NCBI RefSeq assembly: GCF_000003815.2
Contig: NC_049984.1
Coordinates: 19,347,735 to 19,411,734, forward strand
Direction: 5' to 3'
DNA from: Branchiostoma floridae
Taxonomy: Eukaryota; Chordata; Leptocardii; Amphioxiformes; Branchiostomatidae
DNA: 64,000 nt
The translations under genes and the position numbers were made by a program. The notes under the pieces were generated by a model. That model searched no databases and was not told the DNA's origin. It worked only from the letters and a program-made list of their open reading frames with translations. Of the stretch, positions 1 through 64,000 are shown piece by piece (positions within the stretch are counted from its first letter, which is position 1; every line of letters begins with the position of its first letter).

Positions 1-1
1 A

Positions 2-339
2 TCGTACATTCATATCTTCTGGGAATGCCCTCATGTGATATCTTTTTGGAACAATGTACAAACTTGGCTAAAACAAGAAATCAGTTTGACTTTAGAATTA
101 AATTCCTTTGTTGTTATGTTTGGAGATCTATCTTTAAGTGCACCCCCTTTAAAAAACTTGATTATACTATTGGGTAAGATTTTCATCTTCCGTTCCCGAC
201 GCTTTAAAATTTTAAATTTCCAGTCCTTTAAAACACTTACATGATTACATCGATATTTCAAAAGACAGAATGTCTTATTGCGTCTCGGAGGGGGAAGCTG
301 GAGAAGCATCGGGATAAGTGGGGAACTTTGTGCTTATGA
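2..339 (+). mobile_element. C-terminal remnant of an L1-like LINE reverse-transcriptase ORF
   Basis: One frame is open from base 2 to a TGA at 241-243. It reads through IFWECPHV and SFWNNVQTWL, the His/Cys-type motif that follows the reverse transcriptase domain in L1-clade non-LTR retrotransposons, and then a hydrophobic KNLIILLGKIFI segment. The homologous reading continues in another frame from 241 to a TGA at 337-339 (KLEKHRDKWGTLC), so the copy carries a frameshift and is dead. The window edge cuts its 5' side. Clade assignment is by motif memory. Confidence 0.75.
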
Positions 340-393
340 TTTCGCTTGTTTTTTCTTGACGTATGCTCATAGTTATGCTTAACCCTCAAACAC

Positions 394-1316
394 CCGAGTG
401 GGGTCCATTTGAACCCCAGGCGTACATTTTGAAGTGCCATTTCAACATTTTTGATCTGAAGAAAAAATCCTTCCGTGACTTTGTCAGTCAATATGTCTTA
501 CACCTTCTCCTAAGTTTCCGCAATGATTGGTACAATAATGTGGAAATTATAAAGAAAGTTTGTGTTCAGTTCCTCTGGGGTCCAAACGGACCCCAGCAAA
601 AATGTGCAGTTTTTAAAACAAACTTTGGAGGCTAACTCCTTAACCACTTACAGTATGAATACCAAACTTTCAGACAATAATAAAAATGTAAATTGAAATC
701 ATCACAAAATTTCTGGGTCATCAACATGTAATGTGACGACATTATGACGTCATTTGCCTAATCGGGGCGGCCATCTTGGATTTTGACCAATGACGTCATG
801 AAATTAGCATAAATTATAAATTTCAAGTCATCAAAACTGCATTGAATTTCATAGAATTTAATTGTTGTCAGAAAACAGGTGTAGTTTACCAAGAAAACCT
901 TGTTAATATTGAAATTGTCAAATTTTGGCAAAAATATGCCTGTTAGAATATGGTTGCCATGGCAACCCCCAAAAATGATAAACTTACTTTATTGACCCAA
1001 AACTTTTGCAAACAATATTTTGTGATAAATTACCAAGTTTCGTAGCTTTAGCTCTAGCCGTTCATGAGTTATGCGACATAAATGTTGCTGAGGGCCTCAA
1101 AATTCCCCTATCTGGTGGGAATAGGTTTAGTGCAAAACGTGGTCCTTCTGAACTTTTGCATAAATTATGATAATGAGTTGGAATTAGCAACACCTTAACA
1201 TCTCAAAATCTTCCTCTTACATTAACGAAGCAATGTATATATAATGCTCGCCGATAAGACATGGTACTGAGATTTTATGAACAAAACATTTTGGGGTCCG
1301 TTTGGACCCCACTCGG
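394..1316. mobile_element. Non-autonomous TIR element (type A)
   Basis: The ends are 25-base imperfect inverted repeats at 394-418 and 1292-1316, beginning CCGAGTGGGGTCC. The self-complementary core GGGGTCC..GGACCCC also occurs internally at 577-594. No transposase is visible. The interior (about 720-1120) matches the element at 3362-4316: GCCATCTTGGATTTTG followed by TGACGTCAT, then GTTGCCATGGCAAC and GAGGGCCTCAAAA. Confidence 0.65.
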
Positions 1317-1345
1317 TCATTTTAGTCGCAACTAAAGTTCGACGA

Positions 1346-1755
1346 AATCATACCTTTGCCAAATGAACCAGGTTTGTTATGTAGAAAGATGTCTGTAGAC
1401 ATAAGTATGCTACTCATTACATATAATTATATATGTTATTTGATTAAGTCACACCTCTATGAGTGCAAGACTGCAAGCAAAAGCTTGTGCTAAGACGATT
1501 TCATTTTGGTAGTCTAGAGCTGAGATACAATTTTTTTCTGAAATTCAGAAAAATAGAATCTGTCAACCAAAACATTGAATTGGACTGGCCTGACGTTATC
1601 TTGATAACAGTGTCTCTGAGCAACCTGATACTCGAGAGTAGCAAGGACGTTGGTACTGTAAGGTCACATTGCAGGTGGAAGATGACCCGGAAACACAAAC
1701 ACACAGGCACACTCCAAACTATATCTCCATTTGTCATGGAAATAACTATTAACAA
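1346..1755 (+). repeat. Fragments of repeat family R1
   Basis: 1346-1445 carries the R1 start signature (CATACCTTTGCCAAATGAAC, then GGTTTGTTATGTAGA), also seen at 5900. 1685-1750 carries the R1-like tail: a CACA-rich stretch and then CCATTTGTCATGGAAATAA, comparable to 17036-17055. The middle is missing or too diverged to recognise. Confidence 0.5.
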
Positions 1756-1796
1756 AACTGCAGAAGTTTAACCCTATTCAGACAGGTGTGACAGCG

Positions 1797-1955
1797 ATCT
1801 AGCCCCCCCCCCGTGATCTCGCCCCCCCCGGGGGCGAAATCACTAGCGATCTCGCCCCCCCCGGGGCGAAATCACTAGCGATCTCGCCCTCCCCGGCTAG
1901 TGATTTCGCCCCCCTACCTCGCCCCCCTTTAGCGATTTCGCCCCCCCCCCCCCAA
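1797..1955. repeat. C-rich self-complementary repeat cluster
   Basis: The motif GGCGAAATCACTAGCGATC and its complement alternate at least four times, separated by runs of 7-14 C. A shorter piece with the same GGGCGAAATCACTAGCGATT ending lies at 8218-8238. It looks like nested or collapsed copies of one terminal repeat. Homopolymer lengths are probably unreliable. Confidence 0.55.
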
Positions 1956-2342
1956 AACGGGTTTACATGACATTTTAGAAGTTGATTGGTATAAATCACA
2001 AAATGTAGTTTCAGAATGATATAAGTACACGAGTTTGATACATAACTCCATTCATAGTATCAATATTAACGTAATTACATGGTAATAAGATAGTTGAACT
2101 TATTTCAGACAAGGAGGGTTTGGTCCCTTGTATTCCCATTATTGCATATACCTGAGTCTTGACATAAGATGTATTTCATTGTATTCACCTGTCCTCAAGC
2201 AACCTATATATCTCCAATATGAAGTCTCTACCATGAAGTGACCACAAAAGAACTATGTAATGTCTTTATTAATTATGCAAATATTAGGTATTAATTAGAA
2301 TAACGCACATTTTGGTATATGCACCTGGCCAAGGGATATCTC

Positions 2343-3053
2343 NNNNNNNNNNNNNNNNNNNNNNNNNNNNNNNNNNNNNNNNNNNNNNNNNNNNNNNNNN
2401 NNNNNNNNNNNNNNNNNNNNNNNNNNNNNNNNNNNNNNNNNNNNNNNNNNNNNNNNNNNNNNNNNNNNNNNNNNNNNNNNNNNNNNNNNNNNNNNNNNNN
2501 NNNNNNNNNNNNNNNNNNNNNNNNNNNNNNNNNNNNNNNNNNNNNNNNNNNNNNNNNNNNNNNNNNNNNNNNNNNNNNNNNNNNNNNNNNNNNNNNNNNN
2601 NNNNNNNNNNNNNNNNNNNNNNNNNNNNNNNNNNNNNNNNNNNNNNNNNNNNNNNNNNNNNNNNNNNNNNNNNNNNNNNNNNNNNNNNNNNNNNNNNNNN
2701 NNNNNNNNNNNNNNNNNNNNNNNNNNNNNNNNNNNNNNNNNNNNNNNNNNNNNNNNNNNNNNNNNNNNNNNNNNNNNNNNNNNNNNNNNNNNNNNNNNNN
2801 NNNNNNNNNNNNNNNNNNNNNNNNNNNNNNNNNNNNNNNNNNNNNNNNNNNNNNNNNNNNNNNNNNNNNNNNNNNNNNNNNNNNNNNNNNNNNNNNNNNN
2901 NNNNNNNNNNNNNNNNNNNNNNNNNNNNNNNNNNNNNNNNNNNNNNNNNNNNNNNNNNNNNNNNNNNNNNNNNNNNNNNNNNNNNNNNNNNNNNNNNNNN
3001 NNNNNNNNNNNNNNNNNNNNNNNNNNNNNNNNNNNNNNNNNNNNNNNNNNNNN
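2343..3053. other. Assembly gap (711 N)
   Basis: Unknown bases. Any open reading frame crossing this interval is an artefact. A GT microsatellite borders its right edge, a common cause of such gaps. Confidence 0.99.
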
Positions 3054-3085
<32 letters not shown>

Positions 3086-3100
3086 GGTGTGTGTGTGTGT
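3054..3100. repeat. (GT)n microsatellite at gap edge
   Basis: About 23 GT units with one CG interruption directly follow the gap. The true length is unknown. Confidence 0.95.
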
Positions 3101-3361
3101 AACATTTGTTTTAACCAGGCCACAATCTGATTCACGCGACGATTGGAGAATGGCAAATCCCATGAATAGAAATATTTACCAGTCTAGCTCTAACAGTGAA
3201 CGAGGTTTGTTTTCATCCTGTCGAACCCTGCAACAAAACATATTGACTGTGATGAAAACTTCCCTGCATTGCCGCTGTGCGCTTTTAACAGAGCAGCTTC
3301 CACCATACAGACAGTGCCCGGGGTAGCAAAGCTCTGTAAAATAACAAAATTATAATCAATT

Positions 3362-4316
3362 ACCCCTATTCAGCCCGGGCTTTTTTGGTCATCCCTGGCC
3401 CGGGGGGGGGGGGGGCTTTTGAGGCCCTCCACTTCTAAGTCCTCTAACTCTCGAACGACGTGCCGTAAGGCCACCAAATTTTCAGGACATTATATCGACA
3501 TAATATCTGACAAGTATTTGACGTTTGACGTTACGTTGACGTAAGATGACGTAATTATGACGTCATCAATTTGATTATATTGGCCGGACCCATGAAAAAA
3601 GGGTATTCTCAGAAAACTTCAAGTTATACTACAAAAATGTAACAATAAGTGCAGATAACAGAATAATAATGTTTATTACGACTTGTATTGCCAATAGCAA
3701 CATCGATGACGTCATAATGACGTCATAAAATGACGTCATGCACATCTAAGATACGAGATAGGCTCCGCCATATTATATCCACCACCTTGAATTTTTAAAA
3801 CTTCTTTTTTTGCAACAAATAATCACAAAGGGCAATGGAAATAGACTAAATTCATTCATTTAGATGGTTTTTGATGAAAAAATACCAGGTAGTTACAAAT
3901 TTTAAGGGAAAATAAGCTTGTTATTCTTGATCTGGCCATACGGTCCGCCATCTTGGATTTTGGGCTGATGACGTCATCAAATTAGCATAATTTATGCATA
4001 TATAATTATGAAAGATATGCTAAATAATATAAGATTTTATTTATGTAACAAAATAGCAGTAATATAGCAAATAAATGTGAAAAATACATTGTTAGAAACA
4101 AAAATGGTGATTTTGGGCAAAACTGCCTGTCAGCAAACGGTTGCCATGGCAACACGAAAAAATGGAAAATTTGTCAAACTTCGCAAAATTGTTGCCAACA
4201 ATATTTTAGGAAAACTCACCAAATTTGGTGGCTTTAGCGTAAGGCGTTCTGGCGTTATAGGACATCGAAGTTAGCGCGGGCCTCAAAAGCCCCCCCCCCC
4301 CGGTCTGAATAGGGTT
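3362..4316. mobile_element. Non-autonomous TIR element (type B, related to type A)
   Basis: The left end reads ACCCCTATTCAG (3362-3373) and the right end CTGAATAGGGTT (4305-4316), each next to a long G or C run and the motif GCTTTTGAGGCC or its complement. The interior has several TGACGTCAT palindromes, the GCCATCTTGGATTTTGGG block and GGTTGCCATGGCAACA, all shared with the element at 394-1316. No transposase frame is present. Confidence 0.65.
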
Positions 4317-4379
4317 AAAACACATGGGATCAACCTATCCTCCCCAGTTTTCCGTCAACATAAGTCTACTGTAGTCGGT

Positions 4380-5125
4380 AAAAGTTGATTATGCAAATTA
4401 GCTGTTAATTTGCCTAATTAGCATCTTATTATGAACGTCTTCACTTAGTCTATCAACATATAAAACATACCAAAAAGCATGATGATCCGCCAACATGTTC
4501 ATATTTTCTCATTAATTATGCAAATGAGGCCATCATTTGCATAATTGATATCTATCGACATTTCTCTCCTTCCCAGCTACATATGGGACAAGTTTTAAAG
4601 TCCTATCATGGAATGCAGTGGTTTTATAAATTTTCCTCATTAATTATGAAAATTAGCTGTTGATTTACATAATTAGTATTCAATTATGTAAGTCAACACT
4701 CATTCTATCTACATACCAAAAATCATGAAGATCCGTCAACACGTTGCAGAGTTATTCTCGTCCAAAGTTTGAAAGGAAACCGGCGCCTGCAGTACCAAAA
4801 AAGCCGCTAGGGAGCCCAAACTCACAGCACATACTCTCTGCCCCGTGGGCTATCTACCACCCATAAATCATGACCACAGCATGTCCAGAACACGAGATAT
4901 AAAAAATTGAGTTTCCGCTGCAGTACCTTAGCAAGCCGCTAGGGGGCCCACTATCGAACTTGACCTTCGTTTTCCCGACCCCTACCCACCTACCAAATAT
5001 TATCGGGATACATCCAAGGCTTCTTGAGTTATGCTGTTAACACACAGACAGACAGACAGACAGACAGACACACAGACTCACAAGCCCAAAACATAACCTT
5101 AGCCATTCTGGCAAAGGTAACAAAG
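4380..5125 (+). repeat. Dispersed repeat R1, copy 2
   Basis: AT-rich blocks of the form CATTAATTATGCAAAT alternate with CATCATGAAGATCCGTCAAC-like segments. GCCGCTAGGG(G/A)GCCCA follows twice, then a CAGA microsatellite (5043-5069), then CCTTAGCCATTCTGGCAAAG. The same order of blocks occurs at 5885-7168, 16270-17058 and, reversed, at 55066-55990. No protein-coding frame. Confidence 0.7.
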
Positions 5126-5278
5126 GTAAAAAAAGGTCGGGTGCTTGAGGATTAATTGTGACATTTAAATGTATTATTTCGCTTGATTTTGTTCTTTTCT
5201 GCTGTAAATAATTTATGGGAGGCTGTCTTCTGTTCAGTTTTTTGTATTTGTATATTATTATATGGAAATAAAAAAACA

Positions 5279-5578
5279 CATTTGAAGACCAATATTTGTA
5301 GTGTTTTGTGAAGCTTTATTTCTTATTTGTATGACAGTTGTGTGACTGTTTTTTTACTGGTTGTTTATTTATGGGCACGAGCCACCAATATCTAGTAACA
5401 GGTGACCACAGTGATTCGGTGCTACCAACATTATTGTGAAAATTCTGTCTTCAAATAAAAGGGAAGTGAATATGTGTAAATATTTTTAATAGAAAAAAGC
5501 TGTTTGTTTGGACGGCGTACTTATGCATAATAAGATCAGCAAAAAATCCGGGCATCTTAGGGCGGTCCCCGTTACATT
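5279..5578 (+). mobile_element. Truncated copy of the TIR element at 60517-60979
   Basis: TTTGAAGACCAATATTTG to the end GGGCATCTTAGGGCGGTCCC is closely similar over its length to 60617-60979. Only the right terminal repeat is present here. The first ~100 bases and an internal ~70-base segment of the full copy are absent. Confidence 0.75.
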
Positions 5579-5595
5579 AACTTCCCTTTGTGCGT

Positions 5596-5800
5596 CGGGC
5601 GTGGCGTAACTGGTAGAACGTTCGGCTCGGAATCTAGAGGTCCTGAGTTCGATACCCGCCGTGCCACCGACGTTGTGCCCTTGGGAATGGCACTTGACAC
5701 GACCTTCCTCACTTCACCCAGGTGTAAAAATGGGTACCTGACTTCGGTCGGAGAGGTAAAAAGACTACCTTTACTTTCTGTCTGTACCGTGTGTGTGACA
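5596..5800 (+). mobile_element. tRNA-derived SINE
   Basis: The head resembles a tRNA: an A-box-like TGGCGTAACTGGTAGAAC (5602-5619), then the B-box-like GGTCCTGAGTTCGATACCC about 20 bases later. It is followed by a conserved-type SINE body containing TGCCCTTGGGAATGGCACTT and CCCAGGTGTAAAAATGGGTA. The body and the lack of a clean cloverleaf argue for a SINE, not a tRNA gene. It starts about 20 bases after the terminal repeat of the truncated element on its left. Confidence 0.75.
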
Positions 5801-5884
5801 CTTTTACTATAAGTTATAATTACAAAAACTTGAGTGGAGTGCCACATTGTCATCGTCTGTCCAAAAGCCAATAGAAAACTAGAG

Positions 5885-7168
5885 TTCCACGAACACATAC
5901 CTTTGCCAAATAAACCAGGTTTGTTATGTAGAATGATGTCTGTAGACATAAATGTGTTACTCATTATATTTTATTTTATATGCCTGGAGTTGGTTCATAA
6001 CATTTTGCCATTGCTTATACAAATTAGATCCCTATTCACATACTATTTAATTGTATCAAGCATCACTTAAGCTGTCAGCATACCAAAAATCATGATGATC
6101 CTTTCAATCCCTTCTTGACTTATTATCTTTTAAAGTAGGAAACTAACCCGCCTCCTGCAGTTCAAGGAAAGATGTTAGCGGACCCAAACATACACCTCTT
6201 ACTCTCAGCCATATTTCTCAGTTACATATGTGACAAGTTTAAAAGTCCTATCACGGAATACAGTGGATTTATCAACTTTCCTCATTAATTATGCAAATTA
6301 GCTGTTAACTTATTTATATTTATAAATATTTTTTATTAATCATGCAAATGAGATCATCATCTGCATAATTAATATGTATTGATATTTCTGTCTTTCTCAG
6401 CTACACATGTGACAAGTTTGAAAGTCCTATAATGCAATGCAGTGGATTTACACATTTTCCTCATTAATTATGCAAATTAAGCGTCGATTTGCATAATTAG
6501 AATTCCATCATGTAAGTCTTCCCTTTGGCTATCTACATACCAAATCATGACGATCCGTCAACGCGTTTATATTTTCTCATTAATTATGCAAAGGAGGCCT
6601 TAATTTGCATAATCAACATGCATTGATATTTCTCTCTTTCTCATCTATATATGTGAGAAGTTTGAAAGTCCTATCATGAAATGCAGTGGATTTATAAACT
6701 TTCCTCATTAGTTATGCAAATTAGTTGCTGATTTGCATAATTAGTATCCATTATGTACATTGTTACTTTGGGCTATCTACATACCAAAAATCATGACGAT
6801 CCATCAACATGTTCTCGAGTTATTCTCGTCCAAAGTTTGAAAGGAAATCGGCGACTGCACTTCCAAACAAGCCGCTAAGAGGTCCAAACGTACAACACTT
6901 ACTCTCTGCTCCAGGGGCTATCTACCACTCAAAAATAATAACCACGGCATGTCCAGAAGACGAGATATCAAAATTGAGGTTCTGCTGCAGTACCTTAGCA
7001 AGCCGCTAGGGGGCCCATTAACGAACTTGACCTTCGTTTTCCCAACCCCTACCCACCTACCAAATATTATCGGGATCCATCCAAGGCTTCTCGAGTTATG
7101 CTGTTAACACATGCACACAGACAGACTCACAAGCCCAACACATAACCTTAGCCATTCTGGCAAAGGTA
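5885..7168 (+). repeat. Dispersed repeat R1, longest forward copy
   Basis: It begins with CACATACCTTTGCCAAATAA and ends with CCTTAGCCATTCTGGCAAAG, so the ends carry a short inverted TTTGCCA. The middle consists of repeated ~230-base modules, each with CATTAATTATGCAAAT, GTGACAAGTTTGAAAGTCCT and a CATGACGATCC block, then two CCGCTAGGGGGCCCA-type sites. No transposase or reverse transcriptase frame was found. Confidence 0.7.
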
Positions 7169-8090
7169 AATATTTGTCTTTTGTAAATAAGCAGGAAAAC
7201 GTCAAATTATAACCACGCCATTGTCTGCTGTGGGTACGTATTACCAAAGTTTAGGGTGGGAAAACGTGTTGCACCTGTAGAAAAAATACATCACAATTTC
7301 CGTTTGACGGTTTGTGAAATAAAACTTTCTTTCTTGAAGTACAACAGTGCACTCTTTGTTAATGTGTGAAACACTAGCATGTTGTGTGCGTGTTGTAATC
7401 AAGAAATACAAGTTTGATTACCGTACAGTGCTACTGATAGTATAGTAGCACCGTAGTTACGGGTCATTCTCACGTGGGATTTATTCCTTCAAATTCAATT
7501 TTGGAACAGTCTATTTTTGCATAAAGGGAGAGAGCGGAGTGAAAATAGCTGAATTTGCTCCTAAGTAAATACCGGCCTTCCTAGTTTTTAATCCGCTTTG
7601 GATTCCATGCGGATTTTTCGGAATCTCCTTCCGAGGTGGTTTCTACTTATCCGGAATTGCGAATTGTCATCACAAATGGATTTTACACACAAGGAATCCA
7701 TACAAGTAGACGCACTTTTGCTACAAAAGGAGAAGTGTTCAACGTATAATCAAACCGAAAGAATCAATTTGTCTAGAGAAGCCACAATGACATATCCAAC
7801 TTCCCCACATTCACAGACGAACAGAAAGCCACTTTCCTCTTAAAATCACATGCAGAACCCTCAGATTGTAGAAACGTGGGTTTTCTGTCTTCCTCTGCTT
7901 CCATAAAGATCGTGAATCTAACACGATTAGAAATAGTCAACATCTAGGATTCAAGGAGCCTCTTTTTACAATAATATTTATCACTGTTCATTGTCACATG
8001 TATGTTACCTATGTTTGCACCATGTACTTGCAACTAGCCTTCGGGTATGAAATTGCAAATAAACTTTCCATCATGGGCGCGAAATCGGCG
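7169..8090. other. No recognisable feature
   Basis: Unique-looking, moderately AT-rich DNA. An 81-codon open frame at 7598-7843 has no family resemblance and no splice context I trust. The upstream exons of the plus-strand mosaic gene could lie here but I cannot identify them. Confidence 0.5.
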
Positions 8091-8094
8091 TGGA

Positions 8095-8240
8095 TCCACT
8101 GTGACAGCCACCCCCCCCCCCCCTTCCCCTAGCCGGCTATATTCCTCTAGCCGGCATACTCCTCCGTTTCTACCATTTCTACGATTTTTCCAGCGATCCG
8201 GAGTCTGGTAGAGACTAGGGCGAAATCACTAGCGATTGCT
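8095..8240. repeat. C-rich stretch plus one MITE end
   Basis: GTGACAGCCA followed by 13 C, a CTAGCCGGC duplication, then a segment ending GATCCGGAGTCTGGTAGAGA. That last segment matches one terminus of the CTACCAGGCTCC MITE family found at 28880, 43856 and 48969. It appears to be a composite of partial elements. Confidence 0.45.
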
Positions 8241-8257
8241 AAACACTGTACACCCAA

Positions 8258-8561
8258 CACTGAAATATAGTATAGGGACTTACCCCTTAAATTTTCGGAC
8301 GAACTCCGTCGACCGCAGTGACGTCAGGAAGACAACCCTTTTTGCAGGAGGTGGTCATAAGTATCAGAACGTCTGGGTTGCCCCCGTCTTTGTTGAGGGT
8401 GGGCCGGTGGGCTACTCGTATGGTGTGTACTGCCTCCTGCAATCCTGTTCCGCATCTAAGATTTTGACTTTGTCCAAACAAATAGAATGTCCCAGAGACT
8501 CTAGGTGTATACATAAACTTTCTGATACTTATGACCCCCTCCTGCAAAGGTGGTGTCTTCC
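8258..8561. repeat. Hairpin element inserted in a dispersed repeat
   Basis: 8328-8369 and 8519-8561 are inverted repeats of about 42 bases (GCAGGAGGTGGTCATAAGTA on the left), enclosing ~150 bases. The left flank 8258-8327, including TTACCCCTTAAATTTTCGGA and the GTGACGTCAGGAA site, matches the reverse complement of 61427-61520, where no hairpin follows. Confidence 0.6.
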
Positions 8562-8639
8562 TGTTAATTCATGATCATAAGGGAAACCCTTTCATTGTAA
8601 ATCTCATTTTGGGGAATATTCATCAATACAGTGGTCTTT

Positions 8640-8830
8640 CATAAGTTGACAACGCTGCGATTTCCAATAACATGCATGTTCATTTAGTCTAGAAAGGCAA
8701 CAGTGCTGCACATCCGTGTGAGTGCAAGAGAAAATCGGCAAAATTAACACAACAGTGCCGCAGTGAATGAACCTAGCGATGTCTCAACTGTGCCCCAAAT
8801 GCAGTGAGAGTGCACCTCAAGCATGTCGGT
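8640..8830. mobile_element. Degenerate MITE remnant
   Basis: 8738-8815 (AACACAACAGTGCCGCAGTG, then GCAGTGAGAGTGCACCTC) resembles the right third of the MITE at 48144-48394. The other end is too diverged to fix. Confidence 0.45.
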
Positions 8831-8903
8831 TTGACCGCCTTTTTTTGGTTACAGTGTTTTGAATTGTAGAATAAAACGTTGCTTCTCCGCTTCTATCGTA
8901 AAG

Positions 8904-9275
8904 GGTACCTAGGCCACGTAGGAGCAACAGATTTCTATAAAGTTCTTGTCGTGGGAAATATGACCAACGCCAACGTCAAAGCCACTTGTGAGAGCGTCGG
9001 GATGAGGATGCCGTGCTACTATACAGGGACGTGCTCCGACTCCTGGCCGTCGGAATGGCTCAAAATTCATGGTTCTACCAGTTGTCGAACACTAGCCGTC
9101 CTGTCTCAATCCCTTTGCGGAACCAGTGAAGCCCATGCCTGCCAGCCCCTTGACGACATCTTCGTGTACTATCCGAACTGGCAAAGGGACGACAGTGCCT
9201 GGGGTGTGGACCTTGATACCAGTCAATGGGGAATACAAGGAGCAAACTACGAAGGCAAGTACGCCTTGTGTGGAG
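8904..9275 (+). CDS. Exon: unnamed Cys-rich domain, copy 1
   Basis: Phase 1 at both ends; acceptor after TATCGTAAAG, donor G|GTAAGG. The start was chosen because it aligns with copy 2 and because an in-frame TAG lies upstream at 8867. About 124 residues, with TCESVGMRMPCYYTGTC near the start, LCGTSEAHAC in the middle, LDDIFVYYPNW and a closing YALCGG. The ~8 cysteines suggest a disulfide-stabilised extracellular fold. I do not recognise a named family. Confidence 0.75.
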
Positions 9276-12200
9276 GTAAGGGCACCAGACTGTTTTCATA
9301 TGTACATATAGTATTCCTTTTCCAAGTAGACGACAAGTGCAACAATTTCAACTATCTGATATCTGAAAAGCTGTGAAGAGTTTGAAATTTTTGTGTAATT
9401 TGAAACAGCTACCATGACCTTGAAATTTGGCCAACAAATAGCAACATTTGATGGCAAAGTATGTTATGTTATAAAAATAGAAGTACATATCTACTAACAT
9501 TGATGGTTATTTTTTGGAAAGAAATCTTGCTCAGACATACCTCTAGACTACCTTAATACGCACTAATTTAAGGAATGAAGAAAAATCTTTGTTCTAGCTT
9601 TGCAATAATTGTCAGCTGGTGTACTTGCTATCAGTTGTCAAATCAATTGTATTGTGTCCTTATATGTATCTTCTAGACATAGACACTACATTACATCTGC
9701 AATGTCGTAGAAATGTCATGACTCAGATACCACGTATTAACACGCAGATGTTCGGTAGTTTCAGTTTAATTTAGTGTACTCATCTACGTAACATGTCTTT
9801 TTTTCCAAGTCCAACAAAAGTACTTGACAACCTGGGACGGATGGGTATTTTTCAAGGTTCGTGTCGCAGGAGACATGCGGAATTCTCACGTTCAGAGCAC
9901 CTGTCAACATGCGGGAATGAGCCTTCCGTGTTGGTACACAGGCCATGGGTCATGTACTGATCATTTTTACTGGACCTCTAGCTGTATCAGAGTTGACCAT
10001 GCTGGTGTCGGTTGTTCAACCACAGTACTGCTCTCTTCCAAACTGTGCGGAACCACCGAACCCAAACGCTGCCTTGCCTTGGACGACACATTCGTGTTCT
10101 ATCCTTTCCAGCCTGACGACGGTCACTTAACATACAGCTACGGGGTAGACTATTGGGGAGAGAACAATGCGGTGTCCGGACGTAACATCTACGACCACTA
10201 CGCCCTGTGTGCGGGTAAGAGGGTACTGTATATTGGACATTTCCATGTACATAATGAACATGATTAAATGACTGGTTCTTTAATCCCCAAGCCCACGAAG
10301 ATAGTGAAGCTGTTTTGTACCCATCCCTGGAAGCGGTAGCTTTTTATCTTTACCAGACTGGAACGTGCCAGTTGAGAAAATGTAAAAAGCGCCCGCTTCC
10401 AGTAAGGCATAAACATTGCCAAATATGCCCAGAACAAGCCTGACTGCTACATCTACATCTACAGTTTCTCCAAAGAATACACATAAAAATAAGCATAAAA
10501 CTAAGCACCACTGTTGTTGTTTTTTTCGCAAAAGTGAGTAGCTGCGATACTAGTCGTAAATACCACCACAATCGCCATATTTTCGGATATGCCCACTAAT
10601 GAGTTGGTGCATATTTGGGGCTTTTTAATCAGATAAATTAAAGTTAAGTATGTGTCACCGACTCGTCGGTATTGACTTGTTCAGTATACGTATAAATCAC
10701 TTATTCGGAAAAGTAGAATTCTTATGTATGTAACATGCATTGGCATAATACCGGTAGTAAGACTTATACCGGTAGATTAAAAATACTGGAACTTAAAGAG
10801 ATCTACACATGCAACAATAGTTATTTCTGAGCTGTGCACACTTCAGACATGTAGGTGTCCAATACATCATTTACAAAGCATCGATAAAAATGCATTCGAA
10901 GACAACAAGGCCAAAAGTTTTCAGTATCTTTTTTCGAGGTAGGCAGCTCGTCGTGGGACGAGCACACTGTAACATTCATTGCCAAATTTATAGATCATAA
11001 TTACACATGCTCACGGCACAAGACGAACATGATTCAACAACGTACAATCTTGAATTTCTGCTGGTGACCTACAACGTATGTAAAAGTGTGAAGAACCGTT
11101 GCATAATAGCCCGGATCTACGACTGAATGGGCAAAATTGAACGTACGCAGCCATTTTCCCGCCATTTTTGTATCTACGCTAGCAGTGAAGTGTTACGTCA
11201 TAGCGGTTGTGACGGACAGGAGTTAAATGAAAATTCTTGACAGTATACGTCCGTTTTCTCATGACATTTTGTATGCTCATGCAGGTTTATGTTTTATGCA
11301 TTTACTGACAGAAAAGGAAGGAACATCAGAGGATGTATAAGTGTACATAGCGGCAGTTAATTGTGCCGTGTTTCTTCCTACCGGTATTTTTACCCCCTCC
11401 CAACCACGCGCCCGTTCGCCGTGTAATTCCGCGGCGTGTTACAATTACAATATTACGCTTTTAGCAGGACAAGAGTGGCAGAAAAGTTACACAGAAGAAG
11501 TGGCAAGGGTAACCTATAACAGCAACATGTAACTGGAGAAAATGATGCGTTGACAGTTTGTCAAATCAGTATGGCTAGAGAAATCGTCGTAAACGTACCG
11601 GTATTATGATAATAGATGTTAACGTTACCTATTTGCGTATTGTACGCACTAGTTAAATACATCAACTCAAGAGAATACTAGTAGAAACCCGAAGTATCTT
11701 TAAAGGCTTTACACATAGAGTTAGAATGAACACAACTGAAAGCGATATGCGTCATTGACGCAATTGTACAATGTTTTGTCTTAACTTTTTTCAGCCACAC
11801 AATGCAGGAGCTCCCCGTGTGTCCATGGCCACTGTGTTCAGTACCCAAGCAACTCCGTCTGTTGGTGTGACGATGGTTGGACAGGCGTTTACTGTGATGC
11901 ACGTATGGTGGCTTGCAATTATTACACACATGGCCTTTTGAGTCTTTACATTACGTAAGTTACAACATGAAGATGCTGCGGACAAGACCCACCACATATG
12001 TTGCTTTGTAATATCATGACATACCATGCATAAAAAATGCTGAAAAATTCGTAGTTTGCTACAGAAATAGTTTATAATGATAACCTATATCCTTGACTCT
12101 ATTGTTTTTCTGTAGTGATTGACGGTTGTGCAAGTAGTCCGTGTATGTCAGGGGGGACGTGCCAAGATGAGGAGAACGGCTACAGCTGTACCTGCCCCCC

Positions 12201-15200
12201 CAGGCTGACTGGAGTTAACTGTGAAACAGGTATTATCTATTATTCTGCTGATGCTGAAACAAACAAAAAACTAAGAAAGACAGAAAGGACAAAAGAAAAT
12301 GTAAAGCAAAGAAAAGTAACGTCTTTTTATCTCTGTTGGTTTCTTGCAGTGATTGACAGTTGTGCGAGCAGTCCTTGTATGTCCGGAGGGACGTGCACGG
12401 ATGAAGAGAATGGCTACAACTGTACCTCCCNNNNNNNNNNNNNNNNNNNNNNNNNNNNNNNNNNNNNNNNNNNNNNNNNNNNNNNNNNNNNNNNNNNNNN
12501 NNNNNNNNNNNNNNNNNNNNNNNNNNNNNNNNNNNNNNNNNNNNNNNNNNNNNNNNNNNNNNNNNNNNNNNNNNNNNNNNNNNNNNNNNNNNNNNNNNNN
12601 NNNNNNNNNNNNNNNNNNNNNNNNNNNNNNNNNNNNNNNNNNNNNNNNNNNNNNNNNNNNNNNNNNNNNNNNNNNNNNNNNNNNNNNNNNNNNNNNNNNN
12701 NNNNNNNNNNNNNNNNNNNNNNNNNNNNNNNNNNNNNNNNNNNNNNNNNNNNNNNNNNNNNNNNNNNNNNNNNAAGTGCCCCAAGTACGCTTGAGGGCCA
12801 TGGGGGATGAAACTGCTGTGGTGCGCTAACTCCGTCGAACATCACTGATGTCAAAAAAATTATTGCTGTTTCATACATCTTAGCATCGTTTGAGTTTGGA
12901 TCGGAGATTCTCCTAGTATAGATTGCGATCGGGATTTCTCCTAGGAGAATCTCCGATCCAAACTCAAACGATGCTAAGATGTATGAAACAGCAATAATTT
13001 TTTTGATAAACAATGATTTTATTCGGTATTAATGCAAACCTACTAACTCATTACCAACTACACTCAAGCCTACTTGTGTCACTTCTACAATGTTAACTTC
13101 ACCGAAGACTATCACACTTGAGTCACTTCTGCAACTTTACTCAAGGTACACTATAGTATATAGCATCACTTTCATGGTAAATTTCATGTGAGTATGTTTT
13201 CTGATAAAGTAATTTCTGATAAAGTAATTTCTTTTAAAGTAGTGGCAAAAATCTTATAATATGTGAAAGACACCAACAGGTGATATAGAATCATTTCACA
13301 ACTTTGGAAGAAAAATAACAACTGAAAAGTGATCAAAATGCCAAAATATCAATCACAGTTTCAAGATGTTACAGTTTCACTTTTATTCAGATCAGTACAA
13401 TTTCACTTGTCAGACTTTAGTGTAGTTAACGTTGTAGAAGTGACACAAGTCTGGTATCCTTGAGTGTCATGTAGTTGTAAAAGTGACAATAGTGTAGTAT
13501 CCTTGAGTATAGTTCTGGGAAAGACACAAATGTGGTAATGTTGAATATGCTGTTAGAAAAATGATGCTATATACTATATGATAGTGTGGTTGCCTTAGTA
13601 TAGTTGTAGTGACGCCAGTAGTGATGACACGAAAGAAGAAGGAGACCAGTATGGTATCTTGAGTATAGTTGTAGAAGTGACAATAGTGAGGTAGCATTGA
13701 GTAGAAGTGTGCATTGAGTAAAGTTGCAGAAGTGACTCAAGTGTGGTAGTCTTCGGTGAAGTTAACATTGTAGAAGTACAGAAGTAGGCTTGAGTGTAGT
13801 TGGTAATGAGTTAGTAGGTTTGCATTTGAAACTGAATAAAATCATTGTTTATAAAAAAAATTATTGCTGTTTCATACATCTTAGCATCGTTTGAGTTTGG
13901 ATCGGAGTTTCTCCTAGGAGAGATCCCGATTGCAATCTGTACTAGGAGAATCGCCGATTCTACTAGTACAGATTGCGATCGGGATCTGTTTCTTATATCT
14001 ATCGTAGTTTCTCCTAGGAGAGACTCCGATCGCGATCTCTCCTAGGAGGATCGGCGATTCTCCTGGATCGTGATTTCCACTGTGACATATACATGTAGCA
14101 TTAGGAAACTTTTGGGCGGGACTCAAACCTTGATGAACATAATATTGTTGANNNNNNNNNNNNNNNNNNNNNNNNNNNNNNNNNNNNNNNNNNNNNNNNN
14201 NNNNNNNNNNNNNNNNNNNNNNNNNNNNNNNNNNNNNNNNNNNNNNNNNNNGAGAGGGATCTTGACCCTAGCTCGTTCATAGTATTCACCATTGTGGTGT
14301 TATGTAGTCACTAATCTTTATTTCTACAATGTTTGAAAGCTACTTCTTGGATGTACCAGAACAGCGACGCTTACTTTGACGTGTGTGTACTACTGGACAG
14401 CTCCGTGGGCTTCATGGGAACCTACCAGTCATGCAACCAGCGACATCATTACGTCTGCGAATCTAGTGGGAAGATACTCACTTCTTTTGACTTCATGTTG
14501 TGTACATGATAGATCATTAAAATTAATATACCGTTAGTACTTCTGCGATAAAGTAACAAGCATTTTAGATGTCATTCTTTGTCACTCCCTTACATTAGTA
14601 AGTAACTAGTACTGTCCTACCTGTTGTTTCTTTTTTCACCCTCTACATGCTTCACCTGGCATTTGGACCAAACATATTCCAAATAGCGTCCCGCAAACAT
14701 TTTTGTGCCAAAAGGCATGACTTTGCCTATAGACGATGTATGTTTTATCTTGTCATGTCATTTATTTCTGTCAGACGTTTGGATATGTCAGTCGAATGTA
14801 TGCCAGAATGGAGGAAAATGCTCGTCGTGTTTTGACGATTCCACTGCCTTCTGCACATGCCCTCTAGGATACACCGGAACCTTCTGTGAGACAGGTAAAT
14901 CTGTTATCTTACTGGGATTTTACTTAGATGTGCAGTCAGCTTGACATTTTCTTCAGCGTAGGTTATCATAGTTCATCCACGCTCATGATAAGAATGGGTT
15001 TACTCTGAAATCTACTTACATGCATATTGGCATGGGTTACACTCTTTCAATTCATTCCAGTCAATCATTGTGATCCCGACCCCTGTCCGTTTGGCTGGCC
15101 CTGTGAGAACGAACTTGACGGTGTCCATTGTGCAGGTACAATTTGTTTCGTACTTACCCACTCAAGGCAGTTTCTTTTCTACGTAGGCGATGATAATTGT

Positions 15201-15589
15201 AATATGTAACTGATACAAATATGTTCACCTCATAAAAACGCCAAAGACACATAAACTATAATGTGGGTGGTTTCCAATGCAGTATTCATATGTATTAAAA
15301 CTGCTATTTGCTATAGACCGGAATTATCGATGACCAAATAAATTTGTCCTCTTGGTTTATTGCTAGTTTGCTTCAAATTTTGTAACCTACATATGCATAA
15401 AGAAAATGTACATACACATACACAGGATTTATCCTATCTAAACAGACAATATTATAAGATGCCTTTTATATTACAGTACCGAGTGGAACGAAATCGGCCC
15501 GTTCTGGCTTCTGCACCGAGTCCTCCTGCGGTCCGGGCTGGACCTGTGTTGAAGACGGCCCGGCTGGGTACTTCTGCATCAGTGGCTGA
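8904..15589 (+). CDS. Extracellular mosaic protein: Cys-rich domains, EGF repeats and C-type lectin segment (5'-incomplete)
   Basis: Nine exons were placed: 8904-9275, 9810-10214, 11795-11902, 12116-12229, 12350 into a gap at 12431, 14340-14465, 14775-14894, 15061-15135 and 15477-15589 (TGA). Every visible junction is phase 1 with GT/AG ends, the class typical of shuffled extracellular modules. In order the exons encode two copies of an unnamed Cys-rich domain, an EGF domain, two further EGF domains of the SSPCMSGGTC type (the second cut by the gap), the C-terminal half of a C-type lectin domain, an EGF domain, a half-EGF piece and a terminal Cys-rich piece. The cysteine spacing implies a secreted or cell-surface product. 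No signal peptide or membrane segment is visible because the 5' exons are missing, and more exons probably lie in the two gaps. A binding function is likely from the domains; the ligand is unknown. If the foldback at 12852-13920 lies in an intron it need not disrupt the gene. Splitting into two genes at the gaps cannot be excluded. Confidence 0.75.
9810..10214 (+). CDS. Exon: unnamed Cys-rich domain, copy 2
   Basis: 135 codons, phase 1 at both ends, acceptor after TTTTTCCAAG, donor G|GTAAGA. Residue-by-residue relation to copy 1: FKVRVAGDM versus YKVLVVGNM, TCQHAGMSLPCWYTGHGSC, KLCGTTEPKRC, LDDTFVFYP and YALCAG. The tandem pair indicates exon duplication. Confidence 0.8.
11795..11902 (+). CDS. 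Exon: EGF-like domain
   Basis: 108 bases, phase 1-1. Six cysteines in EGF order: C-RSSP-C-VHGH-C, then VC-W-C-DDGWTGVYC. The acceptor TTTTTTCAG has a strong pyrimidine tract. The preceding exon ends in G, giving GCC at the junction. Confidence 0.8.
12116..12229 (+). CDS. Exon: EGF-like domain
   Basis: 114 bases, phase 1-1, acceptor TTTTTCTGTAG, donor ACAG|GTATTA. It reads ASSPCMSGGTCQDEENGYSC and then CPPRLTGVNCET, a complete EGF module. The aromatic residue and the glycine before the last cysteine are in place. Confidence 0.85.
12350..12430 (+). CDS. Exon: EGF-like domain, cut by gap
   Basis: Acceptor TTTCTTGCAG. It reads VIDSCASSPCMSGGTC then TDEENGYNCTS, nearly the same as the previous exon, so the two are a recent tandem duplication. 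The last third of the domain is in the gap. Confidence 0.8.
12431..12773. other. Assembly gap (343 N)
   Basis: It removes the end of an EGF exon and probably one or more tandem EGF or lectin exons. The similarity of neighbouring EGF exons would favour such an assembly failure. Confidence 0.99.
12852..13920. mobile_element. Nested foldback element
   Basis: 12852-12916 and 12941-13005 are a perfect 65-base inverted repeat with a 24-base spacer. A third copy at about 13852-13917 lies in the orientation of the first. 12941 to about 13170 also pairs with 13690-13920 (for example CTACTAACTCATTACCAACT against its complement near 13800), forming a larger ~1 kb foldback. The arms carry the palindrome CTCCTAGGAG, which recurs to about 14060. 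No coding frame is present. Confidence 0.75.
14152..14251. other. Assembly gap (100 N, nominal size)
   Basis: Exactly 100 N, the conventional size for a gap of unknown length. It lies between the foldback and the lectin exon and may hold the first lectin half-exon. Confidence 0.99.
14340..14465 (+). CDS. Exon: C-terminal half of a C-type lectin domain
   Basis: 126 bases, phase 1-1. It reads ATSWMYQNSDAYFDVCVLL, then GTYQSCNQRHHYVCES. The C...C...YVCE pattern is the closing disulfide half of a C-type lectin fold. No EPN or WND calcium/sugar motif is visible in this half. Donor A|GTGGGA is weak. Its partner exon is not in visible sequence. Confidence 0.7.
14775..14894 (+). CDS. Exon: EGF-like domain
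   Basis: 120 bases, phase 1-1, acceptor TTTCTGTCAG, donor ACAG|GTAAAT. It reads CQSNVCQNGGKCSSC, then FCTCPLGYTGTFCE. An extra cysteine (CSSC) makes it slightly atypical. Confidence 0.85.
15061..15135 (+). CDS. Exon: short Cys-rich (half-EGF) segment
   Basis: 75 bases, phase 1-1, acceptor TTCATTCCAG, donor GCAG|GTACAA. It reads NHCDPDPCPFGWPC then DGVHCA, the first four cysteines of an EGF-like pattern without the C-x-C end. Confidence 0.7.
15477..15589 (+). CDS. Terminal exon of the mosaic gene
   Basis: Enters in phase 1 after TTATATTACAG and ends at TGA 15587-15589. It reads FCTESSCGPGWTC, then GYFCISG-stop, parallel to the previous short exon (C..D-C-x-x-G-W-x-C...G-x-x-C). Confidence 0.7.
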
Positions 15590-15731
15590 GATGTGACCGT
15601 GAGCCACTGCCAGGTCGAAGCAACTTTGTCCCAGTCGACTGACAAGTTGCTCTGCACAAAGATGTTGAATCATCTAATCCAAATCCTTCCAAGCGCATCT
15701 CTCAACGTGTAACACTTTTCTTGCTTTATCA

Positions 15732-15737
15732 ATTAAA
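15732..15737 (+). terminator. Candidate poly(A) signal
   Basis: ATTAAA, 143 bases after the terminal TGA. It is a common AATAAA variant. No closer canonical signal was seen. Confidence 0.3.
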
Positions 15738-16269
15738 CTGCTGAGCAGTCGTGAAAACTATTCTCTCTCTGTTGTCTCTTGGTATACACTGTCTGAACTA
15801 TGTTCATATTGTCAATGTGTTTCAGAGGGGCCTCTAAAGGTTACTGTATTGATTATCAGACAAAGTAGCTACCGGTGATAAAGAGAGGGACCAATCTGTA
15901 AGATTGAGTAAACATCCGTACACCATTGATTAAAGGCTCATGTTTTCTCTACCTTGGTAGAGATTACATTTCATATGTTTCAAAGATAACAGTGCGTTAA
16001 AAAAAGTAAAACAAGGGTCCGTATGACACAGTCCTCCATGAACACCACTAAACATTTATGGTGTTCATGGTATACTTAGGTGTTTGATACCCTCTTTACT
16101 TAGAAGACATGCCAAATATGTCAGACTAGCCATTAAAAGGATCTTGATCTATAGGTTCGAACACAAAGACCAAAACAAAAACAAGTTGTTCAAAGTATGA
16201 AAGTCTCTTTTTAGTAAAGAAGAATATTGTAGCATTTGCTCTTAATTATTAAACTAGGCCCCGATTTGC

Positions 16270-17058
16270 ATGATTTATATCTAATAATGCTCAACTTAAC
16301 TTAACTTCTAAGTACCGCAAGAACAAGAGTTCGGAGCTCTGATAATACAAATGACTTTCATATCTACATAATTTATGCTTGGTTGTCTACACCTTTGACT
16401 AACTTACACATGTCACAATGTTCATAATCCGATCATTTACTACATGTACCCAGAAGAATTGGGACACTTTAACATTGATAATGCAAATTAGAGACTTTGC
16501 ATAATTGGTATCTGCTAATCTTCCACCTGCCACAAAGTACATATGTTACATGTATTTGAGTCCTATAATGGAAAATACTGGAAATATAGATTTTCCTAAT
16601 TAAGTATACAAATTAGGTCCAAATTGCATACTTCATCATGTACATCTCTACCAAACATACTTATGTGTTGAATATCATGGACTGCCATCGTTCCTATGTT
16701 CCGTTATGCTGCTTGGAAGATCCAAAATTGTCCCTGCTGTTCCAGAGCATGCCGCTAGGGGGCCCAAACCTATATACCCGCTTCCTTACGCCACAAGCTA
16801 TCTCCCACCAAAAAATCAAGACCATAGCGCGTCCAGGTGAAAAGATACAAACAATCGAAGTTCTGTTGCAGTACCAAGGTCACACACCAGGGGGCCCAAA
16901 ACCGACTTTGACCTTTGTCTTCCAAACACCTACCCAAGTATCATTACAATCCATCCGGAGGTTCTAAAGTTATGCTGATCACAAATATCCGGACACACAG
17001 AGAGACACACACAGACACACCAAAAACTATACCACCATTTTTCATGGAGGTAATTGTG
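16270..17058 (+). repeat. Dispersed repeat R1, diverged copy
   Basis: It contains ATGCAAATTAGAGACTTTGC, GCCGCTAGGGGGCCCAAACC, a second GGGGGCCCAAAACC site and a (CACAGA) tract, and ends in CCATTTTTCATGGAGGTAAT. That end is shared with 22185-22208 and, reversed, with 58579-58600. It ends about 55 bases before the stop codon of the first GST gene. Confidence 0.65.
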
Positions 17059-17113
17059 AGAACTTTTCAACACACACAAACATTTTCTTTGTCTTCTTGT
17101 CTCCAATGAGACC

Positions 17114-20100
17114 CTAGTCTCGAAACTGCCAAAGTGACGCCTTTGTAGCAAATCTAACCCGTCTGCTTTTCCTCTTCCCTATCCACTTCGCCTTTCCCTT
17201 TGCCTTCAATATACCCTTATGCTTAGGCTTTTCCTCAGCCAAATGCTCTTCCAAAGAAAGGAAGTCCTTTTCTGGGCATGGTTTGTTCCAGTCTACCGGC
17301 CAGACAGTCTGGACAGTCTCCCGGTCACGGACCTGTGGAAAATGAAAGCCCAATAACAAACATTTTGGAACCGACTGTGAAACTAACGAAACACGTCTGT
17401 AATTATTAGTAAGAATTCCCTTTCCTTAAAAAGTTCAACGGAGCTTGATTGTAAATGTGTGAATGTTGCTTCGATAAAAGGCTAATGTTTTCTGATGAAA
17501 CTTTGTGCTTCTGCCAATTATAATCCCATCAGATTATTAAGGAAACGGTTACAGTAAGTGTAAGAGAATCTCACCGCCAGGTAGTACTTGTTCAGGTTTG
17601 GGTAAGCTTTCTTCGGCTGGAAGCCCATCCACACGACATATGCCAGCACGGGGAAGAACGAAACATCCGCCATGGAGAACTCTTTCTCGGCGATAAATGG
17701 ACCCCCTTCCTGTTAAAGATGTAAGATATATTTGTGAGAAAATTTGTGACATTCATTATCCGTAGAACACACTCGAAAATAAGTAACTGAGGCACAAGAC
17801 ACTGCACTGTTATCGCCTATTAAAATCGTACCTGTTTGTTTGAACTTTTATATATTCATGAGAAGCTCAAATCAGCCTGTAGGCCGCTTTTCATTGAGGT
17901 CATGAGGGAGGTATTAAAGGGTCAGATATGTATCAACCCCTCACTTCAACTTGCAGTTGCAAAACATCAAATGATTCCTGGAATGTCCATAAACAGCAAA
18001 AGTATAGACTGATTCTAAAAAGATGACAGCCATAACAGGGTATCCTTGCACTGTCGGACGAATATTGGTCTGTCTTTCACCACAGTGATCCAACAGATAA
18101 TCATAATCTGGATGAAATAACCGTTGAGTGACCGAAAGGAATATCTCTGTCTGTCTTTCATACTGCGATCCGCGCGAAACCGTACGCGTGAACTCACCTC
18201 TTTCAGATATTCCTCCCAAATCATGAGTTCTTCCGCCAGATCTTCCTTGGCATCTTTCTCATCTGGATCCTTCTTTTTATTTTGCTCCTGACAAACAACA
18301 AGAAATATAATAAGTACATGTATATCAAACTAAGCATAAAGTTGACGTGAGTAACGATGAACGGTAGTGGGCAAAAGTCGGACATAAAAAAGGCACATTT
18401 CAGAATCTAAAATTTCACCATGCCAGCTTTAAATTTTTGTGGACTGAAGTCTATGCATGTTTTAGGGACATTTTTATGGGGAATCAGCTCGCAATAGCAA
18501 GTACAACATATTGAACGCTATAGTTTTCAAGCTAGCTAGCTAACAGCATGTGTAAGCGGAAGCATGATTTACTAGTACATAGCCTCCACCAGGCCTTCCT
18601 ACGGGATCGTAGAATTAGGCCAATTGGCCAGAGGAGTAATTCCACACTTATAATATTAGTTCCCCGACCAACCCTTCTGGTAGCATACTCCTCTGGCAAA
18701 TCATTCTAATATAAAAAGCCAGCGTAGTCAGTTTGGTACAGTCTAGGGGTTGGTGACCGTTGAAAATTCAGGTCCAGGTCCGGTTCTGGTCCAGAGGATC
18801 AGGTCCATGTTTGGGCCTGAATCTGATTCTGTATGTAAGAACTTGTGAATGGACGATAATCAAAACGAAGGTCCATTTCGCAACAAAGAAATCTGTATTC
18901 GACTTCCATTGGCGTTTTAAAACCCTACAAGGCTATCGTTGAAGAGATTTATTAGTCACGTATGTTCACAGTTAATAGGAATTTTCATCAATCAGTGATT
19001 GTATTAAAGGTAAGTACACGTACCTCCAAATTTTCGATGGCTATCAGTCCTACTATACAAGGCTAACTGTCACTGTACTGTTGACTGTAAAACTTGGTAG
19101 AAATGACTATAGACTCTACTCTACTTCGCTCTTGTTATTTTCCTCGACCGGTAAGCCTCGAAACGTGTGAATGTCTGATCATATAATCTGTCCATTTTCC
19201 AATAGGTCCTACTTTTGTTTATTTGTTTATTAAAATTCACCAAACAAGTGGAAGGGGCGGGGGAACAGGTGGTGACACCTTTACTGGCCCTCGCCTCGAC
19301 ATAAAAATACAATAAATACAGCAGATTAAGATTAATACTAAACGACATAAACAATCGATCAGACTACCGAGCCCTAAAATCCTGACAGGAGGCGCACTTA
19401 CATGCAGTAGACCAGGCACAGAGGTTATCGGATACAAAGTGGCTTCTGAATCTATCAACAGTAGATTTCACAAGTAGCTGTTTGAAAGACAATAGGTCAG
19501 ACTGGTGCGACGACACAGCTCCCATGCTGCGAACTGTGACATCAAGCTTGTTCCATTCGGTACATCCGGTCCACCGATTTTTTTCAGGTCCGTTTTTTCT
19601 GGACCGCGGTCCAATAAGAAAACCCGGTTTTGTACCAGTACCCAGCCCTAGTAGAGACCATGACTTACATCTTCCGGTCCGTAATCATCATCATCCTCGT
19701 CGTCATAGTCCGCCCAGTAGCTGCAGATGGTCGTGTCTCCCACCCCGATACTCTGTGCACTGAACATGCGCTGTAGCACCAGGGCCTCGCTCGTGATGTC
19801 ATCATCAGGAATCAGTTTGGTGCCTCCGAAGGTTTCCTAGAACAATGCAACATATCAGGTAAAAGTACACGTACAGATTGATCAATCTTTCGATATATAT
19901 GAACCGCATCACTTTCATATCTCTAGCCAATGATCGTCTGGTAAATATTACTCCAGCTAAAAGACTCGACTTCAATAGAATAAGAGATGGCTGCATTTCT
20001 ATGGCAATGCGACTGAAGTTGAACCCTGACCCATTGAATATGCTGAAAATAACCTATGATATGTTTCCACAGACAACACTGGAAAGAAACGTTCGTGAAA

Positions 20101-21464
20101 ATGTTCGAAGCCAGCAAAAGAGTACCAGTATCCGACCGCTGACTTCCAGGGCAAATGTGCAAAAGTTATTGTATACTTTTGATCGGATGTGTGAGTGTAA
20201 GGCAGACAAGATTTGTACACATTGTAGAAAGTTCAGTAAAAGGGTATACACTAGGGCTGGGTACCGGTACAGAAAATTCAGGTCCGGTTCAGGTCCAGAG
20301 GATCAGGTCCAGTTCCGGACCTGAACCTGGACCTGATTCAGTATGACTCATACCAATGGTCCATTTCACTACAAAGAGATCTACTTGGTGGAGTATTAGA
20401 CTTACACTGGCGTTTTAAAATCCTACAACGCTAACTGCACCTGTACGGTTGGCTGTAAAATGTGGTAGAAATTACCATAAACTCTATTCTACTTCACTCT
20501 TGTTATTTTCTTCCACCTGCAAGCGCCAAAACGTGTGAATGCCTGATAAAATAATCTGGTAATTTTCTAATCGGTCCAACATCCGGTCTACCTAATTTTT
20601 TCAGGTCCGGTTTTTCTGGACCGGTCCAATACGAAAAAACCGGTTTTGTACCGGTACACTGTACCGATCCCCAGCCCTAGTATACACATTATTTCTATTA
20701 GCTAAACTCACCTCCAAGTAGATGCATGCAGCAAGGCACTGAGGTATAACAACATCGCCGTGCTTCAAGACAGGGATCTGGAGAACAACAGAAATCTAGT
20801 GTCCGCCAGTGCAAGGAGGATACATTTTTTAACCTCCTTGGTCAGTGCAAGTGAACATGACTCTATATACATGTACGTCAAATGTATCTCTACCACACAC
20901 AAGTAGTGAAACCTTCAATGTACTCTTATCATGTCATGATTCCATATCTATCCACCTAGGTCAATACATTTATCACGCCATGCAAAATAGAAACTGTACC
21001 ATTCCTAAATGAATCTTGACAAATGTTATGTTGCAAAGTAGCATAGAAATACTCAGTCCGATGTGTGCAATAGTTCCCTTTATTACCTACTGTAGATTCC
21101 ACTCGATATAGTCCACTAGTATTGTAGTAACTGAAATTGTTGTAATATAACGTATATGTGTAGTGACAGACTGTAACCTCTGTTATCTGTACATTGCCAT
21201 ACATAGTCACTGATGAAATTGTTGCGCAACAAACCATCTATATATCTATCTAGCACACATTTCAAGTTAACTTGACCCTATGCATACGGTGCAATGAGAC
21301 GACGAGCCCACTTTACCTCCTTCCTCGGGTTGAGCTTCTTGAGTTTCTTGCTGTTTTTCTTCTCGTCCACTACTTTGGTGGTGTTCCTCCAGGACGATCA
21401 TAAGTGTCAGAGAGGCCACACTGCCAGGCCCGTAATACAGGATAACTTCGGCGGTCTCCGACAT
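17114..21464 (-). CDS. Rho-class-like glutathione S-transferase, copy 1, exon 1 frameshifted
   Basis: Six exons in transcript order: 21317-21464, 20712-20777, 19669-19836, 18198-18287, 17575-17709 and 17114-17332 (TAG). All have GT/AG borders and match copy 3 exon for exon. The thioredoxin-like N-domain is in exons 1-2 (MSETAEVILYYGPGSVAS; IPVLKHGD with the expected cis-proline). The helical C-domain is in exons 3-6 (AEELMIWEEYLKE; FSMADVSFFPVLAYVV). Exon 1 is 148 bases against 162 in copy 3: 14 bases are missing after the codons for VLEE. This shifts the frame and leads to an early stop at the start of exon 3. Exons 2-6 are open and their splice sites intact, so this is either a young pseudogene or a sequence error. 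The glutathione-contacting Glu-Ser pair is Gln-Cys here. The C-terminal tail is basic (KAKGKAKW.., RKSRR). Cytosolic location and glutathione conjugation are inferred from the family. Confidence 0.8.
18744..19650. mobile_element. hAT-type MITE copy 1 with nested insertion (intron 3 of GST copy 1)
   Basis: The ends TAGGGGTTGGTGACCG and CCAGTACCCAGCCCTA are diverged forms of the termini at 20252 and 20679. The flanking octamers GTACAGTC and GTAGAGAC match at 6 of 8 positions, as expected of an aged 8-bp target duplication. Comparison with the other copy shows an extra ~350 bases at about 19209-19556. That insert begins with TTTTGTTTATTTGTTTATTA and looks like the antisense 3' end of a non-LTR retrotransposon. 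Confidence 0.7.
20252..20679. mobile_element. hAT-type MITE copy 2 with perfect target duplication (intron 2 of GST copy 1)
   Basis: 428 bases from TAGGGCTGGGTACCGGTACA to GTACCGATCCCCAGCCCTA, inverted terminal repeats of about 20 bases. Flanked on both sides by GTATACAC (20244-20251 and 20680-20687), a perfect 8-bp duplication. TAGGG ends plus 8-bp duplications are the hAT hallmark. The interior is built of CAGGTCCGG-type repeats and has no transposase. Confidence 0.85.
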
Positions 21465-21719
21465 GATTTTGTCAGACTGTACTTTGTCAACAGGAGAAGA
21501 CTTAAGAGTTGTCTGTGCGATATATCGATGACATATATTTAGGGACCATGAATGATGGCACAGACAACCAAGAACTGAGGGAACTGGAACAACGGGTAGC
21601 AGCTTATAAAGTCCCCTTTACAAATCAAGAATTTAGCTCGGCCGACTTGTCGGCGAACTCCGAATTGGCATTTTCCGGCGGAGTATGACCGGCGTTTTTG
21701 CGATTAACCGGAATTTGGA

Positions 21720-21956
21720 TACTCTCCAAGCAGAGGTTGAGTCACGTAGATATAGTAGTGGTCGGAAAAATTACACTGGCGCTCCTCTTACCTCTGCTTC
21801 AGATCGTAACGGCACAAGCCTATCAAATTTAATCACTTTGACACATTCAGGGCATTTTGTACCTAGGTGCTAAGTTTAAGAGGAGCGACAGTGTAATTTT
21901 TCCGACTACTACTACATACTGTATATCTACGCGACTCAACCTCTGCTTGGAGAGTA
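21720..21956. mobile_element. MITE with TACTCTCCAAGCAGAGGTT ends, copy 1
   Basis: Terminal inverted repeats extend about 75 bases on each side (through AGTCACGTAGATATA and GGAAAAATTACACT). It lies about 255 bases upstream of the start codon of GST copy 1, within its likely 5' regulatory region. No coding capacity. Confidence 0.8.
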
Positions 21957-22124
21957 GGATTTGGACGATGTTTAGCAGCGCAGCCGGCGTTCGCGGGGCA
22001 CTTTCAGCTGCGCTTAAAAATTCAGCGAGGCCTCGGCGACGATTTTAAACTTTTATGAGATGCTGGATTGATGTATCGCAAAATTCCTGTTTATTGTTTA
22101 TTCCATTTTTATTCCATTGTTTTT

Positions 22125-22210
22125 AGGGCGCCTATCCGGACACACAAACAAACAAACACACACACAGACAGACACACCTAAAACAATACCTCCATTTTCA
22201 TGGAGGTAGA
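22125..22210 (+). repeat. R1 tail fragment
   Basis: CCTATCCGGACACACAAACA, a CACACAGACAGA tract, then CCTCCATTTTCATGGAGGTA. This is the same tail as at 16980-17055, without the body. The last motif is itself a small palindrome. Confidence 0.6.
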
Positions 22211-22956
22211 AAAGTCAAGTTGCGGGGTGAGTTCTGCATGTATTCCCGACGAGGCAAATTATGAGGGAATCTTATTAATAATAATAAGATGTTTTCTTCT
22301 TTGTTATAATTCTTACAGTACGATCATCTCTATGCCGCGCTTTGTGAATCCTCCTTTTTGCTACTTTTAGAGCCACGAGAAACGATAGTTTGAAAAGAAA
22401 TTCCACAACACATTGTTGGTCATCAGAACAAATGTTGACTCTCTTTGTGTATGCTTATTCAGAGGAAAGGATGAGAAAAAGAAATAGCTGTTCATGCTTA
22501 CACGTGGAATTGTATTCTGTTGTGAAATCACCACCGAGACTGTTCATATAGTGATGTACGAATAAGTTTATTTCGTTTTGAGAACAGATAGCCCCAAGTA
22601 TTTGATAAATCGTGTGAAGATTGGTAAAGACAGGGCAATATTTGTTACTGTGTCATTCATGTAGCCTTAGATGTTGTCACCAATAAAAACAACTTATGAT
22701 CGCATCGATATTCAATATTTCTAAGCAGATACTTGGATAAGAGACCGTTATGTTCACTTTTTTATGGTGCCGTCAGATAGAAATGTCATGTCTGAAAACT
22801 ACAAAATAAACCCGAACAAGAATGTACAAACTTGCTTTCTAACCGCTAGGTTCCCAAAAGATGCTTATGACATGCGTTGTCATGAGCAAATTTGAGCACA
22901 TATTGAGTCTATGTAAAAATGTCATGGTAACGTAGGATATAGTATGTCTTGAGCCG

Positions 22957-25900
22957 CTACTTCTTGCCTAGTTTCCCGAAGAAGTCTTTCACTTTGTCGC
23001 CAAGGCCGCCCAAGACGCCAGTAGCTGGCATTTCCTTGAAGATGCCTTCTTCATCTATCGTGTGATATTTCCCAACCTCCACGACAGACGGCCGCTCCTT
23101 GATCTGTGGGTATAAAGATGAATATGATAATGGTTGACAAAATAGTCAGAATCAGTTTATCTAAAATATGGTATTTCTAATGATTGCAAAGCTACTTATT
23201 CGTTGATATTCATGTAGGTAATTCAAACTGAGTATACACTTGTTTGTAGCAGACCTTACGAAAGTCGCTGTAATTTTGTTGTGTCGATAAAGATGATATA
23301 TGTATATCCTAGTTTTGAGCTCATCTTAAAAAGAGAAACAGCTGAGGGAAAGAAGAGGGCAGTATAAAATGACCTGGGTTTTAGTGACAAAATATCATCG
23401 CCTACAGAACAATACAATGTTGCTTTGACTACAAATGGTCGTAGCGACAGTGCTAACTTTATATTTATTTACTTAGGATTCATCGCAAAAACAAGGCTCA
23501 TGGAGCCACTGAAACGTTTTGGGTTACTATACTGTATTGTGAAGAGAGATGTCTGTTAACCCTTGACTTAAACAGTTTCAGACTGTACCCCATGTACTCC
23601 ACAGGTCCGTGGAAGCTTATTCCATAACGATGTAGTTCAAGGAAAGAAGCTCTCAGCGTGGAACTTCCTCCTAAGAGGTAGATTATGGAAGCAAATTGGA
23701 TGCTTTGCTTTCGTGGAAGTGGCAAACTTATGACTGAATGTCTTAGAAATGACTAGAAATGAAGCGTCGCTCACCAGAGTGTAGTACTTGTGCAACAGCG
23801 GGTACTTCTTGGTCAGGTCTAGTCCATTCGTCACGAGGTAGGTCAGGACTGGGATGAACACACAATCCGCCATGGTGAACTCTGACCCCGCGATGTAAGT
23901 ACCCTGTAAGCAAAACAAGTCCCATGTTAGAAGTGATATCTAATTTTAGAAGGTTATAGTTTTGAATATGTCAAATGATACTATGGCTTGGAAATATGCT
24001 CAAATCTTCTGTGAATAGTTTCATCAGGTTAGTACGTCATCGAATTTGCCTGTCATATGTAAATAGTAAATATTTTACGTTTTGTGACCACATCTGAACT
24101 GTGAGCAGCGACACCTGTCCTGCAGTACGATGTGAACCAATCAGAATTGCCACGAAGAAGGTGACAGGCGGTCACTGAGACGGTCGGTGAGAATAAAGCA
24201 ATGGTTGTGTAAAAAGGGTCAAACTAAAGATTTAAAACATTAAAGAGAGACCTCCTAGCTCGTCTGCCGCTTAAATGACCATCTTTTCATTTTTATTTCA
24301 TGTGACTAGACTTCATAACTCAAGCTGTCATACTTTGGGATAAAGAAACATATTCCTTCTTACCTGTTTCAAATAGAACTCCCAGTGTTCGAGCTCTTCG
24401 GCCAGTTCTTCCTTATCTTCCTTTTCGTCAAGTGCGTCAGCCTTTTCCTCATCCTGGAGAACAAAATGTTCCAGTCAGTTGGCTACATTGGCGTGTACAT
24501 CATCATTATCGGTATTCGACCGAGTATTAAAAAATGTTGTGTACAAATACTAGTAAGCAATGTCAATGGTACAACCAAACCTAGAGTTACAAGCTTGTCT
24601 TGAACGGCAACGCCATGTCACGTAAGACAATTACATGCAGTATACATAGTACATCAATCAACGAAACAAATGGCTTATTGTGAATTCCAATAATCACCTT
24701 TCAAATTAGAACGGACATAAACATGTCTATGTTCCCCATGACCTCCAAAAAATTCTAGTTGAATGATCTTTACATCAATCAAACGTTTATCAATGTTTAC
24801 TTATACGCTATGTTTCTTGGACTGATTGCGGCATCTACACAGTTTCATCCCAATGTTTAGAAGTGGTTTTACCATGTCGTCATCACCCTCCTCCTCGTCG
24901 TCGTCCTCCCAGTACTCGTCGATACAGGTGTCCCCCACCCCGATCTTCTGTGCCTGGAGCATGCGCTTTATGACGTGAGCTCGCTGGGCCGCGCCTTCGG
25001 GAATCAGGCGGTTGTTGCCGAAGACTTTCTGCAGGGACGATGCCACATTCATGTGTTAGATTTTGGGTCAAATTTGTATTGATGATGATGATGATGAAGA
25101 AAACCTTTATTATCCGTTTCTGCTCACACAAGCTAAGTACAGGTCAAGATGATAAAGTTCTGAGTAGTTCTGAATAGTCTGGGTACTAGTTCTAGTGAAG
25201 TAAGAAAGAGTTATCTTTAAGTTACTACATGTAACTACAAAGTCTAATGTATGCTAGTATGTACAGGTTCGACTTCTTCTCGCTTCTTAAGATAGTTGTA
25301 AATGTAAACATTGCTGATGAAGTCAGGACTGTTGCAAGAATATGAGAGTGAGTTCTTCCAGTATCTTAATGCACGGAAACATTGCAAAATGGGTAAGAAA
25401 TGTTGACTTCAACTGTAATTATCTAACTATTTTCCTCCCCAAAAGAATTCCAAATAATTGCCAAGAAGATTCTGAATGAATGGATGGACGAAGAAATTTA
25501 TTTGCTCAGCAAAGGTCACAACAAAGACAAAACATATACATATAATAATACGTATTTAGCTTCTTGGTAACAATAATGGTGAAAATGTTGTTACGGTTTT
25601 GGTACAGTCAGTTTGATTGTCAAATTCTTGAATTCGATGTACTCAAATGTCTCAGCTAAAGTGATTAAATATACTTTATACATATGATATATAATAAATA
25701 GATCATACGTACTTCCAAGTATAGACAGGCTGGAACGACCTCGTCAAACAGCACATTATCACCGTGTAGGAGGGCCGGAGGCTGCAAAGTAGAACAAGTT
25801 AGGTATGGGTTACTCTCCGAGCAGATCCTAGAGTAAAATAACATACATGTAGTTTCAAAAGCTGCCAGAGGAGTTAAGCCGGCCCAGGAGTGTGTTTGGC

Positions 25901-26561
25901 TCCCAGTGGCTGATGACTCCCTTTGACCAGCTGCACTCCTTGGTCAGCTTAGATACTACATGTATTTTATGTCACTGGTAAATCTGCCTTGAAATTTGTT
26001 GATATATGGTTAGTAATACCCCCTTTCCACTAGGACGGCGCTCTCGCCGCGCGCTCTCTGTGACCTAAAATTTGACAGATCGCTCAACGAATTGTATAGA
26101 AAAGAAATAAATATTTGTTACACTTTTACGTCTTGTATGACATACCAAGTGTGAAATCGAAGGTTACACATATCATATTTAGGTCGCAGTAAAAGCGCAG
26201 CGCCATTGCCGTCTTGTGAAAGGGGGCCTGAGGAGATATAAGGCGGACTTACAAAATGCATGGATTACACATGTACCAGAAAATCACAACCAAATTATGC
26301 TACAGAAACGAATCAGCCCGAGATAGAAGCTTGCAGATTGAACATAAGACACGATATGTGATTTTCTCAATGTGTGAATGGAAGACAGCCTACCTCATCT
26401 CTGTCGGCCACCTCCTCAAGCATCGCAATGTCTTCGTCTTTCTCCGTGTTCACCTCCTTCTTGGTGTAGCTGACTCCCTTTTCTTCCAGGGCTAGCATGA
26501 TCGACATGCAGGGCGTGCTGCCTGACTCGTAGTACAGAACCATTTCTTCCGTAGACGCCAT
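22957..26561 (-). CDS. Rho-class-like glutathione S-transferase, copy 2 (divergent)
   Basis: Six exons in transcript order: 26394-26561 (ATG), 25713-25781, 24873-25028, 24364-24453, 23775-23903 and 22957-23103 (TAG). All junctions are phase 0 with GT/AG borders, and the product is 252 residues. Exon 1 reads MASTEEMVLYYESGSTP, the beta1 strand and active-site loop of a GST. Exon 2 has LLHGDNVLFDEVVPACLYLE, in which the Glu-Ser pair that binds the glutathione gamma-glutamyl group is Glu-Val. Exon 5 has GTYIAGSEFTMADCVFIPVL, the N-capping box region of helix 6. As in the sister copies, an acidic insert (YWEDDDEEEGDDDM plus the following exon) lies between helices 4 and 5. The tail is different, ending GLGDKVKDFFGKLGKK, a possible amphipathic helix. 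Usual rho-class length is about 225 residues. Relation to the fish GSTA/rho type rests on remembered motifs. Confidence 0.85.
25083..25146 (-). repeat. Antisense 3' tail of a retroposon
   Basis: GATGATGATGATGAAGAAAA, then CCTTTATTATCCGTTTCTGC and GCTAAGTACAGGTCAAGATG. Similar tails with CCTTTATTG..GGCTAAGTACAGGTCAC lie at 43461, 54538, 59105 and 59450. It sits in intron 2 of GST copy 2. Confidence 0.5.
26019..26226. mobile_element. MITE with CCCCCTTTCCACTAGGACGG end, copy 1
   Basis: Left end CCCCCTTTCCACTAGGACGG; right end GTCTTGTGAAAGGGGG. The interior ACACTTTTACGTCTTGTATG is shared with the copy at 39749. It lies in intron 1 of GST copy 2. Confidence 0.75.
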
Positions 26562-27300
26562 GATAGTGAGTTACTGTAGTTGTTGCCTGTGGCTGGAATA
26601 GCAGCAGAGTAGTCTGAGAAGTAGGTCGTTGGATGTACTAGTTACAATCTGGATCACCGTCTTCAGACAACGTGGTCATGTGACCACTGACGGCACGACT
26701 TGACTGAAAGAACAGGTCATGAGTTCATCTGCAGACAACTCTCCCAGACACTGTCTCGTCTGGAGCTATGGAGATCTGGTAGACAGTACTTAAAGGAAGA
26801 CAACATAAATCAGCACTGACAAATTTACATCACGCATTGAATTACAGACAAGGCGGGTATTATCTCACCAGATGCAAGTATTTATGATGTTTCATGTGGT
26901 AAATCATATCCAATTATCTTACTTCAAATGTTCCCCAGACAACATTTAGAAATCTCATTTTTGAATGTGAAAGGCCATCTTAGTTGCTAAATTATATAAT
27001 GATGATTGCCTTTATTGTACATTTATACATTGATATGGCTTATAACACTAATTTTCCAAGCCAAAAACAAACTGAAAAATTAAACTTTTCTCTACCGTGC
27101 AATCAATCTATGGAATACCCTACCACCAAACAGCAAATCCCTGTCAAGTATCCCAATTTATAAAGACAATCGACCATTTGATCTCAAGTTAAGTTAACGT
27201 TAATAGCTATAGCTTTTTATCCATACATTTTGTGTTATGCTTGTTTATGTTTCCTTTGTTTCTTATCTGTATATAATGCTGTATATATGTTTGCGTGTAC

Positions 27301-27352
27301 GTGGCGGAGAAGCCACGCTGTCAGGAGCGTAGTATAGTATAACTTTGGCGTA
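27301..27352 (-). pseudogene. Relic of a fourth GST exon 1
   Basis: The minus strand reads AKVILYYAPDSVASPP, matching AEVTLYYAPGSVASLT of exon 1 in GST copy 3. Similarity stops abruptly on both sides; there is no start codon in place and no donor. It lies between copies 2 and 3 in the same orientation, as expected of a lost tandem member. Confidence 0.65.
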
Positions 27353-28024
27353 CGTACGTGTATATGTATGTTTTATTGTTCGAATCTCGAACCGGTACCA
27401 TGGAAGACTAACCCTATATTGGGATAAAGGGTATCGCAATAAAAAGGAATAAATAATGAAATACTGGTCAGTGGTATGATCACTCCACACCCATGCATGG
27501 ATAATTTGATCTCTATGCTTAAAAAAATGTACCACTTAATACTATACTAGTATATTCTTGATTATTATACTCCACATAGACCGATGGCTTATCTCTGTAA
27601 TTACCACTAACTTACCGGAGAGAAACTCTGGGTTCGTCTATCATTTCTTTTCTTTCCTTACACGGTAATGACATCAATGCCACCACTTTCAACAAATATC
27701 CGTATATGTATTGGAGATCAAACTATCGACTCAAGCTACCAACGAACAAGTCTAAGTGTAACACACAAATCTATATAATTCTTTACTTTCAAAAAGTAAA
27801 AGAAAAATCATGAATCCCACACGGAACGCGTTGACAGTCCATACTTGAGTTCTTAAACTGCGCTCAAATATAACTAAATTGACACCATTAAAAAGGCTAT
27901 CAAAACTTACACCTAACGTTACGTACTATAATTCGAACCTCACATCCGCAAGATTCGATCGTCAAAACATATCTAATGTTCCTGCCTTGTTCCTGACCCG
28001 GACGAACTCCAATTCACTACAAAT
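27353..28024. other. No recognisable feature
   Basis: AT-rich intergenic DNA between the GST relic and the LINE fragment. No motif, tandem repeat or supported exon was seen. Confidence 0.4.
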
Positions 28025-28240
28025 ATGGATGCGTTTTTTAGTAGCCTGCTGTTACTGTGGAGTCCGAATCACAGAAACAGAGGCAGGGGAAGACCGCGGA
28101 AGTCATACTTTAAGCAGCTTGCTGAAGACAGCGGTTTGGACCTGCAGCAACTTCCCGCAGCGATGGATGACAAAGAGGTGGAGGAAACTAGAAACGTGGA
28201 GACTCCGAGCGAGCTCGCCGCAGTGAGTGTGTGAGTGAGA
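28025..28240 (+). mobile_element. Decayed non-LTR retrotransposon C-terminus
   Basis: It reads GRGRPRKSYFKQLAEDSGL, then DLQQLPAAMDDKEV; in the next frame the reading continues WRKLETWRLRASS. The RGRPRxxYxxQLxEDxGL..L..AMxDxxxWR pattern is common at the end of retrotransposon reverse-transcriptase ORFs. The frame shift at the VWRKL site shows decay. Confidence 0.55.
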
Positions 28241-28542
28241 GTGCTGTGTAATGCTTTTTGTAGCCGTATCATTGTATATCTGTATCGTGTACGTATGTGT
28301 ACTATTTCAAGTGAACAGGGCAGACGGAAAAAAGGATATACCATCCCGTTACTCCTGCTCTGTTTACTATTCTTGCGTTGGTTGGTTAACATATTTCATG
28401 TATCTGTTCCATGTTTTTATTTCAACTTTGTCACCATAGTGAATTAAGGCCTTTATTGTTCATACATACCCACTGGATTAAGTACAAGTTGTAACAAAAA
28501 AACAGTAAGGTCCATATGCAAGGCAGGTCACATGATAAGAAC

Positions 28543-28548
28543 TTTATT
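28543..28548 (-). terminator. Candidate poly(A) signal for GST copy 3
   Basis: AATAAA on the minus strand, about 535 bases after the stop codon. The MITE at 28880-29054 would lie inside the resulting 3' UTR. Weakly supported. Confidence 0.3.
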
Positions 28549-28879
28549 TTCAACACACGGAAACAGGTAATCTGTCTCTCTTGAGACCATCATTATGGCA
28601 CAATATTGTCAACATTGCCAATATGTCATGTTAAAGTAGCATTTTTAAAACAACATCTCAATTTGTTCATATTCGAATTCCCGTGTGTGTAGATACTATT
28701 TGCACACAACAGAAGTTTGCTTGAAGTGTTCTCATTACTGTAACTGTGCTTTGCGCACAAGATAACGTTACAACGTTTTAACTCAAATCCAGCTTACAAA
28801 AACTGTCCGGGTAATTTTTGAACATTCGAATCAACTCTTGCAGCTTCTTGTAATTGATTTGTTATCCAACATCCGGAGA

Positions 28880-29054
28880 AGCATCTACCAGGCTCCGTGG
28901 ATCGGTGGTCTAATCGTAGAAAAACTTGAGAGTCAATAGCACGCTAGGGGAGTCGGCCGGCCACTAAAACATTGACTCTCAAGTTGTCCAATTTCTACAA
29001 TTAGATGCAATTACAATTAGATCGACCACCGATCCACGGAGCCTGGTAGAGGCT
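28880..29054. mobile_element. MITE of the CTACCAGGCTCC family
   Basis: Inverted ends CTACCAGGCTCCGTGGATCG and CGATCCACGGAGCCTGGTAG, plus an inner inverted pair CTTGAGAGTCAATAG/CATTGACTCTCAAG. It starts 28 bases after the TAG of GST copy 3. Confidence 0.8.
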
Positions 29055-29081
29055 ACATCTGGAGAACGTTGACCAAATATT

Positions 29082-32000
29082 CTATTTCTTTCCCTTTGCC
29101 TTCCCCTTCCCTTTTCCCTTCCATTTCGCCTTTCCCTTATCATTAGACTTGGCCTTAGGTTTAGGCTCTTCCTCGTCCTCTTCCAAATACTCCTCCAAGT
29201 AGAGGAAGTCCTTCTCTGGACATGGTTTGTTCCAGTCTACCGGCCAGACTGCCTGGACAGTCTCCCGGTCACGGACCTGTGGAAAATGAAACAAAAAAAC
29301 TTTATTCCTTCTGTAAAATATAGCAACAAATTATTTGATCCGACTGTGAAATTTCAGCAGCACTCATTTGTCATTAGCAAGCTTTAAAATTTTCCTTCGT
29401 GATTTATGCATTGTAAACGTGTAAATTTTGATGCATACCGTAATATACATAAAGTCTCATGTTTAACGTTACTGAACAAATTTGTGTCATGTGTCAATTA
29501 TATAATCCCATCAAAATTTGATATAACGTTATGTTCCAGCTGCTACTGTATTCAAAGTGTATAGCCATTTTATTCTACCTAATACTTGATGTTACTTGCT
29601 GACATCATTATTTGATTGTATTTACGTTTGTTCAATCTGTACTGTATATGTACATGTAACTACATGTATGTGTATGCGGTCACAATGCCAGCTTGTTGCC
29701 CCGTTGCAATTCGAATAAAGTCAAGGTCAGAATTTGAAGGAAATGGTACTATCGAGCACAGGTATTGTAAGAGAATCTTACCGCCAGGTAGTAGTCGTTC
29801 AGGTGTGGGTAAGCTTTCTTCGGCTGGAATCCCATCCACACGACGTAAGCCAGCACGGGGAAGAACGAAACATCCGCCATGGAGAACTCTTTCCCGGCGA
29901 TAAACGGACCCCCTTCCTGTTGGAATTGGAAATGTACATACATATGTAAGAAAAAGACATCTGTTGAATACATTCGCAGAGGAATAGCTTAATATACAAT
30001 GTACTAGTAACGTGTCTATAAGCCACTGTTATTACCTAACGTTATCAACTCTGATATGATTTCTGGAACAACGCCTACAAAGAAGCTACAGAAGTAGAGA
30101 CAGTTTCTGATTTGAAGACACTCATTACAGAGTTTCCTTGCTCTGCCGGATGAAGCTAATAACATACTAGTGCCATAAATGATCACATTCGGGATGAAGT
30201 GCCAACAAGAAATCTCTAGTTGCTCTACAAACACTGCTCACCTCTTTCAGATATTCCTCCCAAATCATGAGTTCCTCCGCCAGATCTTCCTTGGCATCTT
30301 CCTCATCCGGATCCTCATCTTCATCTTCCTCCTCCTGATGATGACAAATAACAAAAAAATGATAAATACCTGTATAACAAACTAAGGATAAAATTGCGGC
30401 TGATAACAACGAAGACACAATTTCACCATGTCAGCTTTGAATTTCTGTTAGGAAATGAAGCTTCGTGGTACCTATCCTACTACAAGGATCTACAAGATAT
30501 CGTAAATTTGATGTTTTATGAAAACTATTAGCAAAATACAAAGCTGACAAATCATATGTTTCTACCAGGACTACAACTCAATACTGACAGCGGATTTATC
30601 GAAAGTGCGAACGGGAACGAAAAGGAGAGAAAAGGAACAGAAAGGAACGAAAGAGAACAAAAAGGAGCGAAAAGGAACGAAAATGAGAGAAAAAGAACAG
30701 CACAAGGGCCTTTTAAGAAGCATTTAAATGGGGAAGGATCTTACAATAGCAAGGAAACCATATCTAGGCCTATAGCTTCCAGGCTACCTAGCTAATGGCA
30801 AGTGTAAAGAAGCATGACTTACATCTTCCGGTCCGTAATCCTCATCATCCTCGTCGTCATAGTCCGCCCAGTAGCTGCAGATGGTCGTGTCTCCCACCCC
30901 GATACTCTGTGCACTGAACATGCGCTGTAGCACCAGGGCCTCGCTCGTGATGTCATCATCAGGAATCAGTTTGGTGCCTCCGAAGGTTTCCTAGAACATT
31001 GCAGCATATCAGGTTAACTCCATGAATGAATAATTGGAAGAAAGTGCAGGTCTGTGATAGTCTCCAAGCAGAGGTTCGTCTCTGGCCTTTTTATCGTTTT
31101 TCATCGGGCTTTGTATTTTGTACCGTTTTCTCGTTCGAGACACAAAGAAATATATAAAGCCCGATAAAACGACTGAAAAACGTCAAAAACAGTCGGGGGC
31201 GAACCTCTGCTTGGAGAGCTCTGTTTATCTGTGATAGCATTGGTCATTCTTAAGGTAATAGGAATGCTAGTACTGTAGTAGTGAATTGTAGACACTAAGC
31301 AAAGATGAGTTCCGTTCCACAAATTCTGGCTAATTATATACAATATGGTAAGACAGTAACGCTAGAGCTATATGCAGAATTTAGCCATATACTCACCTCC
31401 AAATATATACAGGCAGCCATAAACTCCTGTAGAACAAAATCGCCATGCTTCAGGACGGGGACCTGGAAAATAACAGAAAGCAGGTGGTTGCAATGATGGA
31501 ATGTATTCGCTTGGTGGCGCTTCGTACACATGTATGACTATTACCTGTTAGACGGTTTGATCTGTACCCTCCAAGAACGGGATTGGGTGCGTTTTGTTCT
31601 AAAAGACTTTGATATACAGCAAGAGAGTTCCCCTGTGTTACACACACATACACTGACTAAAGTCTATGTATCATTCCGTAAGCTACAGCTGATAGCAGTA
31701 ATATATCAAGTATTCATTAAGCTAAAGGAAAAATTTTTCTGTTTATAATTTCACAAAAAGACCAAAAAGAGATTTACGAGGATACAATGATATTTCGATT
31801 GTATCTGTTGTCGTGTTTCAACAAATGTTATAAGTTACCCCGAGAAGATTTTAAACTGATGATGACATATATGACCTACATCAATGTACAATTACTCAGA
31901 CAAGTAGGTCCCTTCGATATATCTGGGGCAATTTTTGCACGCTAGGGAAAATTTTACCTTACATTTTGAAACTCTAGTTACTATTGATAAATTTATCAAG

Positions 32001-32180
32001 ACAACGAACCGATGTTACCTCCTCCCTGGGGCAGAGGTTCTTGAATTCCTTGCTAGGCTTGTCCTCGTCCACTACTTTGGTGGTGTACTCGATCCCTTTT
32101 TCCTCCAGGACGATCTGAAGCGTCAGAGAGGCCACGCTGCCTGGAGCGTAGTACAGGGTAACTTCGGCGGTCTCCGACAT
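29082..32180 (-). CDS. Rho-class-like glutathione S-transferase, copy 3 (intact)
   Basis: Six exons in transcript order: 32019-32180 (ATG), 31397-31462, 30823-30990, 30242-30334, 29782-29916 and 29082-29276 (TAG). All junctions are phase 0 with GT/AG borders and the product is 272 residues. Residues 1-76 form the thioredoxin-like domain: MSETAEVTLYYAPGSVAS, VLEEKGIEYTTKVVDEDKP, VPVLKHGD with cis-Pro, AACIYLE. Residues 77-163 cover helices 4-5 with a very acidic insert at about 119-149, roughly three-quarters Asp/Glu. Residues 164-208 read GGPFIAGKEFSMADVSFFPV, the conserved helix-6 region, and HLNDYYLA. Residues 209-272 read RDRETVQAVWPVDWNKPCPE and then a lysine/glycine tail. The glutathione-binding Glu-Ser pair is Glu-Phe (LQEFMAA). 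Resemblance to rho-class/GSTA enzymes is strongest at the WEEYLKE, FIAGKEFSMADV and AVWPVDW motifs. A cytosolic dimer is expected for the family. Catalytic competence is uncertain because of the altered pair and the charged additions. Confidence 0.88.
31060..31219. mobile_element. MITE with CTCCAAGCAGAGGTTCG ends, copy 2 (exon1-exon2 region of GST copy 3 gene)
   Basis: Ends AGTCTCCAAGCAGAGGTTCG and CGAACCTCTGCTTGGAGAGC. The interior differs from copies 1 and 3 except for TTTTTATCG/CGATAAAA blocks shared with 42930-43112. It lies in intron 2 of GST copy 3. Confidence 0.8.
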
Positions 32181-33025
32181 GATTTTTCTGTGCTGTTGTC
32201 AGACTGTACTTTGTTAACAGAATACTGAAGAGTAGTCTATGCGATGTTGTTGGTGACTTTTATTGATGGACCCCCCAAAATCACGTGATTTCACAGACAA
32301 TCTGGAAAGTGGACCAACGGGTATCAACCCTTACCATATTTGTCTGGTCGCAAGTTGCTCATATGACTCTTGACACAACTAGTTCATGCAACGAATAATA
32401 TACTTTTTGGAGCGAGATCAAGTTTGCAGTAAGGCTGTTTTTCAGCTTTCAAATGCCTGTAACTTTATGTGCACTAATCGTTTCTAAATGCAATACATGT
32501 AGTAATAAGACACAGAAACACCATGTACCGACCTTAATGACAAATCATGCATATACCCAGGAATATGAATATACGCATGTGCAATACGGTATGGCATGTC
32601 CGATACATGCCCCCCCCCCCACCTTTTACTCATATAACGTCCTTGATCTGACTGATAATTTGAGCCGTCCTTGGTGAATTTTAGCAAAGACATCTTATGT
32701 CCAGTTTTCTCCATGTGTGTCTTTTTTATGAAACGTTACTTTATAGATTATGTACTGTGTGTAATAAAGATTATGCCAAATGTACAAAGGCTGAGCTGAA
32801 CTGAACAAAGGAACACAAAGTCATGTAGTCTACAGATATATTCTAAAGTCCACACGGCCTGAAACAAATGTGATGGCTGTCGGTGATGGTAGACAAAACT
32901 CTGCAGACAATACAGCTTCATTGTCATTTCTCCACAAACTATGACCAATGGATAATAATATCATGGTAACATAGATTAAGGTCTGTCTTTTCAACTAGCT
33001 CATCAGTCTCGGAGAAATTAGCTTC
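32181..33025. other. Upstream region of GST copy 3; no defined element
   Basis: This is the likely 5' regulatory region of copy 3. It has a C10 run at 32611 and AT-rich stretches. I see no clear TATA or initiator signal that I would defend. Confidence 0.3.
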
Positions 33026-33148
33026 AACACATACACACATAACACCGACACACACATACACATGCACATACACACAGAGAGACACGCACACACACACGCA
33101 CACACATAGGTACACACACACAGACCCCCCACACACATACACACATCG

Positions 33149-33195
<47 letters not shown>

Positions 33196-33222
33196 ACAAA
33201 CACACATACACACACACACACG
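33026..33222. repeat. (CA)n-rich microsatellite
   Basis: About 200 bases of CA/CG-interrupted dinucleotides. Long Cys/Val frames on the minus strand are artefacts of the repeat. Confidence 0.97.
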
Positions 33223-34074
33223 TAACCATACATAGACATTGAACTCCTAGAGTTTCGCTCGTCTTTATTCAACGCTAACCAGGTATCTGTACATCATTAA
33301 ACAAAGTCAATGCAAGCTGCGTGGTTAGTAGCAATCCCAACCAGGAAAATGATTGAGAAATCTGATACCTGCTTTCTTTTCTGTTGTAATTTTGCTTATT
33401 GACGATAATGGAACTGTGCATTGTACATACTAGTACTTCTTGCCTTTTGTATATCGAGACGTTTTGCAACGATACGATTTGAAAAGAGATTCCACAAAAC
33501 AATCAAATAGTCCTTAGAAATAGACGAAGGTTTATCATGGGCCCCCAGTTTTTACTCCTCAGCCTATTCTAATCAGCCAGGTATTGCAGTATTGTCTGAA
33601 TTACTGTTAGAATGTCATACTATAACGGCCTATGTAGCCTTCTCAGCATTGAGCATCAAGATTTGAAGTCACAAAATGATAGAATTCACGAATGCCATTA
33701 AGAGGAGTGTCCTAGGTTACAAAGCCTAAAAGCATCGGGTTACGTGCAGGTGCAGGTGCTACTTGTCCTCTCGTACCCGGCACATCAGACGTATCTGTAT
33801 ATAAGGTATCAGCAAGGGGATCTGATATTCGGCTTCAACCAGTTGTCTTTCAAATCTTTGCCTCATAATTCAGGGAAAATGTTAGAGAAAGGAGGTTCAT
33901 GCACTCAGTTCTGCATTTTACAAACATTCGATTCGTTCCAACATGACTAACGCTTCCACGCAAAACATTTTGCTGGAAAGCAATCAAAGAAGCGTACGGA
34001 GCTATATGATAGATGAGGATATTTTCATACAGTCTGTCAGAAAGCTAACGTTACCATCATGTCCTGTAGCTTGT

Positions 34075-34405
34075 ACTCCCTGTATAAAATTCGTGTGTTG
34101 AGACGGTTTTCGGGGCTATGCGATGCAGATGAATTTACGATGTGTACTGTACTTGACATCGTTGATGGCGCAGAGGACTGTATCTTCTTTTTATCGTTTT
34201 ATATAGCCTAGTGGGACGTCTAGCGATTCCACTTTCACGCTCCTGTACAAAAATCGTGTTTTGAGGCGGTTTTGCGATGCAAATGAATTTATAATCGATG
34301 TATACTGTATTTGACATCGTTGATGGCGCAGAGGACTGTATCCTTTTTGTTTTTGTTTTACAGCCCTGCCGAGTGGACCGTCTGGCGAATCCACTTTCAC
34401 GCCCC
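34075..34405. repeat. Tandem duplication (~165 bp x 2)
   Basis: 34078-34240 and 34243-34405 share TGACATCGTTGATGGCGCAG, AGGACTGTATC and GATTCCACTTTCACGC/GAATCCACTTTCACGC. No gene recognised. Confidence 0.65.
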
Positions 34406-34687
34406 GATAACTGACACTGTTAACTCCGTCAATTTCAGTAATTGATCCGCCTCACCTCCCGCGCGGCAGGCCCTGTCGGCCCCGTCAGACCTCCTAAATG
34501 TCAGCCGGTGATATCCAAATGAAATGTCATGATTGATGATCTTGGCACTAATACTCCGTATCTACCGAGAAATGTCAAACAGAGAATCAATGGAGGTGAA
34601 CTAATCCATGTGCATACCCGGGTGCCGGCAAGATGGATGGAGAAATCATGGCCATGTTATGTTTGAGAGAGCAGCTCTGTACGGAAC

Positions 34688-34945
34688 GTCGTTGAAGAGG
34701 TTCATCAGTCACGTATGTATCCAGTTACTATCAATTTTCTTCCAACAGTGACTGTTTTAAAGGTACGTACCTCCAAATTTTCTATGTCTGACCTAGTCTC
34801 GTGTTCTCTCGCGAGATCGAGACTAGGCCATTCTCCGTGACCAAGATGTGCTGTTAGACATTGAAAATCTGGAGGTACGTACTCTACCTTTAAAACTGTA
34901 ACTGTTGGAAGAAAATTGATAGCAACTCTGTACGGAACGTTAATG
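34688..34945. mobile_element. Palindromic MITE (GAGATCGAGACTAG family), copy 1
   Basis: Outer inverted repeats CAATTTTCTTCCAACAGTGA / AACTGTTGGAAGAAAATTG and AAGGTACGTACCTCCA / TGGAGGTACGTACTCTACC. The core is the hairpin CCTAGTCTCG..CGAGACTAGG. A second copy is at 40650-40855 and a fragment at 18930-19010. Confidence 0.75.
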
Positions 34946-36429
34946 TTCATGGTGACCCAAGAGACAAGATGTCCCTGCAGTGTTAGTAAAGCTTGACTTG
35001 CATTTACATAGAAGCCATGGGCACTTGTTTCTCACCCTTCCTCTAATGCTGTTAAGACTGTTAAGTGTGCATTGTACACAAATTTTCGGACTTCTTTTTC
35101 CTTTTTCTGAGACTATGTAACTGACACGCTCTAGCAATGTCCTCTTCAATATCTATGGACAACTTTGTTGTCCTTTTTTGAATTAAAAACGTCATTAACA
35201 GTTTCTCATCATACGGGAAAGTTGACATTAATGGCGTTTTTTTACCTTGTGGACATGTCAAATTGGAACTTAGTCAAAACGGGAGGGTCTTTTTAGCGAA
35301 TGCCCACAAACGCCCACTCTAGAGAAGTCCGCGCTGCACGAATCTCATTTTTTTTGCTTGGAATATGTCTACGTTGTGCTCCCATGTATTAATCCTGAGT
35401 TTCAAGTCAATCCATTGACCCGAAGTGACATAAATCAAAGTTTTCGATTCTCGATGGTCTTTTTAGCGAACGCCCAGCAAAATGTCTTTTTAGCGAATGC
35501 CCACTATATCCACAAAAATATCAGCCGTCGCGCAACGACACCTAAACCTACCGCCACAAACATGTTCAAGATGGTGTCCCATTGATGTGTACGGAGTTTC
35601 CGTGCTTTACAAGCATTTTAAGCCCCTGTTTTTGGTCAAAATGTACGGCGACGATACTACCATACATTAACTATAGCAATTCAAAATGGCGGGCACTAGT
35701 CACGTGACCTCCTTGCGGGACTGTTCTATAAGTATCGCGGGAGGGACTGTTGTAGCATAGCTTCTCATACAACCATTTTAGAGTGAATTCTGAACAAGAT
35801 TTTCATTTCATAGTGCTATCATCTGACTGATATTTACAATGTGGTCATTTTTTCTTTGCTATTATTACCCAGGATTGAGGAAGTTAGTGCAAATATGGAT
35901 ATTGATTCACCTCAGTGCCCAATTAATGTACAAATGGCTCAGACACATTAGTGTTATAAACCTGAATAGGGGCCGGTAACCAATACTAGAAAAACATAGC
36001 TATTTATTATTAACAATACTATTTACATTATAATAATAACTCTTCACCAAACTGGACTTTTCTTATCTTTATTTATCACAGACACATTGTTACAATGAGG
36101 ATTTGATTAGATGAGTATCTGTTACAGTGTGTACAAACTTATTTCAAATACAAAAATGTATTTCGTTTCACTTTCTAAATATTTTTAAAGTATTGGAAGA
36201 AGTTGACACATAAACAATATTAATTGCATTATTTATGTGCAGTAAAATGTGACCACATGCTATCAATAGCCTAATAAAATGTTGGAACATGGCACGAGCG
36301 GGCTCCTCTTCTGAGTACAGAAAGGAAATGTTTTATAACATTTAGTTATGACGTAGAAAATTTCAATTGTAAAATGTACCTTTATTAACATTTACAAACA
36401 AATTGTTTTTTCTCTTCTTAATAAATGAC

Positions 36430-38060
36430 AACAATACAGGTAAGTAAGGTGTGTTTCCTTTTATACCAGACCAGGTAAGACACCGTACAGGTGAGTAAGG
36501 TGTGTTTCCTTGACTACAGACTAGGTAAGACACCTTACAGGTGAGCAACGTGTATTTCCTTTCATTACAGACCAGGTAAGACACCGTACAGGTGAGTAAC
36601 GTGTATTTCCTTTCAGTACAGACCAGGTAAGACACCGTACAGGTGAGTAACGTGTANNNNNNNNNNNNNNNNNNNNNNNNNNNNNNNNNNNNNNNNNNNN
36701 NNNNNNNNNNNNNNNNNNNNNNNNNNNNNNNNNNNNNNNNNNNNNNNNNNNNNNNNNNNNNNNNNNNNNNNNNNNNNNNNNNNNNNNNNNNNNNNNNNNN
36801 NNNNNNNNNNNNNNNNNNNNNNNNNNNNNNNNNNNNNNNNNNNNNNNNNNNNNNNNNNNNNNNNNNNNNNNNNNNNNNNNNNNNNNNNNNNNNNNGTGAG
36901 TAACGTGTATTTCCTTTGATTACAGACCAGGTAAGACACCATACAGGCGAGTAACGTGTATTTCCTTCAACCACAGACCAGGTAAGACACCGTACGGGTG
37001 AGTAAGTCGTATTTCCTTAGCCTATAGCCCAGTTAGGGCATTATACAGGTAAGTAAGTTGCTTTACTCACCGGTTTAATACCTACTCACCTGTATGCTGT
37101 CTTACCTGGTCTGTAATCAAAGGAAATACACGTTACTCACACGCACGGCGTCATACCTGGTCTGTTATAAAAAGGAAACACACCTTACTTGCCTGTATGG
37201 TGTCTTACCTGGCCTGTGTCAAAGGAAATACACGTTACTCACCTGTATGGTGTCTTACCTGGTCTGTAATCAAAGGAAATACACGTTACTCACCTGTACG
37301 ATGTCTAACCTAGTCTGTAGTCAAGGAAACACACCTTACTCACCTGTACGGTGTCTTACCTGGTCTTTACTGAAAGGAAATACACGTTACTTACCTGTAC
37401 GGTGTCTTACCTAGTCTGTTATAAAAGGAAACACACCTTACTCACCTGTACGGTGTCTTACCTTGTGTGTACTGAAAGGAAATACACGTTACTTTCCTGT
37501 ACGGTGTCTTACCTAGTCTGTTATAAAAGGAAACACACCTTACTCACCTGTACGGTGTCTTACCTGGTCTGTACTGAAAGGAAATACACGTTACTCACCT
37601 GTACGGTGTCTTACCTAGACTGTTATAAAAGGAAACACACCTTACTCACCTGTACGGTGTCTTACCTAGTCTGTTATAAAAGGAAACACACCTTACTCAC
37701 CTGTACGGTGTCTTACCTGGTCTGTAATCCAAGGAAATACACGTTACTCACCTGTACGGTGTCTTACCTAGTCTGTAATCAAAGAAAATACACGTTACTT
37801 ACCTGTACGGTGTCTTACCTAGTCTGTAGTCAAGGAAACACACCTTACTCACCTGTACGGTGTCTTACCTGGTCTGTAATCAAAGGAAATGCACGTTACT
37901 CACCTGTACGGCGTCTTACCTAGTCTGTAGTCAAGGAAACACACCTTACTCACATGTACGGTGTTTTACCTGGTCTGCTATAAAAGGAAACACACCTTAC
38001 TTACCTGTACGGCGTCTTACCTGGCCTGTTATAAAAGGAAACACACTTTACTTACCTGTA
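36430..38060. repeat. Inverted pair of 51-bp tandem arrays
   Basis: The unit is approximately TTACTCACCTGTACGGTGTC, then TTACCT(A/G)GTCTGT, then a variable part. Variant 1 has AATCAAAGGAAATACACG and variant 2 TATAAAAGGAAACACACC; they alternate irregularly. 51 bases equal 17 codons, so long open frames repeating YLVCNQRKYTLLTCTVS appear without selection. Forward units occupy about 37080-38060 and reversed units 36430-37020, with a gap at 36657-36895. Confidence 0.9.
36657..36895. other. Assembly gap (239 N) inside the tandem array
   Basis: It falls within the reversed half of the array, so the true number of units is unknown. Confidence 0.99.
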
Positions 38061-39502
38061 TTGTTGTCATTTATTAAGAAGAGAAAAAACAATTTGTTTG
38101 TAAATGTTAATAAAGGTACATTTTACAGTTGAAATTTTCTACGTAATAACTACTAGTAAATGTTATAAAACATTTCCTTTCTGTACTCAGAAGAGGAGCC
38201 CGCTCGTGCCATGTTCCAACATTTTATTAGGCTATTAATAGCATGTGGTCACATTTTTCTGCACACAAATAATGCAATTAATATTGTTTATGAGTCAACT
38301 TCTTCCAATACTTTAGAAATATTTAGGAAGTGAAACGAAATACATTTTTGTATTTGAAATAAGTTTGTACACACTGTAACAGATACTCATCTAATCAAAT
38401 CCTCATTGTAACAATGTTTCTGTGATAAATAAAGATAAGAAAAGTCCAGTTTGGTGAAGAGTTATTATTATAATGTAAATAGTATTGTTAATGATAAATA
38501 GCTATGATTTTCTAGTATTGGTTACCTGCCCCTAGTCAGGTTTATAACACTAATGTGTCTGAGCCTTTTGTACATTAATTGGGCACTGAGGTGAATCAAT
38601 ATCCATATTTGCACTAACTTCCTCAAACCTGGGTAATAATAGCACAAAAAAAGGACCACAATGTAAATATCAGTCAGATGATAGCACTATGAATTGAAAA
38701 TCTTGTTCAGAATTCACTCTAAAATGGTTGTATGAGAAGCTATGCTACAACAGTCCCTCCCGCGATACTTATAGAACAGTCCCGCAAGGAGGTCACATGA
38801 CTAGTGCCCGCCATTTTGAATTGCTATAGTTAATGTATGGTAGTATCGTCGCCGTACATTTTGACCAAAAACAGGGACTTAAAATGCTTGTAAAGCACGG
38901 AAACTCCGTACACATCAATGGGACACCATCTTGAACATGTTTGTGGCGGTAGGTTTAGGTGTCGTTGCGCGACGGCTGATATTTTTGTGGATATAGTGGG
39001 CATTCGCTAAAAAGACATTTTGCTGGGCGTTCGCTAAAAAGACCATCGAGAATCGAAAACTTTGATTTATGTCACTTCGGGTCAATGGATTGACTTGAAA
39101 CTCAGGATTAATACATGGGAGCACAACGTGGACATATTCCAAGCAAAAAAAAATGAGATTCGTGCAGCGCGGACTTCTCTAGAGTCACGGGGCGTTTGTG
39201 GGCATTCGCTAAAAAGACCATGCGAGTCAAAACTGAGCACTTTGACGTTATTTCAATTAATCATGTTGGCAATATTAGTAAAATTTACTAGCACACTATC
39301 TAGAGTATAGCAAGACCATTATATAGAAGGATATTTATATATAGAAGAACACCTTCTCTATAATGATAATGTCCAATGGCTAGCGCTGACGTAGCCACCA
39401 TGGCCAGTCTACATTCTGTGAGGTCTACATTCAGCCTCCAAACGTTTGTGCTATCAAAAGAAACCAGCTTTACAGGCACTCCTCATGGAGTGATGAGACT
39501 TT

Positions 39503-39712
39503 TCAAGAGCTTCTCCTGATGCTGTAATCCGCTCCGTGGAAGTAGTGATACAGCTGGTAAGTGGTCTTGGCATCCTTCACCGGATGTAGCGTCAGAGCTG
39601 ACGTCACATGGGTGTTCCTCCACAGGAAGTCAGGGTCAAAAGGTCCAGATGTGACGCTGGACTGGCCTGAGTACGTGGGTTCGACTTGTGCCTCGTAGAA
39701 CAATCGGGAATA
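39503..39712 (-). CDS. Terminal exon of a chondroitin-polymerising-factor/synthase-like glycosyltransferase
   Basis: Acceptor TATCTTATACAG, enters in phase 0, 69 codons then TGA. It reads YSRLFYEAQVEPTYSG, then THVTSALTLHPVKDAKTTYQ and LYHYF. The SALT-hydrophobic-HPV/I-K-x-x-x-x-x-YxLH-like motif is typical of the end of the N-terminal domain in CHPF/CHSY and fringe-related beta-3 glycosyltransferases (remembered families). In those proteins a second domain follows, whereas this copy stops. The likely first exon, 50650-51186, also ends in phase 0. The reading is open upstream of the acceptor, so the exact start is by splice signal. It lies 284 bases beyond the end of the giant foldback. Confidence 0.65.
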   Translation of the reverse strand, partial: YSRLFYEAQVEPTYSGQSSVTSGPFDPDFLWRNTHVTSALTLHPVKDAKTTYQLYHYFHGADYSIRRSS

Positions 39713-39748
39713 CTGTATAAGATAGGACATCAAATACAAATGGTTATA

Positions 39749-39981
39749 CCCCCTTTCCACTAGGACGGCGCTCTCGCCGCGCTCTCTCTGCGACCTAAAA
39801 TTTGACAGATCGCTCAATGAATTCTATAGAAAAGAAACGAATCCTTTTACACTTTTTGTGTTTTGTTGTCTTTTCAGTCACACTTTTACGTTTTGTATGA
39901 TATACCCAGTGTGAAAACGAAGGTTACACATATCCTATCTAAGTCGCACTGAGAGCGCAGCACGATCATGGAAAGAGGACC
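39749..39981. mobile_element. MITE with CCCCCTTTCCACTAGGACGG end, copy 2
   Basis: The left 90 bases are almost the same as 26019-26108. The interior ACACTTTTACGTTTTGTATG matches too, and the right end GGAAAGAGGACC is degenerate. It contains ~30 extra bases (TTTTTGTGTTTTGTTGTCTT) that also occur in the MITE at 48144. Confidence 0.75.
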
Positions 39982-40649
39982 TAAACCATTCTGAGTACAT
40001 TTAAAACTTGACGTATTCATAATAGAAGTTTATGTGCAAGTTCATACCAGGAGGGTAATTGCAAGGTATAGACATAGGAAACATACAAGTACACAATGTA
40101 CTGACAATGAACAGTGATTAACATCATTGTGAAAAGAGGCTACTCGAATACTAGTGTGGGCTATTTCTAAACAGGTTGGGTTCATAGTTCTACGGCGAAT
40201 ACATTCTGCGTAGGTCTGCTTTATATCACAATAGAAGCCAGTTAATTGCACAACGGAGTACCGCGTACTTCTGTTTATTGCACAGAATCCCCAAATCCCA
40301 AACCGGCGAGGTCCAACAAGATAACTTCGCATTGTTGCACCGCCCCGATAATTGCATGAAATACACTAGCAGATGGTTGTGTGCAATTCAACGGGTTCTA
40401 CTGTACCAGCACATGTACTGTGTATGAGCAAGCAAAGCGGTCCAATAAGTATATATAGGCAGATATAACGGAACATGATGGCACGATGCATCAGAGGGAA
40501 CCTTAATATCATAAGGCTGCCTATACTTGGCTTATGTCAACTAGTACCTTAGAGCTAAGTTATCTCAATCATCACAAGTAAAATTGCTGTAACCAAATAA
40601 AGTATTACGTATCAATATCAAAGGGGGAAGGGGGGAGATGATCTACGCA
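39982..40649. other. No recognisable feature
   Basis: Probable intron of the glycosyltransferase-like gene. No tandem repeat or supported exon. Confidence 0.35.
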
Positions 40650-40855
40650 AGCCAGATCTAGTCTCGAGTTCTCTCACGAGATCGAGACTAAGTCATTCTC
40701 CGTGATCTTGAAAGATGTGCTGTCAGACTTCGAAAATTTGGAGGTATGTACCTTACCTTTAAAAACAGTCACTGTTGGAAGAAAATTAGTAGTAACTGTA
40801 TACATACGTGACTGATGAAACTCTTCAACAACATCGAAGATTTCTACGCACTTTT
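40650..40855. mobile_element. Palindromic MITE (GAGATCGAGACTAG family), copy 2
   Basis: GATCTAGTCTCGAGTTCTCT, CGAGATCGAGACTAAGTCAT and AACAGTCACTGTTGGAAGAA correspond to 34790-34935. It continues into TACGTGACTGATGAAACTCT, the complement of 34700-34720. The left half of the outer palindrome is missing. Confidence 0.65.
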
Positions 40856-42929
40856 GTAGTCTTTGTGCCGCAGATTTGGACGATGTAGTTGGCCAGGCAC
40901 TTGCTCTGTCTCTCCGTGCTCTCGCGAGACTGCTTCTCACACGCCGCGAGAGTTGAGCAGATCTCTACAGCAAAACAATAATTTGCATAATCTTTCAAGA
41001 AAACAACAAACACAGATCCTATATTGTTAAATTAGTAGAATCTTATTATCCTATATTGTTTGATTAGTGGAATTTTAAGATACATTATGTATTCTTTCTT
41101 TTTTGTAGTTTATAGCTGACCATACAAAAGTAACTGTACTTTTTGTTGTGTCAAGAAAACTTGTTGGATAATTGTATGTGCTTAATATGTTCTTGCAAAC
41201 GCGGATTGTTCTCTTTAATATTTCTTATGTCTATTTTGAAATGATGATGTAGCCATTTTTAACCCATCTTGTTCCGCCATACCCTCCAGTGTGGAGAATC
41301 CAAATAAATAAATGAATAAATAAATATCTCACTATTTTTGCATCCTGCAGAGGATGTCATTCATAGAATGTATTTGCTGTGGCCTTAATCAGAAGAGAGC
41401 TCAAAATCCAACACCTAATCCAGTACAAAATCCAACTTCCTGCACAGTAACAGGACATACATGTAGCTACTACGTGAGGAACCCTTGCTGTGAAAGCATG
41501 ACATGATATAGTAATCTGCAATTCAATCCAGCAGATTACTTAGCCTCCATATCGCATAGCAGGCTCTCTGTGCCTCTTTTTCTTCTGTATTTGCTCATGA
41601 TACACTTTTGCTGGCCGTTCCTTTTTAAACAGGCCCGTAGATCAAAAGAACCCCCCCCCCCCCCCCAAAAAAAAACTAAACTTTGAGAATGCACAGAGAG
41701 TCTTCTATTGAGGCTAAAGATTCCTGACATTTCAGTCGTGTTTTGGGCTCTAAAAGACACTCTACTGGGAGACAATATGACTAAGAATTTCGTCTTCATA
41801 TCCTCAAGTCTTCAGCTAGAGTAAAGTATCGACTTCTTTTGTAAACTTCCATTGAAACCTCATGACCTCACCGGTCCCATAGCCTCACCTCAGCTTCACG
41901 AACTGAATATCCGGCAGCTGGACATTGGATATAACCAATGTTGTCTACGACAGCAAAATGACACATAATTTTGATAAGCCCTAGGACTATCAAGCCAATA
42001 GCGTGATCACATTTACAGATTAGAACGGAGGTAGACAGCCTTATGCAAACCGTTCCTCTAGTCGTTTTAATTCCGCTGTACAAAGAAATGAAGAGTCCCG
42101 AGCTATTTAATGGCAACGTGAAACGACACGAGGATCATGGTATGCCTACCACCACTCTATACCGTAAAGTTAACGATGATCACGCAGAAAAAGTATCCAT
42201 ATCTTTCCAGAGAAAGGCCTCTACCTGGTTACAGTTTTAATAAACAGCAATCTCTCTTCCCGTGTCACCTGATACTGTCAGAAGGGGCATCGCTCGTCAT
42301 TTGTTCTGACACTTATTGCATGATCAGTAGACGCCTAGGTTGCCCTTAAATCGGTATTTTACGTGGCTGAGGTATTGAAGATCAATTTTTGATAAGAAAA
42401 TAGCTTTTTCAGTCTATCATGTTTTCTAACGAAGGCATCACTCAATAAAAAAGTGATAATATATATCGACAAGCGCAAAACAACGTAATGCTTTCTTGTT
42501 ATGAAAGTATCTGGGTCTGGAATATTTCTTATATGCTGGATGGGTTTGATATGGCAGCTAAGATGTGATTATGAGTGTATTTGTGCGATAAGATATGGAT
42601 ATACGTTAATTCTGGGATAAGATCGTCGGAAATTGAGCCGCCATAAGAAAGCGATATTACCTACGAAACAGTTTCTTTATCATAATACGGATCAAAACGA
42701 CATAGGAGAATAAAGTTAGTAGATAAAATACTTTGGAAATAACTATGGCGATTTAGTTTCCGGTACACGATAAGTCTACGATTACTTACAATCGCATTCG
42801 CCGATAACAGCTCTTATTTCTATGCAGGGGATCGGAGCCAAATGTCAAGAAAGCAAAGAAGCAAAAATCTGTGTGGACTCACGTCGTCATATCAACATGA
42901 TAAAAAAAATTCTAGATACTTCCAAGATC
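40856..42929. other. Intron-like DNA without supported gene
   Basis: It holds a C14/A9 run at 41650 and a block at 41340-41400 (GCAGAGGATGTCATTCATAG) related to 44630 and 47346. Otherwise unique AT-rich sequence. Several short open frames have no recognisable protein features. Confidence 0.35.
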
Positions 42930-43112
42930 TACTCTCCAATCAGAGGTTAGTCTCCGGCTGTTTTTTAACGTTATTTAGGCATTTTTATCGGGATTTCTTG
43001 TACTGCTCCTTGATGTCTCGTGGCCGCAAAAAAGTACAAAATAGAAGGCCTGATAAAAAATGCCTAAAAACGTAAAACAAGCAGCCGGAACCTAACTTCT
43101 GCTTGGAGAGTA
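42930..43112. mobile_element. MITE with TACTCTCCAA..CAGAGGTT ends, copy 3
   Basis: Ends TACTCTCCAATCAGAGGTTA and TAACTTCTGCTTGGAGAGTA. Inner inverted blocks CGGCTG/CAGCCG and TTTTTAACG/CGTAAAAC. The interior resembles 31060-31219 more than 21720-21956. Confidence 0.75.
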
Positions 43113-43806
43113 CCCAGGATCACTCCGGCGGCCAGCCCCAGACCGCTATTACTGATGAATGGATCTGAAGCACTTACAAAGGCAGGACCATTGCCCGTGC
43201 AGTGCTCATGGACCCAGTCATGTATGTGATAACGTGCCCCTGACGTCCTATTTCCGCCGATACACTGCCCTTCCGCTCCATAAACTCACACAATAGGGAA
43301 CCTACTGCTGAAGAATGGCTTCTCCTTGTGATGTTTATGGCTTAATGTGTCTGTTTGTCCCGGGGAGGGTTACAGATGGGCGGGGAAAGGTGGATGGTGA
43401 CAACTTTGTATATCTACTAGCCTCTACCAGGCTCCCCGGGTCACCGGAAAAATAATAGAATGAATGAAGACCTTTATTGCACATTTTTGCCCTACTTGGC
43501 TAAGTACAGGTCACATGGAAACAATCGTATACATGTAAACAATGGGGACCAATCATACACATCTGTATACGCATATATACGTCTAATCTATTCTGGGACA
43601 TTCGACTTCCTGTCGCTTTTTGGTAATTGTATAAATGTAGCTAGCTATATGGTTGGTTAGAGTTGGTTTATCAAAACTGTCAGGAATATAAATTTCTCTT
43701 TACTATTCAAGTATCTGAAGTGGGGATATTTTCTTAACACATAGTCAAATAGAAAAGACACCTTAGGAGTTGGTTGACCAAGGAGTACAGTTTACAGTGC
43801 CAATGT

Positions 43807-43945
43807 CTACTATTTTCCCAGCCGTCTGGGAAGCCTGATAGAGGCTAATAGCTACCAGCCTCTACCAGACTCCCCAAGCGTATCATTGATTGTATTTGTC
43901 CAATTTCTACTATTTGACCAGCGATTTGCGGAGCCTGGTAGAGGC
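43807..43945. mobile_element. MITE of the CTACCAGGCTCC family (one complete, one partial end)
   Basis: 43856-43945 runs from CAGCCTCTACCAGACTCCCC to GGAGCCTGGTAGAGGC with TCCAATTTCTACTATTTGAC inside. 43807-43847 is a lone right end (TACTATTTTCCCAGCC..GATAGAGGCTA). Another lone left end (AGCCTCTACCAGGCTCCCCG) lies at 43421-43440. Confidence 0.7.
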
Positions 43946-44267
43946 AATATTTATACTACAGTATGTAGTGCTTTATGTCACGGAGATGCTAATCGAAACA
44001 ATACATTTTCTTTCCCTACATGGTAGTCGAGCATATAATAATAATTATAATAACTTCGACTATTGCAATATCAGACAAAAAGATTCCATACCTCTTCCAA
44101 CTGAGCCACAAGAAAGTTTATAAATTGTATTTATCCTTGCATTTATTGCTGTATTGAATATGTGGCGCGCAACACCAGCATTTCAGTTGAGGCTGGTGCT
44201 CCACGTTGTATTGCATTGTTACAATTTAAATGAAAGTCGAATTACATCAACTTTGTTTACCTTTGTT

Positions 44268-44670
44268 TAGGCCATGTTGATTTGATTATATGGATCAGCT
44301 GCGCATCAATTTTTGGCCGTTTCCAAAAATAAAGAAAAAATTTTTTAACCATGCTTTAAATCATACAAATCAGCTGCCAAATAGAACCAAATATGTATTG
44401 TGGATGAAAAAATATATATATATCGGAAAACATATACTGAAGGCAGCGTCAATTCCAAGGTTAGAGAGAAGATGTGAAAACAAAAAGTGAAGAATCTATT
44501 GTTGGGTATTCAATAATCTGTACTTGATCATTTGTTCAATCTGCCAGACCACTTAAGATTTCATAATGAAAACAACTTTTTTTGGCCAAACCCTTTTTTT
44601 TATTCGCACGCTCGCATCAGTTTTGAGGTTCCCAGAGGATGTTATACATACAATCAAATCAACGTGGCCT
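44268..44670. mobile_element. TIR element (TAGGCCATGTTGATTT), copy 1
   Basis: Left TAGGCCATGTTGATTTGATT, right AATCAAATCAACGTGGCCTA: 20-base inverted ends with one mismatch. The interior includes TTCGCACGCTCGCATCAGTT and CCCAGAGGATGTTATACATA, both shared with 47032-47376. No coding frame. Confidence 0.8.
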
Positions 44671-44703
44671 AGATAGAGCTAGATAATAATAAAAAAAACG
44701 TCT

Positions 44704-44898
44704 TCAACTTGTTTGAGGTATTTCCGTTTCATGTAGAAAGAAGCTGTGTATGTAGTCACCTTTGAAGGCGGGTGCGCTGAAGAGCGTTATACTGGAATCC
44801 AGGACGCTGGAAAACCCCATGTCCTCCACATCGCTGTCCGCACACCGTTCCCAGCCGGCCTCCCCCAGCAGAACCTCCCCCATGTGACCCACTATAAT
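44704..44898 (-). CDS. Possible exon of the glycosyltransferase-like gene
   Basis: A GC-rich block in AT-rich surroundings with acceptor TTTCACCTGCAG. It is open in phase 0 for 64 codons to a TGA at 44704-44706. It reads IIVGHMGEVLLGEAGWERCA, DSDVEDMGFSS, then FKGDYIHSFFLHETEIPQTS. The spacing of a Trp-x-x-Cys motif resembles the ..EWLGRC.. region of CHPF-type proteins, which would place it between the first exon (50650-51186) and the last (39503-39712). However, the obvious internal donor (AAAG|GTGACT) is phase 1 while the last exon enters in phase 0. Either an exon is missing, or this is a terminal exon of something else. Confidence 0.45.
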   Translation of the reverse strand: MIVGHMGEVLLGEAGWERCADSDVEDMGFSSVLDSSITLFSAPAFKGDYIHSFFLHETEIPQTS

Positions 44899-45343
44899 CT
44901 GCAGGTGAAATATCAACAAAATCATGTGAGAAATTATCTTGCATGGATGTATCCTGCTAAAAAATCATCTAAGAGAAATTTCTTTATTTCTTTATTTTTC
45001 TGTGACCGGAGGGTAACCTCCGGCGACAGACCTTTAGTTTTGTCAATGTAACGCGCGTTCGCATCTGTATCTGTATGTTCCCGTTGTCACATTCGTGTGT
45101 ATTTTGGCAGGTCCTCTGCACTGAGTTGGACAATGATGCACGTTGTCTCTTTGTTTGGATTTATCACAGGGTGAAGGGGAGGGCATAACAGGTGCAAAAT
45201 GCACCTTTGATGGCTGCCCTCCCGCACATAAACACGCAAACATGGCACAACGTAGACTATACAAAGATATATACAATTGTAGCATCATCATGACATTATC
45301 AAAATGTACATTATTAACTAGCATTAGGCATAATCATTGTACA

Positions 45344-45985
45344 CTAGGGTGGGAGGGGGGGGTCGAATCCGTAGTCCGATGGCAGTTTTGCCTGCACGTA
45401 AAGTTTTACGGCGTGTCTACATGTTCCAAAATCCGTCGGATTCCCTACGAGTTCGTACGGAGGCGGTACCACTTGCGGATCCCAAAAGATATAGGAGTTG
45501 TCACATGAAAAGGCTTTGATCGGCCTTTGTCGGAAACTGTTGTAATATGTTTCAAGAATCGATGCAAATTCAGGATATCTATTTCTATATTTCCCCACTT
45601 CAATCCGCATTTCATTCCACAAATTGCTTTACTATGATATCTAAACAATGCGTTTGCAGAATTCAGCAGAAATATCCTTCTGTTGACCAGCAAAGTGCCA
45701 GTACGTGTACAAACCGTATACTCGTATTTTGCACTTTATACAGTCCTTATCAATATCTAATTAGCAGTATATATCGATTATACTAGTAACACCTGCACAT
45801 CTGAAACTAGAGAATTGATCAAAGTTGTAATCTAACGATTTGATGACCGTGGTCAGTTCGCGTGAGGACACGATCCACAGCAGCTTTGTAATTAGAATGG
45901 CCATATCAAAGGCTTTGTAAGCTTGTGACTCGTCAACTTGTATCGTCAACTCTGTAATGATGTTATAACTTTCCATGTACGACAA
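45344..45985 (-). pseudogene. Two unrecognised protein-like frames, possibly a decayed gene
   Basis: Upper part: a frame from ATG at 45974-45976 reads MESYNIITELTIQVDESQAY, KAFDMAILITKLLWIVSS and then IKSLDYNFDQFSSFRCAG. Lower part: a frame from 45622 to the TAG at 45344 reads WNEMRIEVGKYRNRYPEFAS, ILETYYNSFRQRPIKAFSCD and NSYIFWDPQVVPPPYELV. A second frame overlaps it from 45693 (LLNSANALFRYHSKAIC). Amino-acid use looks protein-like, but the frames do not join without a shift or an unproven splice, so a broken retrogene or retroelement is as likely as a real gene. No family recognised. Confidence 0.3.
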
Positions 45986-46039
45986 AGTGCCATTCGTGAA
46001 GGCTGTGCTGTTCTGTGTTTCTTGAATGTTTGATGATTA

Positions 46040-47031
46040 GCGGTGTACTTAAAAGGCGCGGGTTATTACTGTCGTAACAACCGTTATTTTCTCTGGGGAG
46101 TGATTCAAACATTAAAGATTGAACCATATGGTGTCCTGCGTTCCATCACAACTGTCCCGGAGTTTTTCCAACATATAGCTGTGATACAAAACTGTTCCCA
46201 AGTTTTTAACCTTTTTTTGTCCATTCGTTTAAGGAATGCATTACTAGTTTCTAAGCAAATTCGTGGCAAAATTCCCTGTAAAATAACATCCTAATAACAT
46301 ACCTCTCACTATAGTACTATCAACTTCACTAGCTACTGTAGTATTCTATGGTTATTTGGCTTAAAAGGGGATTGTGGCTATTTATCTTTTTGAGATATGA
46401 TCACTGATATTTACTATTACATTGTATGATGAAAAATCGAATAACTTAGCAAGTTGTGTTTGTTGTTGAATGTGATATCAAGGATACTCGCCACACACAG
46501 GAGACCGTTTTTTTCCTTAACAGCAGTGCCCTACAAACATTCATCGTGTTAAACATCCTTTATAAATACAGCCAGGCCATAGGATAAAAGGCGAATATAC
46601 TAAAACACACCAACATCAGCAAATGTACAATTTAATGCATGTATACCATAACTCCGTCGCCATGCCGATGCATTTTCGTTGCCTCACTTTTTTTTAGTTC
46701 GCTCGATCTTTATAAATCGCTAAAGAATGCACTCAGATTACTTTATAAGGTCTGTTATATCATTTTATAAATTTGCCATTGCTGAAACACTGTGGAGAAG
46801 AAGAATGTCTGTATTCATAGATGGCGGAGGCTTATACCAGTTACTGCCCACTTGTCATGTTGGCTTTATTTGATGGTTTGTATCTCCTGAGGGATTACCT
46901 ACAAATGGCGACCCCGTTCTTCTCGTTAAAAATGAGGGCAGTGAACTCTGGCAGTATTCGGTGTGTCTCTGTGAACAGCGGGGGCGAAGGATGGTAGGGT
47001 GCACATTCTCTTTTGTTTGCTGATTGCAACA
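46040..47031. other. No recognisable feature
   Basis: AT-rich intron-like DNA. Nothing beyond short open frames without family features. Confidence 0.35.
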
Positions 47032-47376
47032 TAGGCCATGTTGATTTAATAATATGGATGACGTCCGCGCGCGCATCAATTTTTTGACCATGTCCATACC
47101 CTAGATCGTGCAGAGCAGCTTCAAAATAAGCAAATATATGCCGTGGATAAGTTTGGGGAAACGTATACTAATTTCAAAGAACCACAGAAGATATGAAAGA
47201 ACAAAAATGAAGAATTTCATGTTCGGTATACTATATTCTGTGTGTTCAGTCATTTGTTCAACCTTCCTGACCACTTAGATTTCATAATGAAGGCAACTTT
47301 TTTGTCAATTTTTTTATTCGCACGCTCGCATCAGTTTTTGGATTCCCAGAGGATGTCATCCACATAACCAAATCAA
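47032..47376. mobile_element. TIR element (TAGGCCATGTTGATTT), copy 2
   Basis: TAGGCCATGTTGATTTAATA, GGAAACGTATACTAATTTCA, TTCGCACGCTCGCATCAGTT and CCCAGAGGATGTCATCCACA align in order with copy 1 at 44268. The right end is degenerate. Confidence 0.7.
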
Positions 47377-47783
47377 TATCGATATGAAAGTATTCTTATT
47401 TCTATGAGAATAACACAGGAATGATAGTTGTTAATTAACTGTATAGCTAGCTATCGATGCGCTTCGAATGACTTATTACAGATGTGGAATCAACGTTACT
47501 CCAAACGTTTGTCCGGGAGCGTCTTTAGATGAGATAGTCCCTGACAAATGTCAGCACATCTGACCGTCTTTACTCATCTCTTCCTCCGCCAATCATAGCC
47601 TCTTCCCTCGGGCCTCGTTTGGTTTGCAGCTTCTAAATGACGTTTTCTGTCCCAGCTGAAAAATCGGCTATGACTACGCTGAATTACTTCAATACAAATT
47701 TTGAGGTACGAACTAGGAGTAGGAAGAACAAAGGGGTAGGAGCCATTGGAACATTCAAAGATTTTTCCTTGTTCGTCCCCATG

Positions 47784-47992
47784 TAACGTTAGTTCACCTT
47801 TATCCGCGGGGTATCCTATATCCGTTGAAAATAAAATCAGGGTATTTAGGGATTTCAATGGACGATGGCTTAACAATATTTTGAAAAGGTTTAAGTTTGA
47901 AACCACTTTCTGTCCACTTATTATCCCTAGATACACTGTTTTTATCTACAGCGGATATAGAATACCCCGCGGATAAAGGTGAACTAACGTTA
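47784..47992. mobile_element. MITE with TAACGTTAGTTCACC ends
   Basis: Inverted terminal repeats of about 42 bases, left TAACGTTAGTTCACCTTTAT then CCGCGGGGTATCCTATATCC, with one mismatch to the right arm. The 120-base interior has no repeats or coding. A single copy in this window. Confidence 0.85.
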
Positions 47993-48143
47993 TATTATAA
48001 CCTGACGTTTCGAATCGGTTCTGTGTGGTCTGTTTCCTCCTTGTCGTATTGAGAGGTTAACAAAAGCCTATCATTCGAATTAGAGGAAGTTGTTTTAATC
48101 TACAATGTACGCGATGATCCCCTTTTACTAACTACACAATCTT

Positions 48144-48394
48144 AAAGTGGTATCTCACTGCACTTGGGGCACCGGTGCGGCACTGCGGGGTTCTAAAGAT
48201 TACTCAACGAATTTCCGTGATAAAGAATGAATTTTCTTACATTTTGTGTATTTTGTTGTCTTCTAAGTCATACTTATACGTATTACGCAATATCTAAATT
48301 ATTTTTTAAAAATGGCGAAAATAACACGACAGTGCCGCAGTGAACGAACCCCGCAGTGCCGCACAAGTGCCTCTCACAGTGAGATACCACCTTT
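48144..48394. mobile_element. MITE with AAAGTGGTATCTCACTG ends
   Basis: Left AAAGTGGTATCTCACTGCAC, right CACAGTGAGATACCACCTTT. The interior TTTTGTGTATTTTGTTGTCT, then ACTTATACGTATTACGCAAT, is shared with 48641-48892 (reversed) and more distantly with 39749-39981. Confidence 0.8.
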
Positions 48395-48640
48395 ACATGT
48401 GAGTCGGTTTCATACCCCCTATTGAGAGTTTAACTAGCCGTGTCAGCGGCTTTAACAGACGGAGTGCCGACACATCTATCTATATAACACCGAGCCGTAT
48501 AATGCTCTTATCCTGCTCGGATCCCCGGCTGTGCCTTAAGTGAGATAGATCGTGCGCTAACTCTTCCGAGATGGAGAGATAAAAGTGCCAGGATGCGCTG
48601 AAGAAGTTGTGATGACTAGAGTTTAGGAGAAGAAACATTA

Positions 48641-48892
48641 AGGCGCACTCCTACCGCACTTGTGTCAATTTTGCGTCGCTGCGAGGTTCATTTACTGCGT
48701 CACTGTTTTGTTATTTTCTCCGATTTTGGATCTCCGAAGTTAGATATTGCGCAATACGTAAAAGTATGACTTTGAAGACGACAACATACACAAAAAGAAA
48801 GATAATTCGTTCTTTATTTCTGAAATTCGTTGAGTATCTTTCGAACCCCGCAGTGACGCAAGCTTGACACAAGTGCGGTGGGAGCGCACCGT
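48641..48892. mobile_element. MITE with GGCGCACTCCTACCGCACTT end
   Basis: Left GGCGCACTCCTACCGCACTT, right AAGTGCGGTGGGAGCGCACC. The interior (ATTGCGCAATACGTAAAAGT, then ACGACAACATACACAAAAAG) is the reverse complement of the interior of the neighbouring MITE at 48144, while the outermost ends differ. Confidence 0.8.
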
Positions 48893-48968
48893 AAGGTAGC
48901 TATAGGTTCACACGTGCGTATATATTCAAGTCCGTATGAGGTCCGTATTAGGTCCGTATGGAAGTCTT

Positions 48969-49162
48969 AGCCTCTACCAGGCTCCACAGGTTGCTGGAAA
49001 AACTAATAGAAATTGGACAAATAGACAGATAACATGCCAGACAGGTTAGCTGGGTCGCAAACCATACTCCTCGGCCAGCTTTGTCCTCTGACATGTTCTA
49101 CATCTATATTTGTCCAATTTCTACTATTTTTACAGTGACCTGTGGAGGTTGGTAGAGGCTAG
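48969..49162. mobile_element. MITE of the CTACCAGGCTCC family, complete copy
   Basis: Left TAGCCTCTACCAGGCTCCAC, then AATAGAAATTGGACAAATA; right TATTTGTCCAATTTCTACTA, then GTGACCTGTGGAGGTTGGTA and GAGGCTA. Inverted repeats of about 55 bases. Confidence 0.8.
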
Positions 49163-49484
49163 GATTTTCATACGAACGTCATACAGACTTGAGTATATAC
49201 GCACAGTCACATCATGAAATTGTACGCTCGCCCATGCCTACATGATTGGCGTTGGTCTGTAATACTTTAGGACATAAAGTCTTAATGTGTGCTAGATGTG
49301 AGCGATCCCAGCACGCCTCGCGAGGGACACGCAATAAAAGCTTCTTTTTTTTTAATCCGCAGAGCCGCCCTGCATTGCAGTGGATCACGTCACATGTTCG
49401 GTATTTGGAATTTATCGCTCTTCATTACTTAGGCTACTGACTCAGAAGATGCTTGCGGGACACACACTCTCCCTCACTCCCTCA

Positions 49485-49507
49485 CTCCCTCAATCACTCA
49501 CACACAC

Positions 49508-49544
<37 letters not shown>

Positions 49545-49870
49545 AACTCATTCATTCATCACTCACTCACCTTCTCTCTCTCACTCACTCGCTCCCTTAC
49601 TCTCTCATTCACTCACTCTCGTTCACTCACTCGCTCGTTCACTCACTCTCTCAATCGTTCACCCGCCCACTCACTCACTCACTCACTCACTCACTCACTC
49701 ACTCACTCACTCACTCACTCACTCACTCACTCACTCACTCACTCACTCACTCACTCACCCACTCACTCACTCACTCACTCACCCACTCACTCACCCACTC
49801 ACTCACACACTCTCTCACTCACTCACTCACACACTCTTTCACTCGTTCGCTCACTCACTCACTCACCCAT
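49485..49870. repeat. (CTCA)n / (CA)n microsatellite
   Basis: Almost 400 bases of CTCA tetramers with CA at the left edge. Both forward frames (Ser/Leu/Thr/His-rich) are repeat artefacts. Confidence 0.97.
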
Positions 49871-50649
49871 TCACGACAACCCTGTCCATATTCCTAGGAG
49901 GCTTTCGTGGTTTGATTAAGTCAAGCGAAAAATCGCGGGGAAAATTGCCCACTCAGTATGAGGGTATTGAACACTGGAGGTTACGGCCTGGGAGAACAGA
50001 TTGTCCCCTATATCGGACCCGGCATCTCCATTCAGCGGCAAACCTGCCCGCCCCGCCCCTCCGCACGCATGGCGCTCCCGTCACAAACTCAAGTACTTCA
50101 ACCACGAACGAGGTCGTTGTCAACACTGCCATAAATAGAGCCTCGGGTCGTCCTTGGGTTGATATGTCAGCTACGGAACATCCGACATGTTGTCGGCACT
50201 GTTATCATGGCTTGAATGGAAGTGGAACCATGATGGATATTTGTGGGCGCCTCTCGTGATGACAGCACACGCTAACACCGCTCATTAATAAACACTGACT
50301 CCACGTTATTATAGAGAACAGTAAAGAAAGCTCAACAATTGCCAGGCCCCGGAGAAACTACAAATCTGCCGACATCTGGCGCGTGCAGTTAGTTCAAGTT
50401 AGATGGGCCATACATCAGACGAGCTTGCCAAGGCAATAATAACATACCAATGCTTTCCAGCTTAATTGCTTTCTGTTTGCCGCAAGATAGCTACAGTCTT
50501 ACCCATGCATCACCCAATGACTGAAATGTCTTTCAATCTGGATCCCTTCTGGATGGATTCCAGAGTGAAATTTTCAAGATGCTTTAGGAGAGGGGGCGTT
50601 CTCATTATTGGTAGATTATAGTTTCATTAGGATTGACTTATGGGCTTAC
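49871..50649. other. Probable intron; no supported feature
   Basis: Moderately GC-rich between 49900 and 50260, but no consistent frame with splice sites. The donor of the glycosyltransferase exon lies at its right edge. Confidence 0.35.
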
Positions 50650-51186
50650 CTCCTCTCGTTTGTCTTTCTGTCTAAGGAAAGTGACCACTTCATCGGTTTT
50701 GACGTACGTCTGGTCTCTGGCCAGCGCGAACCAGTCGAAATCGAACCACTGCCGCTCGCACAGATACTTCAGCATCTGTGTTTCATCTGTACCGTTTAGA
50801 CCAACGATAGGATAGTGGAGAGTTTCTAGGCTCGTCTTTCTGGAAACGTCGACAAAGAATTCCACCTGCACGTCGTCCGTCTTGGACGCCCATGTGTTCT
50901 GTATCGCAGACACGGAAGTGCGCAGGTGTCTAGTGGTCGTCTGAACGGCGACGTAGAGTGGACGTCTAACCTTAACTTCCGTGGCCCTTAATCTCTGAAG
51001 CTCACTGCTGTTGTACGGTTTTAGGACTCTGTTCTGGTCTCCAGTGGAAAATGTTCTAGAGAAGGCAAGCTGTAGGCAGATCGTCACGAGGAAGGCGACG
51101 CCTAACGTCAACAAACGGCGGCCTACGCGGCCTGAGGGCCGTTTGCGCCCGGCCCAAAATGACACGTCTTGTCCGCGACGTTGCAT
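50650..51186 (-). CDS. First coding exon of a chondroitin-polymerising-factor-like type II glycosyltransferase
   Basis: 179 codons from ATG at 51184-51186 to the donor GAG|GTAAGC, phase 0. A TTG nine bases upstream is in frame but ATG is preferred. Residues 1-24 are basic and cytosolic, and residues 25-43 (LLTLGVAFLVTICLQLAFS) form a signal anchor, so the protein should sit in the Golgi membrane with the catalytic part luminal. Residues 77-100 read LYVAVQTTTRHLRTSVSAIQ then NTWA, 108-112 VEFFV, and 148-164 FDFDWFALARDQTYVK. This is the order seen in the N-terminal domain of CHSY/CHPF (LFVAV.T......AV..TW; ..YDWFF..DDTYV). The DxD-type metal motif is ARDQ here, which would be unusual for an active transferase; CHPF-like non-catalytic partners also have altered motifs. 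N-glycosylation sequons at NSS (59) and NGT (131). The next exon was not found adjacent; the likely last exon is at 39503-39712. Confidence 0.75.
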
Positions 51187-51536
51187 CTTCTTCAATAGAT
51201 GGCGTACAGTTAAATCCCTACTGTAGTACGTATCTCAAGGTGTGAAAACGACGCAATGACACACAGACAGGCTTGCAGGGTTGTTCGTGCGCTGACACGA
51301 TCTCTCTCAGAATGCACCTGTCAGTCAGCGTAATGCTCCAGTCAGCAAGTTGCCAGATTCCTCACGCAGGGACAAGGCTGATATCAGCACCCGCCAATTC
51401 TGCGGTATGTCCCGTCCGATTCGTTCACATGACCCGAACTGACGGTCAATGCGCCATGAGGTTGTGTGCGTACTACCTTGTCACGTAAGGTTTGCGTCAT
51501 CTGGAGACCACCACGGTTCACTGTGGCTGCGGCCTT

Positions 51537-51965
51537 CCTCACACACTCACGTACTGCGGGTCTGCCTTTACTGGCGCAGTACTAGTGGTGGCGCGGTTTG
51601 GCTGTAGTCCTCACACACTCCAGTACTGCCTCTAATGGTGCAGTACTAGTGGTGGCGTGGCTTGGCTATGGTCCTCCTCACACACTCCCGTACTGCGGGG
51701 TTGCCTCTACTGGCGCAGTACTAGTGGTGGCGCGGCCTGACTATGGTTCTCCTCACACACTCCCTTACTGCGGGTCTGCCTCTACTGGCGCAGTACTAGT
51801 GGTGGCGTGGTTTGGCCGTGGTCCTCCTCACACACTCCCGTACTGCGGGTCTGCCTCTACTGGCGCAGTACTAGTGGCTATGGTCCTCCTCACACACTCC
51901 CGTACTGCAGGTCTTCCTCCTCACACACTCCCGTACTGCGGGTCTGCCTCTACCGGCACAGTGGT
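51537..51965. repeat. ~75-bp minisatellite
   Basis: Six to seven units starting CCTCACACACTCCCGTACTG, followed by CGGGTCTGCCTCTACTGGCG and CAGTACTAGTGGTGGCG. Starts are at about 51537, 51609, 51676, 51751, 51826, 51888 and 51919, the last ones shortened. It begins about 350 bases upstream of the glycosyltransferase ATG. Confidence 0.9.
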
Positions 51966-53388
51966 ATCTCGGCCTGGGTATGACGGGTGATGATGGACAG
52001 ACTCTGACAGACTGACGCACTCAAACCCCAGCAGCCCTGCACTCCCAGGTCCTCCCAGGCACTCCCGCCACACTGAGGGACGTAATCCAACGCCGCATCT
52101 CTGCTCTGGGACGGGCACTAATATCGTGCCGACAGTACAAACTCAGCCGGGGCTCATCTCATCAGCTGCCGTCTGCACCTAACGCCGCCCCGGGGAGCAC
52201 GACTGACCCTTGACTCCAACGGTTTATGAAATTACTCAATTTGTGTTCTGGCCCGGCGCCAGGAATGTATCGGGAGTACCGCGACGCGGGGGACTCTGCG
52301 ATAGCTCACAATCATATTAATATCGACAACTCGGAGACTTATCCTTTTAGAACATCTGCCGTCTTTGTACACAATCCTCTATTCATATCATGATTCACCA
52401 CAGGCGAAAACAAACGACTCGAACTGAAGGAACTCGACTGATATACTCGAGTCGCAACTCTTATTTGACGTACCGTAAGATAGCCATATCCAGAAAAACC
52501 TGCTTGGGGGAAATAAAAAAAATACCTGCCCTGTAGTACGCAGCTCAAACCATCAGTCATTCAGAATTGAATTAAATAGAGTTTGACCCTATTGCACACA
52601 TCCGATGATAATGCCAATAATGGCAAAAACATCCCTATCATTAAATTATTATATTAAGTCTACTATTAAGGTATGGTCCTGACAAAAAGGTTTGGCACAA
52701 AGTGAAGTCTATGATCAGACATCACCGTACAGCAAGTCGGCTTTCTTCAAATCTTTTGTCCACACCACTACTGACATTAACAGGTAGCGAACATACGGAA
52801 TGTGGTTTTATTGAAGCCAGGTCTCGTATCTGCATTCATCATACATAATTTACGAATCCACGGCATTAAGCAACAACACCCCAACAGAGAACGCAGATGT
52901 GATTTACAGCCAAACCGACAAATAGTAGGATCCATCGTCGTGAAACACTTTTCATTACCACAAAATGCAGAGGTGCATAGGCAGTAATTTTAGTTTCCGG
53001 AAGATTATTTCATGTTTCTTGTTTATCAATTATCAGAGACACAAGGGATCACACAAACACTTGTAGAGAGAACATCATATCCCATGGAAAGACCTAGTGT
53101 GTCTAAAATGTAAAACATAAAGTTGTAACCATGTGATGGCCCATACAAGATACAATATACATCGCTTGGTTTAGCTATGAGTTCAGATAAAGGGAAGCAC
53201 GTGCCGTTTTCCGTATATGGAAATCATAGAATCTCCGGGAATCAAGGCAACGCTCTTTTTGGGCAACACACTGTCTGAAGAGTGTCCCCTGACGCTGCCT
53301 TTGTCACAGATGTAGCCTCCATTCTTACGATAGTAGGTAGCTTCATAAGTCATTTTATGGCTTATTGCATTGTCAGTCTATCTATATT
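51966..53388. other. GC-rich flank grading into featureless DNA
   Basis: 51966-52300 is GC- and CpG-rich and might belong to the promoter region of the minus-strand glycosyltransferase. 52300-53388 is AT-rich with no recognised feature. Confidence 0.35.
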
Positions 53389-53389
53389 A

Positions 53390-53615
53390 AACATAGACCA
53401 GGGAAAGCTTTAGCTAGCAAGTTCTCACTTTATATATTGTAGACGTTTGTTTAGTGTTTGCCATGTACCAACTGTTTTGTTTAGTTACAATGATGTAAAA
53501 CATAGACTAGGGAAAGCTTTTAAGCTAGCAAGTTCTAACTTTATATATTGTAGACGTATAGTGTTCTCCATATACCAACCTGTTTCTCTTTATTTCAGAA
53601 TAAAGGTTTCAAAAA
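53390..53615. repeat. Tandem duplication (~112 bp x 2)
   Basis: AAACATAGACCAGGGAAAGC at 53390 and AAACATAGACTAGGGAAAGC at about 53501, each followed by TAGCAAGTTCT.ACTTTATA and TATTGTAGACGT. Confidence 0.8.
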
Positions 53616-53979
53616 AAAAATTAAAAATTGTTCTATCTAGTGATTCTAATCCTCTCTGAGTGTCAAGTCGGTAAGAAGTCTGCTGTCTAGGGTCATGTTG
53701 GTTTTAGACTGATAAATACATACCACTGATCAGTAAGGTAAATCGTAGCAACGTATTTTACCAATAACAAAATCCTTTTTTGAGCTGGACTTGTTTAATG
53801 GGTTGGAATAATGAGATAAATGTTTTCTGTTTTGGGTCATTAAAACATCAGAGTGAAGTGACCCAGACAGTCCTGCCCTTGTAGGTGAGTAGGGACATGT
53901 TTATGACGTGCTCCTGAGCTATTAGTCAATACCCAGGGGAGTTCACGGCTGTCCCTAAAGACGAGCGATGGCACTAGGG

Positions 53980-54515
53980 GGTCGGTATTCTGTTTTGGAA
54001 TGAATAGAATATGAAATGATTTTCTGGATGGAGACCCTCCATCAATATTGAAGCTTTCATACGATAGCAACAAAGAATTGAGTCTATTTGTGAAAATGAG
54101 GGAAAACATTCTCATCATTTTGATAGCACCAAACAAGTCGGCCATACGCTGTATAACGCTATAAGGAATGAACAGAATATGAAAAGATTTTCTGGATCGA
54201 AACCCTTTATCAATATTCAAGCCTTTCATGCGATAGCAACAAAGAATTAATTCTGTTTGTGAAAATGAGCAAAAACATTTCCAGTCAATTTGCTAGCACC
54301 AAACAAGTCGGCCATACGCTGTATAGCACTGTGAGGTCGGTATCCTGTTTTTGGAATGAATAGAATATGAAATGATTTTCTGGATCGAAACCCTTTTATT
54401 TATGAATATTCAAGCATTTGATACGATAGCAACAAAGAATTAATTCTGTTAAAAATATTTCTCGTCATTTTTCTAGCACCAAAGAAGTCGGCCCTACGCT
54501 TTATAACATGCACCA
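53980..54515. repeat. Tandem repeat (~170-190 bp x 3)
   Basis: GGAATGAATAGAATATGAAA starts at 53997, 54165 (GGAATGAACAGAATATGAAA) and 54353. Each unit has GATTTTCTGGAT, CGATAGCAACAAAGAATT and AGCACCAAACAAGTCGGCC. An open frame on the minus strand over two units is incidental. Confidence 0.85.
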
Positions 54516-55065
54516 AGGACATTATATAATTGACGATCTTTATTTGCACGTTCTTGCCCACATGGGCTAAATGCAGTGATTCGATAGTGTTACATGAATG
54601 CTAGAGACTAGATACTATTACAAGTAGTGTTACAAGCGAGCTATATAACGTCCTTGGCCGTATATGTATTGCAGGGCAAAAGAAGATAATAATGACTGAT
54701 AAGTAATTCGGATCATGAACTTGACCATGGAGGATATAAATGACAGATGTTCCACGGATAGAAGATTTCTATGATGGACAGACACATCAGAAAGGAGTAA
54801 CGGTACCCCAGAAATACGTCACATCTCGCTACAATCAATACGAAATGTAGCGCGTTTCAATCACATGTAAATCTCCAGATTAAGGCCACAGCATGTAAAT
54901 TCTATGGAAGACATCCTATTCAGGCTGCAAAAATAGTGAGTTAGGGCGAAAGAAATAAGATGGGTAAAAAAAATAAGATGGCTAAATTTTCAAAACAGAC
55001 ACCATAAACGTTGTAACAAGAACTGAATTGACAGAACATGGTGTCACAGCCAACAAGGCATTCAT

Positions 55066-55990
55066 TACCTTCGCCAAGAAGGTTATATTTTGGGCAGCGT
55101 TTGTATCTATGTTTGTAGAAGACCAGCATCACTCGAGAACGCCTGGATGGATTGTATTGATATTCAGTATGTGGGTAGGTCTTGATGAGACCTGAAAACG
55201 ATCAGATTTTGGGCCCCCTAGCGACCTGTTACGGTACTGCAGCGGAACTTCCAGGTTTGATATTTCAAGTTCTGGACATGCTGCGGCTTTCATTTTTGAG
55301 TAGTAGACAGCTCTTGATGCCGAGAGTAAGTGGTATAGGTTTGGGACCCCTAGCGGCTTGTTTTGGAACTGTAGGGCAGGTTTAGTGTCAGAGTTTGAAA
55401 TGCAATAACTCAAGAAGGGGTTGACGGATTGTCATGATTTTTGGTATGCAGAGAGCCTAATTGATAGCCTTATATAATTACATATCGATCATGCAAATTG
55501 GAATCTAATTTGCATAATTAATTAGACAAGGGTCGAAACACGCTCAGTTCAAGTATAGGACCATTGCAACATGTGACATTTGTAACTGAGAAAGAGAACA
55601 ATAGATAGATATATATTATGCAAAATAAAGACCTAATTTGCATAATTAATGAGAAAATGCTATAATGTCTTTGTGGTAAATGCCGGGAACTTCTTACTTG
55701 TAGCATTTGAAAGTTATGTACAGGTGAACATCGTTGAACATTATTTATGCAAATGAGCCTCAGAGGTCTTAATTTGCATAAATTATCAGAGAATGCGATT
55801 AAAGTCTTCTTTCTTAACATAGATTGCGCAAATCTGTTATTTGGTGGAGATAATCAAGTTATATATAATTTATGCAAATGAGATCCTTATTTGCATAATC
55901 AATGACAAAGACAATTCATACAGCAGTTGTAAAAGATAGAATCATTTGGCGAAGGTATGGGGTCGTGGAACTCTAGTTCCTGTATTTAAG
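55066..55990 (-). repeat. Dispersed repeat R1, reversed copy
   Basis: CCTTCGCCAAGAAGG at the left and GGCGAAGGTATGGGGTCGTG at the right mirror the forward copy at 5885. TGGGCCCCCTAGCGACCTGT and GGGACCCCTAGCGGCTTGTT are the reversed CTAGGGGGCCC sites, followed by four ATTTGCATAATTAAT modules. Confidence 0.75.
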
Positions 55991-56587
55991 ACGTGCACTG
56001 GTGTAGTAAAAGTGACACTAGTAGACTTGTATCGCTCATCATGTTGGCAACTATACCCATAGCTTCCATATAGGTGCCACTTTTACAACTATCCATTAGT
56101 TTCACTTCGACAACTACAGTCCTGGGTACCCCGTAAGTGTCACTTTTACGAGTACAATCATTAGGCTACGACACAACATGTTTGCTCATTTTGATAATTT
56201 TTCGTTATGTTGACTATCTCCAAAGAAGAAAAAAATTTTTTTCCCTGAAAGAAATTAATGAGGGCGCGTAGATGTCATCCATAAACTGTACTTGCTGTTG
56301 CCCTAATGTCTACTACATTACGTATTCTGACAACATTCTCTCAGGTTAGTCACACGGGGTGAATTACTACTTCTGAATGCTTCTGAAATGGCACGCGGTA
56401 TTTCAGAGCGTACGTGATAGTTTGTAAGTTATAGTATGACTTTATGCTAAGCCCCTGGCATAATTGAATGAAAGATTGCTATGATTAATGACCCCCGGTT
56501 TGCCTTTTGTGCCCGATTACTCAGTAACGCAATCAAGAGAGTGTGACAGCGGTTAGACCTGTTACGTTCTGCAGCAATCTGTCGGAC

Positions 56588-56720
56588 CGCCTGTTGTGTA
56601 TCGACATACACAAACATGTTTATTTATTTATTTATTCATTTATTAGAGCTTCACCATACACAGAAAAAAAGGTGGGAAGGCAAAAACAGGTAAAAGGCAC
56701 CTCTTCTAGTTGCCTCCCGT
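56588..56720 (-). repeat. Antisense retroposon tail
   Basis: TTTATTTATTTATTTATTCA, then GAGCTTCACCATACACAG and AAGGCACCTCTTCTAGTTGC. It resembles the terminal region near 44980-45230 (TTTCTTTATTTCTTTATTTT .. GGTGCAAAATGCACCTTTGA). A polyadenylated element inserted on the minus strand is inferred. Confidence 0.4.
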
Positions 56721-56900
56721 ACAAATGATAACAAAGACAATAATAGAAACAATGATACAAATAATAATGATAATAAAATTATAACAATGGTAGTGAGATA
56801 ATATCTATGACAATGAAGTTTATTGCATATTATCATATAGCCAGATGGAGTTGGCCAATCAGAGGCCCCCATTTCCCATGGGTTATCAGGCAGTAACCTC

Positions 56901-56936
56901 AAAAGTGGTCGGTTATTCTAATAACCGACCACTTTT
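56901..56936. repeat. Perfect 17-bp hairpin
   Basis: AAAAGTGGTCGGTTATT and its complement with a 2-base loop (CT). It may be the core of a small palindromic element. Confidence 0.7.
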
Positions 56937-57474
56937 TGGACCGCACCATTATACAGGGGACAGTCATGAATTTTTTTTTGTACTGTTGTTTGTGTGTAAA
57001 CCATGCATAACTGTCAAAAATATTATGATTGATTGGTTATGTTAATTAGGGCTCCACATGAGGAATATAGGGATACTTGAAAAGGAATTATGCTGATTTT
57101 ACACATTTTCATTATGGCTTTCTAACGTGATTAAGCCGGTACCTTCCTAAATCACTTCATATATACGTACTTTGTCGTGCCCAAGTGAAAAGGCTCTGCA
57201 TGGGGGGTACCAGGACTCCACTTGATACATGTAGTTTGTATTGCAAATAAGCCACATGTTGATGCTGATATGCTATCTCACAAACAGCTGATTAGTTAAA
57301 ATTATTAGTTAAATGATGATGATGAAATAGTTTAATGTTTGTATTATATATAGACACTATTGTACAATATATATATTGCAAATGTATTTTTATGTAATGT
57401 ATTAAAGTGTTTATTGGTTATAAAGGAATTTGTGTGAAATAACTGTCAGTTGGATAGGCTATATGATAATAACG

Positions 57475-57700
57475 TTAATGCCCCGCCTTATCCTCGGTGT
57501 ATATGGTGAGATAATCCCTGGTCAGGTGCGATAATATGAATAGAGACGAAACATTATACGATGNNNNNNNNNNNNNNNNNNNNNNNNNNNNNNNNNNNNN
57601 NNNNNNNNNNNNNNNNNNNNNNNNNNNNNNNNNNNNNNNNNNNNNNNNNNNNNNNNNNNNNNNCTCGGGGCGGGGCATTAACCCTTTATTCATGCCCCGT
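57475..57700. repeat. Inverted repeat around a 100-N gap
   Basis: GTTAATGCCCCGCCTTATCC before and GGGGCGGGGCATTAACCC after the gap (57564-57663, nominal size) form partly matching inverted ends. A MITE whose interior failed to assemble is likely. Confidence 0.55.
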
Positions 57701-58570
57701 TGGGTCAACATGCAGTTAGTGTGGTACAAAGGGAGTACACGGAAAGCTATACATATACTACAGTTTACATGCTTCTTCTCTCGTCTTAAAGCATGTGTCA
57801 TGATAATAATGATATTAATGTCAACAACAACAATTATAACAAATATATATGATGCATGACCTCCCTACATCACCAATGATTTTTGAGAGAGAGTCAATAT
57901 GAAAAACCTTGGTCTTTGTTTTCAAAGTGTCACGACGTCTTATTTCTATGGGGGTCCTTGAAATGACGAAAATTCGTCAACCTTTGTTATTCCAGGAAGG
58001 GACGTATTCGTGCATTTTCTTAAGCTGAACACATATCAGCTTCTGGATTCGATGATATTAGTCATTTCTTCTCTGTCAGGTTTCTTCCAAGGCATTGTTC
58101 AAAAGCTAATATCTACTTCATACCAAGGAGGTTGAAGGTTTAACCTACTTGTTCATACATTTTCTACCTACCTACGTACGTAACAGCTGTGAAGAAATTG
58201 TAGCAAACTACCAACGTGACTAACATCAACTTTGTCTATGATTGGGTCATGAGACTTCACTACCCGTGAACTTGGGCCGAATGATTGAAGCTCACCGTGA
58301 CATCCCCATCTTTGCTACACCCATAAACCGGTGACAAGGTGTCTACCGAGGACAGGTGCTCCTTCACCTTGACAGTGGTGATGAATTGCACCTCCACTCT
58401 CGCTTGCTTCAGTAATTAAAACTGTTCACACCCTGTATCGGAGTGATAGATGATTACATGGTAAATGCCAGCTGAGCCCTAGTCGTTCATACATCAGCGC
58501 CCGCGATTGTGCTCTAGCCTCCGATCCAGAACTTGTAGGTGGCTGGCGTTTTCCACGCCTCAATTTCGTG
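57701..58570. other. No recognisable feature
   Basis: Apparently unique DNA. No supported exon. Confidence 0.35.
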
Positions 58571-58574
58571 TTGA

Positions 58575-58870
58575 TTACCTCCATGAAAAATGAAGGTATA
58601 GTTTTTGGTGTCTCTGTGTGTGTGTCTGTCTGTGTGTCTGTGCTCCCGCATACTTATGGTCAGCATAACTCTAGAACCTCTGGATGGATTGTAATGATAT
58701 TTGGTATGTGGGTAGGTGTTGGGAAGACGAAGGTCAGAGTCGATTTGGCTCTCCCTAGTGTTTGGCCTTGGTACTGCAGCAGAACTTCGATAATTTGTAT
58801 CTTTTGATCTGAACATGCTATGGTCTTGATTTTTTGGTGGCAGATAGCTTGTTACGTAAGGAAGAGGAGA
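58575..58870 (-). repeat. R1 3' end, reversed, partial
   Basis: ATTACCTCCATGAAAAATGA, a GTGTGTCTGTCT tract, GGTCAGCATAACTCTAGAAC and GGATGGATTGTAATGATATT. This is the reverse of 16915-17058. The CTAGGGGGCCC site is degraded (CTCTCCCTAGTGTTTGGCC). Confidence 0.7.
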
Positions 58871-59194
58871 TTTTGCCATGTTCTCTGATCGTATATGACC
58901 AAGCTTAAACGGTATGCTTACCACTCAGAAGTCGTCATTGTCACGGTAAAGAAGCACCTGTCCACTTTAGACATTCTGTCACTGTTTTATAGATGCAGCA
59001 CATATACTAATATGAGTATGCAACGATACGCATCACTTATCAGTCCAAGTTGGCGTGCAGTAAAGTTTGTCATTTCGCTCATGACCCAATAATAGACATA
59101 TAATAGTTAATTGCAAATTCTTGCCCGAGGGCTAACTGCAGGTCACATGAAAGGACACAAACAAATAGTGTAGGACAGACAGTTAAGTTGATGA

Positions 59195-59406
59195 TACTGT
59201 AAATGCAGAAATGTTTGCGGTGGATTAATGTTCGCGGTTTTCGCGGTGACCAGTTTACCACGAACTTAAAACCACCGCGAACATTTTTCTATTATGGTAT
59301 TAGACTGCAGTCTATGGTGTTGCCGCGAACTTAAATCCACCGCGAAAAGTCGCTTTTCCCTTTAACGCGAAATTAAATCCCCGCAATTTTAAATGCATTT
59401 ACAGTA
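59195..59406. mobile_element. CG-rich TIR repeat TACTGTAAATGCAGAAAT, copy 1
   Basis: Ends TACTGTAAATGCA and TGCATTTACAGTA are inverted. The interior is a string of CCGCGAA/TTCGCGG motifs (AACTTAAAACCACCGCGAAC and similar). No coding. Confidence 0.85.
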
Positions 59407-60516
59407 ATCAAATGGTTAAAACAAATCAATTACAAACGTAACAACAAAGTTTATTGCAAGTTCTTACCCGAGGACTAATTACAAGTGACAACAAATGACA
59501 AACAATTGGAAACAGTATACTTAGCAGCTACAGTAGTCTAAGTCTAACGCTAAAATGTAACGTATTGGGTTTGACTTCTTTTTCTGAGACAGTGGAAGAC
59601 AAAGGATCCTGCTCAGTGTCTGTAATGTGTGGATTCTGTAATGTTAAAAGAAGAGTAGTTATTTTTCCGCTATAAAAGTGGAAAGATTAGGATAGAATTT
59701 AACAGCGAAAAGCAGTCCAAAAGTCATTAGAAAACCATCAGCCACCCAAAAGGTCTGCAAATGAGGCTAGGTGTTCTTCTTACACGCCAGTGCACTAGTG
59801 AAGGACAAACGTACAAGCGTCACCGTGTCTGCAAAAACACATCCATTATCAGCCACGGCATGACGAACAACTTCCGCCTCCACAGATACAAGAAAACACA
59901 AACTACGATAAGATGTAATACTGTTTCTGTCGATGAAAGGTCACATGGTAAATCTACATGTATATGATCCATACACCAATTTAGCGCTGCAGTAGAAGAG
60001 AAATGTGTTACTGTATTAGATATGTTGTGAGATCCTACCTGCGCCGTCGGAGCGTGATATGTTGTGTTTTGCTAGAGACATTTTAAACGTTTTGGTAAAA
60101 CAGCTTTATCATTAGGACGATATCAGCTTGCCTGGGAACGTAGTTTATTCTTTGTACCTGGTAATTTCTCGCTTGTTTCGAACTATGAACTATTCAACAT
60201 TTACATGGTTTGTATTGTTTGTCTGTAACAGCTTTGTTTCTATTCGTAGCACGGGACTTATGTGCCGACTTAACTGAAACTATCCCACTATCTTCATCGA
60301 TATGTCACTTCCTGATGTTTACAAATTTAAAATAGATACTATGTAGTTAAAAAACACCAACCGGATTCTAATAAGTGCAAATAAAGACTAATAATGGCCT
60401 AGCGCCTATCATGGAAATCCACGCGTCATTTATGGGTCCTTATCGCAAATGAGAGGTGACCTTTGTTGCAATACCCGACGGCAAATTTTAGTTAGGAGTG
60501 CACAAAGTATACAAAC
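59407..60516. other. Retroposon tail and otherwise featureless DNA
   Basis: 59440-59500 carries a GTTTATTGCAAGTTCTTACC tail related to 59105 and 43461. The rest shows no supported feature. Confidence 0.4.
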
Positions 60517-60979
60517 CTAACGGGGGCTGCCCTAAGATGCCCCTTCCCCTTTTTACGCGCTCGAACTCGCGGCGCTCCATCACTAGTTGCCTTCTACCGG
60601 TCTTCTTCTTAACAAACATTTGAAGACCAATATTTGTGGTGTTTTGTGAAGCTTTATTTCTTATGTGTATGACAGTTGTTTGGCTGTTTTGTACTGGTTG
60701 TATATTTATGGACACGAGCCACCAATACCTAGTAACAGGTGACCACAGTGATTCGGCGCTACCAACCTTATTGTGAAAATTCTGTCTTCAAAAAAAGGGA
60801 AGTGAATATGTCTAAATATTTTTTTAAAGAAAAAAAAAGCTGTTTGTTTGGACTTGGTTTATTTACCTTTCTAATCATCACACTCAGTGGCAACAAACAC
60901 GGCGTGCTTATGCATAATATGATCGGCAAAAAATCGGGGCATCTTAGGACAGGGGGCATCTTAGGGCGGCCCCCGTTAG
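60517..60979. mobile_element. TIR element with CTAACGGGGGC ends (full copy)
   Basis: Left CTAACGGGGGCTGCCCTAAG, then ATGCCCC; right GGGGGCATCTTAGGGCGGCC, then CCCGTTAG. 463 bases with no transposase. The truncated copy at 5279-5578 shares about 300 bases. Confidence 0.8.
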
Positions 60980-61426
60980 ATGTTAACCACCCTCATCATT
61001 TATCATTCGTGTATGTTATTCTTCTGCATGCCTCCGTTAGAACACAGGGCGAGCAGTTGCTTATGTGTTCTAATATAATTGCATTTTCGACACATTTCTG
61101 ACGTACTTGCACGTGACATTGCTATTTGAATGAGCCACACCAGACGATAGACGAACATAGAAGTAATTTAAGTAATGACAAATCCAATGCAATGGCAGTG
61201 ACGAGGCTTGGTGCTCACAGTACTACTCTGACCAAACCCTATATGACTGTGTTTTTATATCTTCTTGTGGCTTCCAACTCTTGGAAAATTACGATCATCC
61301 TTCTAACCTCAATTACCATAAATATAATCGAGCCCAAATCCCCTTCAATTTGCTTCTAAAGCCAGGTCATAATTTCTGTGTTCAGGGATTAACAATAACC
61401 TGTCCAAAGGTGTATTCCTGACGTCA

Positions 61427-61520
61427 CTGCTGGGTCTTTCTGTGAACAAGGTCGACGGAGATTGACCAAAAATTTAGAGGGGTAAGTCCTAAAGTTTAAT
61501 TCCAGTGTTGGATACAAAGT
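61427..61520 (-). repeat. Dispersed repeat matching 8258-8327
   Basis: CCTGACGTCACTGC, GGTCGACGGAG, AATTTAGAGGGGTAAGTCCT and CCAGTGTTGGATAC are the reverse complement of the flank of the hairpin element at 8328, without that hairpin. Confidence 0.6.
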
Positions 61521-61745
61521 GTTAGCATTTTCTATAATGTATTCTACCAACACAGATGAACTTTCATGCTAATAACTTTTCTTCGTGGAAATCTGCTTCA
61601 GGCACAGGACATCATGACAGCAACTTAAAGAAGTGTAAATCTTACAGGCAACTACCTTCTGTTTACGTCCATATTTCACGAGAATGTATACATAATTTTG
61701 TCTTATTAGAGTTTCAACGCCTCGTTAGATAGAAATGTTGATAGA

Positions 61746-61932
61746 TACTGTAAATGCAGAAATATTCGCGGTGGCCACTTTACCGAGAACTTAAAACCAC
61801 CGCGAACATATTTTCCATGATAGTATGAGACTACAGACTATAGTGTAACCGCGAACTTGAAACCACCGCGAAATCTCCATTTTCCCGCTACCGCGAAAGT
61901 AAATCCCCGCGAACTTAAATGCATTCACAGTA
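61746..61932. mobile_element. CG-rich TIR repeat TACTGTAAATGCAGAAAT, copy 2
   Basis: TACTGTAAATGCAGAAATAT to AATGCATTCACAGTA, with TTCGCGGTGG and ACCACCGCGAACAT inside as in copy 1. About 25 bases shorter than copy 1. Confidence 0.85.
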
Positions 61933-62083
61933 GAAAGAAATGTCCTTTCTCAATGGCAAGTCGGTCCTGGTGTTGTTCCCTATCAATATCTGACAAAGCC
62001 CTTGGTCAGTTTATCGTTTGTTACAACCCCGAGGGTACAGGGCAAACAGTTTAATTAAGCAATGTCATGCGCCAGCTAAGCTA

Positions 62084-62278
62084 TCAAAGCCTCTCGTCCG
62101 TCTCATGCCAGGACTCCCCTCGCCTCTTCCTGACGGAAATCCGGGGACGTGCTGCAGAAAACACGTCCGGTGATCCAGTCGGGATCAGTCGGCTGCGCTG
62201 AGGTGATTTTTTGAGCGGTGATTTGGGCTCTGATGGAAGACAGTGGTCCAGAAACGTCCTGACTACTCCATTCTTCTT
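62084..62278 (-). CDS. Candidate terminal exon, unknown protein
   Basis: A GC-rich block after the acceptor AGTGTCTCCCCAG. Frame 1 (phase 0) runs 64 codons to TGA (SEPKSPLKKSPQRSRLIPTG..). Frame 2 (phase 1) is also open and reads EEWSSQDVSGPLSSIRAQIT, then DWITGRVFCSTSPDFRQEEA. Dual openness makes the choice unsafe. No family recognised. Could pair with the candidate first exon at 62686-62907. Confidence 0.3.
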   Translation of the reverse strand, partial: KKNGVVRTFLDHCLPSEPKSPLKKSPQRSRLIPTGSPDVFSAARPRISVRKRRGESWHETDERL

Positions 62279-62460
62279 CTGGGGAGACACTAGAATTAGC
62301 GCCTACGCCTAGAACAAGGCTTTAAACCACTAAAAACCTTTCTTGGTGGGATTTTATGTGAAATCTGGGCATTTTTTTAGTAGCCGCGTCGATATGAAAG
62401 ACCCTGAACTTGTTGAATTAGTTGTAAAAAGTGACCTTTCTCCATCTAGGGGTTTTCCGC

Positions 62461-62480
62461 ACCCCCCCCCCCCCCCCCCT
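62461..62480. repeat. Poly-C run
   Basis: 18-19 C residues followed by TTGAATAGGG, similar to the C-run and CTGAATAGGG end of the TIR element at 3362-4316. It may be a lone terminus. Confidence 0.5.
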
Positions 62481-62685
62481 TGAATAGGGACATCGTCGCT
62501 AGATAGCTGTTTTGAGCCAAACGGGCCAATCCAAGGGCTGTAAGTAGAGGGGTGCATCAAAAGACTAGCTGTATAGAAATTCTTGCAAATGAATTTGCTG
62601 AGGCTGGACATAGTAGGCTATCAATTGAGGGTGAATTTGTATGGCTTGAAGTCTTTATTCTTGAGATAATTGCATATTTGTTTCC

Positions 62686-62907
62686 TCATTGATTACATGT
62701 ATTACGGGAGAAAATTCTGGCGCCTCCCCTTCTGCGGACGTGTCGGGGTCCTGTGGAAGTAGTGACAGGTGCAATGGCGGGAACGTGCGGCCCTGCACCT
62801 GGTGCCGATAAACCAGCACAGACCGGATTGACTCTCGTAAGGATGAGGATTAACCACAGAGCAGGGCAGCAAATCAAAAGGGCACATCCGAGCACAGACT
62901 GCCGCAT
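62686..62907 (-). CDS. Candidate signal-anchor exon, unknown protein
   Basis: From ATG at 62905-62907 the frame reads MRQSVLGCALLICCPALWLI, LILTRVNPVCAGL, then a Pro/Gly/Thr-rich stem. That is a plausible type II signal anchor and stem, as in Golgi enzymes. An upstream in-frame ATG exists at 62980-62982. The frame ends at TGA 62686-62688; candidate phase-1 donors (C|GTAATA, T|GTAATC) lie just before it. No family recognised. Confidence 0.3.
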   Translation of the reverse strand: MRQSVLGCALLICCPALWLILILTRVNPVCAGLSAPGAGPHVPAIAPVTTSTGPRHVRRRGGARIFSRNTCNQ

Positions 62908-63083
62908 GAATCTCTTAGTGCCTGGCCTAGTTTTTTTTTCCCAAACTGTCCTTGTTATTACCCCCATGCAATATATCGGCATATAACAGAGTAGGTTGAG
63001 ATGTTTTCTTGCCTTTTGTGAGTCAGGACGCTAAGCTCGACATTTGAAAACGACCTCCATCCATTGATATCGAAAGGATAAGG

Positions 63084-63279
63084 TACTGTAAATTCTGAAA
63101 TTTTCGCGTTGTTTTATGTTCGTCACGGTTTTCGCGTTGCCAATCCACCGCAAACTTTTTTCCATAATAGTAAGAGACTACAGTGCATGGTGCTACCGCC
63201 CACTTAAAACCACCGCGAAAAGTCCTTTTTCCGGATACCGCGAAATTAAATCCCCGCGAACTTAAATGCATTAATAGTA
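63084..63279. mobile_element. CG-rich TIR repeat TACTGTAAATTCTGAAAT, copy 3
   Basis: TACTGTAAATTCTGAAATTT to AAATGCATTAATAGTA. The interior has AAACCACCGCGAAAAGTCCT and ATTAAATCCCCGCGAACTTA as in copies 1 and 2. More diverged at both ends. Confidence 0.8.
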
Positions 63280-63749
63280 TGTCAGACTTCGTTGTACCAG
63301 AAAAATGAGATGGACTGAGCGCGGTGTAAAGAAAGATCGTTGTGTACATTTCCTGCTGGCCAAAGTTTCGTTGCAAGCTTGATCGAATTCAAGGTACAGT
63401 GCACTTTTATTTCATATCGACAGGTAGCGCTGAGGCAAGCGATATATGTGTAACGTTACATGATCTCACTTTCAGCCGCGCACATCGTAAATATAGTACC
63501 AATACATACTTTTAATGAAAGGAAACGCGAATGTTGTTTTTGCTAGTACTTTGATTCTATCTAATATACACATTTTACCATCATTCCTCTCATCAACTGA
63601 AATTTAATCTTAATGGGCACATGGAAAGTACAGCTACTTACGTAAGGTCTATGAATATTAATATATATATGAATATATCAGAATGTTGAGTTTGATATAT
63701 TGTTTTCACTACTGCCAAAAATAGTTACTCAAGCAACTGGATATGGTTT

Positions 63750-63981
63750 TGAAACGGTCAGACGTTTCGGAAAGAATCCACTTTCCTTCGTCAGTGACAC
63801 TGAAGTGATCTGCAAGAAACAGGTCTTTTATACTCTAACTATGAATGAAGACAATTTCAGATGTCCAATAGGAAAGGTTGTAAGACAATTCAGACTGAAG
63901 ACAATTTGGATTCCAAAGATAACAAAGCTAAGCCAAAGTCAAGCTGAAGACAATTTGGATTTCAAAGGATATCAAGGCTAA
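63750..63981. repeat. Dispersed repeat at right edge
   Basis: GAAACGGTCAGACGTTTCGG is a near-palindromic block. It is followed by two ~55-base tandem units starting CTGAAGACAATTTGGATT (63895 and 63944). Likely the start of a retroelement cut by the window; unclassified. Confidence 0.45.
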
Positions 63982-64000
63982 GACACAGTTAATGCAAATG

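Follow-up and report, generated by a model that had tools for sequence, protein, structure and literature searches.

Probable recent gene conversion of a single exon between tandem glutathione S-transferase genes of Branchiostoma floridae

Why should one exon be nearly identical in two tandem glutathione S-transferase (GST) genes of Branchiostoma floridae while the neighbouring exons of the same pair are diverged? The window analysed here, a stretch of 64,000 nucleotides of contig NC_049984.1, holds three GST genes, all on the minus strand. Copy 3 (29082..32180, minus strand) is intact, as judged by exon reading and by domain and PDB searches; its six phase-0 exons encode a rho-class-like protein of 272 aa with N- and C-terminal GST domains (Pfam PF02798 and PF14497, among others). 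The best of the 101 PDB sequences matched by copy 3 is the rho-class glutathione S-transferase 3qav (E=1.7e-31, residues 2-225), its closest solved relative by sequence, from which it differs in an acidic stretch of ~14 residues near 129-142 that has no counterpart in 3qav and in a lysine-rich tail beyond residue 225 that does not align to it. With these domains and this similarity, copy 3 is a predicted rho-class-like GST. Copy 2 (exons 1-5, 23775..26561, minus strand; its last exon was not identified) served as outgroup and control.

Exons 2 to 6 of copy 1 (17114..20777, minus strand) lie at 20712-20777, 19669-19836, 18198-18287, 17575-17709 and 17114-17332, respectively, and each is open from its own first base. 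Exon 1 (21317..21464, minus strand) lacks 14 bp that are present in exon 1 of copy 3. This deletion shifts the reading frame: read in the frame required for exon 2, exon 1 contains two stops without a later ATG. As assembled here, copy 1 is therefore probably a pseudogene, barring a misassembled deletion or a null allele that is still segregating. With exon 3 excluded, dN/dS between copies 1 and 3 is ~0.31 (0.132/0.428), which suggests that the two copies were under constraint for much of their divergence. At 27298-27350 a remnant of exon 1 from a GST gene stands alone (77% identical to copy 1, 84% to copy 3); it is nearer to these two copies than to copy 2 and is perhaps the trace of a lost further copy.

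Exon 3 of copy 1 (19669..19836, minus strand; placed by splice sites, length and translation) and exon 3 of copy 3 (30823..30990, minus strand; placed by splice sites and length) were compared base by base and differ at exactly one of 168 positions (19687 versus 30841), the count given in a preliminary description of this sequence; the encoded proteins are separated by a single D/E change. Bounded by the flanking mismatches, the shared tract measures 186 bp with one mismatch and spans 19659..19844 in copy 1 and 30813..30998 in copy 3, the likely donor (both minus strand). It comprises exon 3 and extends into both adjoining introns, by 10 bp (intron 3) and 8 bp (intron 2); the preliminary description gave about 10-25 bases. 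Between the two copies no longer ungapped stretch contains fewer than two mismatches; with exon 3 masked, the longest such stretch is 64 bp.

The other five exons of copies 1 and 3 differ at 102/624 aligned sites in a codon alignment, a total that takes in exon 6, the 3' half of which is poorly alignable (46/186 differences in the protein alignment, 23/183 in a nucleotide alignment). The remaining counts are 22/147 for exon 1 (18/146 in the nucleotide alignment), 17/66 for exon 2, 9/90 for exon 4 and 8/135 for exon 5, so that divergence outside exon 3 ranges from 5.9 to 25.8% per exon. The values for exons 2 and 5 reproduce the approximate figures of the preliminary description. Its claim of strong divergence in the second half of exon 4 holds in plus-strand coordinates: eight of the nine differences, which are accompanied by a 3-bp gap, fall in the half that is transcribed first.

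Against this background, identity between copies 1 and 3 is significantly higher in the exon 3 tract than elsewhere. Fisher's test of 1/168 in exon 3 versus 102/624 in the other exons gives p=2e-10; without the hard-to-align exon 6 the comparison is 1/168 versus 56/438 (p=1e-7), and relative to polymorphic sites it is 1/58 versus 56/192 (p=1.3e-6). The preliminary description had proposed a formal conversion test, and a GENECONV-like shuffle of 250 polymorphic sites from exons 1-5 of the three copies found the exon 3 run to be longer than expected by chance (longest run 53, including the last polymorphic sites of exon 2, versus a shuffle mean of 17; p=5e-5, or p=4e-4 with mismatches scored). 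Weaker tests give p=0.025 for third positions only (run test) and p=0.012 for exon 3 versus exon 5 alone. The excess identity extends to silent sites: none of 55 silent codons differs in exon 3, versus 28/162 elsewhere (p=2.6e-4), and dS is 0 in exon 3 versus 0.43 elsewhere. It is absent from both comparisons with the third paralogue, as copy 2 differs from copy 1 at 57/156 sites in exon 3 versus 172/432 elsewhere (p=0.50), and from copy 3 at 58/156 versus 174/447 (p=0.77).

Homologous native flanks at background divergence are present on both sides, and the tract is thus in place. In intron 2 of copy 1 the flank (19845..19863, minus strand) remains in register with copy 3 and carries 3/19 mismatches, versus 1/186 in the tract (p=0.0026); all three lie within 17 bp of the tract edge. 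Past these 19 bp we found no further convincing alignment between the two copies in intron 2. In intron 3 of copy 1 the tract end abuts inserted DNA, and native sequence returns at 18572, after 1.09 kb; the native start of this intron (18460..18572, minus strand) is 74.6% identical to copy 3 30711-30822 over 114 columns. The sharp edge noted previously is real, with the qualification that on the intron-3 side, at the splice donor, it lies where transposons have entered copy 1 and marks a transposon insertion.

The inserted DNA in intron 3 consists of a palindromic hAT-type MITE (18580..18743, with its last bases expected at 19651-19660) interrupted by a hAT-like transposon (18744..19650). The hAT-like element has TAGGG...CCCTA ends and, by reading, an 8-bp site duplication matching at 6/8 positions, and a 349-bp high-copy element (19214-19562) is nested within it. 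A second hAT-like copy (20252..20679), with a perfect 8-bp duplication by reading, lies in intron 2 of copy 1, and the two bracket exon 3 in the same orientation. A palindromic element is also found in intron 2 of copy 3 (31058..31218) and again at ~42930-43112. hAT elements generate 8-bp target duplications. The MITE family was found across the genome (40 of 233 candidates scored); of the 20 copies examined, 17 have GACTA as their last bases. Flanking duplications of 8 or 9 bp are perfect in 6/20 and carry one mismatch in 5/20, and none of this quality was seen in the remaining 9/20. The insert beside exon 3 is thus a hAT-type MITE, as established by terminal inverted repeats and 8-bp duplications across its genomic copies, whereas the window copy itself lacks a clean 8-bp target duplication. 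The octamers adjacent to it mismatch by reading (CTAGTACA versus TGACTTAC), and its final two bases are CA, identical to copy 3. If seven extra bases on the native side are admitted, the repeat TGATTTAC/TGACTTAC, matching at 7/8 positions, brackets the insert, and a plain MITE insertion would explain such a repeat.

Taken together, the silent-site identity, the lack of any excess in the copy 2 comparisons and the native flanks at background divergence make gene conversion the best explanation and bear out the earlier reading of an exchange between tandem copies: a recent interlocus (ectopic) gene conversion of ~186 bp between copies 1 and 3 is very probable. We consider it fairly likely, though unproven, that copy 3 was the donor and copy 1 the recipient, because copy 1 is frameshifted and copy 3 is intact. 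When changes in exons 1, 2, 4 and 5 are polarized by copy 2, 24 fall to copy 1 and 20 to copy 3; copy 1 is not clearly faster, and the sequence therefore lends little support to either direction. Mechanistically, a break in copy 1 could have been repaired by short synthesis templated on copy 3. Transposons and indels would break up the introns and leave homology only in and around exons, which would yield an exon-sized tract, and the intron-3 end does fall exactly where the transposons are clustered. Copies 1 and 3 can still be aligned in five regions, each ~180 to 340 columns long, around exons 1, 3, 4, 5 and 6, so the length of homology fails to single out exon 3. The preliminary description noted that the tract falls on the exon that begins the acidic insert; nothing seen here pointed to the insert itself as the target.

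A similar pattern might be produced if strong purifying selection on exon 3, silent sites included, had preserved the identity, and the encoded proteins are indeed identical bar the D/E change. Copy 1 is, however, frameshifted, and copy 2 differs from both copies in exon 3 at 36-37% of sites versus 39-40% in the other exons, silent changes included. Since identity in exon 3 is not raised in either comparison with copy 2, constraint does not account for the tract; selection was rejected on the strength of these comparisons and is extremely improbable. RNA-mediated copying was likewise rejected, as the tract includes 10 + 8 bp of intron, unexpected from a spliced template. Another rival is an assembly artefact, in which copy 1 received misplaced reads from exon 3 of copy 3, or the wrong sequence during haplotype merging; multi-copy transposons flank exon 3 of copy 1 and invite read misplacement. 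Sanger reads are several hundred bases each. We presume that the sequence belongs to the 19-chromosome B. floridae assembly, which was haplotype-merged (~tenfold Sanger shotgun reads, ARACHNE, HaploMerger2, chromatin-contact scaffolding; PMC7269912); its reads are longer than the tract, and the main text of that paper does not mention PacBio, its single match to 'illumina' apparently being 'illuminates' in a reference. The tract ends within introns rather than at exon ends, with three native mismatches at most 17 bp away, and there is no run of N from 14252 to 36656. In searches of the genome (513,431,437 bases, 431 contigs), DNA placed exon 3 at two positions only, both in the window, among 40 of 84 candidates scored; the other 38 scored matches all lie in query 1-62, a transposon end. 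At the protein level, residues 72-133 matched only at the three window copies (42 of 42 candidates scored). As both searches placed exon 3 only within the window, no stray haplotype copy was seen among the candidates scored. An artefact thus looks less likely than conversion, and we regard it as improbable.

A further possibility is a special case of conversion rather than an alternative to it. In this one-ended variant, an exon 3 derived from copy 3 would have replaced that of copy 1 and been joined non-homologously to the MITE, overwriting the last two bases of the element and its site duplication. The MITE copies elsewhere in the genome speak for it, as they mostly end in GACTA and often have duplications, while the octamers in copy 1 mismatch and the element ends in CA. 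The 7/8 repeat around the insert, on the other hand, fits plain insertion, and the introns of copy 1 yielded no trace of an earlier exon 3, as local alignment scores there did not exceed those of single-base shuffles. We consider the one-ended variant unlikely on balance. Equally tentative is the broader proposal that fast intron turnover leaves exons as the main islands of conversion with transposons setting their edges, so that one exon of a dying copy would here have been refreshed from the working neighbouring gene by one-ended repair into a MITE.

On the reading of interlocus gene conversion the event can be roughly dated. At a mutation rate of 5.89e-9 per base per generation (PMC12862219), the single difference in 186 bp corresponds to ~4.6e5 generations (95% 1.2e4 to 2.5e6), and a dS of 0.43 places the duplication of the pair at ~3.6e7 generations. 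With an allelic diversity of 3-4.2%, 2Ne amounts to 2.5-3.6 million generations; the conversion falls inside the range of allele ages in B. floridae, and the tract may therefore still be segregating. The conversion reading predicts haplotypes with and without the tract in the population; the present comparison rests on one assembled haplotype.

As a control we used six GST-like stretches chosen from protein matches on the same contig (C6:13.945-14.065 Mb), a region with 49,699 N per 120,000 bases; one stretch has a single GST match, and minus-strand matches near the start of the region were left out. When one mismatch is allowed, the longest shared stretch in any of the 15 pairs is 113 bp. Three pairs (A-B, A-C and B-C) reach 103 to 113 bp against surroundings of 72-87% identity, and smaller or milder conversions are therefore possible in this cluster as well. 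Among the self-matches listed, satellite-like arrays repeating at intervals of ~171 bp adjoin this second GST cluster at ~C6:14.037-14.055 Mb and near 14.017 Mb. In the window, a 51-bp tandem repeat array (families D1-D3) occupies 36454-38085 and contains a run of N at 36657-36895.

If the conversion reading is correct, this locus provides a clean, roughly dateable case of ectopic conversion on the scale of an exon, in a chordate presumed to be highly heterozygous; copy 2 serves as an internal control and copy 1 is a likely pseudogene partner. It also urges caution, as a single converted exon can mislead exon-based trees of lancelet tandem families. Interlocus gene conversion is well known as a process, and the present case is a new example of it; a literature search of titles and abstract openings returned nothing on this GST locus. 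Like the interlocus conversion of tandem duplicates described in PMC3924818, the tract is short, its identity rises sharply above that of its flanks and includes silent sites, and the copies are in tandem, here 11 kb apart. It differs in that the flanks here are heterologous, owing to intronic transposons, and the tract matches a single exon in size. In B. floridae itself, meiotic non-crossover conversion produces tracts of which 90.9% are <200 bp, with a mean of 99 bp (PMC12500494). The tract described here, from the same species, is likewise <200 bp, with the difference that alleles were studied there, whereas paralogues are converted here.
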